Below are positions 1 through 64,000 of a stretch of DNA of 64,000 nt, piece by piece. How positions within the stretch are numbered: the first letter of the stretch is position 1; each line of letters starts with the position of its first letter. Both the position numbers and the translations under genes were made by a program. This DNA is from Kappaphycus alvarezii (taxonomy: Eukaryota; Rhodophyta; Florideophyceae; Gigartinales; Solieriaceae). The notes under the pieces are model-generated. The model was not told where the DNA came from. It ran no database searches and worked only from the letters and a program-made list of their open reading frames with translations. Location: contig NADL03000677.1 of assembly GCA_002205965.3 (NCBI GenBank), positions 310,001 to 374,000 of the forward strand, written 5' to 3'.

Positions 1-1614
1 ACCCTACCAGTCCTCAACGCTACACACGGCAACTGCAGCGTCGCCTCGCCCCCCGCCGCAACCCGTCCGATCCCCACCACTGTTCTCAACGCCATCAATC
101 CATAATCCCCCGCTCCACCCTCCTGCACAACCACCGACCCCGCCACAATGTCCCGCTCCGTTTGATTCACCACGCTAATCGACACCCAATTCTTCACTCC
201 CACCTCCACTACAGACAGTCCTGAAAACCGCACTACCACACCCTCTACCAACCCCGCCGGTTGCCACTGAACCGTAGTCATTTTCACCGCCACGTTCCCT
301 CGTTTCCCGGTCGCTAACACCCCCCCGCAGACATCTCCCGTTTCAATTCTTGGCTATTCCACGCAGCCGCCATCTCATCCCCCGTACTGGCCCCCGTGCA
401 ATTCCACGCCACAGCAACGCTGGTTTCAAGGCACGTTCCTATTTTAAGCTTTCGCCTACTGCCCTCGCCTTCCTTTTCATCGCCCAACTCCCCTGACGAT
501 TGTTCACTCTCCACCACCTTTCGCTGACAGGTCCCCTTTTGCACCACCTTGTACACAAATGCAAACACCTCCCGCGGCCCCAACGGCACCGCGTGTCTCG
601 CCCATCGGCTGAACGACGGGATAAACAGCCCGTAGTCCTCATTCGACCCCGTCCCTCTACTCCCCGCCGCAGCCCCATACTCCCCTCCAACGTCAAATCT
701 GACAACGAAATATCATCGTCCACCCCCACCGTTGATGCAAACATCGGCACAAACTCATAACGATCCTCCATCGGAAAACTCCGACCCGTCTCCCCGCCAT
801 CCACTGCCAACTCCTCCTCCACCGTCTTCCGATCCCTCCCGCTCTCCTCCACCGCACGCCCATCAACCACCACCCGCGACGCATTTAGGTTAATATAGGG
901 CGGTACAATCCACAACTCTGCATCACTCGTTGCATTCCGCGCCGTCACACAAATAAACGACTTATCCGCACAACGTGCCACACGCATCTCATCACATGAA
1001 ACTTCCAGCGGCATGTTCACCATTATCGACTTGGACACACACAACGCCGCTGCCTTTCCAAACAACCGCGACGCCTTATCGATCGTAGCCCACACCGGGG
1101 AGTTTCGCAGCCCATGAGTCACAGGGATTTCACGTAGCGACACGAACAGTTGTTGCCGTCCTGCCACGTGAAAGCGCGGCTGCGCGAGTGTAGGAGGAGT
1201 GCGAACAAGCGCCCACACCCCCTTGCAGATGATCGTCGAGTGGGAGGCCGAGTCGCCTCGCGGTGTCGTAGTCGTCGTCCATGGCGATTCTTTGAGCACC
1301 GGTAGAGAGCATTGACGTGCTGTGGAGAGGTCGGGGCCGAGCGTTACTTGTAATTGGGCAAAGGATTGTAAGGCAGTGTGTAGTGAGTCGGGCGAGTGTG
1401 ATGGAGGAACTGTTAGGGTTAGGTGAAGGTAGAGTGTCTCTCCGACGTAACATTCCGTGCGCGCGGTGGTCGGCGTCGTCGGAGTCGGGATGGATAGGGT
1501 GATGTTGCAATCTTGAAGTGAGAGACGTGTTGAAGACATTAGATGAGCTTGAGAGGGCAAGTGGAGGGAGGGATCACATGTAGAATGATTGCGGGGGTTG
1601 AGTTTGTTTGCCAT
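1..1614 (-). CDS. TRAPPC13: TRAPPC13-like trafficking complex subunit (partial at left edge, frame-broken)
   Basis: The reading starts at an ATG at 1614 and runs leftwards; the last few residues lie beyond the window. Three blocks match the layout of TRAPP complex subunit 13 (DUF974 family), a vesicle-tethering factor at the Golgi: GETLYLHLTLTV near the N-terminus, DKSFICVTARNATSDAEL in the middle beta domain, and VRFSGLSVVEVGVKNW near the C-terminus. The reading moves to another frame near 700-730, where the good continuation contains NEDYGLFIPSFSRW and LGPREVFAFVYKVV. It shifts again at a run of seven G (minus strand) near 312-318. The conserved residues on both sides argue that this was one protein. 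The breaks may be pseudogene lesions, small introns or assembly errors. The family identification comes from remembered motif order, not a search. Confidence 0.6.
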
Positions 1615-1757
1615 GTAATGTCTGATGCAGATGTCAACTTAGATGACACTCTGGGACTGCTCCAGTATACTGTAAGGAGTTCCAAAAAGTTGTACTGTAG
1701 CAAAAATATCGTTGTGGTACGTCTCCGCGGGTATCGAGGCATGGAAGTGTGCGGAGA

Positions 1758-2166
1758 TTATTCTGAGCAGGCGTATTGCAATTGATGGAACGCTTCCCTC
1801 TGCTTCTGATGGAAGCTGGCGGCGAGTACTGCAGGTTGAGTGGGGGGAAGCGTACGTAGCAAGTGTATGACCTTGGAGGCCTTCACACAGAAGCGGTGAT
1901 GGTGGAAAGCCAATTGAGCATCATCCAAAGCTCGGAGAGATAGGAAGATAGTCGACGGCAGTTTGGCGGCCTGTGAAGAATAGAATGTGAGGGATGGCAT
2001 TGGAGCGGAGTGTAACATCACGGTTAGGCACACATATTACCAAGAGGCGGCACGTATTCCGGAGGTGCGAAGGGGTTTGGGGCAAACGGACTCCAGGGGG
2101 TTTGAGGAGAAGAGTCACTGAGGGATGCGGTCCGGTGGGAGCGAGGGGAAGATCCGTGTGAACCAT
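1758..2166 (-). pseudogene. LINE-type reverse transcriptase remnant (C-terminal connection region)
   Basis: Two overlapping minus-strand frames (1921-2166 and 1758-2033) join into one broken product. The second contains DDAQLAFHHHRFCVKASKV followed by IHLLRTLPP, a pattern I associate with the region after the RT palm in LINE-like elements of algae, fungi and protists. A frame change near 1925-2030 separates the halves. Upstream on the same strand (2166-2680) short coding-like stretches remain, full of stops. No catalytic YxDD is visible, so this is a dead fragment. The family call is inference from motif resemblance. Confidence 0.35.
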
Positions 2167-2617
2167 CGTAAAACGATGCTATTCGGGACAACTGGGAGAA
2201 TGCGAAGGGTTGGGTTGTGTGTGGGGCGGCGACGGCAATAACTGAGGGATGGATTGGGCAAGGGACAGATTTTGTGCTACAGAGAAGCTAAGATCGATGC
2301 GCCAGGGACCCAGCGACAGGAAGGCGGTTCGACGTGCAGGATCTCGTCCCGAAGCCCTGTATCTCCAGATCTTGGAAAGAGGTGCAGAGGTTCCGGGGTG
2401 CAGAAAACTGTAGAGCGGGAGCTGCGAAGTTGTTCAGTAGTGTGGTGGAAAGAGCCCGAGAGAAGTCCTAGGCAGCTTCATCGGGCAGAAGGTGGCCCTC
2501 AGCTGCGCAGATCAGCGGAGGGGCGCGGATTACGGAGAGGAGCCAGGGAAGCCTCCACTACATGTCGCGCGGCGGAAGGGCATCTATCTTGGGAGGGTCT
2601 ACCGGGGGGAGATGTGA

Positions 2618-3224
2618 CTAACAAAAAGACATTTTGGTTGCCCCAGAAGAGACCCCGAAAATGCTTCGGTTGGCGCGATTAATCGAACCGACAAATTTGG
2701 CGGTAATGAGGTTGGTAGAAAGCTTGTCGTGCGTGTTAAAGGCCACGACAACAGAGGAGAGGAAGGTAATGTATGGATTTGGGACCGACGGGTGAGCTTG
2801 CGTTAGGAACACAAGGGTTAAGAAGCGGGGAGCTATCAGCAGGGGGCGGCGTGGGGTCAGTGGAAGTGATGTCTGGGGGGATCGTATTCCTGGCCCTGAC
2901 ATCAGTCCACTGACACCACGCCCGCGGGGTCCAGGAAACCATCGGCAAGGGTGCTCAAGATACGGAGAACAGAGCGAATCTGCCGGTGTTCTTCTAAGAA
3001 GAGGCGAGGGTATCTGCGGCGTCGGACGAAGATAGCTTAGAGAGGTAGGCGGAAGCAGATGCGGGGTCCGAGAGGTCGACCTTGACATCGAGGTTCGAGA
3101 CGCACGTGACAATGTAATCGAGTGAGAAATTGAGGGGACCGACAGTGGCCCCCATTGATGTGGTGCTAGGAAATTTGTGAACACAAGGAAAACAGCCAAT
3201 AAGAAACCGAACACGACATGACAA
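2618..3224 (-). pseudogene. Unassigned broken minus-strand coding region, perhaps LINE-related
   Basis: Two overlapping minus-strand readings are open here: 2618-3214 (198 codons, low-complexity Ser/Pro/Arg-rich) and 2994-3224 (76 codons). The shorter reading looks the more protein-like, with NFSLDYIVTCVSNLDVKVDL and then an Ala/Ser-rich helix. It appears to continue after a frame change into a stretch reading EEHRQIRSVLRILSTLADGF at about 2905-2993. I do not recognise the protein. Its position next to LINE-like fragments on the same strand suggests it belongs to the same decayed element, but this is only context. Confidence 0.25.
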
Positions 3225-3315
3225 TGGAGTAGAAGCGAACCAAAAGCACGCGAGGAAGAAAGAAGTTTAATGCGTTCAGTATCTACTGGGGACTGCGCAC
3301 GTCCTAACTATACGG

Positions 3316-3737
3316 TTAAGATCTAACCGGGTGTGCTTCGTCGTCCATGCGCATCGGGGCTCGCGACAGGATAGCTTCAGCGATGGATGACCAGAGGGTG
3401 CAACTCAGTCGCTGGTAGATACGGCGGCGGATAACGCCAACTGTCGAGTGACACTTCGACGCGATCCGCGGAACTAACTCCTCGATAAATGCAATAGTTC
3501 CAGGGGAAGGGGCACCTAGGGAATCAAACGCCAGAGGTCGAAACGTGAAGTTCGGCGTGTAGGATAGCACGAAATTGCAAAGCTTCACTATGATTGCTGC
3601 AAAGTGAGAAAACCAATGCTCCGGGCAGGAAGGCGCTTGTTCGATAACGCCGTTCGAGGCACACGAACGATTGGCGGAGAGAGGTATGATATTGGTGAGA
3701 TTGGTGGGTCGGCGAAAACTGCTCACGTCAATGGATG
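3316..3737 (-). pseudogene. LINE-like C-terminal fragment, interrupted by the gypsy insertion
   Basis: This minus-strand frame is open for about 140 codons from the edge of the gypsy LTR to a stop at 3316. It contains FTFRPLAFDSLGAPSP and then RRRIYQRLSCTLWSSIAEAI. That order (a 'P…F/ES…G' block, then a basic helix ending in RLS.. and A..I) resembles the extreme C-terminus of LINE-type RT proteins seen elsewhere in this window. The LTR inserted at 3733-3737 (GGATG) cuts off whatever lay upstream, and the DNA beyond the other LTR (10570 onward) shows no clear continuation. The assignment is tentative. Confidence 0.3.
3733..3737. repeat. Target-site duplication GGATG, left copy
   Basis: GGATG sits directly left of the TG that opens the left LTR. 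The identical GGATG follows the last base of the right LTR at 10565-10569. Five-base duplications are normal for Ty3/gypsy integrases, so this pair fixes both ends of the element. Confidence 0.8.
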
Positions 3738-4043
3738 TGAAATGCTTGTTTTTCTGTTTACTCTGCTTTTCTTTTTCTTTGTCGGCCAAGCGGAACCTAC
3801 CTTCTCCTTCCCTCAGACTCCGGCAGCCCTCTCGTCCTCTTATCGGGGCGGCCGGTCCGGGGTTTCTACTCGGGTACAGTGCAAGTACAGTGTACACTAC
3901 TACTGTACACAGTACGAGCCCACTTCCCGCTCGTACAGTGTACAGTAGTACTGTATACTGTACGAGCACACCGGGCCAATCAGCTAGCGACTCTCACCGT
4001 CGCGCGACACAAACCTGGCGCGACACAAAACTCGCGCGACACA
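3738..4043 (-). repeat. 3' LTR of the gypsy element
   Basis: This repeat matches 10242-10564 in the same orientation. It begins TGAAATGCTT at 3738 and ends ACACA at 4043, directly beside a run of seven C (the polypurine tract on the minus strand). The inner end carries three copies of a GTGTCGCGC motif. A near-palindrome of 37 bases lies at 3930-3966. It is shorter than the 5' LTR because it has one rather than two copies of a 35-bp unit, while keeping 18 bases that the other copy lacks near the outer TG end. Confidence 0.8.
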
Positions 4044-4054
4044 CCCCCCCACTT
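4044..4054 (-). other. Polypurine tract of the gypsy element
   Basis: On the minus strand this reads AATAAGTGGGGGGG immediately before the TG that opens the 3' LTR. A purine run directly upstream of the 3' LTR is the usual plus-strand primer of LTR elements. The adjacency supports the LTR boundary chosen at 4043. Confidence 0.65.
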
Positions 4055-4071
4055 ATTGTGAGCCACGGGCG

Positions 4072-4128
4072 CCACAAGATAATAACAGACTCCAGCTCAG
4101 CACCACAAGATAAGAACAGACTCCAGCT
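4072..4128 (+). repeat. Two 31-bp-spaced tandem units upstream of the antisense gene
   Basis: CCACAAGATAATAACAGACT at 4072 recurs as CCACAAGATAAGAACAGACT at 4103, each followed by CCAGCT. They lie between the polypurine tract and the antisense ORF start at 4487. A TATA-like CAATATAGGGG follows at about 4139. The stretch could be an upstream activating region for the plus-strand gene, but no promoter is proven. Confidence 0.5.
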
Positions 4129-4486
4129 TGCCCCCTCCCAATATAGGGGGCCCTCTCGTCACTACTCACCCAGGTCACTGCCACACCAAGCTTCTCTTCC
4201 GCCCAACCCAATCCACCTTCTCAACCACTCAACCTTTCAACTTCCGTCGGCCGAACGACCGAAGTGCTGAAAAACAGCCGGTATACGCCCTGAGGACCCA
4301 AATCCTCCAGACTCCGCCAACTTATTCTCGTCCCTGGACATTTTAACGGAACAAAACCCTCTCCAAGCTCCTCTTACCCCTGTAACTCTTCAACATCCCC
4401 AAACTGATCCACGAACCCTTTTCCATCTCCATCTCCTTGGCAGCTCAAACCTATTCGCAACTCCCTCTTTCTCCTCTCCTTTCTCG
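4129..4486 (+). promoter_or_regulatory. Putative promoter and 5' leader of the antisense gene
   Basis: About 360 bases precede the ATG at 4487. They hold a TATA-like CAATATAGGGG near 4139 and then long pyrimidine-rich, CAACC/CTTCC-type sequence, which looks like an untranslated leader. Short ORFs here (4128-4346) have low-complexity products and are not convincing. No such segment is normally needed between integrase and 3' LTR in a minimal gypsy element. Confidence 0.3.
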
Positions 4487-5043
4487 ATGGCTCGAACGAA
4501 GCAACTTGCTCGTTTGAGCACTGGTGTTCGCGTACCTCGCAAGAACATTGCCATTAAGGCGGCGCGAGTCGCTCGTGGCGCAAAGGGGCCCCCTTCGGTG
4601 GCCAGGGCGAATCTGATGCGTTTGTTGTCGGAACGTTCAGACATCAAAAAAGTGCTTATCATCAGTAGGGAAGAGCGGAACCCTTTCGTCATCCACACCG
4701 ACTCCTGTGGAATCCATCCGTACCGCGTCTCGCGTTAGGAGTTCCTAGATCTCTTCGGAACACACATCACGGAATACGTAGCTCACTGCGTCGGTGACGA
4801 AGTCATGCGTGAGGACGCTTTTCAACTTGGTCTCACGGAATCTCAGCACGATCGGCGCGTGTACGACGGGGTACGGGAAATGGATTGGATTATCAGCACG
4901 GTCCGCGAGGACGACGACACCCAGACTTATCGAGCAGTTGACACGGAAAATGGAGAGGAGCACTCTGCCTTGCCCTACACTCTAGCGTTTTCTGGCCCCA
5001 AAAGCCAGACGGTCACTCCATCTCTCGTCAGGCCCGGTTCTCC
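4487..5043 (+). pseudogene. Antisense cargo gene, N-terminal half: histone H3 tail-like protein
   Basis: The product opens MARTKQLARLSTGVRVPRKN and continues with AIKAARVA. Aligned without gaps to the canonical H3 tail, 19 of the first 29 residues are identical. K4, K18 and K23 equivalents are kept, while the K9, K14 and K27 equivalents are L, R and V. After residue 30 the similarity fades. A later segment (LFGTHITEYVAHCVGDEV, then MREDAFQL) is faintly reminiscent of H3 alpha2-alpha3, which is not conclusive. A TAG at 4736-4738 interrupts the frame, which then stays open to 5314. A GT at 4652 and AG at 4738 would bound an 87-base in-frame intron, so the stop may be spliced out. The ATG is the only good start. 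The gene lies inside the gypsy element, opposite to pol. Confidence 0.6.
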
Positions 5044-5746
5044 TTGGGGTGCGAAGGGCGACTCAGCGCTGTGTCGAGCGTCCACAGGTGCCAATCTCAT
5101 CCTGATCGTCGTCTCCAGTTGTCATCGGTTCGTTCCAGGGAGCCATGTGCTTCCCCCGATTCTCTCTTGGCCTTTCCACGCACTGATGTGGTGTTCCGCG
5201 ATGATACTGACCTATGCATCGGTTTCTTACTCTTCAACGCCCTCTGGCAGCTGGGTGCTCCTTCCGTCGCCTCAGAGTGGTTGGGGTGCTATGAGGGTAA
5301 CGATCGAGCTCTGAAGGCAGACATCACGCGTAGAAGTCGCATCAGGAGTTTGAGGGACGCCCAAAAGCATGCGCCTCCACGCTCGTTCATCCTCCATCAA
5401 ATCTTCAGTCTCAATCCGGGTATCAAGGAGATTTTGGCTCTTCCTAGTGGGGTCTACGTTTTGACGATCCATGGTTCCCATAGTGTCAATCACTGCGTCA
5501 TATAAACACCGAGACGGTCCAGATATGGATCCGTGTGAGCGCTTTGCTCTGGAACTCTCCTATTAATCTCTCCGTGAATGCTTCGGTGATAATTCTACGT
5601 TCATTTCCGTCTTAGAGGTCCGGAAGGCGGTGCTCGCGCCTGTAGGAAAGCACAGGAAGCGGCTTCCTAGTCGCAACTCATTGTCAGTCCGGGAGCGCGA
5701 GCGGAGGATGAGGGAGAACCAGGGAGGCAGCAGCGCAGCTCCCTAG
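5044..5746 (+). pseudogene. Antisense cargo gene, C-terminal half: papain-fold-like cysteine protease domain
   Basis: The coding frame moves by one base somewhere in 5044-5186. The new frame contains DDTDLCIGFLLFNALWQLG, a Cys at the head of a hydrophobic helix, then about 85 residues later GVYVLTIHGSHSVNHC. After two more small frame breaks near 5500-5525, NTETVQIW and DPCERFALELS follow. The order Cys-helix, strand with His-Cys, then D…W/Y-DP is the arrangement of papain-fold peptidases such as OTU-like or C39-like enzymes. The end is a strongly basic tail (RKAVLAPVGKHRKRLPSR) and a stop at 5744-5746. No family can be named with confidence. It follows the H3-like half on the same strand, so the two were probably one protein of roughly 400 residues. 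Confidence 0.4.
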
Positions 5747-5902
5747 TTGCTCAAGATTCAAGAATCCATCCGCCATGTTTACGATTTCTCTGCGTGCTTC
5801 CTTAGTGCTCAGCCTTCTATCATGCGTTCTTCTCTGTTATCGCCGTTAATCTACTTGATTCTTGGTTCTTCTTCTCTTGTTCCTCGATTTTCTTGCTTTT
5901 CC

Positions 5903-6940
5903 TTAGTTCAATAAATTGATTGATCTCTTCTGATACGGGACAATCCGGCGCGCGTGAATTGCCTTCCTTGTAACACGACCGGTGGAGGACATTAACTCGT
6001 AACGAGGGTGGTTCGCCTTAGTCACTCTGCACGGTCCGTAGAAATACGAGTCGAAGGCCGGCCAGTTGCGCCCCTTATTGAAGGCCGCACCGTGCGCTAC
6101 TAACATTTCATCTCCAACTTCGAACTCCTTGACTTTTCTCTTGGTCTTGTGGGGTTCGCTAGTCTTCTCCACCACGCCAGCCCGCGTCCCAGAACCGGCT
6201 AAGGTCTCGATAAGCCGATGATTGGGGCCGGCGTCACTGATAAATGCTACCGAATCACTGGCCGGCATACTCGGATTAATTCCATACATCAGTCGGAAAG
6301 GGGAATAGGCGTCGCTTTGATCGCGTCTGCGGTAACCGTATAGGACCTTGGGTAGGGCTTCTGCCCAGTCTGCCCCACCGCGGACGATTGAACTTTTGAG
6401 CGCGTGCTTGATAGTTCCCACCATCCGCTCCGCGCGGCCGTTTGCCATCGGCGCGTAAGCAAGCACCGCCTTCCACTCTACTCCTTTCTCTTTCGTGTAC
6501 TGATGCACTAATCCCGCCATAAACGCGGTCGCGTTATCCGAGACGATCCTCTTTGGCGGTCCAAACGGTGATATTATCTCTTCCTCGATGAACCTTATCA
6601 AGGTATCGGCAGTAGAATCCGTCGTGGCCCACGCTATGGGCCCCCCCGTCATACGTTCCACAGCGATCAGAATAAATCTTTTTCCAGTCTTCGAAGGCTT
6701 GAATGGTCCAGCGAAGTCCATCGAGAAGGTCTCAAAGAGTCCAGTAACGGGAGCTCTCAAACTCGAGTGATACGTCGGCAACCTTCTCACATGCTGACAC
6801 CCATCACAACCTTGTACATATTCGGTGACATCACGGTACACTCCAGGCCACCAGAATCGATCTCTCACGAACTTTCTTGTCGAACCGACGTCCCAGTGTC
6901 CAATATCATCGTGAAAGGTGGCCAGTATCTCCGACCATTA
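5903..6940 (-). CDS. Gypsy integrase
   Basis: The 321-codon main frame (5903-6868) covers most of the enzyme. The HHCC zinc-binding part starts just upstream in another frame (FHDDIGHW near 6905-6935) and continues with CDGCQHV in the main frame. The DDE catalytic core is intact: MDFAGP (first Asp), VSDNATAF (second Asp) and NGRAERMV (Glu). The C-terminal part has a GPY-like FYGPCRVTKANHPRYEL. It would insert element cDNA into the host chromosome. It ends at a TAA, after which the 1.86-kb antisense cargo region begins. Confidence 0.85.
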
Positions 6941-7600
6941 ACCGATCGGAGGCACAACACGGAGCCCGTCCTTCTCGCGACGAAAGAGGGTGTCGTTCCA
7001 GAGCATGAAACTCTTCGCACTCGGTCTGACTGCGACCTTCTTCTTCGGGTCGGTTTCTTGAACTCGTTCTCCGGAAAGAAACCGTGCTACATTTAGCAAG
7101 TGCGGTTCCAAACCATCCAACTTTGGATCTGCCCAATCCACTGTCGCTACCAATCCTTCTGTTATATTTTCATCGTTTCTTCTTTCTTTTTTCTGGTTAG
7201 GTCTTCGCGAAAGATAATCGGCCGCCCCATTCGCTAGTCCCGGACGATACTTGATATCAAATTCGTATTCCGCCATAAATCTATCCACCTCGCCAACCGC
7301 TCGTGAATATCTTTCTTCTTGAACGCGGTTTGAAGTGCTTGATAGTCTGTATAAACGACGAAAGGCTTATCAGACAGAAGGTAAACTCGGAACTTCTTAA
7401 GAGCGAAAACCACGGCGAGTGCTTCTCGTTCGCTTGTGTAGTAGCGGCGCGCCTGGCCCGTCATCGTTCGAGAAGAGAAGCAAACTAAATGGGATGTATT
7501 TTCCCGTCCTCTTTCTTCTGAGAGAGAACAACCCCAAGGGCTGCCGAAGAGGCGTCTGTTTCCACCAAGAAAGAAGAATTGAAATCCGGAAACGCTAATA
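6938..7600 (-). pseudogene. Gypsy RNase H domain with tether (frame-broken)
   Basis: The reading passes through two frames. From right to left, FLVETDASSAALGVVLSQ (7500-7590) opens the domain. ARRYYTSEREALAVVFALKKF and VVYTDYQALQTAFKKKD follow in 7234-7464, and then AEYEFDIKYRPGLANGAADY in 6938-7288. These are the acidic active-site blocks and the tether to integrase normal for gypsy pol. The frame change near 7285-7300 would truncate the polyprotein in this copy. Confidence 0.75.
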
Positions 7601-8690
7601 CTGAAGGGTAGTCAGTTTCCCCTCCAAGTACTCGAAAGCCTCTTCCATCTCCGGGGTCCATTTGAAAGCCTTCTTGACAGACGTCGCCGCGTGTAACACT
7701 GCTGATCTGTTGGCAAACCCCCTTATGAACCGTCGGTAGTACCCTGCGAGACCTAGAAAACTCCTGAGCTCGGTCACGTTTCCCGGCACTGGAGCTTCCA
7801 CAATATCTTTGATCTTGTCGGGGTCCACCTTCACACCACTTGAATTAACGATGTGACCAAGCAACTTCACTTCTGATTGAGCAAAGCTGCACTTGGTAAC
7901 CTTCAACTTCAGCTTCGATTCTTGGATCCTCCTGAACACTTCCTTGCAATGAGCTATGTGTTCCTCCAACGTCTTCGACAAAATAACAACGTCGTCCACA
8001 TAAACCATAGCGAACGGCAACCCGCGAAGCACCTCGTCCATCATTCTTTGAAACGTTGCTGGAGCGTTCATGAGTCCAAACGGCATTACCTCGAACTTGT
8101 ACGTTCCATATCCAGAGACGAACTTTGTCTTTTCCTTGCAAGTTTCGGACATCCTAACCTGCCAGTATCCTGTGTAAAGGTCCAATGTTGTGAAGAACTC
8201 TGCGCCAGAGAGTTAGTCGAAGATTTCTTCTATTTTCGGTAACTGCCAGCTGGCTTCATCACCCTGTTCAACTGACGGTAGTCGACGCAAAACCGGGACC
8301 TTCCGTCTTTCTTCGTAGCTATCATTACCAGAAAGGACCAGGCGGACCTTGATGGCGTAATTATTCCAGTTTCCAATAATTCCTTCACTTATTTCCTTAT
8401 GACTTCGTTATGCCTCGGCGGAATTCGGCGGGTTTTCGAATGTATCGGAGTCTCGTTCTTCAACTCGAAGAATGCACCACCGGCACATGAGCAGGCTCCA
8501 GATCGTGAATGCCCCAAGTTATGACATCCGTTTCCTTGAGAGCTTTCGCCAACTCCTTCTGATTCTTCCCTTCGAGATGGTCCAGCTTCGAGGCCAGTAG
8601 AGCCGAGCAGTCCACCTCCACTTTTACCTCCATCTTAACTTCAGTCTTCGTCGAGCGAGGTAGATCAGGCTCGTACTGTTCCTTGTTAGT
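7595..8690 (-). pseudogene. Gypsy reverse transcriptase (frame-broken upstream part)
   Basis: The frame 7595-8185 is intact and holds GTYKFEVMPFGLMNAPATFQ, the catalytic YVDDVV (7985-8002) and FLGLAGYYRRFIRGF. These are the palm and connection motifs of Ty3/gypsy RT. Upstream, 8186-8690 continues in several frames with stops, keeping a LTLD-like palm start just before YTGYWQVR and charged linker sequence further on. The enzyme copies element RNA into DNA in virus-like particles. With these breaks the copy should not make a full pol. Confidence 0.8.
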
Positions 8691-9168
8691 GATGGCTAAG
8701 ACCAGGTCTTGCTCGTATCAGATCCACTATCGCTTTCGCTAGACGACGAGGACAGGTGGAGAGATTACTCATCGTCCGAAACTTTGGGGACGTGAAGTCC
8801 TCAGTGTCCGTCTGAGCCCCATTGATTCTGGACGGCTCGTTGACGAATGGCAACACAACCTCTTCTTCTCCAATAACCAAAGTGACATGTTGGAGTGCGT
8901 AATCAATGCGCGTCTGGAGAGCTTCCAGAGTCGGGCTTCCAACAATAACGTCAAACGGGGCATTGTTGACCACCAGGAACTCCAAATGCACAACCATTGA
9001 CCCATACGACACCGGCACTCCCTTGAGACAACCCAGAACCTCGGCGACAGTTCCGTCTGCTACCGTCACCTGACGATCGTTTTCCGTCGGAGTGAGGGCA
9101 AGCCTTTGCAGAGGTCCCAAGAGATCAGGTTAGGAACTGCATCCGTGTCCAAAAGGGCATGAGTCTCC
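8686..9168 (-). pseudogene. Gypsy aspartic protease with altered active-site triplet
   Basis: In one frame (about 9121-9168) HALLDTDAVPNLIS is readable. It is the active-site loop of a retropepsin, where the family has D-T/S-G. The rest, LGPLQRLALTPTENDRQVT through FLVVNNAPFDVIVGSPTLE, is in the gag frame from 9120 down to 8686. The single frame change lies between the loop and the flap region. Protease cleaves the gag-pol polyprotein. D-T-D instead of D-T-G should impair catalysis, since the Gly allows the fireman's-grip geometry. Confidence 0.65.
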
Positions 9169-10218
9169 GTTCCATACAACTTCACGGCTACTACCTTGAG
9201 TCGTCGTGAACCTCCTGAAGAGCGACGCCTGTGTAACAGGTAACATCTTGGATAAAAATCTCCTTAAAAAATTTCTGACCTCCACGGCATCCCCGCGCAA
9301 CAGTTGCCCGAAGTTCATTCCTGTGGCAGCGAAAGCCAGTTTAGAGATCACTTTATACTTCCCTACATGATCCTGAAGCCCACCGGATTTCTTCTTCGAT
9401 TTGTGGTTTCCTCTCTTGGTCTTCTTCCTTGGGGCGGGAGCCATCATCGGCGGACGATTAGCAGGGGCTTTGTTCAAGATGACATCAAGAGCCATCAAGC
9501 TTTCCCTCCGCTGTTTCGTGAGTGCCTGCCCGTCCGCACTTCTCCTCGCGGCGGCCACCACGTCCTTTTTGCGAGATTCCTGAACAAAGGCGACCTTGTC
9601 ATCGTCCTTCGGCTTCTTCATTTTCAATTCTTCTCCAGACTCAGACCGGGCCCTGGAAACTCCTCCTCGCTGATCATCACCACGACGGTTCTTGGACCAG
9701 CATGTTGCTTCCGAATGTCCCCTTCTCCCACAAGTCGTACAGCGTGTATCTCTATGCGAATTATGCGGGCAACGGCTCGCTCCGTGGCCCTTCTGGTTGC
9801 AATAGCTGCAAAAATAATCCGCATCCGTCTTCACTGGCGTCGTCGTTTCGGCAACTCTCTTGTATAGAGCATCCAATTGCGCTAGGGAGCCCGTTGAGTC
9901 CTTCGGGTCCGACCTAGCGTTGATAGCCTTCTGCAATTCTTCTTCCGGCTTCTGGGTCTTCCCAAACTCCTCGATGAGCTTAGCCTTAACGGTCGAATAG
10001 TCCTTCGCCTTCTCCGCCAACGCTCCATCTCTTGCGAAAGCCTCGTAGTAACGCTCGAACGCTGCGCCGTCGAGGTGGCAAATGATCTGGAGCGCCTTTT
10101 CCTCTTCTCTTTTCCCGCGCATAACTACATTCTCGTACGCGAAAAGGAATCGCGCGATATTGGAAGAAGGGGAACCGTTGAAGGAAATGTGGGTTCTCCG
10201 GGAATCTTTCATGTTCAT
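9130..10218 (-). CDS. Gypsy gag (capsid and nucleocapsid)
   Basis: The open frame reaches from inside the LTR to 9130. The first ATG (10242) overlaps the LTR/PBS junction; the next in-frame ATG at 10218 is the more natural start. The capsid-like part contains FAYENVVMRGKREEEKALQI and EKAKDYSTVKAKLIEEFGK. Two zinc knuckles follow, CSYCNQKGHGASRC (about 9770-9811) and CTTCGRRGHSEATC (about 9701-9742), then a Lys/Arg-rich stretch. It would form the virus-like particle and package element RNA. The last residues before the TAA are out of frame with the conserved pre-protease sequence, so a frame change occurs near 9180-9200. Confidence 0.8.
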   Translation of the reverse strand: MNMKDSRRTHISFNGSPSSNIARFLFAYENVVMRGKREEEKALQIICHLDGAAFERYYEAFARDGALAEKAKDYSTVKAKLIEEFGKTQKPEEELQKAINARSDPKDSTGSLAQLDALYKRVAETTTPVKTDADYFCSYCNQKGHGASRCPHNSHRDTRCTTCGRRGHSEATCWSKNRRGDDQRGGVSRARSESGEELKMKKPKDDDKVAFVQESRKKDVVAAARRSADGQALTKQRRESLMALDVILNKAPANRPPMMAPAPRKKTKRGNHKSKKKSGGLQDHVGKYKVISKLAFAATGMNFGQLLRGDAVEVRNFLRRFLSKMLPVTQASLFRRFTTTQGSSREVVWNGDSCPFGHGCSS

Positions 10219-10224
10219 AGTCGA

Positions 10225-10241
10225 CCTTGGATGCGGTACCA
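10225..10241 (-). other. Primer binding site of the gypsy element
   Basis: Immediately after the LTR end (…TTTCA on the minus strand) the sequence reads TGGTACCGCATCCAAGG. PBS sequences start with TGG, complementary to the CCA end of a tRNA, and abut the 5' LTR. The tRNA species was not identified. Confidence 0.65.
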
Positions 10242-10564
10242 TGAAATGCTTGTTTTTCTGTTTACTCTGCTTTTCTTTTTCTTTGTCGGCCAAGCGGAAC
10301 CTACCTTCTCCTTCCCTCAGACTCCGGCAGCCCTCTCGTCCTCTTATCGGGGCGGCCGGTCCGGGGTTTCTACTCGGGTACAGTGCAAATACAGTGTACA
10401 CTACTACTGTACACTGTACGAGCCCACTTCCCGCTCGTATACTGTACACTGTATGAGCCCACTTCCCGCTCGTATACTGTACAGTAGTACTGTATACTGT
10501 ACGAGAACACCGGGTCAATCAGCCAGCGACTCTCACCGTCGCGCGATACAAACCGCGCTCGACA
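10242..10564 (-). repeat. 5' LTR of the gypsy element
   Basis: It matches 3738-4043 in the same orientation and is base-for-base alike over its first 160 positions (plus coordinates). It holds two copies of a 35-bp unit starting at 10416 and 10451 (GTACGAGCCC / GTATGAGCCC), where the other LTR has one. A 37-base near-palindrome of CTCGTA…TACGAG type lies at 10469-10505. In the minus direction this is where element transcription would start. Confidence 0.8.
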
Positions 10565-10569
10565 GGATG
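10565..10569. repeat. Target-site duplication GGATG, right copy
   Basis: Identical to 3733-3737 and directly beside the last LTR base. Confidence 0.8.
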
Positions 10570-11817
10570 TATACTGTATAGCTAGAATTTCGAGTTATGA
10601 GTTACAACTCACGAGTCTTATTTTAAGAAAGTGATTTTTCCCACTTCTGTCGCGAAAATAAAGAGTCAGAGTATAGTGAGGAGTCTGAAAAACTGAAGTG
10701 TTTGCATAGGATAGACAAATTGAATAGGTTTAATTGAAAATTGTATTGCCATGCTTTATTTTACGTCAGTAATTTTCCAAATCCAAGATTGATAAACCAG
10801 GAGCACAGGTGCTATCCTGGGCCCAAGAAGTCCCCAGGGCACCTGATAACCCTGAAAGAAATTCTGGACCCAAGTTCTGGGGTGCGTTGTATATAATATA
10901 AAACATATTTTGGATTGAAGAGAGATTCCTGGCCACAAAATCCTGGGAGAGATATCTAAAAGACTTTGTGGTGATTCCCAGTAAAACTTTGCTGTGAATA
11001 TTTCAGTTGGTTTATATAATTGGAACTAGTCAGAAAACGTTTTATGCTAGTCGAAAGTGTGATATTGCGGTTTGGAGCGAGTTTAGGGATTCCCGAGAGG
11101 GTTTCAATTTGAAGGGCACCCTCGACTAAGTGTCCTAGCTTTGGATAAGGCCCACGTGCATTACAAATACTTAAGAATATTTTCTTTCTTTGTAATTGAA
11201 ATCGAATTCTCAGGAACAGCAATTGCTGAACTTAGATTTTGCTTCACTGTAACGCTCTCATCCGTAAAAGCTCATTTATTCGATAGAAATCACAGATTTA
11301 TGTAAGAAGAACTGGGCTTCAACTAGTTTGAACCCTTTACAGATACTTGCTAACTAAATTGTCGCGATAATAATAATGAGTGATGTCTAGATATTTAAAT
11401 GAAGAAGGAGAAATGGAGTTCGTTTATCGCGAGTAGTTCAAATGTTGTATTCCAATAAATTTTCATTCGAACGATATCGCAATGCTGTCACAGAACCTGA
11501 AGTACGAGAGTTCGAGCATTTCGGCATGTAGTCATATGAAACTTTTATTCAAATGATTATGGAAGATCAACAGTGCCAAAGTCTGAACACTTAAGCAACT
11601 AGAAAGAAACCAAGATCCAGTAAAAAAGACAGGAAGCATTTGAAGTGACCATCAACAATGGAGTTGTTCTCTAGTGTATTTTGTTGCCATGACAACAGAA
11701 GAGATTCAATTCGAAATTTTAGAATGAAAAACTATAAAATGGATATATGTATGATGCAATTCCCCGATATTTTCTCTGTGTAGAGTTCTCGTTTTTCGTT
11801 GCAAATATAAATTTCTA
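10570..11817. other. AT-rich DNA without a recognised gene; contains a dispersed repeat
   Basis: No convincing coding region is visible; the small frames on the minus strand (10756-10938, 10956-11222) look accidental. A stretch at about 10763-10870 (ACGTCAGTAATTTTCCAAAT, then CTGG/CCCAAG-rich) recurs inverted at about 30270-30415, so it belongs to a dispersed repeat family. Confidence 0.4.
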
Positions 11818-12097
11818 TTTGGTGCTATGACTGGAAAATTATGGATGAATTTATCGAGAAGCTTCATCTTTTCTGCCTTCCACCACTATAAGCAAGTCAC
11901 GCGTGATATTCTGATTCCAAATATAAGTCGGATTGTCATAAGCGCACCAACGCTGCGCTACCTGTCTACCTGGTAATTTTCATGGTTTTCAAGAACATGC
12001 GCAAGTGCGAAGACAGCCCGTTGAACAGGGCTATATAATTCCCGACTTTGGTCTCCTTCGTTGCTTTCGCTAGTCTCCCAAGTTGTCACTTGTTCTC
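11818..12097 (+). repeat. DIRS-like terminal direct repeat, left copy
   Basis: It shares long blocks with 16118-16397, for example TTTATCGAGAAGCTTCAT and TTGCTTTCGCTAGTCTCCCA. A short palindrome (GCCCGTTGAACAGGGC) followed by CTATATAAT at about 12023-12041 looks like an element promoter, placed ahead of the gag-like ORF. Confidence 0.75.
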
Positions 12098-12460
12098 ACC
12101 ATTCGAACCAGCTCCGGACGAATCAACCGTCTAGGTCGACCTTAACACTTTACACATCAACATATCTAATTAGACGTCCTCATTCTCTTCTGCACCATCC
12201 GCCAACCCTCGTCTTGAAACCCTTGAGAACAAGGTTGTTGGTATCGACGGCCAACTCTCAGAGATCATCAACCTTTTCCAGCCGAAATCCATATTTGCTA
12301 ACCCCGCAACTCCCGCGGTGGACCGACCAATTGACGCAGAGAATCCGACGGACCCTGCCACCGTCAAACCTGCACTGGATACGGAAGTCATCCGTCCCGC
12401 TACTGAGGCGTTCCAAGTTAGCAACCTGCAGTTCTCGCTACCCCGCCCCCTGCAGAAGCC

Positions 12461-13057
12461 ATGGCCGAAACCTTTGGTACCCGTAGAGCCTACTCAGCTG
12501 CCAGAAAGCTTAACAAGTTCAACAAACCGTCTACCGTTGCCCCTTTCTCCGCAAGTCGGTTCATCCCAGAACCGGAAGGTTTATTCGGTCGGATCAAGTC
12601 AGCTGACCAACGTGACAGTTGGGAAGCAGAATTCCTCTGGAATACTGGGAAAAACTGCGAGAACTCTCTTTAAATAGCCCACAAGATCACCGAAGCCCTC
12701 GTGGCTAAGGACGCCGAAGCCGCTACCGAGGCATTTTCCGTTCTTCATCACTTTCTTCAAGCATTCTATTCTCGCGTTCATAAACCCGTCGAGTTCTTCA
12801 CCGGCGTTGATAGCCTAATAGCCTTGGAATCTGGCAATTCCAAGGCTATTATACTACATAATTACCTCCGCGAAGACGATTGAAGTTACTCCTCCGAGCT
12901 CTCCCGCTCCACCAAGCACAAGTTCGCCGAGCTTCGTTCCCAGCCTCCGCCAAGTAGTTCAATAAGCAGTAGGACTCCTCTAGTAACCGGCGCCAAAACC
13001 GAACTCAAGGAAGGGGTAACTCCCAGAACCCTAAGCCTGCTCGCAAGTAAACTCGTC
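12461..13057 (+). pseudogene. DIRS-like gag
   Basis: The frame starting at 12461 (MAETFGTRRAYSAARKLNK) runs through a TAA at 12671-12673 and resumes as KITEALVAKDAEAATEAF and HHFLQAFYSRVHKPVEFF until a TGA near 12886. After a frame change a basic tail (SSSNRRQNRTQGRGN) follows. Size and a positively charged, Gln/Asn/Arg-rich end are usual for DIRS gag. A perfect 15-bp inverted repeat sits in the coding sequence at 12816-12851. Function is inferred from position ahead of RT. Confidence 0.5.
12816..12851. repeat. Perfect 15-bp inverted repeat (hairpin) inside DIRS gag
   Basis: TAATAGCCTTGGAAT (12816-12830) is followed by a six-base loop CTGGCA and the exact reverse complement ATTCCAAGGCTATTA (12837-12851). 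In RNA this would form a strong stem-loop. Its role is unknown. Confidence 0.85.
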
Positions 13058-13061
13058 GCAG

Positions 13062-13990
13062 TTGCGACCTTTTCTTTCTGCTATGTGGCACATTCTATGG
13101 CGCAAAACTCAGAAAGCCGCCTCGAATTGGTGCGAACACCTCCACGCTTCGGAATTCCTCGTACGTGCATTTCGGTTCGGAGTATATGAAGCACCATCAA
13201 GACTTCTCTTTTCCTCACTCAATTCAAACTCCATCAAATCCCTGTCGATCCACAAGACAGGGAATTATTCGACTCGACCATCGCGGACACCTTGCATCGG
13301 AAGACCTATTAGGAAATCTCACCCGCCACAGCTCTCAAGTTACACCGCCAAGGATACCTCATATCAAATGCTTTCGTAGCAGTATCTGGAGGCAAGCAAC
13401 GATTGGTGGTCAACCTCTCTCGCCAATCTACGTTGTTCAGAGACGTGCTGGTCAAGTTGGAAACTTTAGAAGGATTCGCTCTGGAACTCAAACGAGCAGA
13501 TTTCATGTTTTCCTTCGACATCGAGAAGGGGTACCATCACTTCCGACTATATCTCGATATACGGAAATGGTTTTTGTTCAAAGTGGACAACAGGCATTTT
13601 CGATTTATTGCCCTACAGTTCGGCTGGAAACTTTCCCCGCATATTTCGTCAAGTTTATGCGCCCGTTCGTCCGATACATTCGCCAGTACTACCGTCTGTG
13701 AGTTCACCCTTACATGGACGACTTCCTAATCGCTGTAAGAAGCCGCCCTTGCCTACTCGTCAACCAATCGATCATTTAATGGAATCCTGCGGACTATTGC
13801 CAAAGGAGAACAAAGGAAACCGGACTGGTACTCGCCGCATCGAGCATTTTTGTTCCATCTTGCACACTTTACGCATGGTTTTTGGTATCTCAGAGTCGAT
13901 GGGAAAAGCTTCATGGAATTGCCGAGCAATTGTTACGCCAAAGTGGCCAGAACCGCCGCCTGGTCGACGTTCAGCTATTACGCCACTTCA
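13062..13990 (+). pseudogene. DIRS-like reverse transcriptase
   Basis: The coding thread passes through three frames. It includes SGGKQRLVVNLSRQSTLF, then ADFMFSFDIEKGYHHFRL (palm Asp) and FRFIALQFGWKLSPHIF, and YMDDFLIAV at 13711-13737 (catalytic Asp pair). The F/SPDI-GYHH and LxFG(W)xxSP motifs are typical of DIRS RT rather than gypsy RT. The frame changes between the palm block and YMDD, so no full enzyme is made from this copy. Confidence 0.7.
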
Positions 13991-14006
13991 CTAGAGTAGC
14001 AATGTC

Positions 14007-14620
14007 GTGTTCTTTCGCAATGCCTCTCGTTCGATTTTGATCCCGCTCGATGTAAGAGTCCCTGAAGCTCAAGACCAAGTCAGGGAAAATAGTGCGGCTG
14101 CTACACGCAGCTACTCGGGACTTCAGTTTTTGGCGGGACCTGCCTGTAAACCCACCAGAAAGGCCAATATCACCCCCATCCCTTCCTCTGGCGATGCACT
14201 CAGACGCATCGACCTCTATCGGTCAGGGAAGGACTTTAGGATCGGATCTTTGGCGGGGAGCACAAAGTATGTGGGAAGCTCGAGGACTTTGGAACCAGTA
14301 CTTCACGTGAAGCCAGTCACCTTCATGGAATTACGCGCAGTCACGGACAACATCAGGTCGTTTGCAAGTATGTTACGCTGTGGAACCCACCTCAAGATCT
14401 GGGAGGACAATCAAGCAGTCGTATCAAATTTGGACGCTATGAACACGAAGTTCAAACCGCTCATGAGAGAACTCCGAGTGTTACACCGATTTCTTACACG
14501 TCTAGTAATATGCATCGAATCTCATTACCTCCAGTCAGCCCTGAACTGATTCGCCGACAGGCTATCTCATGTGCACACAATAGACGATTGAAGGATCAAT
14601 CTAGAGCCGCTGAGACCCCT
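14007..14620 (+). pseudogene. DIRS-like RNase H domain
   Basis: A block with VTFMELRAVTDNIRSFAS and LKIWEDNQAVVSNLDAM is followed by HYLQSALN, a stop at 14547-14549, and then FADRLS in the same reading. This is the E…D…(S/A)D.LS pattern of the RNase H that follows DIRS RT. Further on (14620-15080) the sequence is coding-like but broken. Confidence 0.6.
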
Positions 14621-15093
14621 CTTAAGCAAGGTATCTTCCCCAATGGACCGCTTCCCAGAAAGTTTGAACAAGGTTTGCCCGCGCGTCAACAGCGAGCATA
14701 CGTGTCCAGGATCCCTTGCAATAGACGCTCTGACACAAGATTGGAGTCAGCCCATCAACCTCTGGAATCCGCCGCTCAAGTTGATCCCTCTAGTCGTTAC
14801 CAGGATCTATTAGGAAAAAGCCACCGGAATATTGGTCACGCCGTATTGGCCTGCGCAGCAGTGGTTCACTCGCTTGCTGCATTTGACAAGCCGGCATCTT
14901 TTCGACGCCGAAAATCCATATCTCCCACCCATCCGGGAACCCAAGAAAATGCCCGCTCCGCCGTGGAAACTCGCCGTCTGGAAAATTTTGAGAAAGAAGC
15001 ATCGACACTTTCGCTAGCTGTCACGCTCCAGCAATCTGTTTTGGCCGCGGCTGGCTATAGAAACTCGGGGGTGGTGTAACTATTGCGCAAATC

Positions 15094-16193
15094 TTGCCGA
15101 AGGCCCGTGTACGCAATAATTGGCGCTCAAATGAGGTACTCTGGAAAAAATGGCTACAGTTTTTTACTGAAGATGATATTGACCCCTTTTCTGCATCAGA
15201 AGGGGCGTTTCTCCGCTATCTGAGTTGGCTTTTTACACGAGATAAGGTTAGCGGCTCATCCGTTCGTAACTATCTCTCGGCTGCCACTACCGCTCTTGCT
15301 CGAATTGGAAAGTCTGTCACTCTTAAACCTCTCCTAGGGCTATCTGTGGTCACCTATAAGCAAAGCGATCGGGAGAAGAAACTACTCAGCGATCCGCTTA
15401 TAAGCAAAGCGATCGTGAGAAGAATCTACTCAGCGATCCGGACTTGGTGAAAGAAAGGCGTGCATTGCCCAGTTCATTTGCACGGAAAATAGTAGAAACT
15501 GCCCTCGCTTCGCAGTCTACCGACATCGAGTTTCTTCATGACGAAGCCACTGTCCTGGTTATTCATGTTTTCTTTGAAAGAGGGGGAGCCGGAGTCTCTC
15601 TTTTACTCTCAAACATTTGGGTCACAGCTGACTCAATCAACATCGCTCTTGCCTTGGGAAATAATCAACAGCGAGTGGCACAAACTCTCTCCTATCTAAG
15701 GAACAGGAATTTTCAAACAAGCATTTTGGATCTTGTCGCTCGTTATGACTCACTTCGGCGCAACAATCGTATCCAAAGTAAGTACTATTGGGCTCTCCCT
15801 GGCGGTAGACTGTCAACCAGCGCTCGAAACATTACAGTATGGTTAAGGAATTGCTTAGATCGCGTCAGGGTATCTCCGCCTCCTCAAGTATTGTGGACCT
15901 CGCATTACATCCGTATGGGTGCAGAATCCGAATGTGCTACAATTGCGGTGCAAGAATATCGCATCTCGATCTAGGGAGACTGGTCAAACAGTCGCAAATT
16001 CCACGAATCGTATCTAGATGGGCGTGTGTTACAGTTTGATGATTTTTGTTCTTCTTCGGTCATATGTTGTGACCTCACCCTCGCATCATCCCTCGTCTTT
16101 TGGTTTTCCCAATTTAATATTCGGTGTTATGAATGTAAAAGTATGGGTGAATTTATCGAGAAGCTTCATGGTGTCTGCCCTCCACTACTATAA
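15094..16193 (+). pseudogene. DIRS-like tyrosine recombinase
   Basis: The N-terminal core-binding part is in the first frame (15094-15450: WKKWLQFFTEDDIDPF, FLRYLSWLF). The catalytic part is in a second frame (15444-16193) and ends with TSHYIRMGAESECA (the H..R motif), a TAG at 15972-15974 where a Trp is usual, and then FHESYLD with the probable nucleophilic Tyr. The frame switch is explained by a 44-bp tandem duplication at 15356-15443. This enzyme would insert a circular cDNA by recombination. The final codons run into the right terminal repeat. Confidence 0.7.
15356..15443 (+). repeat. 44-bp tandem duplication inside the recombinase gene
   Basis: ATAAGCAAAGCGATCG starts at 15356 and again at 15400. 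The two units differ at only a few bases. Because 44 is not a multiple of three, the duplication throws the frame. Confidence 0.8.
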
Positions 16194-16397
16194 GCAAGTC
16201 ACACGTGACATTCTGATTCCAAATATAGGTCAGATTGTCATAAGCACACCAACGCTGCGCTACGTGTCTACCTGGTAATGTTCATGGTTCGCAAAAACTT
16301 TCGCAAATGAAGAAAGCCCGTTGAACAGGGCTATATAATCCCCGACTTTGGTCGCCTCCGTTGCTTTCGCTAGTCTCCCAAGTTGTCACTTGTTCTC
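16118..16397 (+). repeat. DIRS-like terminal direct repeat, right copy
   Basis: Matches 11818-12097 with scattered differences, including the palindrome plus CTATATAAT box at about 16316-16338. The recombinase ORF ends inside it at 16193. Confidence 0.75.
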
Positions 16398-17618
16398 CCG
16401 CCTCCCGCCCTCCACTCATCCTTCATTGCCCAGTCACAAGCCGTCGTATTTTCTTTGTTTTGATTGTTCTTTGAGTAATATTTGGATAATATGTTTCCGG
16501 CATCAGGGGCAAATATTCGGTTCGGTCCGAGTTTCAAATGTGCACATTGGTATGGGTGGATTACCAGCACTACACTCCTCACAAATCCCACGAGAGCGAA
16601 CGCACCGAATATGAAACTTTACCCCTTCGTTGTCTTTTTATGCATATTCGTGGGAAATGGAACTACGGAAACAAAACGGTGTCCGAGATCCAGGTGCTTG
16701 GGGAGACACACCTTTCAACTTTTCACCATTCCACATCTTTCACTCCTTTCCTTTTCTACCATGCCTTAACTACTCATTCCGTCCACCAGAAGTCACTTTT
16801 TCCGACTTGTGCCTCCCAAAGCCACCCACAAGTGCAAGCACGTATGGGGACGCGCTTTCGCGCGACACGTCGAATCCTGATCTTCCCGGTTACCAGGACA
16901 AGCAGTTGAGCGTCAGTTATCCCTGTTCGTGTTAGTTTCTGTGTGCTGCTGTAATGCGTACTTCAGATTCAAATTAAGTAAATGTGTGTAATTGCGTTTG
17001 TCAATTTATTATTCACAGTATTTATCCTATTTTCTTCACTAAACAAGTCTTGCGACATTGCTCTATGCGGAACCGGCAAATTTTTTCTTCATATTTAACT
17101 CTATCTCAATTGTAATCTGATTGGGAGCCAAACTGTGGTCTGGCATACTGCAGTAACATAATAGCCTTATAGAAACTCAAATAACTATTTTTAATGTAAG
17201 ACTCGGATTTAAGTAGAACGATGCAGAGAGGTTGTGAAGTGCTATTTTGCAATAATGGGAGTAGGTACCTTCCACAGCAATATGAAAGTATATTGGGAGT
17301 TATCTGTAGAAAATGTCTTGTCCTTATTAAGGTCAGCCTCTTCAGGTAGCCGTGCAGCTATACCGTGCGGCTAGACACTGCCTGGGAACTTTTTCTTGGT
17401 GTTATCACTACCATAAAAAACCTTGTTCAAGCAATAAACTCATTGATCCCATTGGATTTGAGTTGCGGAACACACTTGTGCTCAATCCACATCCCAAAGA
17501 CCGGTATCTGTAAAGAGTGCCCGCTTGAACACGGAATAAATGGCCATAGAACGTTCAAACAAGGGAAGAAAGGGTCCGTTCGCTGAGGTTCACTCAGGGG
17601 CTCGCATGTCTGATCGTA
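16398..17618. other. No recognised gene
   Basis: Small plus-strand frames at 16482-16935 and 17365-17586 have no familiar motifs. The first 80 bases may be the outer part of the DIRS-like element, where split direct repeats would be expected, but I could not align them convincingly to the sequence before 16118. Confidence 0.3.
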
Positions 17619-18676
17619 GTGCGAGTAAACATTCCTCGAAGTAAGCATCTTCTCTACCACGTTTTTGCCAACTTGCAAGCAACGAAAAGAAAAAAGATCT
17701 TCTCTGTGAGATCCGCAAATATTTCTTTCCCGAAGAAGCCTGCTATTCCGAAAATGGCTTGTGAATTGGAACAGACACAGTCCCAAACTGTCATAGACTC
17801 GGCGAATGTTGCTCATGGGGAGGAGACAGAGACGGTACCCTTCCGAGCTGGCGATGAAGAAGTCCTGACTGACTGTGAAAGTGATGAACCAGCCGATTCC
17901 GAAACCAATGCAAAAAAATAAACTTCCTCTCAGCAACGTTAAGGTGATTTCCAGGAGGTATAAGTCCATCTTCGATGGCGGTAAAGATAGTGATGGAGAA
18001 CAAAATGACCCGATATGTAACGGAGAGGTGCTTATCAAGTGTGAGGAAGGAGTCAACTCGTCTCCTGAGATTCGAAAGTCACCGCGGTCGTGCGACCAAC
18101 GACTAAGCTAAGAAGCGGCCAGGGTGAAACCAGCTGTAAAGAATGATTTCGTGTTGACGATGCCTAGCGGGGTAGGATTTGATCGTTTGCGCAATCAAGG
18201 AATAAATGTTGCAGAGCATGCATACGAAGTGAAAAACACTAGGAGTGCTAATTTCCGTAGGAAAGGAAATGCTATTTTTCCTCGTTCGCATGACCAAGGA
18301 CATAAATTCTACAATGCAGACGATGAAAATATCATCAAATCAACCAAATTTCGGAACGGAGGCTTTCGTCGGGTGTGCAAGCAAGGAAAATCTGCGTCGG
18401 ACAAAACCACGAATGAGTCATATGACAGTGATTCACAGAAGCCAACCCAGATTCAGAAGGATGAATTTAACGGTAGAGCGATCGATGTCGAAGTCCCGAC
18501 ATTGCAATGAAAGACAGGCCGCGGATGAGGTTGAAACGCTTCGACTTCTACTGAACGACACAAAAGGGGAACTTGTGCGCATTAATATGGAATTGAGACA
18601 ACTTCACAAGACAATCGGCCTTCTTCACTCTTCAGTAGATATCGGGAGGGCCCGATCCCCAACTTTTCATATATAA
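17619..18676 (+). CDS. Unrecognised acidic/coiled-coil coding region, broken or spliced
   Basis: Several plus-strand frames follow each other: 17619-17921 (Glu/Asp-rich, DEEVLTDCESDEPADSE), 17875-18111, 18124-18510 (Lys/Arg/Asn-rich) and 18245-18676. The last ends with a heptad-like stretch, ADEVETLRLLLNDTKGELV and NMELRQLHKTIGLLHSS, which should form a coiled coil. Order, strand and composition suggest pieces of one protein. I do not recognise it, and it may be a host gene with introns or a lost element ORF. Downstream pieces at 18774-19942 could belong to it. Confidence 0.35.
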
Positions 18677-18773
18677 TCCATGTCATGCATTCTAACTCGA
18701 AGTCCTCGACAAGGTTCACATCACAAGGAAGTCGTGAAGATCCTCGAGGAATGGTTCAAAAACGCTTAAAAAT

Positions 18774-19459
18774 GTGCACAAAACTGAAGAAAGGGGTGCA
18801 GAGGATGTGTGGATCTCAGCCTTGATAGGGCTATATGATGAGATGCCAATGGTAGCGAGGTTTGTTTCTACGAAAACAGTCCTGTCAGAATTTCGTTTAA
18901 TGTACAAGGATAAGTTCTCTTGGTACCCGAACCAACTGTTGCAAATGGGACAAAGGCAAAAGGATTAGAGAGGCCGCGCCGTTTATTTTGACCGAGACGA
19001 AAAGGTGTATTCGAATATCAACGACCCGGAGCTTCAATTAATGGATCTCGAAGGATTCATTTTCTCAGTTATTGCGGATCTCACCGATGGCAGCGTTCGA
19101 ATTGAGGCGCAGTCTGTTGCCCGTTGTCCGATGGAGATCTTTTTGATGGGTGACTTCTTTGTTGCAGGAAAAGATGTGTTGGAAGGAATTTTTAACGAGC
19201 GTTGTGTCCATGCACTAAGAAATAACAGTAGGTTTGACCACGAAACTGGTTCAGAGATTTCGGAAATGGTAAGTAATAGCAAAGTTATGCGGAAATGCTC
19301 ACTAAGTCCTGCAGGGATAATATTGGAGCTCGCAAAAAGGTACTCAAGAACATTAATTTTCAGGAGCTTGGTTATCAGCTTATTTTCATTTCAATTTCTA
19401 GAAAAATGAAAGGGGAAGACTCTACGCAGAGTTCAGAGCGCTAGAAACAATATAAAGAG
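18774..19459 (+). CDS. Unrecognised protein with a candidate intron
   Basis: The reading 18774-18968 (DVWISALIGLYDEMPMVARF) is followed after a frame change by RAVYFDRDEKVYSNINDPEL and FIFSVIADLTDGSVRIEA up to an ATG codon at 19266-19268. That codon is followed at once by GTAAGT. A pyrimidine-rich TTTCAATTTCTAG ends at 19401, so removal of 19269-19401 would join phase 0 to KNERGRLYAEFRALETI and a TAA. The donor is consensus-like. No family is recognised. Confidence 0.35.
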
Positions 19460-19594
19460 GAAATATCCAAACTAAGCAGGTCAACGGAGAGTCGAAATGC
19501 TAACACGTTGTCGTGGAGGCGCACAAGTTTTACGTAGATATGTGCGGAAAGCGCTGAGGTCTTACACGAAAGAGAACTGATCGGAAATTATTTA

Positions 19595-19942
19595 TTGTTC
19601 GAAAATGATCCGGCGATTCTCGTCCTAGAATCGTTTGTTGTCGGTCGCATTGGAGACGATGATGATTTAACAGTGATGCACATCGCTCGTATTGATGACT
19701 GGATGACAGCATTAATCGATGAATTGCCGCGCAAGATGAATGGAATAAGGAAGGGTGGTAGCGAGGCTTTGGTTCTCAAAGGAAAATACGAGGAGAACAA
19801 CGGCCAAACGACTGAGGTTTTGCGGCTCCCTTGCCGTGCAGAACTTTGGAAGAATGCAAGAAAACGCCGAGTATACCATTTTCATGGATTAATTTCAGAT
19901 TCTGAGACGCTCTACTCTACAAGGAGACTTGCAAAACAATAA
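19595..19942 (+). CDS. Unrecognised ORF, 115 codons
   Basis: The frame holds LVLESFVVGRIGDDDDLTVM, then ARIDDWMTALIDELPRKMN and a basic C-terminus. It follows the preceding unrecognised pieces on the same strand, so it could be another exon or a separate small gene. No motif allows a function. Confidence 0.3.
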   Translation: MFENDPAILVLESFVVGRIGDDDDLTVMHIARIDDWMTALIDELPRKMNGIRKGGSEALVLKGKYEENNGQTTEVLRLPCRAELWKNARKRRVYHFHGLISDSETLYSTRRLAKQ

Positions 19943-20459
19943 TCGAAAGAATACAGTCGCGTTTAATTATCGTCGTAATGGCCACTATTACATTGCTCTT
20001 ACACCCACATACTTCAATGATATTGTACGTTATTGGTTGGGCATTGTACATAACTGCTATATTTTCCATTCAGAAGATATACGTGAGAAAACAAAACCAT
20101 TCTCGGCTGATTATAACAAAAATTTTCTGGAGGAATAGTCAAGTAAAGAGATATTTTTAGTAGTAGCGACAGAATACTCATTGCAAAAAACAGTGCCTAG
20201 CACCGCAAAACGAACGTATTTCATTCGAAATTAACTTTGCTACACCTCGCCATCATGCCGTTAATTGCACTAAAACCATTTGTACCCACCCGTATGTTTC
20301 TATGGTCCTTATACCCACCTTCCTCGCGACTTTGGTTGTCATCCCATAATTCCTGCGACGAAAAACTCGTGTAGACGTATTTCGAACCCACTTTCCACTA
20401 ATCTTGCAGTTTCTGCGTGGGCGGCAAGATATCGAGTCCTATTAATGTGTGACTGCTTC
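19943..20459. other. No recognised gene
   Basis: Short frames only (19978-20160, 20280-20510). The latter overlaps the copia LTR. Nothing distinctive was seen. Confidence 0.3.
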
Positions 20460-20464
20460 ATCTC
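20460..20464. repeat. Target-site duplication ATCTC, left copy
   Basis: ATCTC precedes the TG of the left LTR and recurs at 25132-25136, directly after the right LTR. Confidence 0.7.
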
Positions 20465-20573
20465 TGTCAAAGGAACCAAGACAGACTATCCGGCAACCAA
20501 AATAGTATAAAACGACGCCCTCTTAATCAAACAATAGTGAGAAGTAAAGAGGGTATCGATCTACGAACCAAAA
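20465..20573 (+). repeat. 5' LTR of the copia element
   Basis: It starts TGTCAAAGGAACCAAG and shares CGGCAACCAAAATAGTATAA and AGTAAAGAGGGTATCGATCT with 24975-25131. It lacks about 46 bases present near the start of the right copy. The exact 3' end is uncertain by a few bases. Confidence 0.7.
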
Positions 20574-20850
20574 TATTATGGGCAAACGCTTCACATAACC
20601 CACTGCCGAACACCAAATCCATGGTCACAAGACCGCCAACGGCTTGCACATCCGAACTGGATCCACAGTCTCCCCACAAGCAACAACCAAGACCCACACC
20701 CGCTCTGTCCGCTAGAGCCACCAGGGCATCACGCAGGGCTCAGAACGCCCCTTCACCTTGCTCACCCAAGAGCTTCTCAGACTCACGAGACTCCAAGCAT
20801 CCGACACTCAACCTCCATACCATCCACACGAGCCAAGCACCACACCCACA

Positions 20851-22395
20851 ATGAACACAGTACCCACTCCCAAGATAGCCCAACTCAACAAGGAAAACTA
20901 CACACCATGGGTCCTCTCAATCCATGGAGCTTCCGCCTCAATCGACGCAACGGAACAAGTCACACAAGATCCTGAGCCACCTAACGATCCAGCAGAACTC
21001 AAAACACTCACCCAAAAGCAAGCCGTACTGGTGGGCGCCCTCATCGACTCCATCCCCTATGAGATCACAGACATCGTCGTCCACAGCAACCAACGCCCGA
21101 CACCACACCGACTCATAACAGAAGTCACAAAATACATTGACGCAAAGCAATATCATGATCATCACACGCTAAAGACAAGGGCAGAAGCAACCCGGTTCAC
21201 GGAGGACATGACAGTCGCAGATTACCTCACCGCACATGAACGCATCCGCGCCAAAATGCTCACCGCACACTATCCGGACATATCCAATCCACCCACAACG
21301 GTGGAATTCATGATAGAAGGCCTCTGAACCAACTCAACCACATCCATGATCGCACTTCTCATGTATGACAACAAACCGAAAGACCCAAATGAATATGCCC
21401 AAAGTCTCACAGGCCTAATCCGGCTCAACACGCAAGGCCAAGCCGGCCCTACACACGGAGCCCCGCACACAGCAGACACCACCAATGCGGTCCTTGCAGA
21501 AATCCTCAAGCAGCTCAACGCCTTTCGTAGCTCCAACCAGACGAAACGCAACAGCTTCAAGCCATGCCAACATCACATGGCCCTCGAATTCGCTAATCCA
21601 CGGCACACTGACGACCAACGCAGAGATCCCAACCACCCGAAAACACTCAAGGCCCAACCAGGAGCCAAACAAGCTGACAACGACTACACCACCCTGATAC
21701 ACCAACTCCAAGCCATGATCTCGGTAAACCAAGTCCCCGCCGAATACAACCAAGACTGTACGTACATACTCGACTCCGGAGCCACACCCACCCACATCGT
21801 AACCCCCACACCCGAAATTTTCAAACTGAACTTACCAATCCCAACCTCCACCGCCACGGAATCAAACTCCATATGCACCCACGATGGTATCATAACAATC
21901 AAGCCGACAACGAATAAGCGCCTGCATCTCCCCGCAATGGCCAACTCATCCCTTCGCCACAACCTACTGTCTGTCCACGACATAGCAAAGTACCACGGTC
22001 CTATTTTCTTCACAGAAACAATCGCCCTCCTCCTTGCACGAAAACACAACACCATCAAGCTAATAGCCAAAGCACCATTGGTCAAACAGCTCCAGGCCTA
22101 CGTAGTAGCAACAGGTACACAACACCCTCCATCCCCACAAGCTAGGCTAGCAGGCACAACCGAAATCATGAGACGTAAAACGAAACCGCGCACCACAACT
22201 ATCCAACCGACACCCCCACCCCACCTCACACACCAAGGCCAACGCCCACCAAACAAAAACACCCAGCCCCCAAACCCACCCACGGACACACTGTGCGTGC
22301 CCACCCATCCAAACCGATACGAATCACACCCCACCCACGGCTCCCACCTAAACCAATCGCAAGACTCACCGAAAAACTGCACAAATGGCACATGA
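20851..22395 (+). pseudogene. Copia gag and protease
   Basis: The ATG at 20851 opens MNTVPTPKIAQLNKENYTPW, whose 'L…ENY..W' is the usual copia gag opening. The frame reads through a TGA at 21325-21327 and continues to 22395. Near 21560-21600 a Cys/His-containing stretch (KPCQHHMALEF) may be a damaged zinc knuckle. TYILDSGATPTHIV at about 21757-21798 is the retropepsin active site with intact DSG. The C-terminal part is Pro/Thr-rich. Confidence 0.75.
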
Positions 22396-23260
22396 TTCTC
22401 AACCACGCCAATACCCGCACCATACAAGAAATGGCCAAACACAACACACTGCCACTCATACCCAAGCAACTCCGCCAACCTCCACCTCCCCTATCCTGCA
22501 TACCGTGCCGACACGCGAAACTCACCAAAGCTCCGCACCAACCAAACACCAAAAAATACAAAGTCGGAGCATATGCCAGCTCGGACACATGCGGCCCCAT
22601 AAAGCCACCATCCAAACACGGCAGCCACCATTTCCTCACGTTCTTGGATGCAGAAAGCAAATACCTCAACATATACATGCTCCGATCTAAAGACCAAATC
22701 AAACACTTCACACCCATACACATGGCACTGATCAAAACATTCCATGGGCAACCCCCCCATACAGTACGCGTTGACAACTCAAAAGAACTCATCTCACAAC
22801 AACTGCAAGACCTATACAAGCACCAGGGCATACAGCTCAAAAAAAACACCCTACCAGCCCCAGGAAAACTCAAGAGCAGAAGGCATCAATCGCTTGCTTA
22901 TGAATGCGGTACGGGCCGCCATCACGGCAGCCAAAATGCCCCTGATATTTTCGGAAGACGCACTGCAAGACGTTGTGTACAAATACAACCTCATACGACA
23001 CTCAGCCACCGGCAAATCCCCTTACCAGCTATGGTACAGGTGCAAACCGACCATCTCAGCCCTCTTCACATTCGGACAGTACGGACACATCTCGATCCAC
23101 AAGCCAAAGTCTAAGCTGGAACCCAGAGCAGTAATGGTGCGATACATGCACCCCATCGATGATTCCGTGATCCGTAAATGGAACCCAGCATCGGAAGAAT
23201 ACATACGAGCACGCGCCAGGGACTTTCGACCCTATGACCTGAGACAAGACCCCACGCCCA
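22293..23260 (+). pseudogene. Copia integrase (frameshifted)
   Basis: The first frame (22293-23114) has the zinc-binding part (KWHMILNHANTRTIQEM, then CIPCRHAK) and the first two catalytic acids in SSDTCGPI and VRVDNSKEL. The third, in NSRAEGINRL, is in the next frame (22744-23907) after a one-base shift near 22850. KSPYQLWY follows, the conserved end of the core. The enzyme inserts element cDNA. Confidence 0.8.
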
Positions 23261-23990
23261 CCATACCGATGGCTTTACAGGCCACCCCACAACGCCTACC
23301 AGAACCACCTCAGACAACAGCGCAGGCTCGCAAATACAAGGATGCACAGTTACGGGCTGAAGCCCACGACAAGGAACTGGACACACTAAACAGAGAAGAA
23401 ACATTCAAGTGTGTCCGTAACAACAAAGTTCCTCGCTCAGCGAAAGTCATCCCACTAAAAATGACGTACAGATACAAGCACTCTCCCAACCTAACCATAG
23501 CCCGAAAAGCTCGCTGCTCCGTCCGCGGCGACAAGATGAAACCATACCTCCACTATTACCCAAACAACACAACAACGTACAAGGCCGAAAAAACAACAGT
23601 ACGCCTCCTCCTTGCCATCGCCGCCCACTATGGATGGAAAATTAGCCACTTCGATATACCAGCAGCATACCTCCACGAACCATACACCTACTCCAAGCCG
23701 GTTTATATCCAAGAGCAACCACAATTCAATGGCGAAATAAGACACCCGCACCACACTGGGATACTATTACGGAACCTCTACGAAACACCACCTGCAGCGC
23801 ACACATATCACACCAGCCTGGTATCTCACCTCAAGGCGCACGGATACAACCAGAACCAAGCAGACCCCTGTCTGTTCTCAAACACCACAACGGAGCCCCC
23901 ATCCTAATAGAAGTAAGCATGGACAACTTCCTACCCATATACCACCTACCTGAAAACATCCAAGAACTGCTGACTATCCTCGGCAAGAAA
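23260..23990 (+). pseudogene. Copia reverse transcriptase with altered catalytic motif
   Basis: VPRSAKVIPLKMTYRYK opens the RT and KISHFDIPAAYLHEPY carries the first catalytic Asp. ILLRNLYETPPAAHTYH and then CLFSN follow. After a frame change the catalytic box reads VSMDNFL (23913-23933), where active copia elements have V(Y/F)VDD. The second Asp is therefore Asn and the Tyr is Ser in this copy. Confidence 0.75.
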
Positions 23991-24113
23991 TAGAAAATAT
24001 CGAATCTAGGCTATCCCACTACATACCTAAAGTGGAACATCAAAAGAACGCAGCACGGACACATCCACGTCTCCCAACCGCATGTAATCAAGGCGCTCCT
24101 CCACAAAACGCGC

Positions 24114-24837
24114 ATGACAAACAGCAAACCAAATGAAACACCCGTACCAGAGAACTGCAACTGGATCGAAGCAAACACAGCCACTCCCCTAACCCCGCCG
24201 CAAACCAAGCAGTACCAATCCATACTAGGAGATCTCAGGTACCTCACAGACAGCACCAGGCCGGATATACAATTCGGGGTCAACAAGCTCGCGGAACACA
24301 TGCGCAAACCCACAACACAGCACTACAAAATTCTCTGCTGGCTCCTGCAGTACCTAAACGCCACACAAAATCACGGCATACTGTATCGCTAGAACACACA
24401 ACTAAAGCCAATCGGCCACCCCATCACAACATATACGGACGCCGACTTTGCAAACAGCACCAACCGCAAGTCACGAACAGGCATTGTCCACACCGCACGG
24501 GGATCACCGATAAGGTGGTGCAGCAGCAAACAGAATATTGTTGCGAAGTCCACCTGCGAATCAGAGTACATGGCAGCATCCGATGACGTCCAACAAACGC
24601 AATGGCTACGACGACTACTCCAAGACTGCATATTCGCAACAACAAGAGCATCCAAAGTACTTACAGACAACACCGCCACCATGCAAATAGCCAAGAACAG
24701 TGCACCAACGAAGAAACGAAAACTCATCGACATAACCATCACCACTTGGTAGACCACGTGCAACGCAATACAGTCACCATGCATTATGTCGCATCAGCTC
24801 ACAACATTGCTGACATGTTCACAAAGGCCCTAGGCTA
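24114..24837 (+). pseudogene. Copia RNase H domain
   Basis: The frame has SILGDLRYLTDSTRPDIQF, a TAG at 24390-24392, then TTYTDADFANSTNRKSRTG, the SKQNIVAKSTCESEYMA block and VLTDNTATMQIAKN. These are the RNase H signatures of copia pol, in the right order. The end reads HNIADMFTKALG just before the right LTR, after a small frame change near 24740. Confidence 0.8.
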
Positions 24838-24974
24838 GAACAAAATCGCCAGGCACCGAAGCCAACTCCACATATGCGACCTCACCGCTACCGACCCCAA
24901 CACACCCTCCAACGCCAACCTCACCCAAAACCCCAACGGCCAACCTGATTTTGCTCCATCTTTTTCCCCAAGAC

Positions 24975-25131
24975 TGTCAAAGGAACCAAGAAAGCAATCA
25001 AAACGAGAAGAAAAATCGCTCTAATCAAAGTAACCCAGACAGACTGTACGGCAACCAAAATAGTATAAAACGACGCTTTCGTAATCAAACAATAGTGAGA
25101 AGTAAAGAGGGTATCGATCTACGAGCCAACA
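24975..25131 (+). repeat. 3' LTR of the copia element
   Basis: 157 bp, starting TGTCAAAGGAACCAAG and ending …GAGCCAACA, followed by ATCTC at 25132-25136, which repeats the left flank. It includes a 46-base stretch missing from the left LTR. Confidence 0.75.
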
Positions 25132-25136
25132 ATCTC

Positions 25137-27293
25137 TGTCTTCAGGATTTTCCTCTGATGTAATGCTGGTATTGGTTCCCTCATTGCTGAGCGACGAAGC
25201 TTCGATGTCATCTTAAAATACATCTTGTATGTTGCATGGGCGTACTCAAAGAGCCCTTCATTAAGGTACTGCAAATTTACTATATTGCGCAGGTCATCAA
25301 TTACGTGATCAAGCATGGTTCGTTTCAAGGTCCCCATTTTTGATTTCTGATAAGAACCAAGTACCTCGACAGCAAGTTTCTTGAAAATTTTGATTGTGTC
25401 GGTCGTATAACCGAGGCATTGTTAATCCCCTCCAATTATATCACTAGCATATTACGTTAATAATCGAAAGAGATCAACATATTCGACAAACAATTTGGTA
25501 ACACTGCTTTCGTCACAGTACCAGTCCATTATTGCTCCTAGAAATGGTGTTTTTTTCGGTAATCTTGAAGTATTTTTCCTGCAGCATTCTTTAGATTACA
25601 TCCTCACAAAAAATTCAAATGAATCCATCCTTGCCTCCATCAAATGAAAAGTCAGCATTAACGTTGTAGCCGACCGGGTCGCTTGAGATGAATCTCAGGA
25701 ATTCGTTAAGTTCTCTCAATATTTCACTTCTTAGATTTTTAAAAAATCTTGCAACCGAAGGTCTAGATTAAAGAGAAAACGAGAACATGTCTTCAGAACG
25801 AAGTGGTTCCGTGGCCGTTTGGTTCAGAAGTCGAGATATACCTAAACGGAAATTGTGCATCGGCTCAAAAGAGAACATGTTGTAAATATCCAAAGTTGGA
25901 CAAATACCAACAAATGAAAAATCACGGATTATTGGTTTGCGTTCCCATATCGAAAGGCAATTCAAAAGTTCCGAAGCCTCTTTCCTCAATCGTCGGGATG
26001 CTCGGAGGTTCTCCTCCGAGCATGATATGGAGTGGGAATGTAAAGAATCTTGTGAGTTAAGAACATCGGTCGTGTGACCAATGCTTCTTACCGCTGAGTC
26101 AGTCCAAATGGGAACATTTCTCTGGCTGTTATAAGGCTTAGTAGTACATATACCGGCTCGTACTGAGAGGAACTGCTTTGCCTCCAGAAGATCTGTACAG
26201 TACGTCCCAATAACGTTGTGACATCCCCAAAGAACTCCCTTTGCGTCAACTGCTTAGAATCCGCGTTTCGCAACTCCTTTCAACGTTTCCATTACCGACT
26301 CAATTACCTCTTGTGCTTTCATCTCTGTTTTTCCTTATTGAAACTTTCATTTGTTTTCTGTAGAAATGACACAATAGTGCTCCCATCTTTGATTAACTTT
26401 CTTCGTATCTCCTCGGCAAAATTTTGGGATATTATGTGAAACGGGTAAAAGCTCAGACGAGAGTGCTTCAGGGATATTACAGATTTATAACAGTACAACT
26501 GAGTAATGAAGACAAGTGACTGCTCATCATCCCTTTCCATATCACATCAGTGAATATTCCGACGAGGATCCGCCACGATAGAATCCTGGACAGCAGGAAT
26601 AGCTCGAGTCCCGCATTAATTGGATGAAAGTGACGGCTTTTAAATTCCGGGTATCTAAAAATATTCATAATGGATACTCGCCGAATCTGTGATCTCAAAG
26701 TTTCAACAATATCTCGGCTATAGCAATGAACTGCTGGTCCATGCCGTTTTGGTGACAAATTGAACAACTTAAACCCGTTCGCAGTAAACTCATCATGTAT
26801 CTCAAAACACACATCTCCCTGCCGAAATGATTTAAGACTGGGTAAGCGACGCCTGAATTCCTCTCTCTGAAACATTGGGGATGACAGTAGATTGAATATT
26901 TGCATAGCGATCTGATTTCCGCACTTTTTGACAACATACTGAATCGCATTTGCAGTTCTTTGATAAACATATCCTTCCTTACTTTCGACCGCTTTTTCTT
27001 CTGAGAAAAGCCTGGCAGTATTCAAGGCTTCTATAAATCCATTATCTTCTGCCTTGAACTACAACATAATCTCGGTCGCTTCCCCAGCGTCACTTAAGTT
27101 GTGGCGGTCTATTAGAAGATTCCTCCCAGCTCCGCCAAGGGAATGAGGCATATAAGCAACCAGCTTTTCTATCAGCCCTCAAGATTCTCCCCTTACATGA
27201 GCGGTATGAGAGCACTTTGAAAAATGAAAAACCATTCCCAGTGTATTTCGGGACGTAAATGGAAAAGGCTTTCGGGGACATCGTAAAAGTCAA
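25137..27293 (-). pseudogene. Decayed DNA-transposon-like ORFs, minus strand
   Basis: Coding-like pieces in transcription order are 27090-27293, 26477-27025 (182 codons), 25768-25989 and 25119-25337. The third contains NMFSFEPMHNFRLGISRLL, which resembles the 'F.EPMH.L.LG.S..L' box in large eukaryotic transposases of the KDZ/Zisupton or Tnp2 kind. The last contains NLQYLNEGLFEYAHATYK. The 182-codon piece has no motif I can name. Stops separate all pieces, so the element is dead. The class assignment is inference from one motif. Confidence 0.35.
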
Positions 27294-27299
27294 TAGGAT

Positions 27300-29391
27300 A
27301 ACTTGCCCATAATGGCTTCTTCAATATCTCAAAAGATAATAAGTTAAGGTGGATGATGGTATTTTTGACACAAGTAGAAGTTCATTTATGCACATAGTGG
27401 CAATATTTACATTCATCCTCGGTAGTTGGATAAAGTTGGATGAGGAAAAATTAAGAAAGAATTGGTGGTATCACCAACGCAAATAATGCTTATTTTTTGA
27501 TTTATTTGTTTCTTACGTGGCCTAAATCACCAAAATTAAAAATAAAATTTCGGTCGCATGACCTGTGCAAGTAAGTCCCCCATTATAATCGTGTCGATAC
27601 GAATAATTTTCAATGGCCCTTGCAAAATGATGTAATTTTTTCAACAGTAGACTACCACGTACTAAAATAACTGCTGCAATTATTGTGATCGAATTGAGAT
27701 AAAGACTTCTGATACAAAGCAAAAAATCATTTCAGATTCAGTTTTCTTTAAAAAATCCGCAGTTGATTAGCACACGCTCAATCCCGTCCTTTGTTGTCAG
27801 GAGGCGGATTAAAGTCGAAACAAAAGGCTCTTACAACTTAAAACTTCAATTCTTGAAGTGTGGTGAGGGTCACTACGTACAAAGCCTACAGGGTTCCACA
27901 TGTTTACTTCTCGCTTGCATGTCTTAAATTTATGAGATGTAGTTTACGTGTAAAGTAGCGTAAAATCTGAAATGCTGTGCTGTTTTGGGCATGTTCTTTG
28001 GTTTCTGAATTCCAAGCCCTGGAGGGAACTTAACGTTGACAGTTCAGGCTTTCTTATTTCCCAGCACATCTCACTTCCTAATTGTAAGCAACGTCAAAGC
28101 AGCATGCTTCTGCCCTCAGATTCCTCTGAGGTCTCATCCGTTTACTGCAAGATCGTGCTACCCCTTTTGAATCGCAGTTCCATCTCGAGCTTTGCTGCTT
28201 TGGATGCCGATTGACTGCTTTGGTTTTTATTGGATTATAATGTAGGTGAAGTTAACTGCATACATTTGTATGTGCCGTTAAGGCTAAGTTTATTTATTGA
28301 ATCATTGCGTAAACTGACTGCGCTGCTCTTATTAATCACTCCGGGGGTGCGATTACGTATACCTATCAGTGGTGAGGCTTGTTCTTGGTACGCTGTCGCG
28401 ATTAGACTGCCACCATCATCATGCTACTAACGTATGCCAATTATATTGATTGTGAGTTCGTCAGAGTTCCTCCTTGATGATGCGATATACTCGCAGGCTC
28501 GGCAAGGTAAGGGTGAATTCGCAACGTAAGATTTAGGACGGATGGGGTAGACTATGGGAGCGTGGCTACTAACCAAAATACCTTCTTTAATGATAAATCT
28601 GACGTGCGGGTGGTGTCCTTGACCATGCGACGGATGATATATTTCGTTATGGTAGGCTGCTTTTGATTTTAATATGCCCATCAATCATACGTACATATAT
28701 TCATTGCGAAAACAGCAAGCATAGTTTGTCGGAAGACAGAGTAAAATGTGAGTAGATTACGGGAACGTGGTAACTGACTAGACAATGTCCAGGGGTGCTA
28801 TGTCTGTTACCCTGCGACGTATTTGGTCCGACGGCCGAAGTGCGACTTCGCCGCGGTGTGCCATAAGGCGAGGCCCTTTTTAATCGTCATACGGCTGCAA
28901 GGATTTTTCGTTTGTGGAACTGAGGTAATATCGTTGGGTAACTGAGAACGTATGTAGATGGAGGGCCGGATCCCGTTAACTGACCGAAAATGTCCTGTAT
29001 TGGTATTTTTGCTCCATAGCTGGCCTAAAAATCAACGATAGAAGTGAGAAGAGGACGCAACGTGCTACTAACCAATTAATCTTCTATATTCTTGTTTCTG
29101 TTACGTTCGATGTCTCAGACCCTTAGTCGTGTCATTCATGCAGTATCTCATCAAATTATGGTAGTGCTCTGATTATACATCGTGTTTCAATGTTTTATTA
29201 TTTGCGGGAAAATCAACTTAAGATTCAGTACTGCGACCGAAGACTTCCTTATGATACAACTTAGACTCGGGGACGCATGTTATCTCTAAGAATCATCTAC
29301 CGATATTTCGATGGGTAACTCTCCCTTAAAGGGAATGACTGTGGTATCTTGTGCTCTTCTTTTCGTTTTTCTTTCCGTTTCAATTAGACTT
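27300..29391. other. AT-rich DNA, no recognised gene; diverged short repeats
   Basis: Only short accidental-looking frames are present. From about 28540 to 29070 a motif like GTAGACTATGGGAGCGTGG followed by CTACTAACC recurs in diverged form (28545, 28752, 29048 and neighbours), suggesting remains of a repeat array or element ends. Confidence 0.3.
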
Positions 29392-29694
29392 TCAGAAGTG
29401 GTTCCCTGGGCGTCCCACCGAGGAATAATTAGGCATCAATATATTTATGCTGTAACTAACTGAGACAACTTCTGCATTTATATTTTTGTTTTCGATGAAC
29501 AACATGGGCAAAAAGTAGTCGAAGATGTTCCTAACTTCATTTGGTAGTGCATGAATTACACTTCTTTCTAAGATTGCATCACTTTGCTTGGAACTGTCCC
29601 CCTTAGTCTTCGGAAATAGCTGCCCTGCATCCCTAATCAGTAAAACCCCCAATTTCCCCCCTTTTCTTGGACTAACCATGAGTTCTTCTTTCAA
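29392..29694 (-). CDS. Unrecognised ORF, 100 codons
   Basis: This frame in AT-rich DNA reads MKEELMVSPRKGGKLGVLL and includes AILERSVIHALPNEVRNIF. It has no transmembrane segment or known motif. Its neighbours are featureless. It may be a fragment of an element or chance. Confidence 0.2.
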   Translation of the reverse strand: MKEELMVSPRKGGKLGVLLIRDAGQLFPKTKGDSSKQSDAILERSVIHALPNEVRNIFDYFLPMLFIENKNINAEVVSVSYSINILMPNYSSVGRPGNHF

Positions 29695-30269
29695 AAATGG
29701 TGGCTATCCAGCTATTTGGAAATACTTGTACTGTGTTATTTTATGAGGTAATTGTATTTCTGGTACAGTTCACGAAACTTTCCAGAAACGAATAGTATCT
29801 CGGGCTATATTTCCTGCTTTTGAGCAGTACCTGTGTGAGCAGAATCGTCAAATTCTTAGACGGTTCCTGAGACCTTAGCATAAACCCTCCATTATTCCTG
29901 GATGAAATTCCAAACACTCAGTTCTAAGATAGTAGACTTGGGTTTTCATTCTCGAGTACAATATCATATTGTAAAGATGCTCTTGAGGTATTTCGACATG
30001 GATCAACAAAATATTTCGTTACTACTTTTAGTATATCTATGCCAGTAATATTGGGAGACCTAGAAGTAAACTATGGAATTTCTGCGCCTACCAGGTGAAT
30101 TCTTTGGAATTCTTGAATTTAACCTGGACTGCCAAAAATATTTATGAGATCATTGGAATGGCTATACACCCAGCTTGTTCCACTCTAATTACGAGAAATA
30201 CGTACAAAGTTACGTTCCTTAAAAATCTCTTTACTATAATCTTATCTTACCCCGTGAATATGGCATTAA

Positions 30270-30415
30270 ATTTTTGTAAAACCAAGATTTCTGGTCCAGG
30301 AACAGGTACAGCCAAAACCATGATTCCTGATTCTTTTTTGAACTTGTAACCTGGACATCCACCTTGGTTTTTTTGGACTTACTTGGGTTTGGAAAATTAC
30401 CGACGTAATGACTGA
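30270..30415 (-). repeat. Dispersed repeat, inverted relative to 10763-10870
   Basis: The reverse complement carries ACGTCGGTAATTTTCCAAAC, matching ACGTCAGTAATTTTCCAAAT at 10763 with two differences. Both continue with CCAAG and CTGG-rich sequence. This is probably a non-coding element family. Confidence 0.5.
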
Positions 30416-30729
30416 GGGGAAGAGGCCTTTTAAAATTACCGTACTTTAACTCTACCACACCTACTTCTCTACCACCTACAGTTCCCAGCGGATAACACAG
30501 GGTCCCCTACCTTTTTCAAAAACCTCAATCATTTTTAACACATTCTAAATAGATGACTAAGACAGAAAGAATATATAGTAGGTAAACTAAAATATTAGCG
30601 GCAAGGCTGTAAGTAGAACATATAGAAACCTTTTAAGGTCCCTTTTTTGTAAGTACCTATCCTGCTGATTTAGATAATAATCGTTGATACACTCCTTTTG
30701 GCTGCCCTGACCTATCATTGTCTCTATTC

Positions 30730-31960
30730 TTACTTTCGAACTACCCATCGCTGAACAGGCAGTTCACGAATACATTCTGTGAGAGTGTGAATCAATGCAT
30801 CACATCTTGTAATTTTCGTGAAATCATCAGCAAGGTTGTCTGTATCTTTTACAAATCCGATTTCGAATATATCCTCCTTTGAACAAGCGTCACGGATACA
30901 GCTAAATCGGTAGTTCTTCAAAGTTCAAGAAGATTTGTTAATAATATCAATTATACTTTTGTAGTCTGTAAACATAATTCCAATACCAAGCAAAGATTCA
31001 AGATCATGTTTGGTCATGTAACCAATGTCTAAATCATCTGCAAAAGCTAAACTTTAAGCAATGAGAAAAGAGCTCTTTATTCATCATTTACTTTAGTATA
31101 ATAACTACGCTCATCACAAATACCAGTCTCTTTGGTGAAAGATAGAAAATCCAAGGTGAAAATTATTTCCATCTTTATTCGAAAATAACGTAGCGGAGTA
31201 TAATTCCAAACTTAGTGAATCTTTTTCAGCTTTTACTGTTGTGCGAGAAACTAGGGGTTTCTGCGTATTATTTACGACTTTTTCAACTTATTCATTGATT
31301 CTACGGGAAAAACCGGTTCATTCACTTGTGCAGCCATGTCAATAGCGTAACATATCTCGGTCTTCGTATGTTTTACCCACGCTAATCTATTCATTAGTGA
31401 TCTGGAGTCAAAAAGGCGTCCATTCATAGAATTTCTGCTTTTTTCAAATACTGTTCCTGACTTAACTCGAATCTATAATCATTTATCTTCACTCTGAGTC
31501 TTGGAAATATAGTGTCATAGAACTCCCTCTCTCTCCATTTGAACTTACTGTAAGCCTTTTGCGAAAAAATAAAGTCATTTTAGCACAAATTAGAGACTCG
31601 TCCGCATAGATCCCCTTGATCCCTTAATTTTTGCTTTTTCATACTTCCCGAATAGTGGGTGGTATCTTTCTGATGTCTTCATGCCTAGATACATATTTCC
31701 TCAGGTTTGAATTAGTGGTGTGATTTCAATAGTCTCCTGAATCAGATAATCCGTAGAGAGGTTTCAGCAACTCTAGTAATATATTTTCAGGTAATCCAAA
31801 GTCTGTGGTTATTCTGTCATATTTCAGGCGTTGAGCTGAAATTAAGTATGTCTGGTTGACATCTTGAAAACCAATCCAGAAATCATATATTGCAGCAAAT
31901 AAAACTAACAAGCGAGTAGAGCGCTGCCATATGATCGCAATAGCATGTATGGGGTGATTT
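30730..31960 (-). pseudogene. Copia-type pol remnant (RT and RNase H), minus strand
   Basis: RT: DVNQTYLISAQRLKYD and ELLKPLYGLSDSGDY (31726-31911), the palm-start and 'LYGL..S' blocks of copia RT. RNase H: IMFTDYKSIIDIINKSS (about 30935-30985), then IFEIGFVKDTDNLADDFTK and PVQRW near 30730-30921, the usual last residues of pol. The 31000-31700 stretch between is full of stops. This is an old fragment, unrelated in base composition to the C-rich copia at 20.5-25 kb. Confidence 0.65.
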
Positions 31961-34637
31961 AGTTCTTTTCTTTTTCTCCATGTAGTTTTACTACAAACCT
32001 TTCCTAGTATATTTCTTTGTCAGTATTTTATTTTTGATCGACAGAACTAATCTTCCAGAGAGGATATTAGAATCCTTCGGTATGTAGTTTCCAGCTACTA
32101 TTTTACAACTATTTCTCTCAATAATTAGCTCTAGTTATTCATTTTTTGCTTTCAGAAACTGGGTATAGTTAGATCTAGAGTCATACGGATATAAAAATTC
32201 ATTGCGATGGACATCAATGATTTAAATATTTTAGTATTTTACCCCTTTGGTCGATGCATTCAAAGCTACATCCATTGTTTCAACTTTTTATTCGAAACAG
32301 AGCTTCAGTGCTGCACTTCTTCGCAATTTATGGCGATGAAGACTTTTTTATCATCAATTTTCATGATTTTGAACTTTTTAGTCCATGCAGAAAATCTCAC
32401 AACATTATATAACCTTACTTCCAACTATAATTCCATCGGGAGCGCCGTTTGAAAGCTGTGCATTCAATGCAGTTATAAATATGATTTCTGATATGATAGC
32501 CTACATCTCAGCTTTAACATTTGGAGTTCTCTCAGTCGCTATGCTCTATTCGGAAGTTCTCTATTCATTGCTAAAACCCTTCGAAAAACTCCAAGCACGA
32601 GTAACGATGGAACCAATCCTCCTAGTCTCAACGGAGAAAGTTAAAGCTAGTCCTATTTCAACTTCAAGCTCTGAATGGCGAATATAATGGTAAATTATTG
32701 TATTTGAATATAGTAGTGTTCATTAGAACCCATACAATAGTAGATTTCAACTTTAGGAAGCCTGTGCTTACTCCTATCCAAATTTTCCAAGTATTTACAT
32801 GCTTCTGGGAGCAAATTGACTGCCCTGACCTATTCTATGTTTGTGTGGAAATCAATTTTAAAGTAGAGTAGCACTCAAGAACTGAGCTCCTAATGGATTC
32901 TTAAATTTGATTTTGTATGAAAATAGCGTTACCGAGATGATTATGTCTAACATCGATATGAAGTACAGGGTTCTATCAGCAAAATAACACCAAGGGCTAA
33001 ACATCAGTCAATAATGATTTCATTGGGCGTAATTACCTGGAATAAACTCGGTTCCTGTTAAAAGTACTGACAGATGCGGAATTTTTTGGATATTTCCGTA
33101 ATCAACTCTCGTTTTTCAAACGTTTGCCCTTTTGGTATAACTCTGTACATCAGATCATATAACTTTGAAGCAGATGGATGGAAAAAATTTAAGTAGAGGC
33201 GCTCGTATTGATAATTCTTGAAATTTGTTGGGAAAAATTACCTACTACGTAGTAGTCATTGTGTCTTTGCGTGATGAGCGTAACCACATCCATTTTTTTG
33301 ACAAAAATTGGTTTCAACGTCTTCTGAAACAAGTTCAAGTCTTTCTAGGGATTCTATACCAATCAGAAATGTAATATAGGCGTAAAATTAATCAAATCAT
33401 AGCTGGATACATGCAATATCAAGTGTTAGAATAGGAACATGAACCTGGGCTTTACTTGTGAATATTCCATCTCCGAACTTTTCAGAAGTTATTACATGCT
33501 TTCATTTCATTATGATTCCAGCTAGATTGCAATAAGATTTTGCTTTTAATTTTCCAATCATGGTTTTCAAATCAATACTTTTTTAGCACCAGCGTAGAAG
33601 CATATTCAGTGGAAATTCTCGGAGTTCGTAAATTCGCTGCTCTTTTTAGCTAAAATACCATGTGCATAAATGCTATTATTATCCTTCTTCCTTTGCTTCC
33701 GTGGAAATATTTGGAGTTTAACGCTGGATATGGGATGCTTGTCGAGCTTCCTCAAAATTTTCTTCAGCAGGTAGCATGTCCTCTTCAACTTAATGTTCAT
33801 CATGATCCAGTTCTTGACAAATGTAAAGAATATTATATGTTTTTTGGATTTGTCGGGATATCTAAATGGGCCTCTCTGATATTATTGAATTGTTTGGAAA
33901 ATTTTTCAGTCATTTACTGGCGACATTATGATAGAGTTTAGCCCTTTTTATAAACACCCAACAAACTCTATCATCACGTGGGTTGTCCTTAGGTATGCAA
34001 AGGTGACGTTATTAGGTTAGTTACTACCGAGACTACTAACTTTGGTGGAACGCGTGTCACTTCCACACTGAGGTTGTCCAGTATACAATGTATCCGCAAT
34101 GCGACTACAGAGTGTTGAGTATGCGTCTGAGATTGATATCACACGTAGATTCCTCTGATCCCTCATTGTTCTGACTATTTCCTCTTGCTCAAATTGAGTG
34201 GTAGAAATGAGCTTGCTTCAAAACAACTGATAAATTAAATCGACAGAATTTGCTCTGCTTAAATATTCAAGAGACTAGGGGAACCTAATGACGGCGGACT
34301 GAATATGTTCAATTTTATGCCATTCTGAGCGAAAACGAGGTGATTATTGAGGAGTTAGCTTAGATTTTTTGTCGCTGACTTTCTCGACTTCATTATTCAC
34401 GGTACATGTTGGAGAACTTTACTGGCTAGCAGGAACTATTCGAAGATAGTCATAAATTCCATTTTGTGTAAGTACTGAGCTATACTCTTTCTATAAATCC
34501 TTTAGAGCATGGCAGTATTGCTTATACACAACTTCCATACTTGTTGTATAGAACCTTTTGGCATTTACTGTAAGGATACAGTGTTGATAATTGAGCTTTT
34601 TTTCTTAATTGAGCATTTAATCCTTGCATTCATACTT
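31961..34637. other. AT-rich DNA, no recognised gene
   Basis: Frames at 32207-32452, 32385-32687, 33606-33803 and 33660-33941 show no motif. A TGCCCTGACCTAT string occurs at about 32819 and at about 30709, hinting at a duplicated element end. A perfect 11-bp inverted repeat is at 33929-33973. Confidence 0.3.
33929..33973. repeat. 11-bp perfect inverted repeat
   Basis: TGATAGAGTTT (33929-33939) and AAACTCTATCA (33963-33973) flank a 23-base spacer. It could be a transposon end or a transcript hairpin. Confidence 0.6.
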
Positions 34638-35177
34638 TTATTCAGCTATAAACTCGTCCCAACATTCAGATAGGCAACCAAGAAATTCTTCTTCCCTTCC
34701 CTGAAGCGCATGGAACTTTAGTGATATCTTGCTTTCCAACGCTATGAACGGTTGATCGGACATGGGAGAGTAACATATGGAGCTTGGAGGTAGTCTTCCA
34801 TTTGATCCAATTGGTGGCGTAAGAGAATTGAAATAGGCATCAATCTGGGCTACTGGTCTGCTGAGCTCACCGTTACGGAGAACAGTTGACATAAATGTCT
34901 TTGAAAGAACAGCGGACTCATAGATAACCGTTGTAACATTGCGTTCGGCGATGAATACAATAAGTTTGCGAATGAAAGATGGGTTACTTAGAGTTTTCCC
35001 CGAGAAAAGCAAGGGGACAGAAAATTTCTCAAGCAGGTGGGCCAATATTTCCCAGCTGGAAAGGGAACTATCCTCAAAATAAAAATTGGCGTAGTCTACA
35101 TGAGAGTTTTTCAATTCGATGGTCTGTTCAATATTTGACGGAAAACAATTCTTATTAAAATTATTTTGCAAGGGCAC
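34638..35177 (-). CDS. Unrecognised ORF, 179 codons
   Basis: This uninterrupted frame is long for AT-rich DNA, so it is probably or recently was coding. It contains SWEILAHLLEKFSVPLLFSG, FIRKLIVFIAERNVTTVIYE and a C-terminal GREEEFLGCLSECWDEFIAE. There are no membrane segments or known active-site motifs. It lies upstream, on the same strand, of the copia pol remnant, so an element gag-like role is possible but unsupported. Confidence 0.4.
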   Translation of the reverse strand: MPLQNNFNKNCFPSNIEQTIELKNSHVDYANFYFEDSSLSSWEILAHLLEKFSVPLLFSGKTLSNPSFIRKLIVFIAERNVTTVIYESAVLSKTFMSTVLRNGELSRPVAQIDAYFNSLTPPIGSNGRLPPSSICYSPMSDQPFIALESKISLKFHALQGREEEFLGCLSECWDEFIAE

Positions 35178-37700
35178 ATTAATGTTGATTTAGTGCTTTG
35201 GAAAACTTGACTTCGTGTCTACTCCTATCAGAAGCCTATCGGGCATCAGTAGCTGATTTGTTGCAGAAAAACGGTCAGTCACTACAGATATACCCTCATA
35301 GAACTACGAACTAGGGACTGTGATTCCCAAGGGGGGAAGGGAACCTGCATTTTATTGGTTATTACCAACTTGAACTTCGATATACACACCGCAAATCCAG
35401 AAAGCGAAGGAACACTACTGCGTTAGAGGTTTTTTCTGCTAGGGGCTGCATGCCGCGGGGACTCAAGGCCAGAACGCTTGCCGACCATGGTTTTTAAAAA
35501 GATAGCAAATTTTCGAGATGTAGAAATATAGTAGTAAAAGCCAAGAATATTATTATGTACTTGTCTCTACAGTGCTTTACTAGCTAACTTTGTTGTCTTT
35601 GCCACGCCCCGGCACCTAACCATAGCTATACGCAGAGCCACGCAGTACCTGTCCTGATCCTTGATTGGCTGTAAAACGATAGTTTTTTCTGACTTTCAAT
35701 CCCGTTGGTTACCAGTCAATCAGTTTCTATTGACATAACATATACGCCGAACTTTTATCCGACTAAGGACCCTCGGCGATATTTACACCCCCGGCAAATC
35801 AAGGACGATCGGCATGCTCGCTACTCCATCATATCTTCACCAATATACACACGTGTATAAATCGCGTGCTGTTGTGGAAACATCGCCTACCTTAGATCAG
35901 TTTCAAGTTCATTTTTGATAGTACCTAAGCTGAAGTCAGAATGACATCGAGTACTCGGCGAGAAAAGTGAGTAGTTAATAGTTGTCGGAGCTTCACTCCT
36001 TTCTCCCTCCCGTAATATAGGTCGATATTCTATCCTCTATATTCATTCTCGCTTCAGATTTGTTAGTTTTATCTTGCTCATGCTTTCCATATTTTGCGTT
36101 TGTTCGCAAATGATTTGAACTAACCTTTCCATGTCATGCCTCTAAATTCTATGGATTCCTCCACAATTCATCCTTGCGCAAATATTCTTTCCCTGATGTC
36201 GCTGTATGATTCTATAAATGATTACACTTTTGCTTGCCAGATATGCGCTTCTGCTTGCCTTCAATATGTGCACATTGCTTAACTGTGCTTATTAGTTGTG
36301 TTTGAAGGTGTTGAGAGCAATAAAATTCTTAACGCCGCATTGATACTTCCACCCATAAGTTATGCTATTTCTTCCTGCCGAACGATTGATGCTGCACTGG
36401 ACTGCCGGACTTGCGTGCTGCATTTGACCTCCCGACCTTACGCTCTGCATTATATGTTAATGTTGTTTCGGTTGTTTTGATTTCATCTAGAAGGCAATGG
36501 AGTTACTCAAAGTTTCCAGTCACATTAAAATCCCCTTGAGTCTCCTGCGATCCATGAATAGGTGACTCATTCGCTGGGTATTTTATTCAAATGATTTTAT
36601 TATCACTGTTCTCTATCTAGGAGATTTAAACGTTAAAAGCCCACCTCTAACATACCAGTTGAGCATTATTTGCCAATAATTTTGAATCTTGTGGAATTGA
36701 ACTTTTTCAGAGCATCACCAAGGATCCCATTCTTTATATTACACATATTATATTGGTTTGGCCGGGAAACTGTTTCGTATTCTCTGAACAGCCTGCGTCA
36801 TTCCTTGCCCTCGCGCATAGTTCTTACATTGTCCTGTAGAACTGTGGAGTAGAATCTTAATTCGAAATTAACAGGTTTCTTCGGAATCATCGTATTGATA
36901 GAAACCTTCACATAGAAGCCTTTCGTTCTCGGTAGCAGGTTACATAATTGAAGTATAATATGATCATTGGGCATTATTCCTGTAATTAGTTTCTGGAATG
37001 GGGATGCGAAGCTTCCGTGAGTGTAGAAAGTCATATGCTGAAGGACTGAAACATTTCCTGAACCCGGTGGACAAAGAAAAGTTTCCAAAATTTTCGTTCA
37101 TGTGAGTTGCCACATTCTAATAATCTATTTTGACCCTGAAAATTTTTTTATTGTGCAATAGATACGAAGATCTATGTCTGGAATAAAGTTTTGTTAAGTA
37201 CATGGCTTTCAGTTCTTGCCGGTCCCCTGTATTGGTGCGTCTCTGCTGCAATGTCCATTAATTACCTAATATTTCTGCGTGCCCGCATGAGCGAGAAGGT
37301 TTTAGAACGAGGCCAGTACACATGCATTGAAATTTTGATTTCGCCAATGTTATAAGTCTCAATATCTTAGCCACTGAAATTTTGTACTGGATTGTTTTCA
37401 AGACATTTGTTCAGTTTCTCGAGAAACAAGTCAATTTCTCACCCGCAACCAGTAGTCAGAAATTCGCCGGTGATATTTATGCGATCTCATAAACTTTTTT
37501 AGGCTCATTGACTAGGATGAACAATTCACTGACAAAGACGACGCGTTCAAGCTTTACATAGGTAATAATCCATTCCAAATTGGGAGCATCTACTTTCTTC
37601 CAGCTTCCGAAATGCCATTCGGTAGCTTTTGTAGTTTCAAATCATCCTGATACTTTTTTCGTTGATACGGATCCACTTTAGGAGGGTACGGACCTGCATT
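35178..37700. other. AT-rich DNA, no recognised gene
   Basis: Short frames at 36298-36480, 36670-36852 and 36798-37088 carry no motif. An ACACGTGT palindrome followed by TATAAAT at about 35850-35865 could be an element promoter. I see nothing else distinct. Confidence 0.3.
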
Positions 37701-37960
37701 GTGCGCTTAATACGGCCGTCCTACAAGTTAGCGCTGTCTTATTTCCGTAGAGTGAAACTGAGAAATGTTGAGCTTGAGAGCATGAGACGAATATATGCAA
37801 ACCCTTTGCTTTCGCCCGTCCGGTCATCTATTTTGAATTCACTCCCCGCCAGGAATCCAATCCAACACGCATTCTTTGCTTGATCATCTTTTTTGAGCGA
37901 GAACCGTAGAGGTTGATGATCTTCTACCAACTTGAACTAATTAATTGATATAAAATAAAC
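37701..37960 (-). pseudogene. Gypsy RNase H/tether remnant
   Basis: VEDHQPLRFSLKKDDQAKNA, then WIGFLAGSEFKIDDRTGESKG, follows the gypsy RNase H pattern 'DH..L….KD……W…L…F.I.YRPG'. The catalytic TD is changed to VED. It lies downstream (minus sense) of an RT fragment, as expected. Confidence 0.55.
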
Positions 37961-38341
37961 TAGGACTTTCTTCAGGACGAGGATAACAGCGAAAGCATCT
38001 CTTTCACAGGCGAAATAACTTGGCTGCGCTGAGTTCAACATTCCACACGGATAAGCACGAGACTAATTTTTCGTTTTCTTTTTTCTGAGTGCGGAAAGGC
38101 TCCAAAACCACGCTTCAAGCCTCCATTTTAACAACAAAGGAGAATTAAAATTTTGGAAAAGCTATTGCGGGCGTAGAGATAAGAATTTCCTTTACCTTTC
38201 CGAATTCAATTTCTATTTCTTTCTTCCATTCAAAACTATTTGTTAAGAAATTTGTGAATTGTACAGCTGAGTTTATCGCGGCTAAATTCTTTGCTGGTAG
38301 TCAGTTAGAACAGTAAAAACCAAAACAGCAAGCCATTTTAG

Positions 38342-39133
38342 TCATATTTGTAGAAAATGGTGCTTTTTGATTCCGTTGATCATTTGTTCATGTAAATTCT
38401 CTTCATTCTGGTCTACGTAATGTCCGCGTATTTGAAAAAAAGCTTTGCGCAAATAAAACTTTACAATCTTTGGCTTCAGTTCGGCTTTTCTGAGGGCTTC
38501 CAAAACAGGCAAAATTTCTACATGCGTCCCTATAAATTTAGAGAACGCAATAACATCATGTAGATCATCAGAGCAGAAGTGAGCAAAAAGAAAATCTCGC
38601 AAATTTTCTTCTATCTTCTGCTGGAAAGTTTAGGGTGCATTTATTTGACCAAAATTAATACACTTTAAATTGAAAGTACGGAAAAAGCTGAACGTCTTGA
38701 ATATTTTTTTGAATTCATCGCCCACATGGATCTTGCGATACCTTGAGGAGAGGTCGAGGTTTGTGACGATCTAATCTCCCTTCAAGGCATCTAATATTTC
38801 TTTAATCCTACTTCACAGCCACTGGTCTGCCTTCATCTGTCAGTTCAATGTAATACTCTTCTTCGTGAAGACTAACTCAGTAAAAGACCAAGCTGAAGAT
38901 GCTTGTGTGATGATCCCGGTGTCGAGCATATTTTCTATCTCATTACGAGAGATCACGTTGTTATGTAGATACATTCGAAAAGCCTGGTGGAACATTTGCT
39001 TGGTATCATTCAGCCCGAACCCGTGTGTCGTCGGAACAAATGTGGGGCGGAGTTCATCAACTTCCACGCGACTCTCCAGGAAACAAAGAACGATTAATTT
39101 ATGTTTTTGGGGTCTTTTCATGGAAGTTAGCAA
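38342..39133 (-). pseudogene. Gypsy reverse transcriptase remnant
   Basis: The piece 38840-39133 has NEIENMLDTGIITQASSAWS, the 'I..ML..GII..S.SPW.SP' entry of gypsy RT. The piece 38342-38602 has SDDLHDVIAFSKFIGTHVEI and LEALRKAELKPKIVKFYLR. That is the region around the YxDD box, here altered to a DDLHDV context, and the following helix. Stops lie between the pieces. It shares an order with the RNase H fragment at 37.7-38 kb. Confidence 0.6.
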
Positions 39134-39500
39134 TACTGAATCTAAATAACACTTTCTATTCCCTCTTTTTGTTCTCTTTTTCCATATACTACACGATTGA
39201 TTCTCAATTTTAGCCTAGTTCCTTTATCTAAATGTAGATACCTTTGAATAAGTCCTCTTGTATCTGCAGAAATGTTTCCTGTTCTGATATACTAGAGGAA
39301 CAGGGACCAGCCTTCAAATAGGAAGTGGGTTTTACATTATGATTCCCAATATTTTCGCCCCACATTAGCCGCTTTCTGGTAGCTTCATTTTCAGACTCCA
39401 ATGGCAGCAACAAATAGTGGGAGGACACTTTGGGTTCCAGAATCGCCGCAATTCGACATTATTGTTGGTCGAGAGACCAGTAATGATATCTAATTGCGAG

Positions 39501-39863
39501 TTATTTACGAAAAACCAGAACAGTTTGATTAATTTTAAGTAAAATCCCAACAATTAGACTATGGCACCTGAGAATTCTATTTCTTTCGACGATTAATTCG
39601 TTGAAATATATATGCGACGGGATAATTAAGCCTAAATTAAGTTCTTTATGGCCCTTGAGTGCAAAATTTGCCCTCATCACTTTCCCATAAATCTTGATCT
39701 GTACCAATCCGGGCACATGCGGTCTTTTTTCAGCTTTGAAAGCGAATAGGAGGATTTCATTCTTACCCAGCAGTCTTTGCGTTAACTTCCTCGCTTCATC
39801 AGCATCCCGTCGAAGGAGCTTTCCTAAATTAAGCACACAGTTCGAGATTGCGAGCTCAGTCAA
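39501..39863 (-). pseudogene. Probable upstream pol segment of the same gypsy remnant
   Basis: This 120-codon frame, with LLFAFKAEKRPHVPGLVQIK and RANFALKGHKELNLGLIIPS, lies just upstream of RT in the minus direction. By position it would be the protease-to-RT linker. No DTG or DSG is visible. Identity is positional. Confidence 0.3.
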
Positions 39864-39939
39864 CGGAGTTCAAGTCACGTCTCCCTCTTTGATATCAGAC
39901 TCGGCTTGGGAACTAGGCGAGCCGGCCAGGGACAGGTAG

Positions 39940-42427
39940 TTATATGTTCTATTATTTGCACCTGTCCTGTAGTCGATATCTAATTCGTAATACGCCATGA
40001 CATACATACATGGAAGCAGTTCCCCTTGAAATTACACAAAATTGAACTGCTTACCCTAGAAGAAACTCTGATCGGTCATTGGTTGTCCAATAGCTGCCCA
40101 ATGACTGCTCATGGTAAGTGCTGGACGGGTGGGGCTGTGTATTGGCCGGGATTTTGGGGCAGCTGTTTCCAACCTGATTGGCCTATGGTTGGACATGAGC
40201 GGTGCTGGTGGACGTGGTAAGACAAGTGGTACACAATGGCTCATTGATGACTGGCCTTGTCACCGTCTGGTCGCCCAACTTTCAAGCCGTTTTTTTTAAT
40301 TTTAATATTCAAATTGAAAACAATAAAAGCTTATCACTTTTCAAGAAATATCCGCGAATGAAGTCACCGCTGAAATAACATGACGGCCATGCTATCTCAA
40401 CCGATCCAATATCAGTTTCATCAGCAAATATAAATCTGCGTACTTTAAGTGCGCGCACTTGAAAATTTTTCTGAAAGTTTCTCAGTATAACTATGAGTAT
40501 TGCGGACGAGTGCCTCAGGAGACTTTCAATGGACGCTTCGGATATCAAAACCTTAAGTTTTACCTTCGACCAGGCCAGAGTTAGGTAGTCAAGCGTCTGA
40601 ACCCAAGTCCAGACCATCCACTTGCTTAGGCTCTTTGTATTTCAGAATCGGTTCACTTCTTCCGACCTGACTATTTACTACTTTCCAGATGGGGTAATAG
40701 GCTTGATGTAACAAGAAGACTTGCGCTTACTGCCACGACCACACCTTATGTTGCTGAAATAAGTTATACTGCAATGAAGATACCATATACTGATGCAGAG
40801 GTTGGATTGCCTTTTATAAGACCAAATCTTACAACGCAGGTTACTCGTGTAAGCAGTGGAAACAGCTGTCACAGAGGGTTAAAGATCGAGAGTGTTCCTT
40901 CAAGTTGAGTCATACCATGCCGGAATGAAGCAGAAGGACCACAGACGAGTGCAAGAAAACTTTATGGAAAACAAGAAACGTGGTTTGGTCGCTGCAACTA
41001 TCGCGTTCGATATGGGGCTCGATCAATCAATTATTCGGAATATTTATATTCGGTATATTTACCATTAGAACATTCCTAAGACTCTCGAAGTATATATTCA
41101 GGAAATCAGACCCGAAGGATATGATGGTGAGCCTTCCATATGCGAAAAATTTTGCATTTGTTGACGATTTGCCAACTTTAGAGAGGCTCATTTATGGATA
41201 AACCCCAAGCTTGGAAATTGTGAAAACTGTTATGTCAAATATCTCCTTAGAAACTTTCGCAAAGGGGAATACATTGAGTACAGCAAATATTCATTGTATT
41301 TTGACAATGACAGAAGGATACATGCTCGGGACAAACTTTGGCGCAGTTGGAACTATCAGATGGTTACTTGAGGAAAACATGGCGTTCCATTCAGAAATTG
41401 CGTGTCGGATGCCGCCTTTCCCTAGAAGAAGAAAAACATATGCAGGCAAAAAGGCAAGAAAAGTGTACGCTTTCGGAAGGGTTGGGAGCACGAATATGAA
41501 CGTTAACTCGTTGAAGGTGGCAAAGTAGCTAGACTTGGATTACGGACGTATCTCGCATTTTTTTTAGTGATATAATAAATGGGAGTCTTCTGAGTAGGCA
41601 TATTCAAAAAAATGATTCACAAGGCACTGATGAAGTCGAAACCCTGTAGCTTAAACTCTGTTAACCGGCTTATGTATGCAATGTTGCTACGAACACAGAA
41701 ACAACAAACAAAACGCTTTTCAGAGGTTTTCGGGTATTTGGGCGCATAGTAATGCCAAAGTACCTTGTCGTAAAGACATCTTGGAGACAAAGTAGGGGAA
41801 GGCGGAAACTGCAGACATTGTGAGTTTTATATCGATGGTATTTCCCATTGTTCAAATCTGGGAGTTTCTGTGCAGAGCAGAGAGACACGAGAGCTAGACG
41901 TGAGTTGATGGGCACTTTTAACGAATGAGAAAAGCTTGTCGAGAGAAAATGCGTTGTAAATGGCCATATTTACTGCAGGGATTACATCACCGGTTATTAG
42001 TAGGAGGTTCAGGAACCTGCGGACGCTTGCTTCAGTGTCCTATAATTATTTTTCTGTGCTGTTGAAAGCTGCTCAAGAAGAGCTCGGCTTGATTGAACAA
42101 CTAATCGACACTTTTGTTTCGCTGTGATATACATATTTTCCTGTTTTAAGATTTCTTGGTTACCCGATGTTATAATCAATAAATATCCTATTTATCACTG
42201 ATCATAATATTGCTACACATTGCAAGACGAGTGGCGCAACTGCATATGCAAGCTTTTGTCCCTTCCTGTACTTTTCGATGGACTATACGCAGAATTAATT
42301 CTCAACCATTGATGTTACCCTTTCAAGATTTCATACAATGCTACCTGAGGTCTGTGATGGATGAAGTAGTAAGATAGAAGGATTTGAAACGTCTTGTCTT
42401 CTAAATATCTCCTGCAGAGAAACTTGA
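39940..42427. other. No recognised gene; short plus-strand frames
   Basis: 40060-40290 is GC-richer, with several imperfect inverted CCAAT/ATTGG motifs, and may be a small non-autonomous element. Frames 40980-41201 and 41211-41528 are open but unfamiliar; the second has a basic segment PFPRRRKTYAGKKARKVYAF. Nothing else is supported. Confidence 0.25.
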
Positions 42428-44740
42428 GTGCTCTGTTCTGCCGCCGCAATCTCCATCAGTGTACTCGTAGTTCTCTTGAACAGGTTCTTGTGTAAACGTG
42501 TTGCTCTCAAAAAAGTGACTACATCATCCTCAAACCTGAAAAGTTACACGGCTGTCTTGATCACTTCAGAAGTACCTGCGCTAATTATTTCTTGTGTCAG
42601 AGCCATTGAGCTCTGCATTACCATTGCTTTGGAAACGATTTGGTTATTGCTCCCAGGTAAATTGTTAAGCAGGCCAAAGTCAACTCTAATTGCCTTGCGG
42701 GATTAGATTACGTCCGGCTTTCTAATTTGGAAGACACCGATTGTGAACCATGCTACCGACAGTACATTTTTGCTAGCGAAACTTAGGTCCAGAGAAGTCG
42801 TCTTTTTTGCTCTTGACATATAAATGAGTATTCTCGATTGCTCTTGTGATTACATTGCGTCTACAATCCACTTCGGGTAATGATAGGTACGAAGCGGTCA
42901 ATTGTCAAGTATCCGTGACAAGTTACTGGCCAGCCTCATCTTTAAAGCTTTTTGACTTAGTAAGGATCACGTGAAGCAATTCCGTGCAAATAAGAGCCCC
43001 AAGGAGTATGTTCCGTGGCGAACGGTAAGACTGCGTTTTTCGTCATTAGCTCAGTTATTGTCAAGTCTTTCGGCAGCATCTTGATCATATCAACATATTC
43101 ACCATTTTCAATTTATGCAATTTCTGCTCTTGAAGTTTTGCCCAGAAAAGCTAGCAACATAGCAAGGTGCACAAATCCTTTCGTATTGGTAACTCTGCAG
43201 CTATTAAGTTGTACCCTTTTTTCAAGCTCGGGGAAGGCTAACATTAGGGTTGACGCAGACTGTGCCGGCAGCTTCATTCTATCTATCGCGCTTGGATCAA
43301 GTCCACCAATTCGTCCGCATTAATTCCCACATCGCTTAATGCGGGCACTATCGAGCTCTGCGGCTCTATGACACCTTTATTACATTCGATTAGACGCTGC
43401 AACTGAAAATAAAGAAAATGCGGTAGTCACTCCTTAGGGCATCCACACTCATAACTAGTGTGACCTATTATTCATAAGAACTTATTGAAGTCTAATTTGA
43501 TCACAATCCAAGGTGCATAGAATCGAAAACCCAAAAAAAGACAACTGCAAACTCTATACATTTGCGATACAAACCAACGCAACCGCCAGCGCAAGGCTGA
43601 GGTATTGATTTCAACAAACCACTTGTTTACAGTCCTCCTCATCCTTTCGAGACCCATTCGTGCAACCCAACAAGCTACCCACCCCCTCACCAATAGCCCA
43701 TACCGCGCCACCTAACAACACCACTGCCACCAATCCTAACGCTCCGCCGAGTGCCGCCGCGCCACTCCATGCTTCAAAATCCTTAATTTCATCTCAGCCA
43801 CACCCAAACCAGCCGCCAAAATACCTAAAACGCAAGTCACGATGCCAAGTTTCTCGTGTACTACGCCTGAAAACTCCGTCCAAGATCTAAATCTGCTCAA
43901 TAACGGCGCGTGCGAAGATTTGAATGAAGTAGTCTTCGATAAATCACCATCTCCTTCATTGCTGACTTGAGATAGAGGACTTCTCTCCGGCATTTTTTGC
44001 AACTTGAGAAAGTACCACACTAGAGAGCACATTTCCATTGCCCATGTAGTACAAAGCACGTATAATCCAACCCTGAGCAATTATTTTCGTTTGATTGCAG
44101 TAAAACCAGTGTTTTGCACAAGTATGAACCCAATTGATAGCGTAATAGGCACTAGCAGAAACACTTCCAATGTTTTTAAACAGCGCTTCTTTGGTAGTGG
44201 AGCAATTTCAGCCACATCTATAACGGCTTACACGTTTAAATTTACGCGATACGCATCTCTTTTCCTAGCCAATTCAATAGTTAAACTGTCTCATGATTGA
44301 TAAAAGTGGTCTCGAGGAAAAACAGCACTTTTTCCTTCACAGAGACAGTTCTTGAGACTTCATTCTTTAGAATATCTGTATCTCAAAAACCTTTGTCCAT
44401 AATTTATTGGACATTATGTAATTATGCCGGCGTTTTTGGCCACCAATTTCCACCTAGTGCGTACAATGCATTGGACTGTATGAACATCATGTATGCGGCA
44501 TGACGCGTGTACGCGTAATAACTTACACATCCTTTATTCATAGTCCCTTATATTCCTGTTCATTCCAAATTTTCCCACGCCTTTTTGTGCGAACTCTAAT
44601 GAAGTTTTTCCGGTATTTCTTAACGGCACTAACAACTTTTCTCTTCAATCTTCAATTTTTCACTGTAGTTTCCGTTCTCCCTGCTGCGTCATTGGTTTCA
44701 CATCGCGTAGGCAACTACTGGACTTGTAGATGGTTCGAAA
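42428..44740. other. No recognised gene
   Basis: Frames at 42428-42706 and 43015-43323 encode hydrophobic Ser/Leu/Ile-rich strings, which often are mirror images of hydrophilic coding on the other strand. The opposite strand shows only broken short frames. Frames 43660-43890, 44004-44300 and 44500-44793 have no motif. Confidence 0.25.
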
Positions 44741-44875
44741 ATAACGACGACTTGGCGATGTGGTGGTACGGTGGCGTGATGGTGTGGTGGTGAGGTGGTT
44801 AATTGTATGGTGTTGAGGTGGTTAATGGTATGGTGGCGTGAAGGGGTGGGGTGGCGGCGCAGTGTTGAGAGTACA
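44741..44875 (+). repeat. G-rich minisatellite
   Basis: GGTGG, GGTGGCGTGA and similar words recur. GAGGTGGTTAATTGTATGGTG at 44791 is followed by GAGGTGGTTAATGGTATGGTG at 44814, a 23-bp unit. The plus strand has many GG/GGG runs and could form quadruplexes. Confidence 0.65.
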
Positions 44876-45684
44876 GTAGCGCAATGGTAGTTGGTGGACG
44901 GAGTTGGGTCCCGGTTGTGGTTGGATGGATTTCTGGATCCGAGGTGGGTTCAAGGATAATGGCTCCTTCGTTGATTGTCTTTCGTTACAGTTCTCAGCGG
45001 TTGCCGATGATGGTGACTCATACTGCAGTGCAACGTGCATAATATATTTGCAGCGGCGTCCATCACGTCTCTTCCAATTACAGACAAATACTCTCTTTGC
45101 CGTCTGTATTTGGTTTCTGTACAGTCCGCCCTTCAAAATGCATCGGCATGGCCAGAGTTTAACGTAGCAGATTGAAAGCTCCATATGAAATGGAAGGATG
45201 AACACAGCCACAATCCACAATGGAATATAAACTAAGTTTCAGATTTTTTGAAAATTTCTGGAACATGGCATTCGCATTTGCTCTGGTTGACTGCGATTGA
45301 TGATCGACATAATCATTTTCGACCGAAAATCCGCCTTGCATGTTTTCATACTCAAGTATCACTACTGAAATTCAATTCCACTAGCTGGAAACCGAAAATA
45401 GGACTTAATAGCAAGCAATAACTTCGTGAGCTACGTCAAGTTGTGAGAGCAACTGAAGGCCGAATTGCAGTTTCTTGTAATGATAAGGTATGATTTCTTC
45501 CATTTTCTGTAAGGGTTCTGTGGTTTGCCATAAGGCTTAAAAGTCAACACTACTCTGTCAAGATCTACTGCTGGTTCTATTCTCACTCGTAACCTTCGCT
45601 GTCATTTTTTTCTTCCTCCGGACACACGGAGTCTACATCGTGAATATATTCTCCATCTTGCTCAAACTCATCACACTTATCAAA

Positions 45685-46856
45685 TTAGACTCTCGCATTC
45701 CTCTGCGCCATATCCGAGCTGCTGAAAACCGTCATTTTTTGTTTTCGTCCCAGAAAATTTTCAGCAGAAACTCTCGATGAACGTTTCTTTTGAGGTAGAT
45801 AACTACAATTTGGGTTCTTGCGGCTTTTTCTTTCTAATATCGACTTTCCGTGACGCGCGTGATCTTTTTTCACGTCTTTTAAGTCTCAAAGAAGGCTAAG
45901 ATGCTACAGTGGGTCTCTTGTTTGATTTTTTTCGGTACCGCCTGGTTTCTTGCATTATCATCATAATCTTGTTAGACATCTTCATCATTGCTTACCGGAA
46001 GACACCTTTTCTTGCCGCGAAGTACGGGTGTGCTTTCTATACGCGTTAGATTACTTCTTTTGAGGTTCTTTTCTGTTCTTTTCTTGCGATGAATTGATAT
46101 CCCCACTACAAGTGGGTGAAACTGACTTGCTGCATATTTTTGGATGCCACACTCATACAGCGTTTGGGTTCCACTCCAAAATCTTCTATATTAGACTCCG
46201 CGTCATCGCATGGTTCTGAGTTGATGGATTTCTTCGATTTTATTTTGGAATTCTGGCCCTTTGCATTAGCGAACTTGTTACGCAGAAGCTCTACAGCAGG
46301 CAAATTTCCGCGTCCTAGGAACACGATATGAATTTTTTTTGAATTTCGCTGCTTATGGCTGATTTTTTCCAATTGTAGCTTCCCGATCGACGGATACTGA
46401 ACAATTTTAAGTGCTTTGCCCTCTAAATTAATGTTTTATCAAAAGCAGAATTCAATCCAGTATATTTTTCAATTGTCTTCGCGACAGTGTTGTAGGTTTG
46501 CCTGGACCATTTCAGCTATGACCCGTCAATATCTGTTGGTTTAATAGCCTGGTCACTTCCTTCCAAAGTGGTTTTATAGGCATGGATTCCTTTCTTCAAA
46601 GATTCAGCGACGTTGAATAAAGATATCTCATTGCTGGTACGTCCTTCATTGGGATGCGGTATCACGCCGTGAAATTGAGCGTATATATATGTTTGGTGCG
46701 CATCCATCTGTAATTTTCCCCGGAATTTTGTGCCTGGTTACGACTGAGCATCGCATTACGAAGCATCTGCTTGATATCTTTCATATTATCTTCATGCCCT
46801 CTCATAAATTCATGGAACTCGTCCCTAGTTACGATAGAAGATCCATGGCTGTTCAT
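45685..46856 (-). pseudogene. Unrecognised Lys/Ser-rich minus-strand ORF fragments
   Basis: Four pieces (46662-46856, 46516-46707, 46106-46372, 45685-45873) succeed one another on the minus strand. The first opens MNSHGSSIVTRDEFHEFMRG and DNMKDIKQMLRNAMLSRNQ, a helix of coiled-coil type. Later pieces are very basic (KGQNSKIKSKKS, ERKSRKNPNCSYLPQKKRS). An N-terminal helical part with a basic tail would suit a gag-like or nucleic-acid-binding element protein. No zinc knuckle is seen. Confidence 0.25.
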
Positions 46857-47088
46857 TTTGGTGATTAGTAATCGAAAACTGTTAGGGAAAGAGAGTAGTA
46901 AATATGCAAATCATGCAAGTCGTTTTATGGCATGCTGGGCGCAGTCGGATTGTATTAATAATAATCCTGAAGTGTACGGTATTTCTGTTCGCAGATGTGT
47001 CGCTAAACAAGAGTAGGGTCGAAGCCATATTCTATTCCGTCATGGTTGTACATGGCGAGAAAGTATCGTTACGCCTGCGGGCTCCCCG

Positions 47089-48063
47089 GTGTATAGGTGT
47101 TCCTCAGCGATCAACATGTCAAGGCTGCAGTATATTAGATCGGACGTTTACTATTCTTCTTGCCCAAACGGGCTTTTTGTATCAGGATCTACAGCACGAC
47201 GCCACCGAGACCTGGCGGAGACCCGCTGGAGAAGAGAGCTATCTAATCCGCACTTGGGATTGCCAATTCCGCTACCGCACTCTGTAGCATCTAATTTTAT
47301 GCGATCAAGTTCCTCCCGCTATAAAGAGTCAGAATGTGGAACTGTAGCGTATTCAGGTAATGGCTCCAGCTCTCCCCTGCAAGATTTTATCCTCCGAGAC
47401 CGTGGTGAACATTGCACCTCCGAAAACATTAGTAATGATCAGAGCGCAAAGGAATACGAGGCAATGGGAAAAAATACCTCGAATAAGAATCATTCCAGTC
47501 CTTTCTTTAACTCGCAATGTTGTGGACTCTTAGTTGATTGCCTCTTTGAGAAAGATTATTCATCTCATTTTTACGATATTTCAGGTTTGCAGCAGTCGTT
47601 TGGAAGAAAATCAGGCCCCGCTCATATAAAAGACCAGCAGGAATTCCTGTCCGGGTGGAACATCAGTCAATTGTTTGAATTTCTTTTTGAGTACGGTTGG
47701 CATATAGGCTTCTATCTTGGACACAGAGTAACTTTAGATGACATCAATTACATTTTGCGGGGAGAGCATGGTACGAATGCGTTTGTTTGGAAAAATGTCA
47801 GAAACAGGGCGGAAAGACTCTCCGGAATAAACGTTTCCATGCACCCCTACTGCTCGAGATTACATGAAGCACTACATTTTGAAAAAATATGGGGTATTAT
47901 CATCATGAACCCACTGCAAATTTGTATCACGGCCCGCAACGGTGAAGGAGATAATGTATATTGGGCTCTGGGAGAGGATACTTGTCAAATTTCGATGTCA
48001 AAAACATGGTCTAGTACTAATTTCCTACGTGATGGACGCGTACAGCTGACAATTAATGGATAA
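47089..48063 (+). pseudogene. CACTA Tnp2 transposase, N-terminal part
   Basis: The 324-codon frame opens near a zinc-finger-like stretch, SSCPNGLFVSGSTARRHRDL, with the Cys…H..H spacing of finger domains at the start of some Tnp2 proteins (the first Cys pair is damaged). Ser-rich linker follows, then hydrophobic/charged sequence up to RVQLTING and a TAA. The next conserved part starts at about 48200, so this is most likely the upstream half of the same transposase. The identity of the central part is not independently supported. Confidence 0.4.
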
Positions 48064-48200
48064 GGAGCCAAGCTAAAAGGAATTATTTTCCGGATTATGT
48101 TTCCGGGAGTATTCAAAATCCCCGGGGAACTTCCCTGTTGCCGACAATAACAGCGTCCCATCAGGCCTGCCCATAGAACATCTGTTTTTATTTTTTCCAC

Positions 48201-49061
48201 GGACGGAGCACCTGCATTTCAATCTTCAACGCAAATTTTCTGGCCTGTCCTGGCTTACATTGGGAACATCATTCCGCCTGATAGCCGATACCATGACCGC
48301 AAAGTGTTTCCGGTGATTTGCATAAGGGGTGACCCCTTGAATGTCGATTCGTTTTTGGAACCGCTATTCCAGGATTTGGAAAGGCTCCAGATTGCATTAA
48401 ATGAACATTATAGGACGGTAGAATAGCTCTGTTTAGAAGCCATTATATGCATATTTTGGCAGACATGCAGGCTATGAAGAAACTGTGACGCCTGAAGGGC
48501 GTGAATGGACTTCGACCATGCCGCTTTTGTGAGATTGTGGGGAAGCGCTCCACCAAACAGCGCACTTTGTACTATCCTGACTATATCAATTCAGAGAAAA
48601 GGCCCCTTTCTGGTCGGAAAAGCGTAAGCAAGAGAATAATATGGTACCCCCATCACTTGCCTTTGCGAAGTCTTGATATCGTGAACAACACGTCCAGGGA
48701 GATCGAAGATCTGCAGGTTCAAGGGGACAAATTATCATTACATGAGCTAAAGAAAGGCACTGGTATCACCACTGAGCCAGAAGTATGTAAACGCTTCCCG
48801 GTGATAATTCCATTCGTGAGCATGCCTATTGATTTGATGCATCTTCTATTTGAAAACCTTGCTCCGCACATGCTGAATATTTGGGTTGGCGCTGTTGACA
48901 CACAGGGAGATCATGGGTACCTGTCGCTTCCTTCAATGAGGCGCAATATCGATGGAATTTTCCTTGCGGATGGTTCGAGGATCATGGATTCCATACGGCG
49001 TCCCCGCGGATTGCAAATGAGAGGACTGTGGAAGGTGGATGAGTTGTGGACATTTGTGTAG
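48201..49061 (+). pseudogene. CACTA Tnp2 transposase, core
   Basis: Coding resumes with QIFWPVLAYIGNIIPP and VDSFLEPLFQDLERLQIAL, a TAG at 48424-48426, then MHILADMQAMKKL and NGLRPCRFCEIVGKRS. It ends with PIDLMHLLFENLAPHMLNIW and a long C-terminal piece to 49061. The order 'FLEPL…LADMPA…G..PCR.C…YP.D.MHLL.EN..P' is that of the Tnp2-type transposase of CACTA elements. The enzyme cuts DNA element ends. Stops and frame changes make it inactive. Confidence 0.65.
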
Positions 49062-50560
49062 ACGACTAGTTTGGTGGCTTTGGATCATTTTCTTCCTTGA
49101 ATATCATGAATAGTTGGTTGCTATTATGTCATTCTAGCGAACTTTCGATGTCTTCTTACTTGACGGAGGATGATATTGAAGAGCTATCTACTTTGGCCAC
49201 TTCATTCTTTGATCATTACTCAAGCACTTACTATTACGGGAGGCTGTAGAGGCTGCATCTCATGAATTACGCCGTGCCGTTGCTATTGAAAATACCTTTG
49301 TAGACATCGCATTGCGTACCGTTAGTTTTTTATCACTGTTTCCTACAAAGGGATACATTGGCATTGTGAAAGAGTCCAATATGGCGAGAGAAAAGTATGC
49401 TGAGAGCGTAGTGATCGAGTGGGCGTTAAAATTCTATCTCAATGTGTGAGACGATGGCAGGAGTAAACATTCCTATTCAGCATCAGAACAGGTACCCTTG
49501 CATATTTTTTGATAGATCACACGTAAGCAATAAGGGTATATATAAGGGCTAATACTTGTGAGGGCCTCCCTTCGAAAGACGAACGTTAGATTTGGACGAT
49601 CTTTTTGATTGTCGTTTCGTCGCACTCCTAGATCGCTCCTTTGAAGCGCACATGGGTATATCGAGAAGAGTCGCCACTAAATTCCTTATGGAAGACCCTC
49701 GTGTCTCGGTATATTAGCGGTTGGTCGTGAGTAGTCCAGATGCGTGGGCCCATCGAAAATATGGGAAGCATGATCTATCCAAACGCGATCATTCTTGCGC
49801 ATATTTTGCTGCAGATTTTGAAGTCGGTAAAAGTGTTTCGAGTTATGTTGGCGTGTACTGTGGACGATTTAGTACGTTTTTGGGACACAGCTTTCCTTAT
49901 CTCTGAACTGGACGTAAATAATTGTAAATTATTATTTTATGTAAATTGGTCACAGTAGGATTTAGGCTAGGGAGACAGAGGCAGTTTTTTCCGTGGGTAG
50001 AAGGGACGAATTGAACATGTTCGCTGCGAAAACAGTGGAAAACGCAGCATGCATCGCTCGAAACATCGCGGTTCTTGAAACTAAACGATATCCTGCTAAC
50101 GGCCTCGACGCATACCGCACCTATTTCGTCGACGACGGGGTTCATCTGGACCGCTTTTTGGCTAGTAACTGTAATGGAAATTATCAGAACAACAAGCTCT
50201 TTGGTTTAAGTTTACGCATTCTGGAAGGACTACTTCGTTGGACTGGAACGGGTCTGAAGAGGAGTGGCACGAATTCATTCTAACTTGGTCTCTCGGGTGA
50301 GGACGGGAAGATTTTAGGGATAATATTGTAACAAAAGCTTCCAATAAATTTTGAGGTAACTTTGATACTGCACCAGAGCAACTGGTACAATAAATAGCTG
50401 TGATCAGTTGTGCCCATGGCAAACATTTTTCATTTTGTGCTCTGATATCTGACGCTATATTTTAACGACAATTGTCATCACAACAACCAATTTCTCGAGC
50501 AGCTTCCGATCATTCTGAAAAACTCGGACTGCGGTTCCAATATCGGCTATTAATTGGTTA
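49062..50560 (+). pseudogene. Probable C-terminal debris of the CACTA transposase
   Basis: The thread TTSLVALDHFLP continues right after the core. Later frames at 49740-49958 (NAIILAHILLQILKSVKVFR) and 49993-50283 (DELNMFAAKTVENAACIARN) are on the same strand, with stops between. No CACTA terminal inverted repeats could be matched around it. Confidence 0.3.
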
Positions 50561-50759
50561 CTGGACGGATGTGGCGGGCTCTTTTACTGCTAGTGGTTGT
50601 AAAAGAAGCGACAAATGGTCACCTAATACGAAATAGCCAAGAATTTTCCCACCATAAAGCAACCACAAAATCGGTAAATGGTCTATCATGATCAGGCTGA
50701 ATGGTCTGCTACTGGCCTCCCATTAACCAAATATTAGCGGACCAATAATCGTTCACATT

Positions 50760-51000
50760 TTCTTCTATGGTTAGTTGGAAGAATGTGGACTCGTAATTTC
50801 TTGACGGCGAAGATGATGAAGCAAATTTCCCTATCACATTCAGAATAATTTAGCTCTACTGATGTCATCTTCCGGCTTGCGTATTTTACTTGATTAATTT
50901 CACCTTCTTACTTTTTATGAGCGCTTACGGTTCCAAAGGCGACGTTTGAGGCGTCCGTTCCGACAATTGTGGGGGAATTTAAGTCCTTAATAGCTAGAAA
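50760..51000 (-). pseudogene. Gypsy RNase H remnant
   Basis: On the minus strand the sequence reads IVGTDASNVAFGTVSAHKK, then EGEINQVKYASRKMTSVELN and YSECDREICFIIFAVKKLRV. These are the start and middle of gypsy RNase H (TDAS, then E…F..KK.R). It follows the RT fragment at 51019-51234 directly, as in an intact pol. Confidence 0.65.
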
Positions 51001-51018
51001 GTGCGGTGCAAAAGTACT

Positions 51019-52210
51019 TCACTTGATAATTTCGAATGACATGTTCATTTCTTCCGAACATTTTAACTTCTTGTTCCCTGGAGTTGCAGCATGTGTAGCC
51101 GCTGATTTTTGGGCGAAATAGTTGATTAAAAAGCGGCAATACCTCGTAAGGCCAAGAAAACCGGCCAACTCAGTCCTTTTCTTGGGTAATGTTTCCTCGT
51201 TGATGGCCTTAATCTTTTCGTTACCGATATGCACGCCATTTTTATCGAGGTGGAGCCCGAGTAACTTGGTCAGCGTTTCGGATAATTCGCTTTTTGTAAT
51301 CTTTTGCTTTATTACGGCCTTTCCAATGTCTTCGAAAACGATATGCTGATGTCGATTTGCTCCTCGATAGAGTTGGAGAACACGAAGAGGCTGGTCAAAT
51401 AGACTCTAGAAAAGGTTCTGTCCCACATAATCTAGTCCACCGAGTGCGTGAATATGGAAGTTGCATACAATAGACCAGGGGGCTTTACGTCGAACTTAAA
51501 TGTTCCGAGAAGACTGACTAAAGCCTTCAGCTCCTCTTTTTCATCGCTCATGCAGATCTGCAAATACTCTCCAAAGATTTTTAGTGTTGTGAACATCGGG
51601 CTTCCCTTCAAATCATCGAATATTTCTTAAATCTTTGGTAACAGCCACCGGTCGTCCTTCTTTTCACGGTTCAATTTACCTTATACAACAATGTGGGAAT
51701 ACCACCCTTCTGTGTGAAGACTGAGGCGGTAAATAAAAAGCCGAAGATGCTGCTATTGTGATCCAGTCGTCGAGCTTGTTTTCGATCTCCTTACGAGCAA
51801 TCTCCTGGTGCCGTGGAGACATTCAGCGAGCTCTGTGGTAGATATGCGTAGGTTATTAGAGCTCTAACTATTTTTTTCGTTGGGACAGATGCGGGGCGAA
51901 GTTCATCAATCGTTTATGCCACCAATTCACTATCACGGAGCGAAATATTTATCTTTCCTTGTATTTTTTCAAGAATATGAGCAAGCCGGGCTCTAAGTTC
52001 CTCTTGTATCTCCTCCTTCTCTTTCTATTCGCCTTCTCCTTCCACGAAATATTTGTGCTTGTCGTCTAGTTCCTTTTCCGAAATGTCGATGATTTCGAAT
52101 ACGTTCTCTCGGATATCCAGGACTTGTTCTTCTTCTGACGTATCGGAGCCCAAGAACAACCTCGGCTCGGTTTATTCTGAGACGATGTGTAGGCGGACAC
52201 TTTGAATTGC
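51019..52210 (-). pseudogene. Gypsy reverse transcriptase remnant
   Basis: The clearest part is 51019-51234: HIGNEKIKAINEETLPKKRT, ELAGFLGLTRYCRFLINYFA and QKSAATHAATPGNKK, the connection helix region after RT. Upstream the palm is broken into short frames; SELSETLTKLLGLHLDKNG-like sequence (about 51235-51300) precedes it. No intact YxDD was found. Confidence 0.6.
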
Positions 52211-52221
52211 GAAATCAAGAT

Positions 52222-52536
52222 TCATTCGTATGGCCTAGAGGGTCTGGAGACCCATGGAGAGATCGAAGCGGTAGTTCTCCCCAATAAGATAGTCCAACTT
52301 GGCCAATTTTTTCCAAATGCTGTAGGTAGCTTAAACAAAGAGCCAAGACACGAAGCGCTATCACCATTTAAGACAGTAATATTTTTCGAAGTGTAGTTCT
52401 GGGACAGGTAGAGGCGGCGGATAAATCCGCAGAGGTTAGTTACGGTACGACTCCAGAGTCCGAAAGTGCCAATACCTCTGTGCCGTAAACATTGCGATGT
52501 TCTGTAGTGCAATGGGCACTCACACTGTACTGCCAT
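52222..52536 (-). pseudogene. Gypsy protease remnant
   Basis: VTNLCGFIRRLYLSQNYT and NITVLNGDSASCLGSLFKLP resemble the segment after the retropepsin active-site loop ('…PNL…L……I.VA.G….C.G….'), parallel to VTVADGTVAEVLGCLKGVP in the complete gypsy at 8.9-9.1 kb. The D(S/T)G itself is degraded. Confidence 0.5.
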
Positions 52537-52559
52537 CGGCAGAGCTGATTTTGGTGATC

Positions 52560-53480
52560 TTTTCTTATTTGATTCACTGCTAACCAGCAGGCACTGTACA
52601 GTACAGTAAGGGCAATTTTCTTTTGTCGCCCACGATTATTTTTGGTACTGTATACCCACCCGATGGGGCTTGAGTGCTCGCAATCTGGACCACTCGGCCC
52701 CAGAATTGGACCTGATACTTTCGCAGGTGAAAGGTAACTATTGGGCCAAGTGTCGAATTTACTGATCTCTAACTTGGATATCCCTAACTTCTCTCATCCC
52801 GCCGTCGTAGATAACCCTAACCTACCTAACTAGTATTTATACCTACCTGGCCACTAGGGGCCCAGAGTAAACAGCTACCCCGGTGTTGGCTCCGAACTTG
52901 ACTCCCAACTTCCGCCTTTGCAGAAACCTTGCCAACGGAAACTTTGGCTATAGCCACGTTTATCCGCTCGGGTTCCCCCTTTCTATTTCCCCCCTCTCTA
53001 TCCAATATTACAGTACCCCTTTTGTCGTTTGTTTGTGATATTTACCCACGCTCGGCGCCCCGGACCCCGGCGTCTATATACAAATAGTAACTTCAAGGTT
53101 GTCGTTGGTGATAACATCCTGATCTCCAAAGGAGATATTCAGCACTGCTGACCCACTACTAAATCTTCTTTGTCCATTATTACACCCTTGGTGTGTACGG
53201 CTCTTTAGAATCGATCCTTATCAAGGTTCTAGCATTCCGCGGACCACGGCCCGGCCTTAAAACCCGGAGGACAAGTATACCGTCCAGCCGTCCAAGTAAT
53301 TACCCCCGCTCTTCCAACTCCATTTCTCCTCGCCGTCAGCGAGCTGTGCTACTGCATCGCAGGGTGCCTAAAGAGAAAGAGGGACAGCGAACACCCTGTA
53401 GGTATTCATGTGTGTGTTGGGTTTCTCATTGTCTGACGGTGTTCCGTTCCTAGACGAGAAGAACTGCGCACCGCGCATTG
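52560..53480. other. GC-richer block splitting the gypsy gag/protease region
   Basis: Between the protease (52536) and gag (53700 onward) lies about 1 kb of different composition. It starts near GCACTGTACAGTACAGTAAG, has TATATACAAATAG at about 53075, and an ORF at 53193-53453 of low-complexity Ser/Pro/Arg type. It may be a solo LTR or other insertion; I could not find matching flanks. Confidence 0.35.
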
Positions 53481-53699
53481 CACTATATTTTCAAATCACA
53501 GCAGTCACAGTCCTTTTGCCTGTTTCAATGTCAATTCGGTTTATTTCCATCTTACTCAATAGTCTCCGCCTTACATTCATCGCTCGGTCTGCATATCCTT
53601 GAAAGCGTTGGCCAAAATGTGACCCTGCAGTTGTTATATGTGGGCTACGCGACTACATCTTAGTTTCCGGTGTATTCTTGCAGCTTTTTTAAAACCAAT

Positions 53700-54709
53700 C
53701 GATTGTTATCCATCTCTTTCCTCTTGCAGCTACAAATACGTAATTCTCCTGCCGAGGGGCCAGGGAAAATAATTCGGAATTGTTGCGGGTTATTCACTAC
53801 GTAATATCGGAATACCATCTTGATCTTCTTTACGAGGCTTTTTTCGGTAAGGCCTCGCCGTCAGAGGTTCTCTTTGTTTCATTAAAGACTTCCTAGAACC
53901 AATTTCCGACTTATTTTTACAGATTGAATTGACTTGATAAGCTTTTTCTTCTTCTTCCAATTATCGGAAGTACAACAAAAATTACCTCTCGCAGCAAACC
54001 GGCAGTTGGCTACCAAATGAACCATCTTGCCTCAATTTGTGCAGTGCGTATTACTTTGCGGTTTACTCTCGCAGTTTATGGCGCTATGGCCTTCTTCGTT
54101 GCAAAAAAGCATTGAAGAAACCGTTCATTCTTCTGCAAAGCTGAAAATTGTCCAGCTCCGATGTTTACTACGTATTTCTCAGGAATAGCGTCAGTCTGGT
54201 GAGATTCTCAGCCATAACGTCCTCTATTTCTTCAGTATTAATCTATCTCGGGTCTGAATTAGTTATTAATCTTGTAGGCGTAGCTTTTACCACATTAATG
54301 AAAGGACAGATACATGCTATACAATTCGAATGAAATTTATTCAACAACCTAAAGATAGCCGAATAATATTTCGGTCCACGGAATGCATAGAACTATTGCT
54401 GCTCCTTTAGCATCAGTCAGATTTGCGGGTAATTCTAGACCTTGTAATGTTATAAAACGCTTCATTCTCATATAGGCGACACATTTCCTTCAACAACCCA
54501 GGAATATCTCCGAATTCAAGCCCAACTTATAATGCTTGACGAATGACGTCTTCAGGATCTTCTTCCTTCAAGAAATGTTCGAAACTTCTGCCTGATTTCG
54601 GGGCACTTCTTTGCTTCGGCAACGAGCTCACCATCCGATGCAAATGTTTCGTTGCAAAATTAGAATGCAGATCCATTTTAATATGAAATTGTACTAGGCT
54701 TCTCGCCAT
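53700..54709 (-). pseudogene. Gypsy gag remnant with damaged zinc knuckles
   Basis: The N-terminal frame (54527-54709) reads MARSLVQFHIKMDLHSNF. Near 54100 the minus strand reads LFCNEEGHSAINC, a CCHC knuckle whose first Cys is replaced. About 30 codons later HCTN, a TGA, then GKMVHLVANC is a second knuckle whose second Cys is now a stop. Two knuckles in tandem parallel the gag of the complete gypsy (9.7-9.8 kb). With 50.8-52.5 kb this gives the order gag, protease, RT, RNase H on the minus strand. Confidence 0.5.
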
Positions 54710-54719
54710 ATTTGGACCT

Positions 54720-56917
54720 TATGACTTCATTTTCGAACAAGAAGAATTTCGAAATTCGCTCTTGCCGCCAATCACAACCGCGCTAGCGCCAGAAGTTCCG
54801 GAACTGTGCAAAAGTCCCATGATGGTGAGGGAGAGTGTCGGTGGGGTTTATAAGCGAGTTAACCGGTGTAGGAAGGCAGAAATGTTGATTTAGGGAGCAC
54901 GGGAGGTTAGGAAGAACGCTTACTTTATATTACCGTAGTCGCAGCGTTTCGTGCGCAAGGCTATATACCCAGCACACGATCTCTCTGTGGCCGAGAACAT
55001 TTAGTACAGAAGTTGAAACTAGTTGATACTACAGTGCTGCACTAATCCATAATAAATAGCTAAAAATTAAGTGGTCAAAAGATACAAAGGACAGTTAATT
55101 AGAGTAAAAATCGTGATAGATAGTATTGAAAATCTCCTTCCAGTAAACCGTCAACAACGTTCATTTAAGTTTTTTCAATTGTTTCTCTGGTTCTCTGGTT
55201 CAGACGTACATCACAAGGCATCACTGTGTAGGTCTATATTATTGATTCTCTTTAATTCTGATAAATGTCATGATAAATCTTCAAAAGCTACCCTGATGAC
55301 CTCTACCTTCAGAAAGAAAAAATTCGAACGCTTGTTCCAGGATAATATTAGATCCGAGAACCAACTAAGAGCGAACTACGCAGTAATGCAACTATTTTAA
55401 TTGAAAATTTGATAAGAAAATGTCACAACACCGGGCCAGTAGTAATTGCTTGCCTTTAAAAACAGAGTAATCTCCGAAAGAAATCACTTTAACAAATAAC
55501 AAACTCTCTGATTTTAATTTCACATAAAACTAAAAGACAGTACTCAGAAATTTTATGGTTTCTCCCATTCCAATCAAACCTCTGGTACCTCTCTCACACA
55601 CTTTTTTCTTCGTCTTTTTTATTTCCATTTCCTATCTTCCCTCATTCCCAATCCCTTCTGCCCCCTATCCTCTCATGGGCTGCGACAGAACCTTGCCTAT
55701 TTCCTTCCATCGATCTATCCTCTTTCCCTCTCCTCCCATTTCCCTTCTCCTGATAACCACTCTCCCCTCCCCCGAAATTATCCCATTTCTCCCCTCCCAG
55801 CCGCCCTCTACATCATTTATAACCCCTCTGATCCCCGGAACACTTGCCTTACCGAAGGAATAGGTATGGCCCGCACGTTGGGTTCCACACGCTTCCTTCG
55901 TCCGATCACTGGCCGCTTCGCTGTTCTTCTGGAGCCCGTGGTCCTGTTCGGCTTCGCCTAGACCTCCTCCTCGGTCATATCCTTCACAATTTTTGACGCT
56001 GCTGCCCGTAATTCTTTCTCCGATGCCGCCTCTTTTTTCATATGTTCCCTTCCCACCCACTTCTTCTTTTTCCCAGTTGTCGGCCCCTAGACCTACATCA
56101 CCGCCACCAAGTCCCTCTTCACTCTCCTCACATGCATCCTATCCCACCTCCGTTGCATCTCAGCCAACCGCCAACTGAATACCGAGTCGTTGGCGGTCTT
56201 CTCTCTCGCCCTCTCCCCTGTGGTAACCCCGGGGTTTTCCGTCGCTTGGAGATATAAATAGGCACCCTCCTCAGCCCATGCACACCAACTTCCGTTCCCC
56301 TTTCCATCCGAAAATCGTTTACTGTCGCATTCCAACATGCGTTTAAGTCCCCAACCCCCTGTCTCCTTCCGCGAATGAGGAATCTCTGTTGGTTGATGAC
56401 CCTAGATAGATTCCCCGCTTCCCCTCCTTCATCCCCGCGGGTCAACCGCCAACTGCAAACCGATCCACTTCCAACCCACTTTATGTTAACCTACCAATCT
56501 TCTGTCATATTTCACCCTCCTCTCTTTTTCCCCTCTATCCAACACATCCTTACCACGCCCCTTCGCCCAGCATATCTCTTCCTTTCCCTTCCTGCCTCCT
56601 GTCTCCCTTGTGCTGCCCTCCTCTTCATCCGTCTGGTTCCCGCCGCTGGCTCCACTTTTGACCAAGAAACAGATCACGAGACTTTTCTTCAGCTTCTAGT
56701 GCTCCCCATTGTGGTCTTGAGGTCTCCAATCCGTGTAGAATCGGGATAGTGATCCTCGTCGGGAAAATCCACGCCCTCCACCAGGTCATTCGCCGCTCGT
56801 GGACGGGTTCACAGGCGTAAAGCCATCGCCGCGACTCGATCTCGCTCAGAGTGGACCTCCCTCCGATCATCACTTCCCCGCCCTTCTAACTTACTCGGTA
56901 CACGTGCCACGCGTGCC
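54720..56917. other. No recognised gene; pyrimidine-rich tract in 55.55-56.75 kb
   Basis: 55071-55400 is open on the plus strand without motifs. 55555-56749 is strongly C/T-rich on the plus strand, so frames there (55555-55863, 56375-56749) give Pro/Ser/Leu low-complexity products and are probably not genes. It could be the leader of a LINE-like element whose ORF1 would be the following frame. Confidence 0.3.
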
Positions 56918-57310
56918 ATGCGTCTGTCTGCGGATTCTCAATACTCCCAAGCTATGTGCGCTCTCACTGACGCCCTCAATGCTGAATCTAATACTTCCAA
57001 CACCCAGGCCACTCTCTCCGCTCTTCAAACTCCGTCGTTTGCCCCGGTACGTCCTCTCGAGAACCCTGACCTTCCACCTACCTCCGGAATCACAGAGAGT
57101 GCCGTTCTTTGTGATGCTTGCTCGATGAACCCGTCGTCTGAGCCTATTCTCGATCGCATGTCCCCGCGTCTCCTTCGACTTTGTTTCTCGCGTAACCTAC
57201 AGAAGCTTTACCTCTTCCGAGACCCAAAAAATCGCTACCATAAGTACATTCTTTCTTATTCCGCTTTTATGATGCTACATGCATTCCGCTTCCACGCACA
57301 CAACATGTAG
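56918..57310 (+). CDS. Unrecognised ORF, 130 codons, possibly LINE ORF1
   Basis: The frame starts MRLSADSQYSQAMCALTDAL and ends with LRLCFSRNLQKLYLFRDPKN and a hydrophobic helix. Composition is far less biased than in the C/T-rich tract before it, so it may be coding. A LINE-type 3' tail follows at 57553, which suggests an element context, but no RT motif is visible here. Confidence 0.3.
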   Translation: MRLSADSQYSQAMCALTDALNAESNTSNTQATLSALQTPSFAPVRPLENPDLPPTSGITESAVLCDACSMNPSSEPILDRMSPRLLRLCFSRNLQKLYLFRDPKNRYHKYILSYSAFMMLHAFRFHAHNM

Positions 57311-57552
57311 CGGATGCCGCGACAGTTTTTGACTCTCTGTAAGGAGAGCTGTACGAGAAAATCAATGATCTTTCCCTGCATAGCGGGCCTGGATCCAACC
57401 TTGCGAAACAATCCATCTCTGCGTACTTGGTTCCTCCTAAAATGGCCCCCTGGTCCACGTCATCTCCGCTGCCAGCATCATTGACGCTGCCCTTGATCGC
57501 GTACACACCCTGCGATACTTGCCCCCAGACTGCAGACCTTCTGCACTTAGCA

Positions 57553-57691
57553 TGAAGGTAGCATTTTAGGAAGCGTAGTTCCTTCCCCATTACGCTGTAG
57601 GTATACCCTTTTTGAGTCGATTGCGGTTGTCTGGAAAACCATGGGATAGGTCGGAAATATCTTCCAACAGTAAAACACCCAAACGTTTCCC
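57553..57691 (+). repeat. LINE-like 3' tail, copy 1
   Basis: It shares AAGCGTAGTTCCTTCCCCAT-type sequence, GTATACCCTTTTTGAGTC, CTGGAAAACCATGGGATAG and GTAAAACACCCAAAC with 59047-59187 and 61911-62058. The coding sequence just before (VISAASIIDAALDRVHTL at about 57450-57505) looks like the end of a larger ORF. Confidence 0.75.
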
Positions 57692-58974
57692 TTAGCATGC
57701 TCTGCATACCATCGTTCCTTTCTAGAAAGACTTACTTCATCACCCCAACTCCTCTCTCCCAGGCCAACGGGGGTGACAGCCATCCGCAGTCCAACCAAGT
57801 CGACGAAATTACCTCCGACACCTCCAAGTAATGCACACGCGTCAGTTCCCACTTGAACCCCGCTCCCGTAGTAGATCTTTAATTACTCTTTGCTCGATTT
57901 TTGTGCTCTAAAACAAGTGAAATTCCAGCTCTACCAGAAGACAGAGCATTATGGAGATTCAAACAGCTTTCCATAGTAATAATCTGAGGTAGTAAAATGA
58001 AATCTGCTCAATCGCCCTCTTTTCTCACAATAGACTGTCTGTGTCGCACGTCGCTTATTATGCGACTGCGATCCAATAGAACACAGTCTGTCTCTAATTG
58101 AGCTGTACATTTGAGCTTCCTCGCGCGAGGATGGTAGCTAATGTGTAAATGTGTTAACGCAGCGCAGGGTTTAATGACTGCATCATAGCGGGCCTCTTTC
58201 CACCTCCGTTTCTCCCTCATTATACCTCAAAGAGTGGACAGCCTGCCAAACCAGTTTTCCACCAGCATACGATCTGACGAAATTTCTCCATTCCTCTCCA
58301 CATTTTCAGCGCTTTATGAACAAAAGAAGCCATTCTTGGATTTATTTTTTCGGAATTATTGCGAATACATGCCCTCCAACTTCCTGTTAGCCAATGTCCA
58401 GTAAAAGGGCCCAGTACTCAGAGTACTTTACAGACATATCTCCCACATCTGCTATGTTCGACTTCTTTTTCAGAGCCCTTTTGTGATACATTACACCTCT
58501 CTGGAATATTTCCAACGCCGAAACGCTTCCCATGTAATGCGGGCTGCAGTTAACAGCTTGTCTGTTTCTTAAAACACCAGCTTCTACTTTTTAATCGTAG
58601 AGCTCATGTTTTTACAGAGAAATACTTCTTGCCCTTTTGCATATATCCCGATGGCTTCTTAATTCGCTGGAAAGTGACATCAGTTGCATATCGTGGGCAA
58701 GGGTTGTACTTGAATAGGAAGCTTTTGGCAGAGTTAAGTGAACAATTTTATTACCAAAAATCTAGGTTAGTGGAACATGCGAAGTCATTGAACACCCTAC
58801 TGAAACAGTGTGAAAAGGGTGGCTAGAATCTACATGTCGCAGTGCGAGACGTATCATAGACGCCGCCGCGCACATGTGTCATCAACGTCCACATCTTCGT
58901 CGTCTCACCGGAACCCAGCTTTCTTGCAAAACCAAATTTTTCTGTCATTACACTCTTCCTGTTTCTCCTCACCA
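57692..58974. other. No recognised gene
   Basis: Short frames at 58008-58220 (minus), 58359-58553 and 58629-58826 (plus) have no motif. The last ends with a helical LNRKLLAELSEQFYYQKSRL. Confidence 0.25.
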
Positions 58975-58989
58975 CCCTGAGCTATCCTG

Positions 58990-59187
58990 ATGCAAAGGCA
59001 CGCCGCAGCTGCCGTCATGTCCAATGCGGCCTGCTTGATGGCTGGCCTGAAGGTAGCACTTTAGGGAGCGTAGTTCCTTCCCCATTACTGTGTCGGTATA
59101 CCCTTTTTGAGTCAATTGCGGTTGTCTGGAAAACCATGGGATAGATCGGATATATCTTCCAAGAGTAAAACACCCAAACCTTTCCCC
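58990..59187 (+). mobile_element. 5'-truncated LINE-like insertion, copy 2 of the tail
   Basis: It starts in the last codons of the LINE ORF (…AAAVMSNAACLMAGL, stop) and ends with the shared tail. CCCTGAGCTATCCTGATGCA before it and CCCTGAGCTATTGCTGATGC after it (59185 onward) look like a target-site duplication of about 15-20 bases. That is the mark of target-primed insertion with 5' truncation. Confidence 0.65.
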
Positions 59188-59770
59188 TGAGCTATTGCTG
59201 ATGCAAGGCTCAAGTCTTCAATTTTTCACCACCGCCTATTTCTCCAAACCTATCGACATCCCACCCAACGTTCAGACCCATCCTCACCCGTCTTTTCGTG
59301 TATATCTCTTGAGTTATCTAAAGGCGTGTTGCCTATCAATCTAAGTCAGGTTGACAATGCCTCATTCAACGCCCTTAAAATTCTTGAGTCGTCTCACTTA
59401 AATCCTACTCCGTGACCTTCTAGAAGAAGATCGCAGGGTCTACCAGGTCACTGAAGGTATTATTGCTATCATCACCATTTGCCAGGCTCCGCTAATTCAA
59501 CTTTCTAGCATTTCACTTCCAACTCATCAATACTCCCAACACAGAACGTCACAGCCGGTATTAGGTTACTTCCCATACCAAGGCCAACATCTCATACACA
59601 CCGCCCGCGAACAAAGTTGCTACTCAGTTGCCATCTTCCAATTACGAAAATGGGGGTTAGTTTACTGTGGTAGATATGTGGGTTGGTACCCAGTAAATTT
59701 GTACCGGAGCGTAGATACCGTATATTGGCCAAGCCATTTGCGAAACCGTACAATGCAACGAAAACTGTAG
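59188..59770. other. No recognised gene
   Basis: Only short frames; the minus-strand frames at 59592-59871 overlap the end of the following LINE fragment. Confidence 0.25.
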
Positions 59771-59783
59771 ATGGCACTCCAAT

Positions 59784-60125
59784 CTACCAGAAGGTGGAGG
59801 GGAGGCCAGCCAGCAAACAAGCGGCATTGGAGGTTACTGTCAATGCGGAGTGCCGCTGTAAAAGAATGCATCTAACCTTCGGAAACCGTTCCATTGCGCG
59901 AGTGGCAACAGTTCTCGCGAGTTCCTTGACGACGGAGAACGCCGCCGGATGCCATCCTCCAAGCGTTGAGATGGGAACAGGAACCAGCCTGTTTCTCCCA
60001 GGCAGTTCAGCAAGGAACCCTTGGTATTTCCGCTGCTTCTCTGCGTGGGCTGCGTTGAGGCTTGTGAGTGGGTTGAAAGCCCTGGCTCTTGCAATTTGGT
60101 GTACCATTACTGTGTCCGTGTAGGT
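59784..60125 (-). pseudogene. LINE-like RT C-terminus, minus strand
   Basis: The frame reads MVHQIARARAFNPLTSLNAA, EKQRKYQGFLAELPGRNRLV, PVPISTLGGWHPAAFSVVKE and ends VTSNAACLLAGLPSTFW. It is clearly homologous to 61564-61932 on the plus strand (PVPISTLGGWHLDACAVLND; VMSSAACLMGDLEIAF). This 'V.P…T.GGW..A……..A..A' block is the end of LINE-like ORF2 in several protist and algal elements. The fragment ends abruptly at about 60125 in unrelated sequence. Confidence 0.55.
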
Positions 60126-60202
60126 GTAGCCGTCAGCACCTATGAATCAGCCGAGGATGCCGCAACCCTTTCCCTAACATCTCAGAAGATCTATTTTGCG
60201 CG

Positions 60203-60685
60203 CATTTAGATTTGGCGCCCCTTGCTATTGAAGTCACTTCAAGGAAGCTTACCATAGATCTACAGATCAATCACAGGGTATTTGCCGCGATCGGCACTCC
60301 ACAGTATGTCATCACTGACCGTCAAACCCATCATGTCCAGGTTTACTAGACAGAAAATGATCCCGACCTGAAGGAACGTACCTCTAGAAGGTCTCCCCGC
60401 CTCAAACAGAAATGTTCCGATGGAACCTATGCCTATAGCGCTTTCTTTAAAAGAGATGACCATGTCAGGGCATTTTACCTCCATGACTTTGGACTCACAG
60501 CCAAGGAAATCCTCAAGCCTCCCAAGGCTCCTGCTGGCGTCTATCTGTCTCTACTGTACAGAGCAACGATAGCCATCGCCGAAAAGGACAAAGAAATACA
60601 AGAGCTGAGGAGAATGTTAGAGTTGAGAGATTCTATCCCTTCTGCTATCAACAGAGGATTACGAACGGTCAGCCACAAAAGGTGA
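60203..60685 (+). pseudogene. Unrecognised coding region with one in-frame TAG
   Basis: A single frame is open for about 160 codons apart from a TAG at 60347-60349. It reads LAPLAIEVTSRKLTIDLQ, INHRVFAAIGTPQYVITDRQ, then (after the stop) FFKRDDHVRAFYLHDFGLTA, KEILKPPKAPAGVYLSLLYR and a charged helix EKDKEIQELRRMLELRD before a TGA. Balanced composition and the helix suggest a real protein. It has no obvious ATG near the start, so it is probably 5' truncated. The stop context AAAAGGTGAGG is also a fair splice donor. I cannot name a family. Confidence 0.4.
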
Positions 60686-61563
60686 GGGCCTATTGCGTCT
60701 GGAAGCGCAAGACTAGGGACGAATCCAGGAGGCTCGCCAAACAAGTTGCCGCCCAGAAAGGCAAGTCGCACATGCTCACGTACATAGCACTCAAGGAGCC
60801 CGTTTCCTTAGCGTTCTCTAGCGTAGGGGCCGCGCCGTCGTCTGCACCATCCACCAGCCACACGTTTACAAAGCATCATGCTCAGGTGGCGGTGTCGTGC
60901 ACTTTGGCACTCCGCCCCGCATCGTCCAGTACTTTCACGCTATCCGCATAGTGAGCGTAGTACCCGACCAACTGGCTGCGGTAAGTGGCGGTGAATGCGA
61001 GAGGCGGGCTACGCTGAGGAAGCGTTGGTTGCGGTTGCTGCTGGAGCCGATTTACTTTGCAAAGGCCCATCGCAGGTGGTCGACCTGTTGCCTGCCGTCT
61101 AGGATTATCCCGTTCAGTGTAATTTGCTCGCAAAAAACACCATCGCAAAAGACGCTAACGGACGCAATCCACGAAGCAGTGCAAGAACGAATTCCTCTTG
61201 GGATTCAAGGAGGCAGGCGTTTCGCGCGTCTATGGCCCTCCCTGGAACTAAGGAATGAGTGTATTGTCCCCCATGCCCCGGACTACAGACAAGCATTGAA
61301 CCTCGAGAATTCTCGGTGTGGCTTCACTACTACTGTCTCAAGTCCCACTTTTTCACCCTGGCACGCCATGCTCGAGAAGGAGTTGCCCGGAAACACTCGA
61401 TGCACATGGGGATCATCTCATGCACTGCTTGCATGGAGCCCACAGGATCAACCCACATGATCGCTAAGTAAAACTTCTCGCAAAAGACCTGGCAAGAGCT
61501 GCTCGTGATCCTGTCGTAGAGCCACGCCATGGTCTCCACCGCACGAGACCCGACATCCAGGCA
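60686..61563 (+). pseudogene. Broken coding region upstream of the LINE RT end
   Basis: Plus-strand frames 60682-60951, 60897-61460 and 61259-61471 overlap. Near 61320-61465 the reading LHYYCLKSHFFTLARHAREG, then MHMGIISCTACMEPTGSTH, has Cys/His spacing like the zinc-finger-like block that precedes the C-terminal domain of LINE ORF2. Being directly upstream of 61564 supports a shared origin. Catalytic RT motifs are not seen. Confidence 0.3.
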
Positions 61564-61932
61564 ATGGGAAGCAGAGGAGGGACCGCCTTTTTTGATGTTA
61601 CCTTCGTTAATCCCCTCGCTCCCTCCAACAGGAGAGTGAGGGCCTTCAACAAGATATCCTCTCTGAATGCGACGCGAATTGCAAAGCATAGAAGATATCA
61701 ATCTTTTATCGCGACCTCCACCAGAAGTAGGCTCGTGCCTGTGCCAATCTCCACTCTTGGAGGGTGGCACCTGGATGCATGTGCAGTGCTAAATGACGTG
61801 GCAAGGAACGTGGCCGTGAGGGCATTGGAGACGTACGGAAAGGTTCGAGGGTTTTTGATGCAAAAGCACGCTGCAGCAGCCGTCATGTCCAGTGCGGCCT
61901 GCTTGATGGGTGACCTGGAGATAGCTTTTTAG
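61564..61932 (+). pseudogene. LINE-like RT C-terminus, plus strand
   Basis: The 122-codon frame has FFDVTFVNPLAPSNRR, RYQSFIATSTRSRLVPVPIS, TLGGWHLDACAVLNDVARN and ends AVMSSAACLMGDLEIAF. It parallels 59784-60107 on the other strand. The DV…NP…GGW layout is the 3' end of LINE-like ORF2. It runs straight into tail copy 3. Upstream sequence is broken, so this is a dead copy. Confidence 0.6.
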
Positions 61933-62058
61933 GGAGCGTAGCTCCTTCCCGATTACTGTGTCGGTATACCCTTTTTGAGTCGATTGTGGCTGTCTGGAAA
62001 ACCATGGGATAGATCGGATGTATCTTCCAAGAGTAAAACACCCAAACCTTCTCCCCTT
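61911..62058 (+). repeat. LINE-like 3' tail, copy 3
   Basis: Follows the ORF end at 61930-61932 and matches copies 1 and 2, including GGGAGCGTAGCTCC, which can fold into a short stem, then GTATACCCTTTTTGAGTC and GTAAAACACCCAAAC. No poly(A) is present; an AAAGGGG run follows. Confidence 0.75.
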
Positions 62059-62744
62059 TGCAAAAGGGGAATGATGGGGTAATTTAGTTCGTCGTCTGAC
62101 ACTTCTAGCGGTGATTGCGGTGACGACGGTCCCAGGGCTGGCATTGTTCCGGATTCAGGCCAACGACCGGAATCGTGGAGGATCGATTAGGGGCGCTGTT
62201 GTTGAGTTGCATCTTTTGAGCGTTTTACAGCGTATTTGATACGCTGTTTGTGTGGCCGACGGAGAAGCAGATGATCCACAAGATCGCGCGGGGCGAAGTG
62301 CACTGATCGCGCGCACCGATCGCGCACACACGACTGATTCCTAATCGTTTAATTCCTGCTATATGGTTGTGCAACCTGCAGAGTCATGAAAGAACATCAA
62401 ATTTGAGGGGTAGGACTAAACTCAGGGATCGACGTGGCGGTTCAAGTTTCCGAGATAGCTGCTCTCTCTAGCGCATTCCTCTCCCCCCAACCGCCCTCCG
62501 TGGACGTGCGGCGTGGCCTCTGCTTTGGTGCCGTCTGGGGCTCCCCCGGTAATCTGATTCCGCTGCTTCCTCTCCATCGATGCGCCGGTCTTTCCCCCCT
62601 CCCATCTCATCTCACTCCTGCACCCTCCACAAGTGCAGCTCTCCTGCTCTCCTCCCCACTGTTCTCGCCGGGACCGACCCCATTTGGCCGCTTAACCTCC
62701 TCATGAGACATCCAGACTCCCCTCCGCTTTCCCTCTGCTAGAAT
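62059..62744. other. No certain gene; GC-rich leader-like sequence
   Basis: A GCGATCG/GATCGCGC-rich stretch lies at 62270-62330. The frame 62434-62706 gives a Ser/Pro/Leu-rich product and is probably not translated; it may be the leader of the following LINE-like element. Confidence 0.3.
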
Positions 62745-63503
62745 GCCATCGCTCCATCCTCGGACCCCTCGCAGGCCTTCGATTCCCTTGAGACGGTACT
62801 GTCTCTCCTGCCCTTGGGTGCCTCTCTCACCAGCTGTCCCCTCCCGCCCCACGTCATCATCACCAGCATCGGTCGCTGGGCGATGATCTACGTAGAGGAC
62901 GCCGATCATGGCGACCCCGTTGCCGCCCTCGACGCCACCCGTCCGCACCTCGCTGCCTTGAAAGTGAACTCGATATCGCTCCCTGAGCTGAGTGCCTCTA
63001 TGCCCCAGTGGGCCGCTGCTGGTGTGCGTAAACGTTTCTACATTGAGAGCTAAACTGTCCTCAATAACTCCATCCGCTCCTCCGTCTCCAACCACGTTTG
63101 CAAAGCTATGGCCGCTCTCCTTCGCCATCATGCCTCCTCACTCCTAACGGCCCCTCTTGCTTCCCGTCAGCATCCTGCTACACCTATTCCATCCCCTAAG
63201 GCCTCACAGCTTCGCCCTGCCCCCGCCTCCCCCACTCCGGTTGACCCCGACTCTACCAAGGACAACGCCTGTGCTTTGGTCACTCACATCCCCCCCGAGG
63301 TCCGATCCGCCAAGCGCCACACCCCGGATGCCGCCTCTGGTGACAACAACAGCATCGCTCGCCGCAAAGCCCTCCGCTCTCGCCCCCGCCCCCCCATCAA
63401 CCCCCAGGTCCCCCGCAACAAGCGCGCCAGGCGCACGCCCGAGACCGCGGCCGTCGCCACCCTCTCCACCCTATCTTCGACCGCTGCCGCTTCACTGTCC
63501 TAG
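62745..63503 (+). pseudogene. Putative LINE ORF1-like protein with one in-frame TAA
   Basis: The frame is open from about 62745, with one TAA at 63051-63053, to 63503. It has DSLETVLSLLPLGASLTS, WAMIYVEDADHGDPVAALD and MPQWAAAGVRKRFYIES before the stop. After it come helical sequence and a long Pro/Ala/Arg-rich tail with PRNKRARRTPETA. A compact N-terminal part and a basic, disordered C-terminus fit an RNA-binding ORF1. It lies before a frame that looks like the start of ORF2, on the same strand. The minus-strand 62607-63131 frame is its mirror image. Confidence 0.35.
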
Positions 63504-63691
63504 TCTCTTGATGGGGCATAAGTCGTCCCAAACCCAGCTGCCGCTCTCACAGACGTTCCTGCCAAGGGAACGAACCTGTCTGCATCGAGCCGCAACCCGA
63601 AATGGCGGACCTCCCGATCTCCCCAGCATGCCTGCTCACCTCGGAGGGGGTAGGCCGCGGTGCCTCCGCTTAAAAGCCCCCCGCGCCCAAC

Positions 63692-63979
63692 ATGTCTATT
63701 CTCGAAGGCCACGACCATTCCCTGCTAACTGCACCCTACCCATCGGTCCATGATGCACTAGACAGCCCGTTGAGGCCTTTAGACATCTTCGACCGTATTC
63801 CCTGGAATTATATCCACAGTCTCGCCATCTTGACCATCTGGCTCTTCCGTACCGCTGCACACGCACGGAACGCGGAGGCGGTCCACCAAGCGTTCCTCAG
63901 AATCCACCTCCTTCCACAGCAGTCTTGTGACGCTTACTGCGTGGGGAATCGTCATGACAATCTCAGCCAGGGCACCTAA
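63692..63979 (+). CDS. Putative LINE ORF2 N-terminus
   Basis: The frame MSILEGHDHSLLTAPYPSVH continues with IFDRIPWNYIHSLAILTIWL, FRTAAHARNAEAVHQAFLRI and HLLPQQSCDA. The helical '…A…AF.R..LLP..L' segment resembles the N-terminal region of LINE-like RT proteins in algae and fungi. The frame ends at 63979 near the window edge, with no RT motif inside the window. The assignment is tentative. Confidence 0.3.
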   Translation: MSILEGHDHSLLTAPYPSVHDALDSPLRPLDIFDRIPWNYIHSLAILTIWLFRTAAHARNAEAVHQAFLRIHLLPQQSCDAYCVGNRHDNLSQGT

Positions 63980-64000
63980 GGACTACGCAGGCACAACTGC

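Follow-up and report, generated by a model that had tools for sequence, protein, structure and literature searches.

The window, by which we mean the whole 64,000-nucleotide stretch analysed here, contains at positions 3738–10564 a decayed Ty3/gypsy retrotransposon, with the target site duplication GGATG on each side (left copy 3733–3737, right copy 10565–10569). Its LTRs, which read on the minus strand, have TG...CA termini and are identical at 277 of 288 aligned bases. The 5′ LTR is at 10242–10564. The 3′ LTR occupies 3738–4041, of which 3738–4025 is aligned to the other LTR, and its end at about 4041 was set by the terminal CA and the adjoining purine tract. This tract, AAGTGGGGGGGTG on the minus strand (4042–4054), is a likely polypurine tract, and a putative primer binding site, TGGTACCGCATCC on the minus strand (10229–10241), adjoins the 5′ LTR; both were recognised from the sequence. 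Palindromic repeats of the TACAGTGTACAC type are present in the LTRs (window positions 3879–3969), and their number is unequal between the two.

Pol lies on the minus strand, and Pfam matches placed the reverse transcriptase at 7595–8212, the RNase H at 7234–7611 and the integrase (Integrase_H2C2 and rve) at 5903–6937, all on that strand and in the order characteristic of Ty3/gypsy elements. A possible aspartic protease region was found at 8686–9129 (minus strand; E 0.034, below the Pfam cut-off), followed by a gag-region ORF without Pfam match at 9130–10241, minus strand. The integrase frame of this element, the one scanned, gave no match at E values up to 1 to Chromo, the domain that marks the chromovirus branch. 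Two other elements were noticed in the window. One, at 11810–16397, is about 4.6 kb long with terminal repeats of 289 bases, 89% identical; its ORFs are DIRS-like by eye, and the one frame scanned had no Pfam match. The other, at 20467–25133, is of the Ty1/copia type, with end repeats 92% identical and matches to rve and RVT_2, and a GAG-pre-integrase match below the cut-off.

A plus strand frame, antisense to pol, starts at position 4487 between the integrase and the 3′ LTR and encodes MARTKQLARLSTGVRVPRKNIAIKAARVA... at its N-terminus. Residues 1–29 of this ORF share 19 of 29 positions with histone H3, without gaps, and none of 200,000 shuffles of residues 2–29 reached 19 H3 identities. A phmmer comparison of the product with PDB sequences matched histone H3 residues 1–34 (E 2.7e-5). 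The sequence-only reading had described an H3-like tail running from the initiator Met and encoded, antisense to pol, by a TSD-flanked Ty3/gypsy element between integrase and 3′ LTR. The likeness is borne out by these comparisons, and the location by the LTRs, the TSD and the pol domains.

The mimic of the H3 tail, counted as the Met and the 26 residues after it, corresponds to 4487–4567 (plus strand). The frame is open for 83 codons (4487–4735, plus strand) and is ended by a TAG at 4736–4738. Behind it, the decayed remainder of the ORF (4739–5746, plus strand) shares homology with the body of a relative whose frame stays open over 421 codons. With its stop codon and at least one frameshift, the window copy of the ORF is probably non-functional. 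The gene had earlier been given as 4487–5043. Its start was correct and its end was not: the open stretch stops at 4735, and position 5043 is not the natural end because homology to relatives continues to about 5746. Conservation of a promoter or TATA box ahead of the ORF was considered and dropped, a TATA-like site being absent from most copies compared.

In the undamaged form, the protein has about 420 residues and consists of an H3 tail (residues 1–26) fused to a novel body without recognised domain. No Pfam or PHROG match above cut-off was found in the body pieces scanned, and a single Granin match (E 0.17) was below its cut-off. Several copies, though not each, contain by eye a Cys-Ile-Gly...Asn motif, then His-Cys-Val and Asp-Pro. 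This Cys ... His ... Asp pattern, also judged by eye, presumably resembles that of papain-type cysteine peptidases (clan CA); the Pfam and PHROG scans gave no recognised domain of this kind for the body. Used as a query, the C-terminal frame of the body found no homologues, and no confirmed relative of the ORF was found in viral and prokaryotic collections. Four candidate homologues from other species (P0001–P0004) were rejected, since they carry the same source label (‘lgn’) and P0003 is, by eye, identical in reading to the host locus L080.

No Histone Pfam match was found in the ORF pieces and frames scanned. A profile built from 18 natural pieces matched H3-type chains only, over positions 1–37 at most (best 60 of 137 hits). 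A full captured histone was rejected, as no fold was found in the frames scanned. The earlier suggestion of a captured and diverged H3 gene fits the tail, but not the rest of the protein, where similarity to H3 ends at about residue 27–37 and no histone fold was found.

The 83-residue product was searched against the host assembly (336 Mb), a check that the sequence-only reading had proposed. At least 134 distinct places were found, derived from the 150 matches listed, 150 of 383 candidates having been scored. Tail-bearing copies were assigned by eye to at least five subfamilies, called A to E, and all of them come from one genome. Subfamily D was reached not via the tail but via integrase matches (64–67%) without a listed tail match. 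A subfamily D query then gave at least 153 matches in the host genome and led to subfamily E.

The antisense accessory ORF occurs at the same place in several pol lineages, so that another suggested check, the search for the same ORF in other copies of the family, had a positive outcome. Among the subfamily A loci L001–L030, an LTR lies upstream in the same orientation in 27 of 30, and an antisense integrase downstream in 22 of 30. An antisense integrase was also present at all four B and C loci inspected (L059–L062). These B and C integrases share up to 57% identity with that of the window in aligned pieces (28–33% in the decayed L061), and the body remnants at the same four loci are 33–49% identical to the 421-residue copy, again in aligned pieces. 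The position between integrase and 3′ LTR was seen from both sides for subfamily A and for the mixed matches; for B, C and D, the flank seen was that of the integrase. Starting from the integrase, 19 of 82 matches have a tail match within 4 kb, all 19 antisense and in the expected order, among the matches listed (82 being the 120 listed, less 35 of identical score and three second pieces). At least one copy, L013, has an unbroken 421-codon frame. This locus (L013/L143) has no upstream LTR match and no integrase at the usual place; an LTR lies downstream, with an integrase fragment beyond, and it is a rearranged or displaced copy.

As a control, 24 loci were picked by their integrase among the matches without a listed tail match. 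One lineage (L104–L107) had a homologous antisense ORF with an H3-like start in four of four loci, in varying states of decay and with the first codons damaged in one of the four. All 12 near relatives of the window element (L091–L102, integrase 78–89%) retain only the C-terminal end of the ORF. They are derivatives that arose by internal deletion, and in some of them the pol frames are open over long stretches. The ORF is not required in every copy, as these derivatives show, and since 12 of 12 near relatives are without the tail, elements have spread tail-less. It is possible that the tail-less copies were helped in trans.

Five further control loci (L103, L108–L111) had no ORF match within the 2 kb looked at, and three (L112–L114, integrase 51–53%) had only a short MAHTKQTA-like motif (3/3). 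In these three, a short frame antisense to pol starts MAHTKQTAVR or close to it, about 300 bases from the integrase (locus position about 1700), and one contains an internal stop. This frame may be related to the H3-like start, as a truncated or an older form. The 35 integrase copies of identical score, among the matches listed, have long open frames and are 50% identical to the window integrase, which suggests a recently active family. In L063, the single copy of this group that was checked, there was no H3-like ORF match.

The residues of the tail were compared between subfamilies. The H3 residue is the commonest one in each of A to D at T3, Q5, A7, S10 to G13, A15, P16, A21 and K23 to R26. 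A1 is commonest in A, C and D. The whole of A1, R2, T3, K4 and Q5 is commonest in A and C, and R2 to Q5 in B. K4 is kept in 32 of 36 tails of A, 9 of 13 of B, 19 of 21 of C and 0 of 4 of D, and K23 is kept in 69 of the 74 tails of A to D; 70 tails were found by a query that contains the tail, so that sampling favours retained tails. At position 14, K is seen in C only among A to D. T6 and K9 are both replaced by L in A, B and C. Subfamily D retains T6 and K9 and has K2 (3/4), R4 (4/4) and A8. Subfamily E has K6 (12 of 20 further tails), S8 and L9; the 20 further tails were picked by hand from the 153 D-query matches, at 30–68% identity and including query residue 1 or 2. At every position from 1 to 26, at least one of A to D has the H3 residue as its commonest, which suggests that the common ancestor carried the whole H3 tail.

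The two lysines at positions 9 and 27 behaved differently. K27 was kept in none of the 74 tails of A to D and in none of the 20 further tails (0/94). K9 is replaced in four of the five subfamilies and kept in D (4/4) and in 4 of the 20 further tails. A rule that both lysines are always lost fitted the first 70 tails, and was dropped since subfamily D, found by its integrase, keeps K9. The window's subfamily has L at position 9 and V at 27. Of the 21 tails of subfamily C, 17 have M at position 27, three have I and one has T; R26 is present in 16 of 21 and S28 in 20 of 21. Most C copies have both R26 and M or I at 27, a K27M-like arrangement. The window copy, which has V, does not share it, and neither do A, B and D as judged by their commonest residue. 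As position 27 lies at the margin of the H3 similarity, the loss of its lysine may reflect that margin; this applies less to C, where S28 is kept.

Tail and body were then compared for constraint. In all ten pairs of subfamilies, the tail is more alike (identity 0.46–0.73) than residues 28–75 (48 residues, 0.22–0.35), as judged from the 29, 4, 10, 3 and 10 copies of A to E that were aligned, the body comparison using no more than the first 10 copies per subfamily. Between A and C, likeness falls sharply at residues 27–28 (L041, L044, L046, L048, L057 and L058 excluded). Between A, B and C, the tail differs at a proportion pS of 0.73–0.88 of synonymous sites versus a pN of 0.20–0.26, and its synonymous sites are near saturation. 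Within subfamilies, decayed copies included, the contrast between tail and body is weak: dN/dS was 0.21 for the tail versus 0.26 for residues 35–61 in A, and 0.48 versus 0.82 in C. The pS, pN and dN/dS values were obtained after exclusion of L019, L027 and L030 in addition to the six loci above. At synonymous sites, the tails of A, B and C differ from the H3 genes of the host by 0.65–0.91.

We propose that the antisense accessory gene encodes an H3-tail mimic, which would serve as a decoy or pseudosubstrate competing for silencing enzymes and weaken the silencing of the element, a reading to which we give a probability of roughly 0.48. Removal of the initiator Met would expose the tail. The exposed tail would bind host proteins that recognise the H3 N-terminus, and could act in trans, competing with nucleosomal H3 for silencing enzymes; the outcome would be a weakened silencing of the element family. 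We propose action in trans as a decoy or pseudosubstrate since none of the tails read has K27, and since K9 is either absent or altered in context in the five subfamilies: in D, it follows A8 and not R8. With no K27 in any tail read and no K9 in four of five subfamilies, the mimic would hardly be able to take silencing marks there.

By analogy, subfamily C would be the clearest case, M or I at position 27 being the substitution that makes H3 a PRC2 inhibitor. PRC2 is inhibited by H3 that has M or I at position 27, and EZHIP requires the arginine preceding its methionine, according to the passages of PMC6513997 that deal with these peptides. In the host genome, four VEFS-box (Su(z)12) matches were over the cut-off, and the two that were rechecked both hold. 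Pre-SET (Suv39-type) gave no match in the host genome search, which is no proof of absence. We know of no test of L9 or V27, the residues of the window's subfamily, as inhibitors. A decoy for H3 readers and writers, one of the roles put forward in the sequence-only reading, would be the best mechanism, because the exact tail stands at the N-terminus, K27 and often K9 are lost, M or I at 27 is combined with R26 in C, and the host has VEFS-box genes.

The main rival is that the tail is a docking peptide. It would recruit readers or erasers of the H3 N-terminus, namely PHD-finger or LSD1-type proteins that require A1, R2 and K4 to be free. Their presence at the element, or at its integration complex, would serve to open chromatin or to select target sites. 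The prevalence of A1 to Q5 in A and C and of R2 to Q5 in B is what such proteins would call for; A1, directly after Met, would be exposed, and a second contact could come from the body. We nevertheless consider docking unlikely. Subfamily D has K2 (3/4) and R4 (4/4), and the likeness is equally strong over residues 10–26, which readers of the H3 N-terminus need less.

An H3-derived segment could also be kept for its charge only, as a basic nuclear-import or DNA-binding stretch. The tail is basic, and GENE23, the product of the antisense aORF in the plant element Grande, is found in the nucleus, as stated in the review's entry on it (PMC7264820). Charge would not, however, require that uncharged residues be kept, and T3, Q5, A7, S10, T11, G12, G13, A15, P16, A21, A24 and A25 are commonest in each of A to D, whereas several lysines are exchanged. 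This makes conservation for charge improbable.

Repeated capture of H3 tails from host genes by the subfamilies would account for the departures from H3, whose positions differ by subfamily. It is very improbable in view of the homologous body that A to D all have behind the tail, the T6L and K9L replacements common to A, B and C, and the synonymous divergence of the A to C tails from the host H3 genes. Finally, the ORF could be a host gene or H3 pseudogene that landed accidentally in a single element and does nothing there, the outcome by which the sequence-only reading would have been overturned. This is hardly credible and is contradicted by our results: the window copy has a stop codon and a frameshift and many copies are decayed, but the ORF and its place recur in many copies and several diverged pol lineages, the tail persists in A to C with synonymous sites close to saturation, the frames scanned gave no histone fold, and all three full-length H3 genes of the host are of the ordinary kind.

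A more specific form of the proposed decoy can be considered, namely that of a retrotransposon-made oncohistone. Its K27 would be unmethylatable (M or I in one subfamily), often also its K9, and it would poison or titrate silencing methyltransferases in trans, each subfamily having tried out its own substitutions in an arms race with them. We regard this version as possible, but doubtful. Were the tail a decoy or pseudosubstrate, it would be a counter-defence by which a retrotransposon opposes heterochromatin, and K27M and EZHIP would have a natural parallel in it. Short peptides with the natural variants at positions 4, 9 and 27 would be assayable on H3 methyltransferases and readers.

Antisense ORFs located between pol and the 3′ LTR (aORF-3R) are described for Grande (gene23), RIRE2, Retand and the Botrytis element Boty, and are like the ORF reported here in place, orientation, presence in many copies and a function that is not known, as far as the review's section on them goes (PMC7264820). 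In that description, aORF-3R products have no clear protein similarity except to SMC and transposase 28 domains, whereas here the product starts with an H3 tail; aORF functions are given as unknown in the same review, and here the sequence names likely partners. Our searches of open-access literature listed no earlier report of a retrotransposon-encoded H3 tail.

EZHIP/CATACOMB, the mammalian PRC2 inhibitor, is a non-histone protein with an H3K27M-like peptide, and most C copies likewise read ARMS, with R before M (PMC6513997, PMC12713659). As portrayed in the relevant parts of these papers, EZHIP/CATACOMB belongs to the host genes of placental mammals and has its short motif close to the C-terminus, whereas here an element gene carries the whole tail (1–26) at the N-terminus. 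The window copy has V instead of M. In the H3 K27M and K9M oncohistones, a methylated lysine of the H3 tail is replaced by a hydrophobic residue, as in the ORF, and leucine, found here at position 9, is not among the inhibitors described in the portion of the source that covers them (PMC6562757). Oncohistones are whole histones within nucleosomes, whereas no histone fold was found here. Other element-borne genes are thought to act on host epigenetic marks, such as the Vandal-encoded regulator, the fungal TET/JBP genes and the oomycete SET transposon genes. In the text that treats them (PMC12730594), these are enzymes or sequence-specific regulators carried by DNA transposons, in contrast to the histone-tail mimic of an LTR retrotransposon. 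The antisense additional ORF is itself of a known kind; the new feature is a retrotransposon-borne H3 tail.
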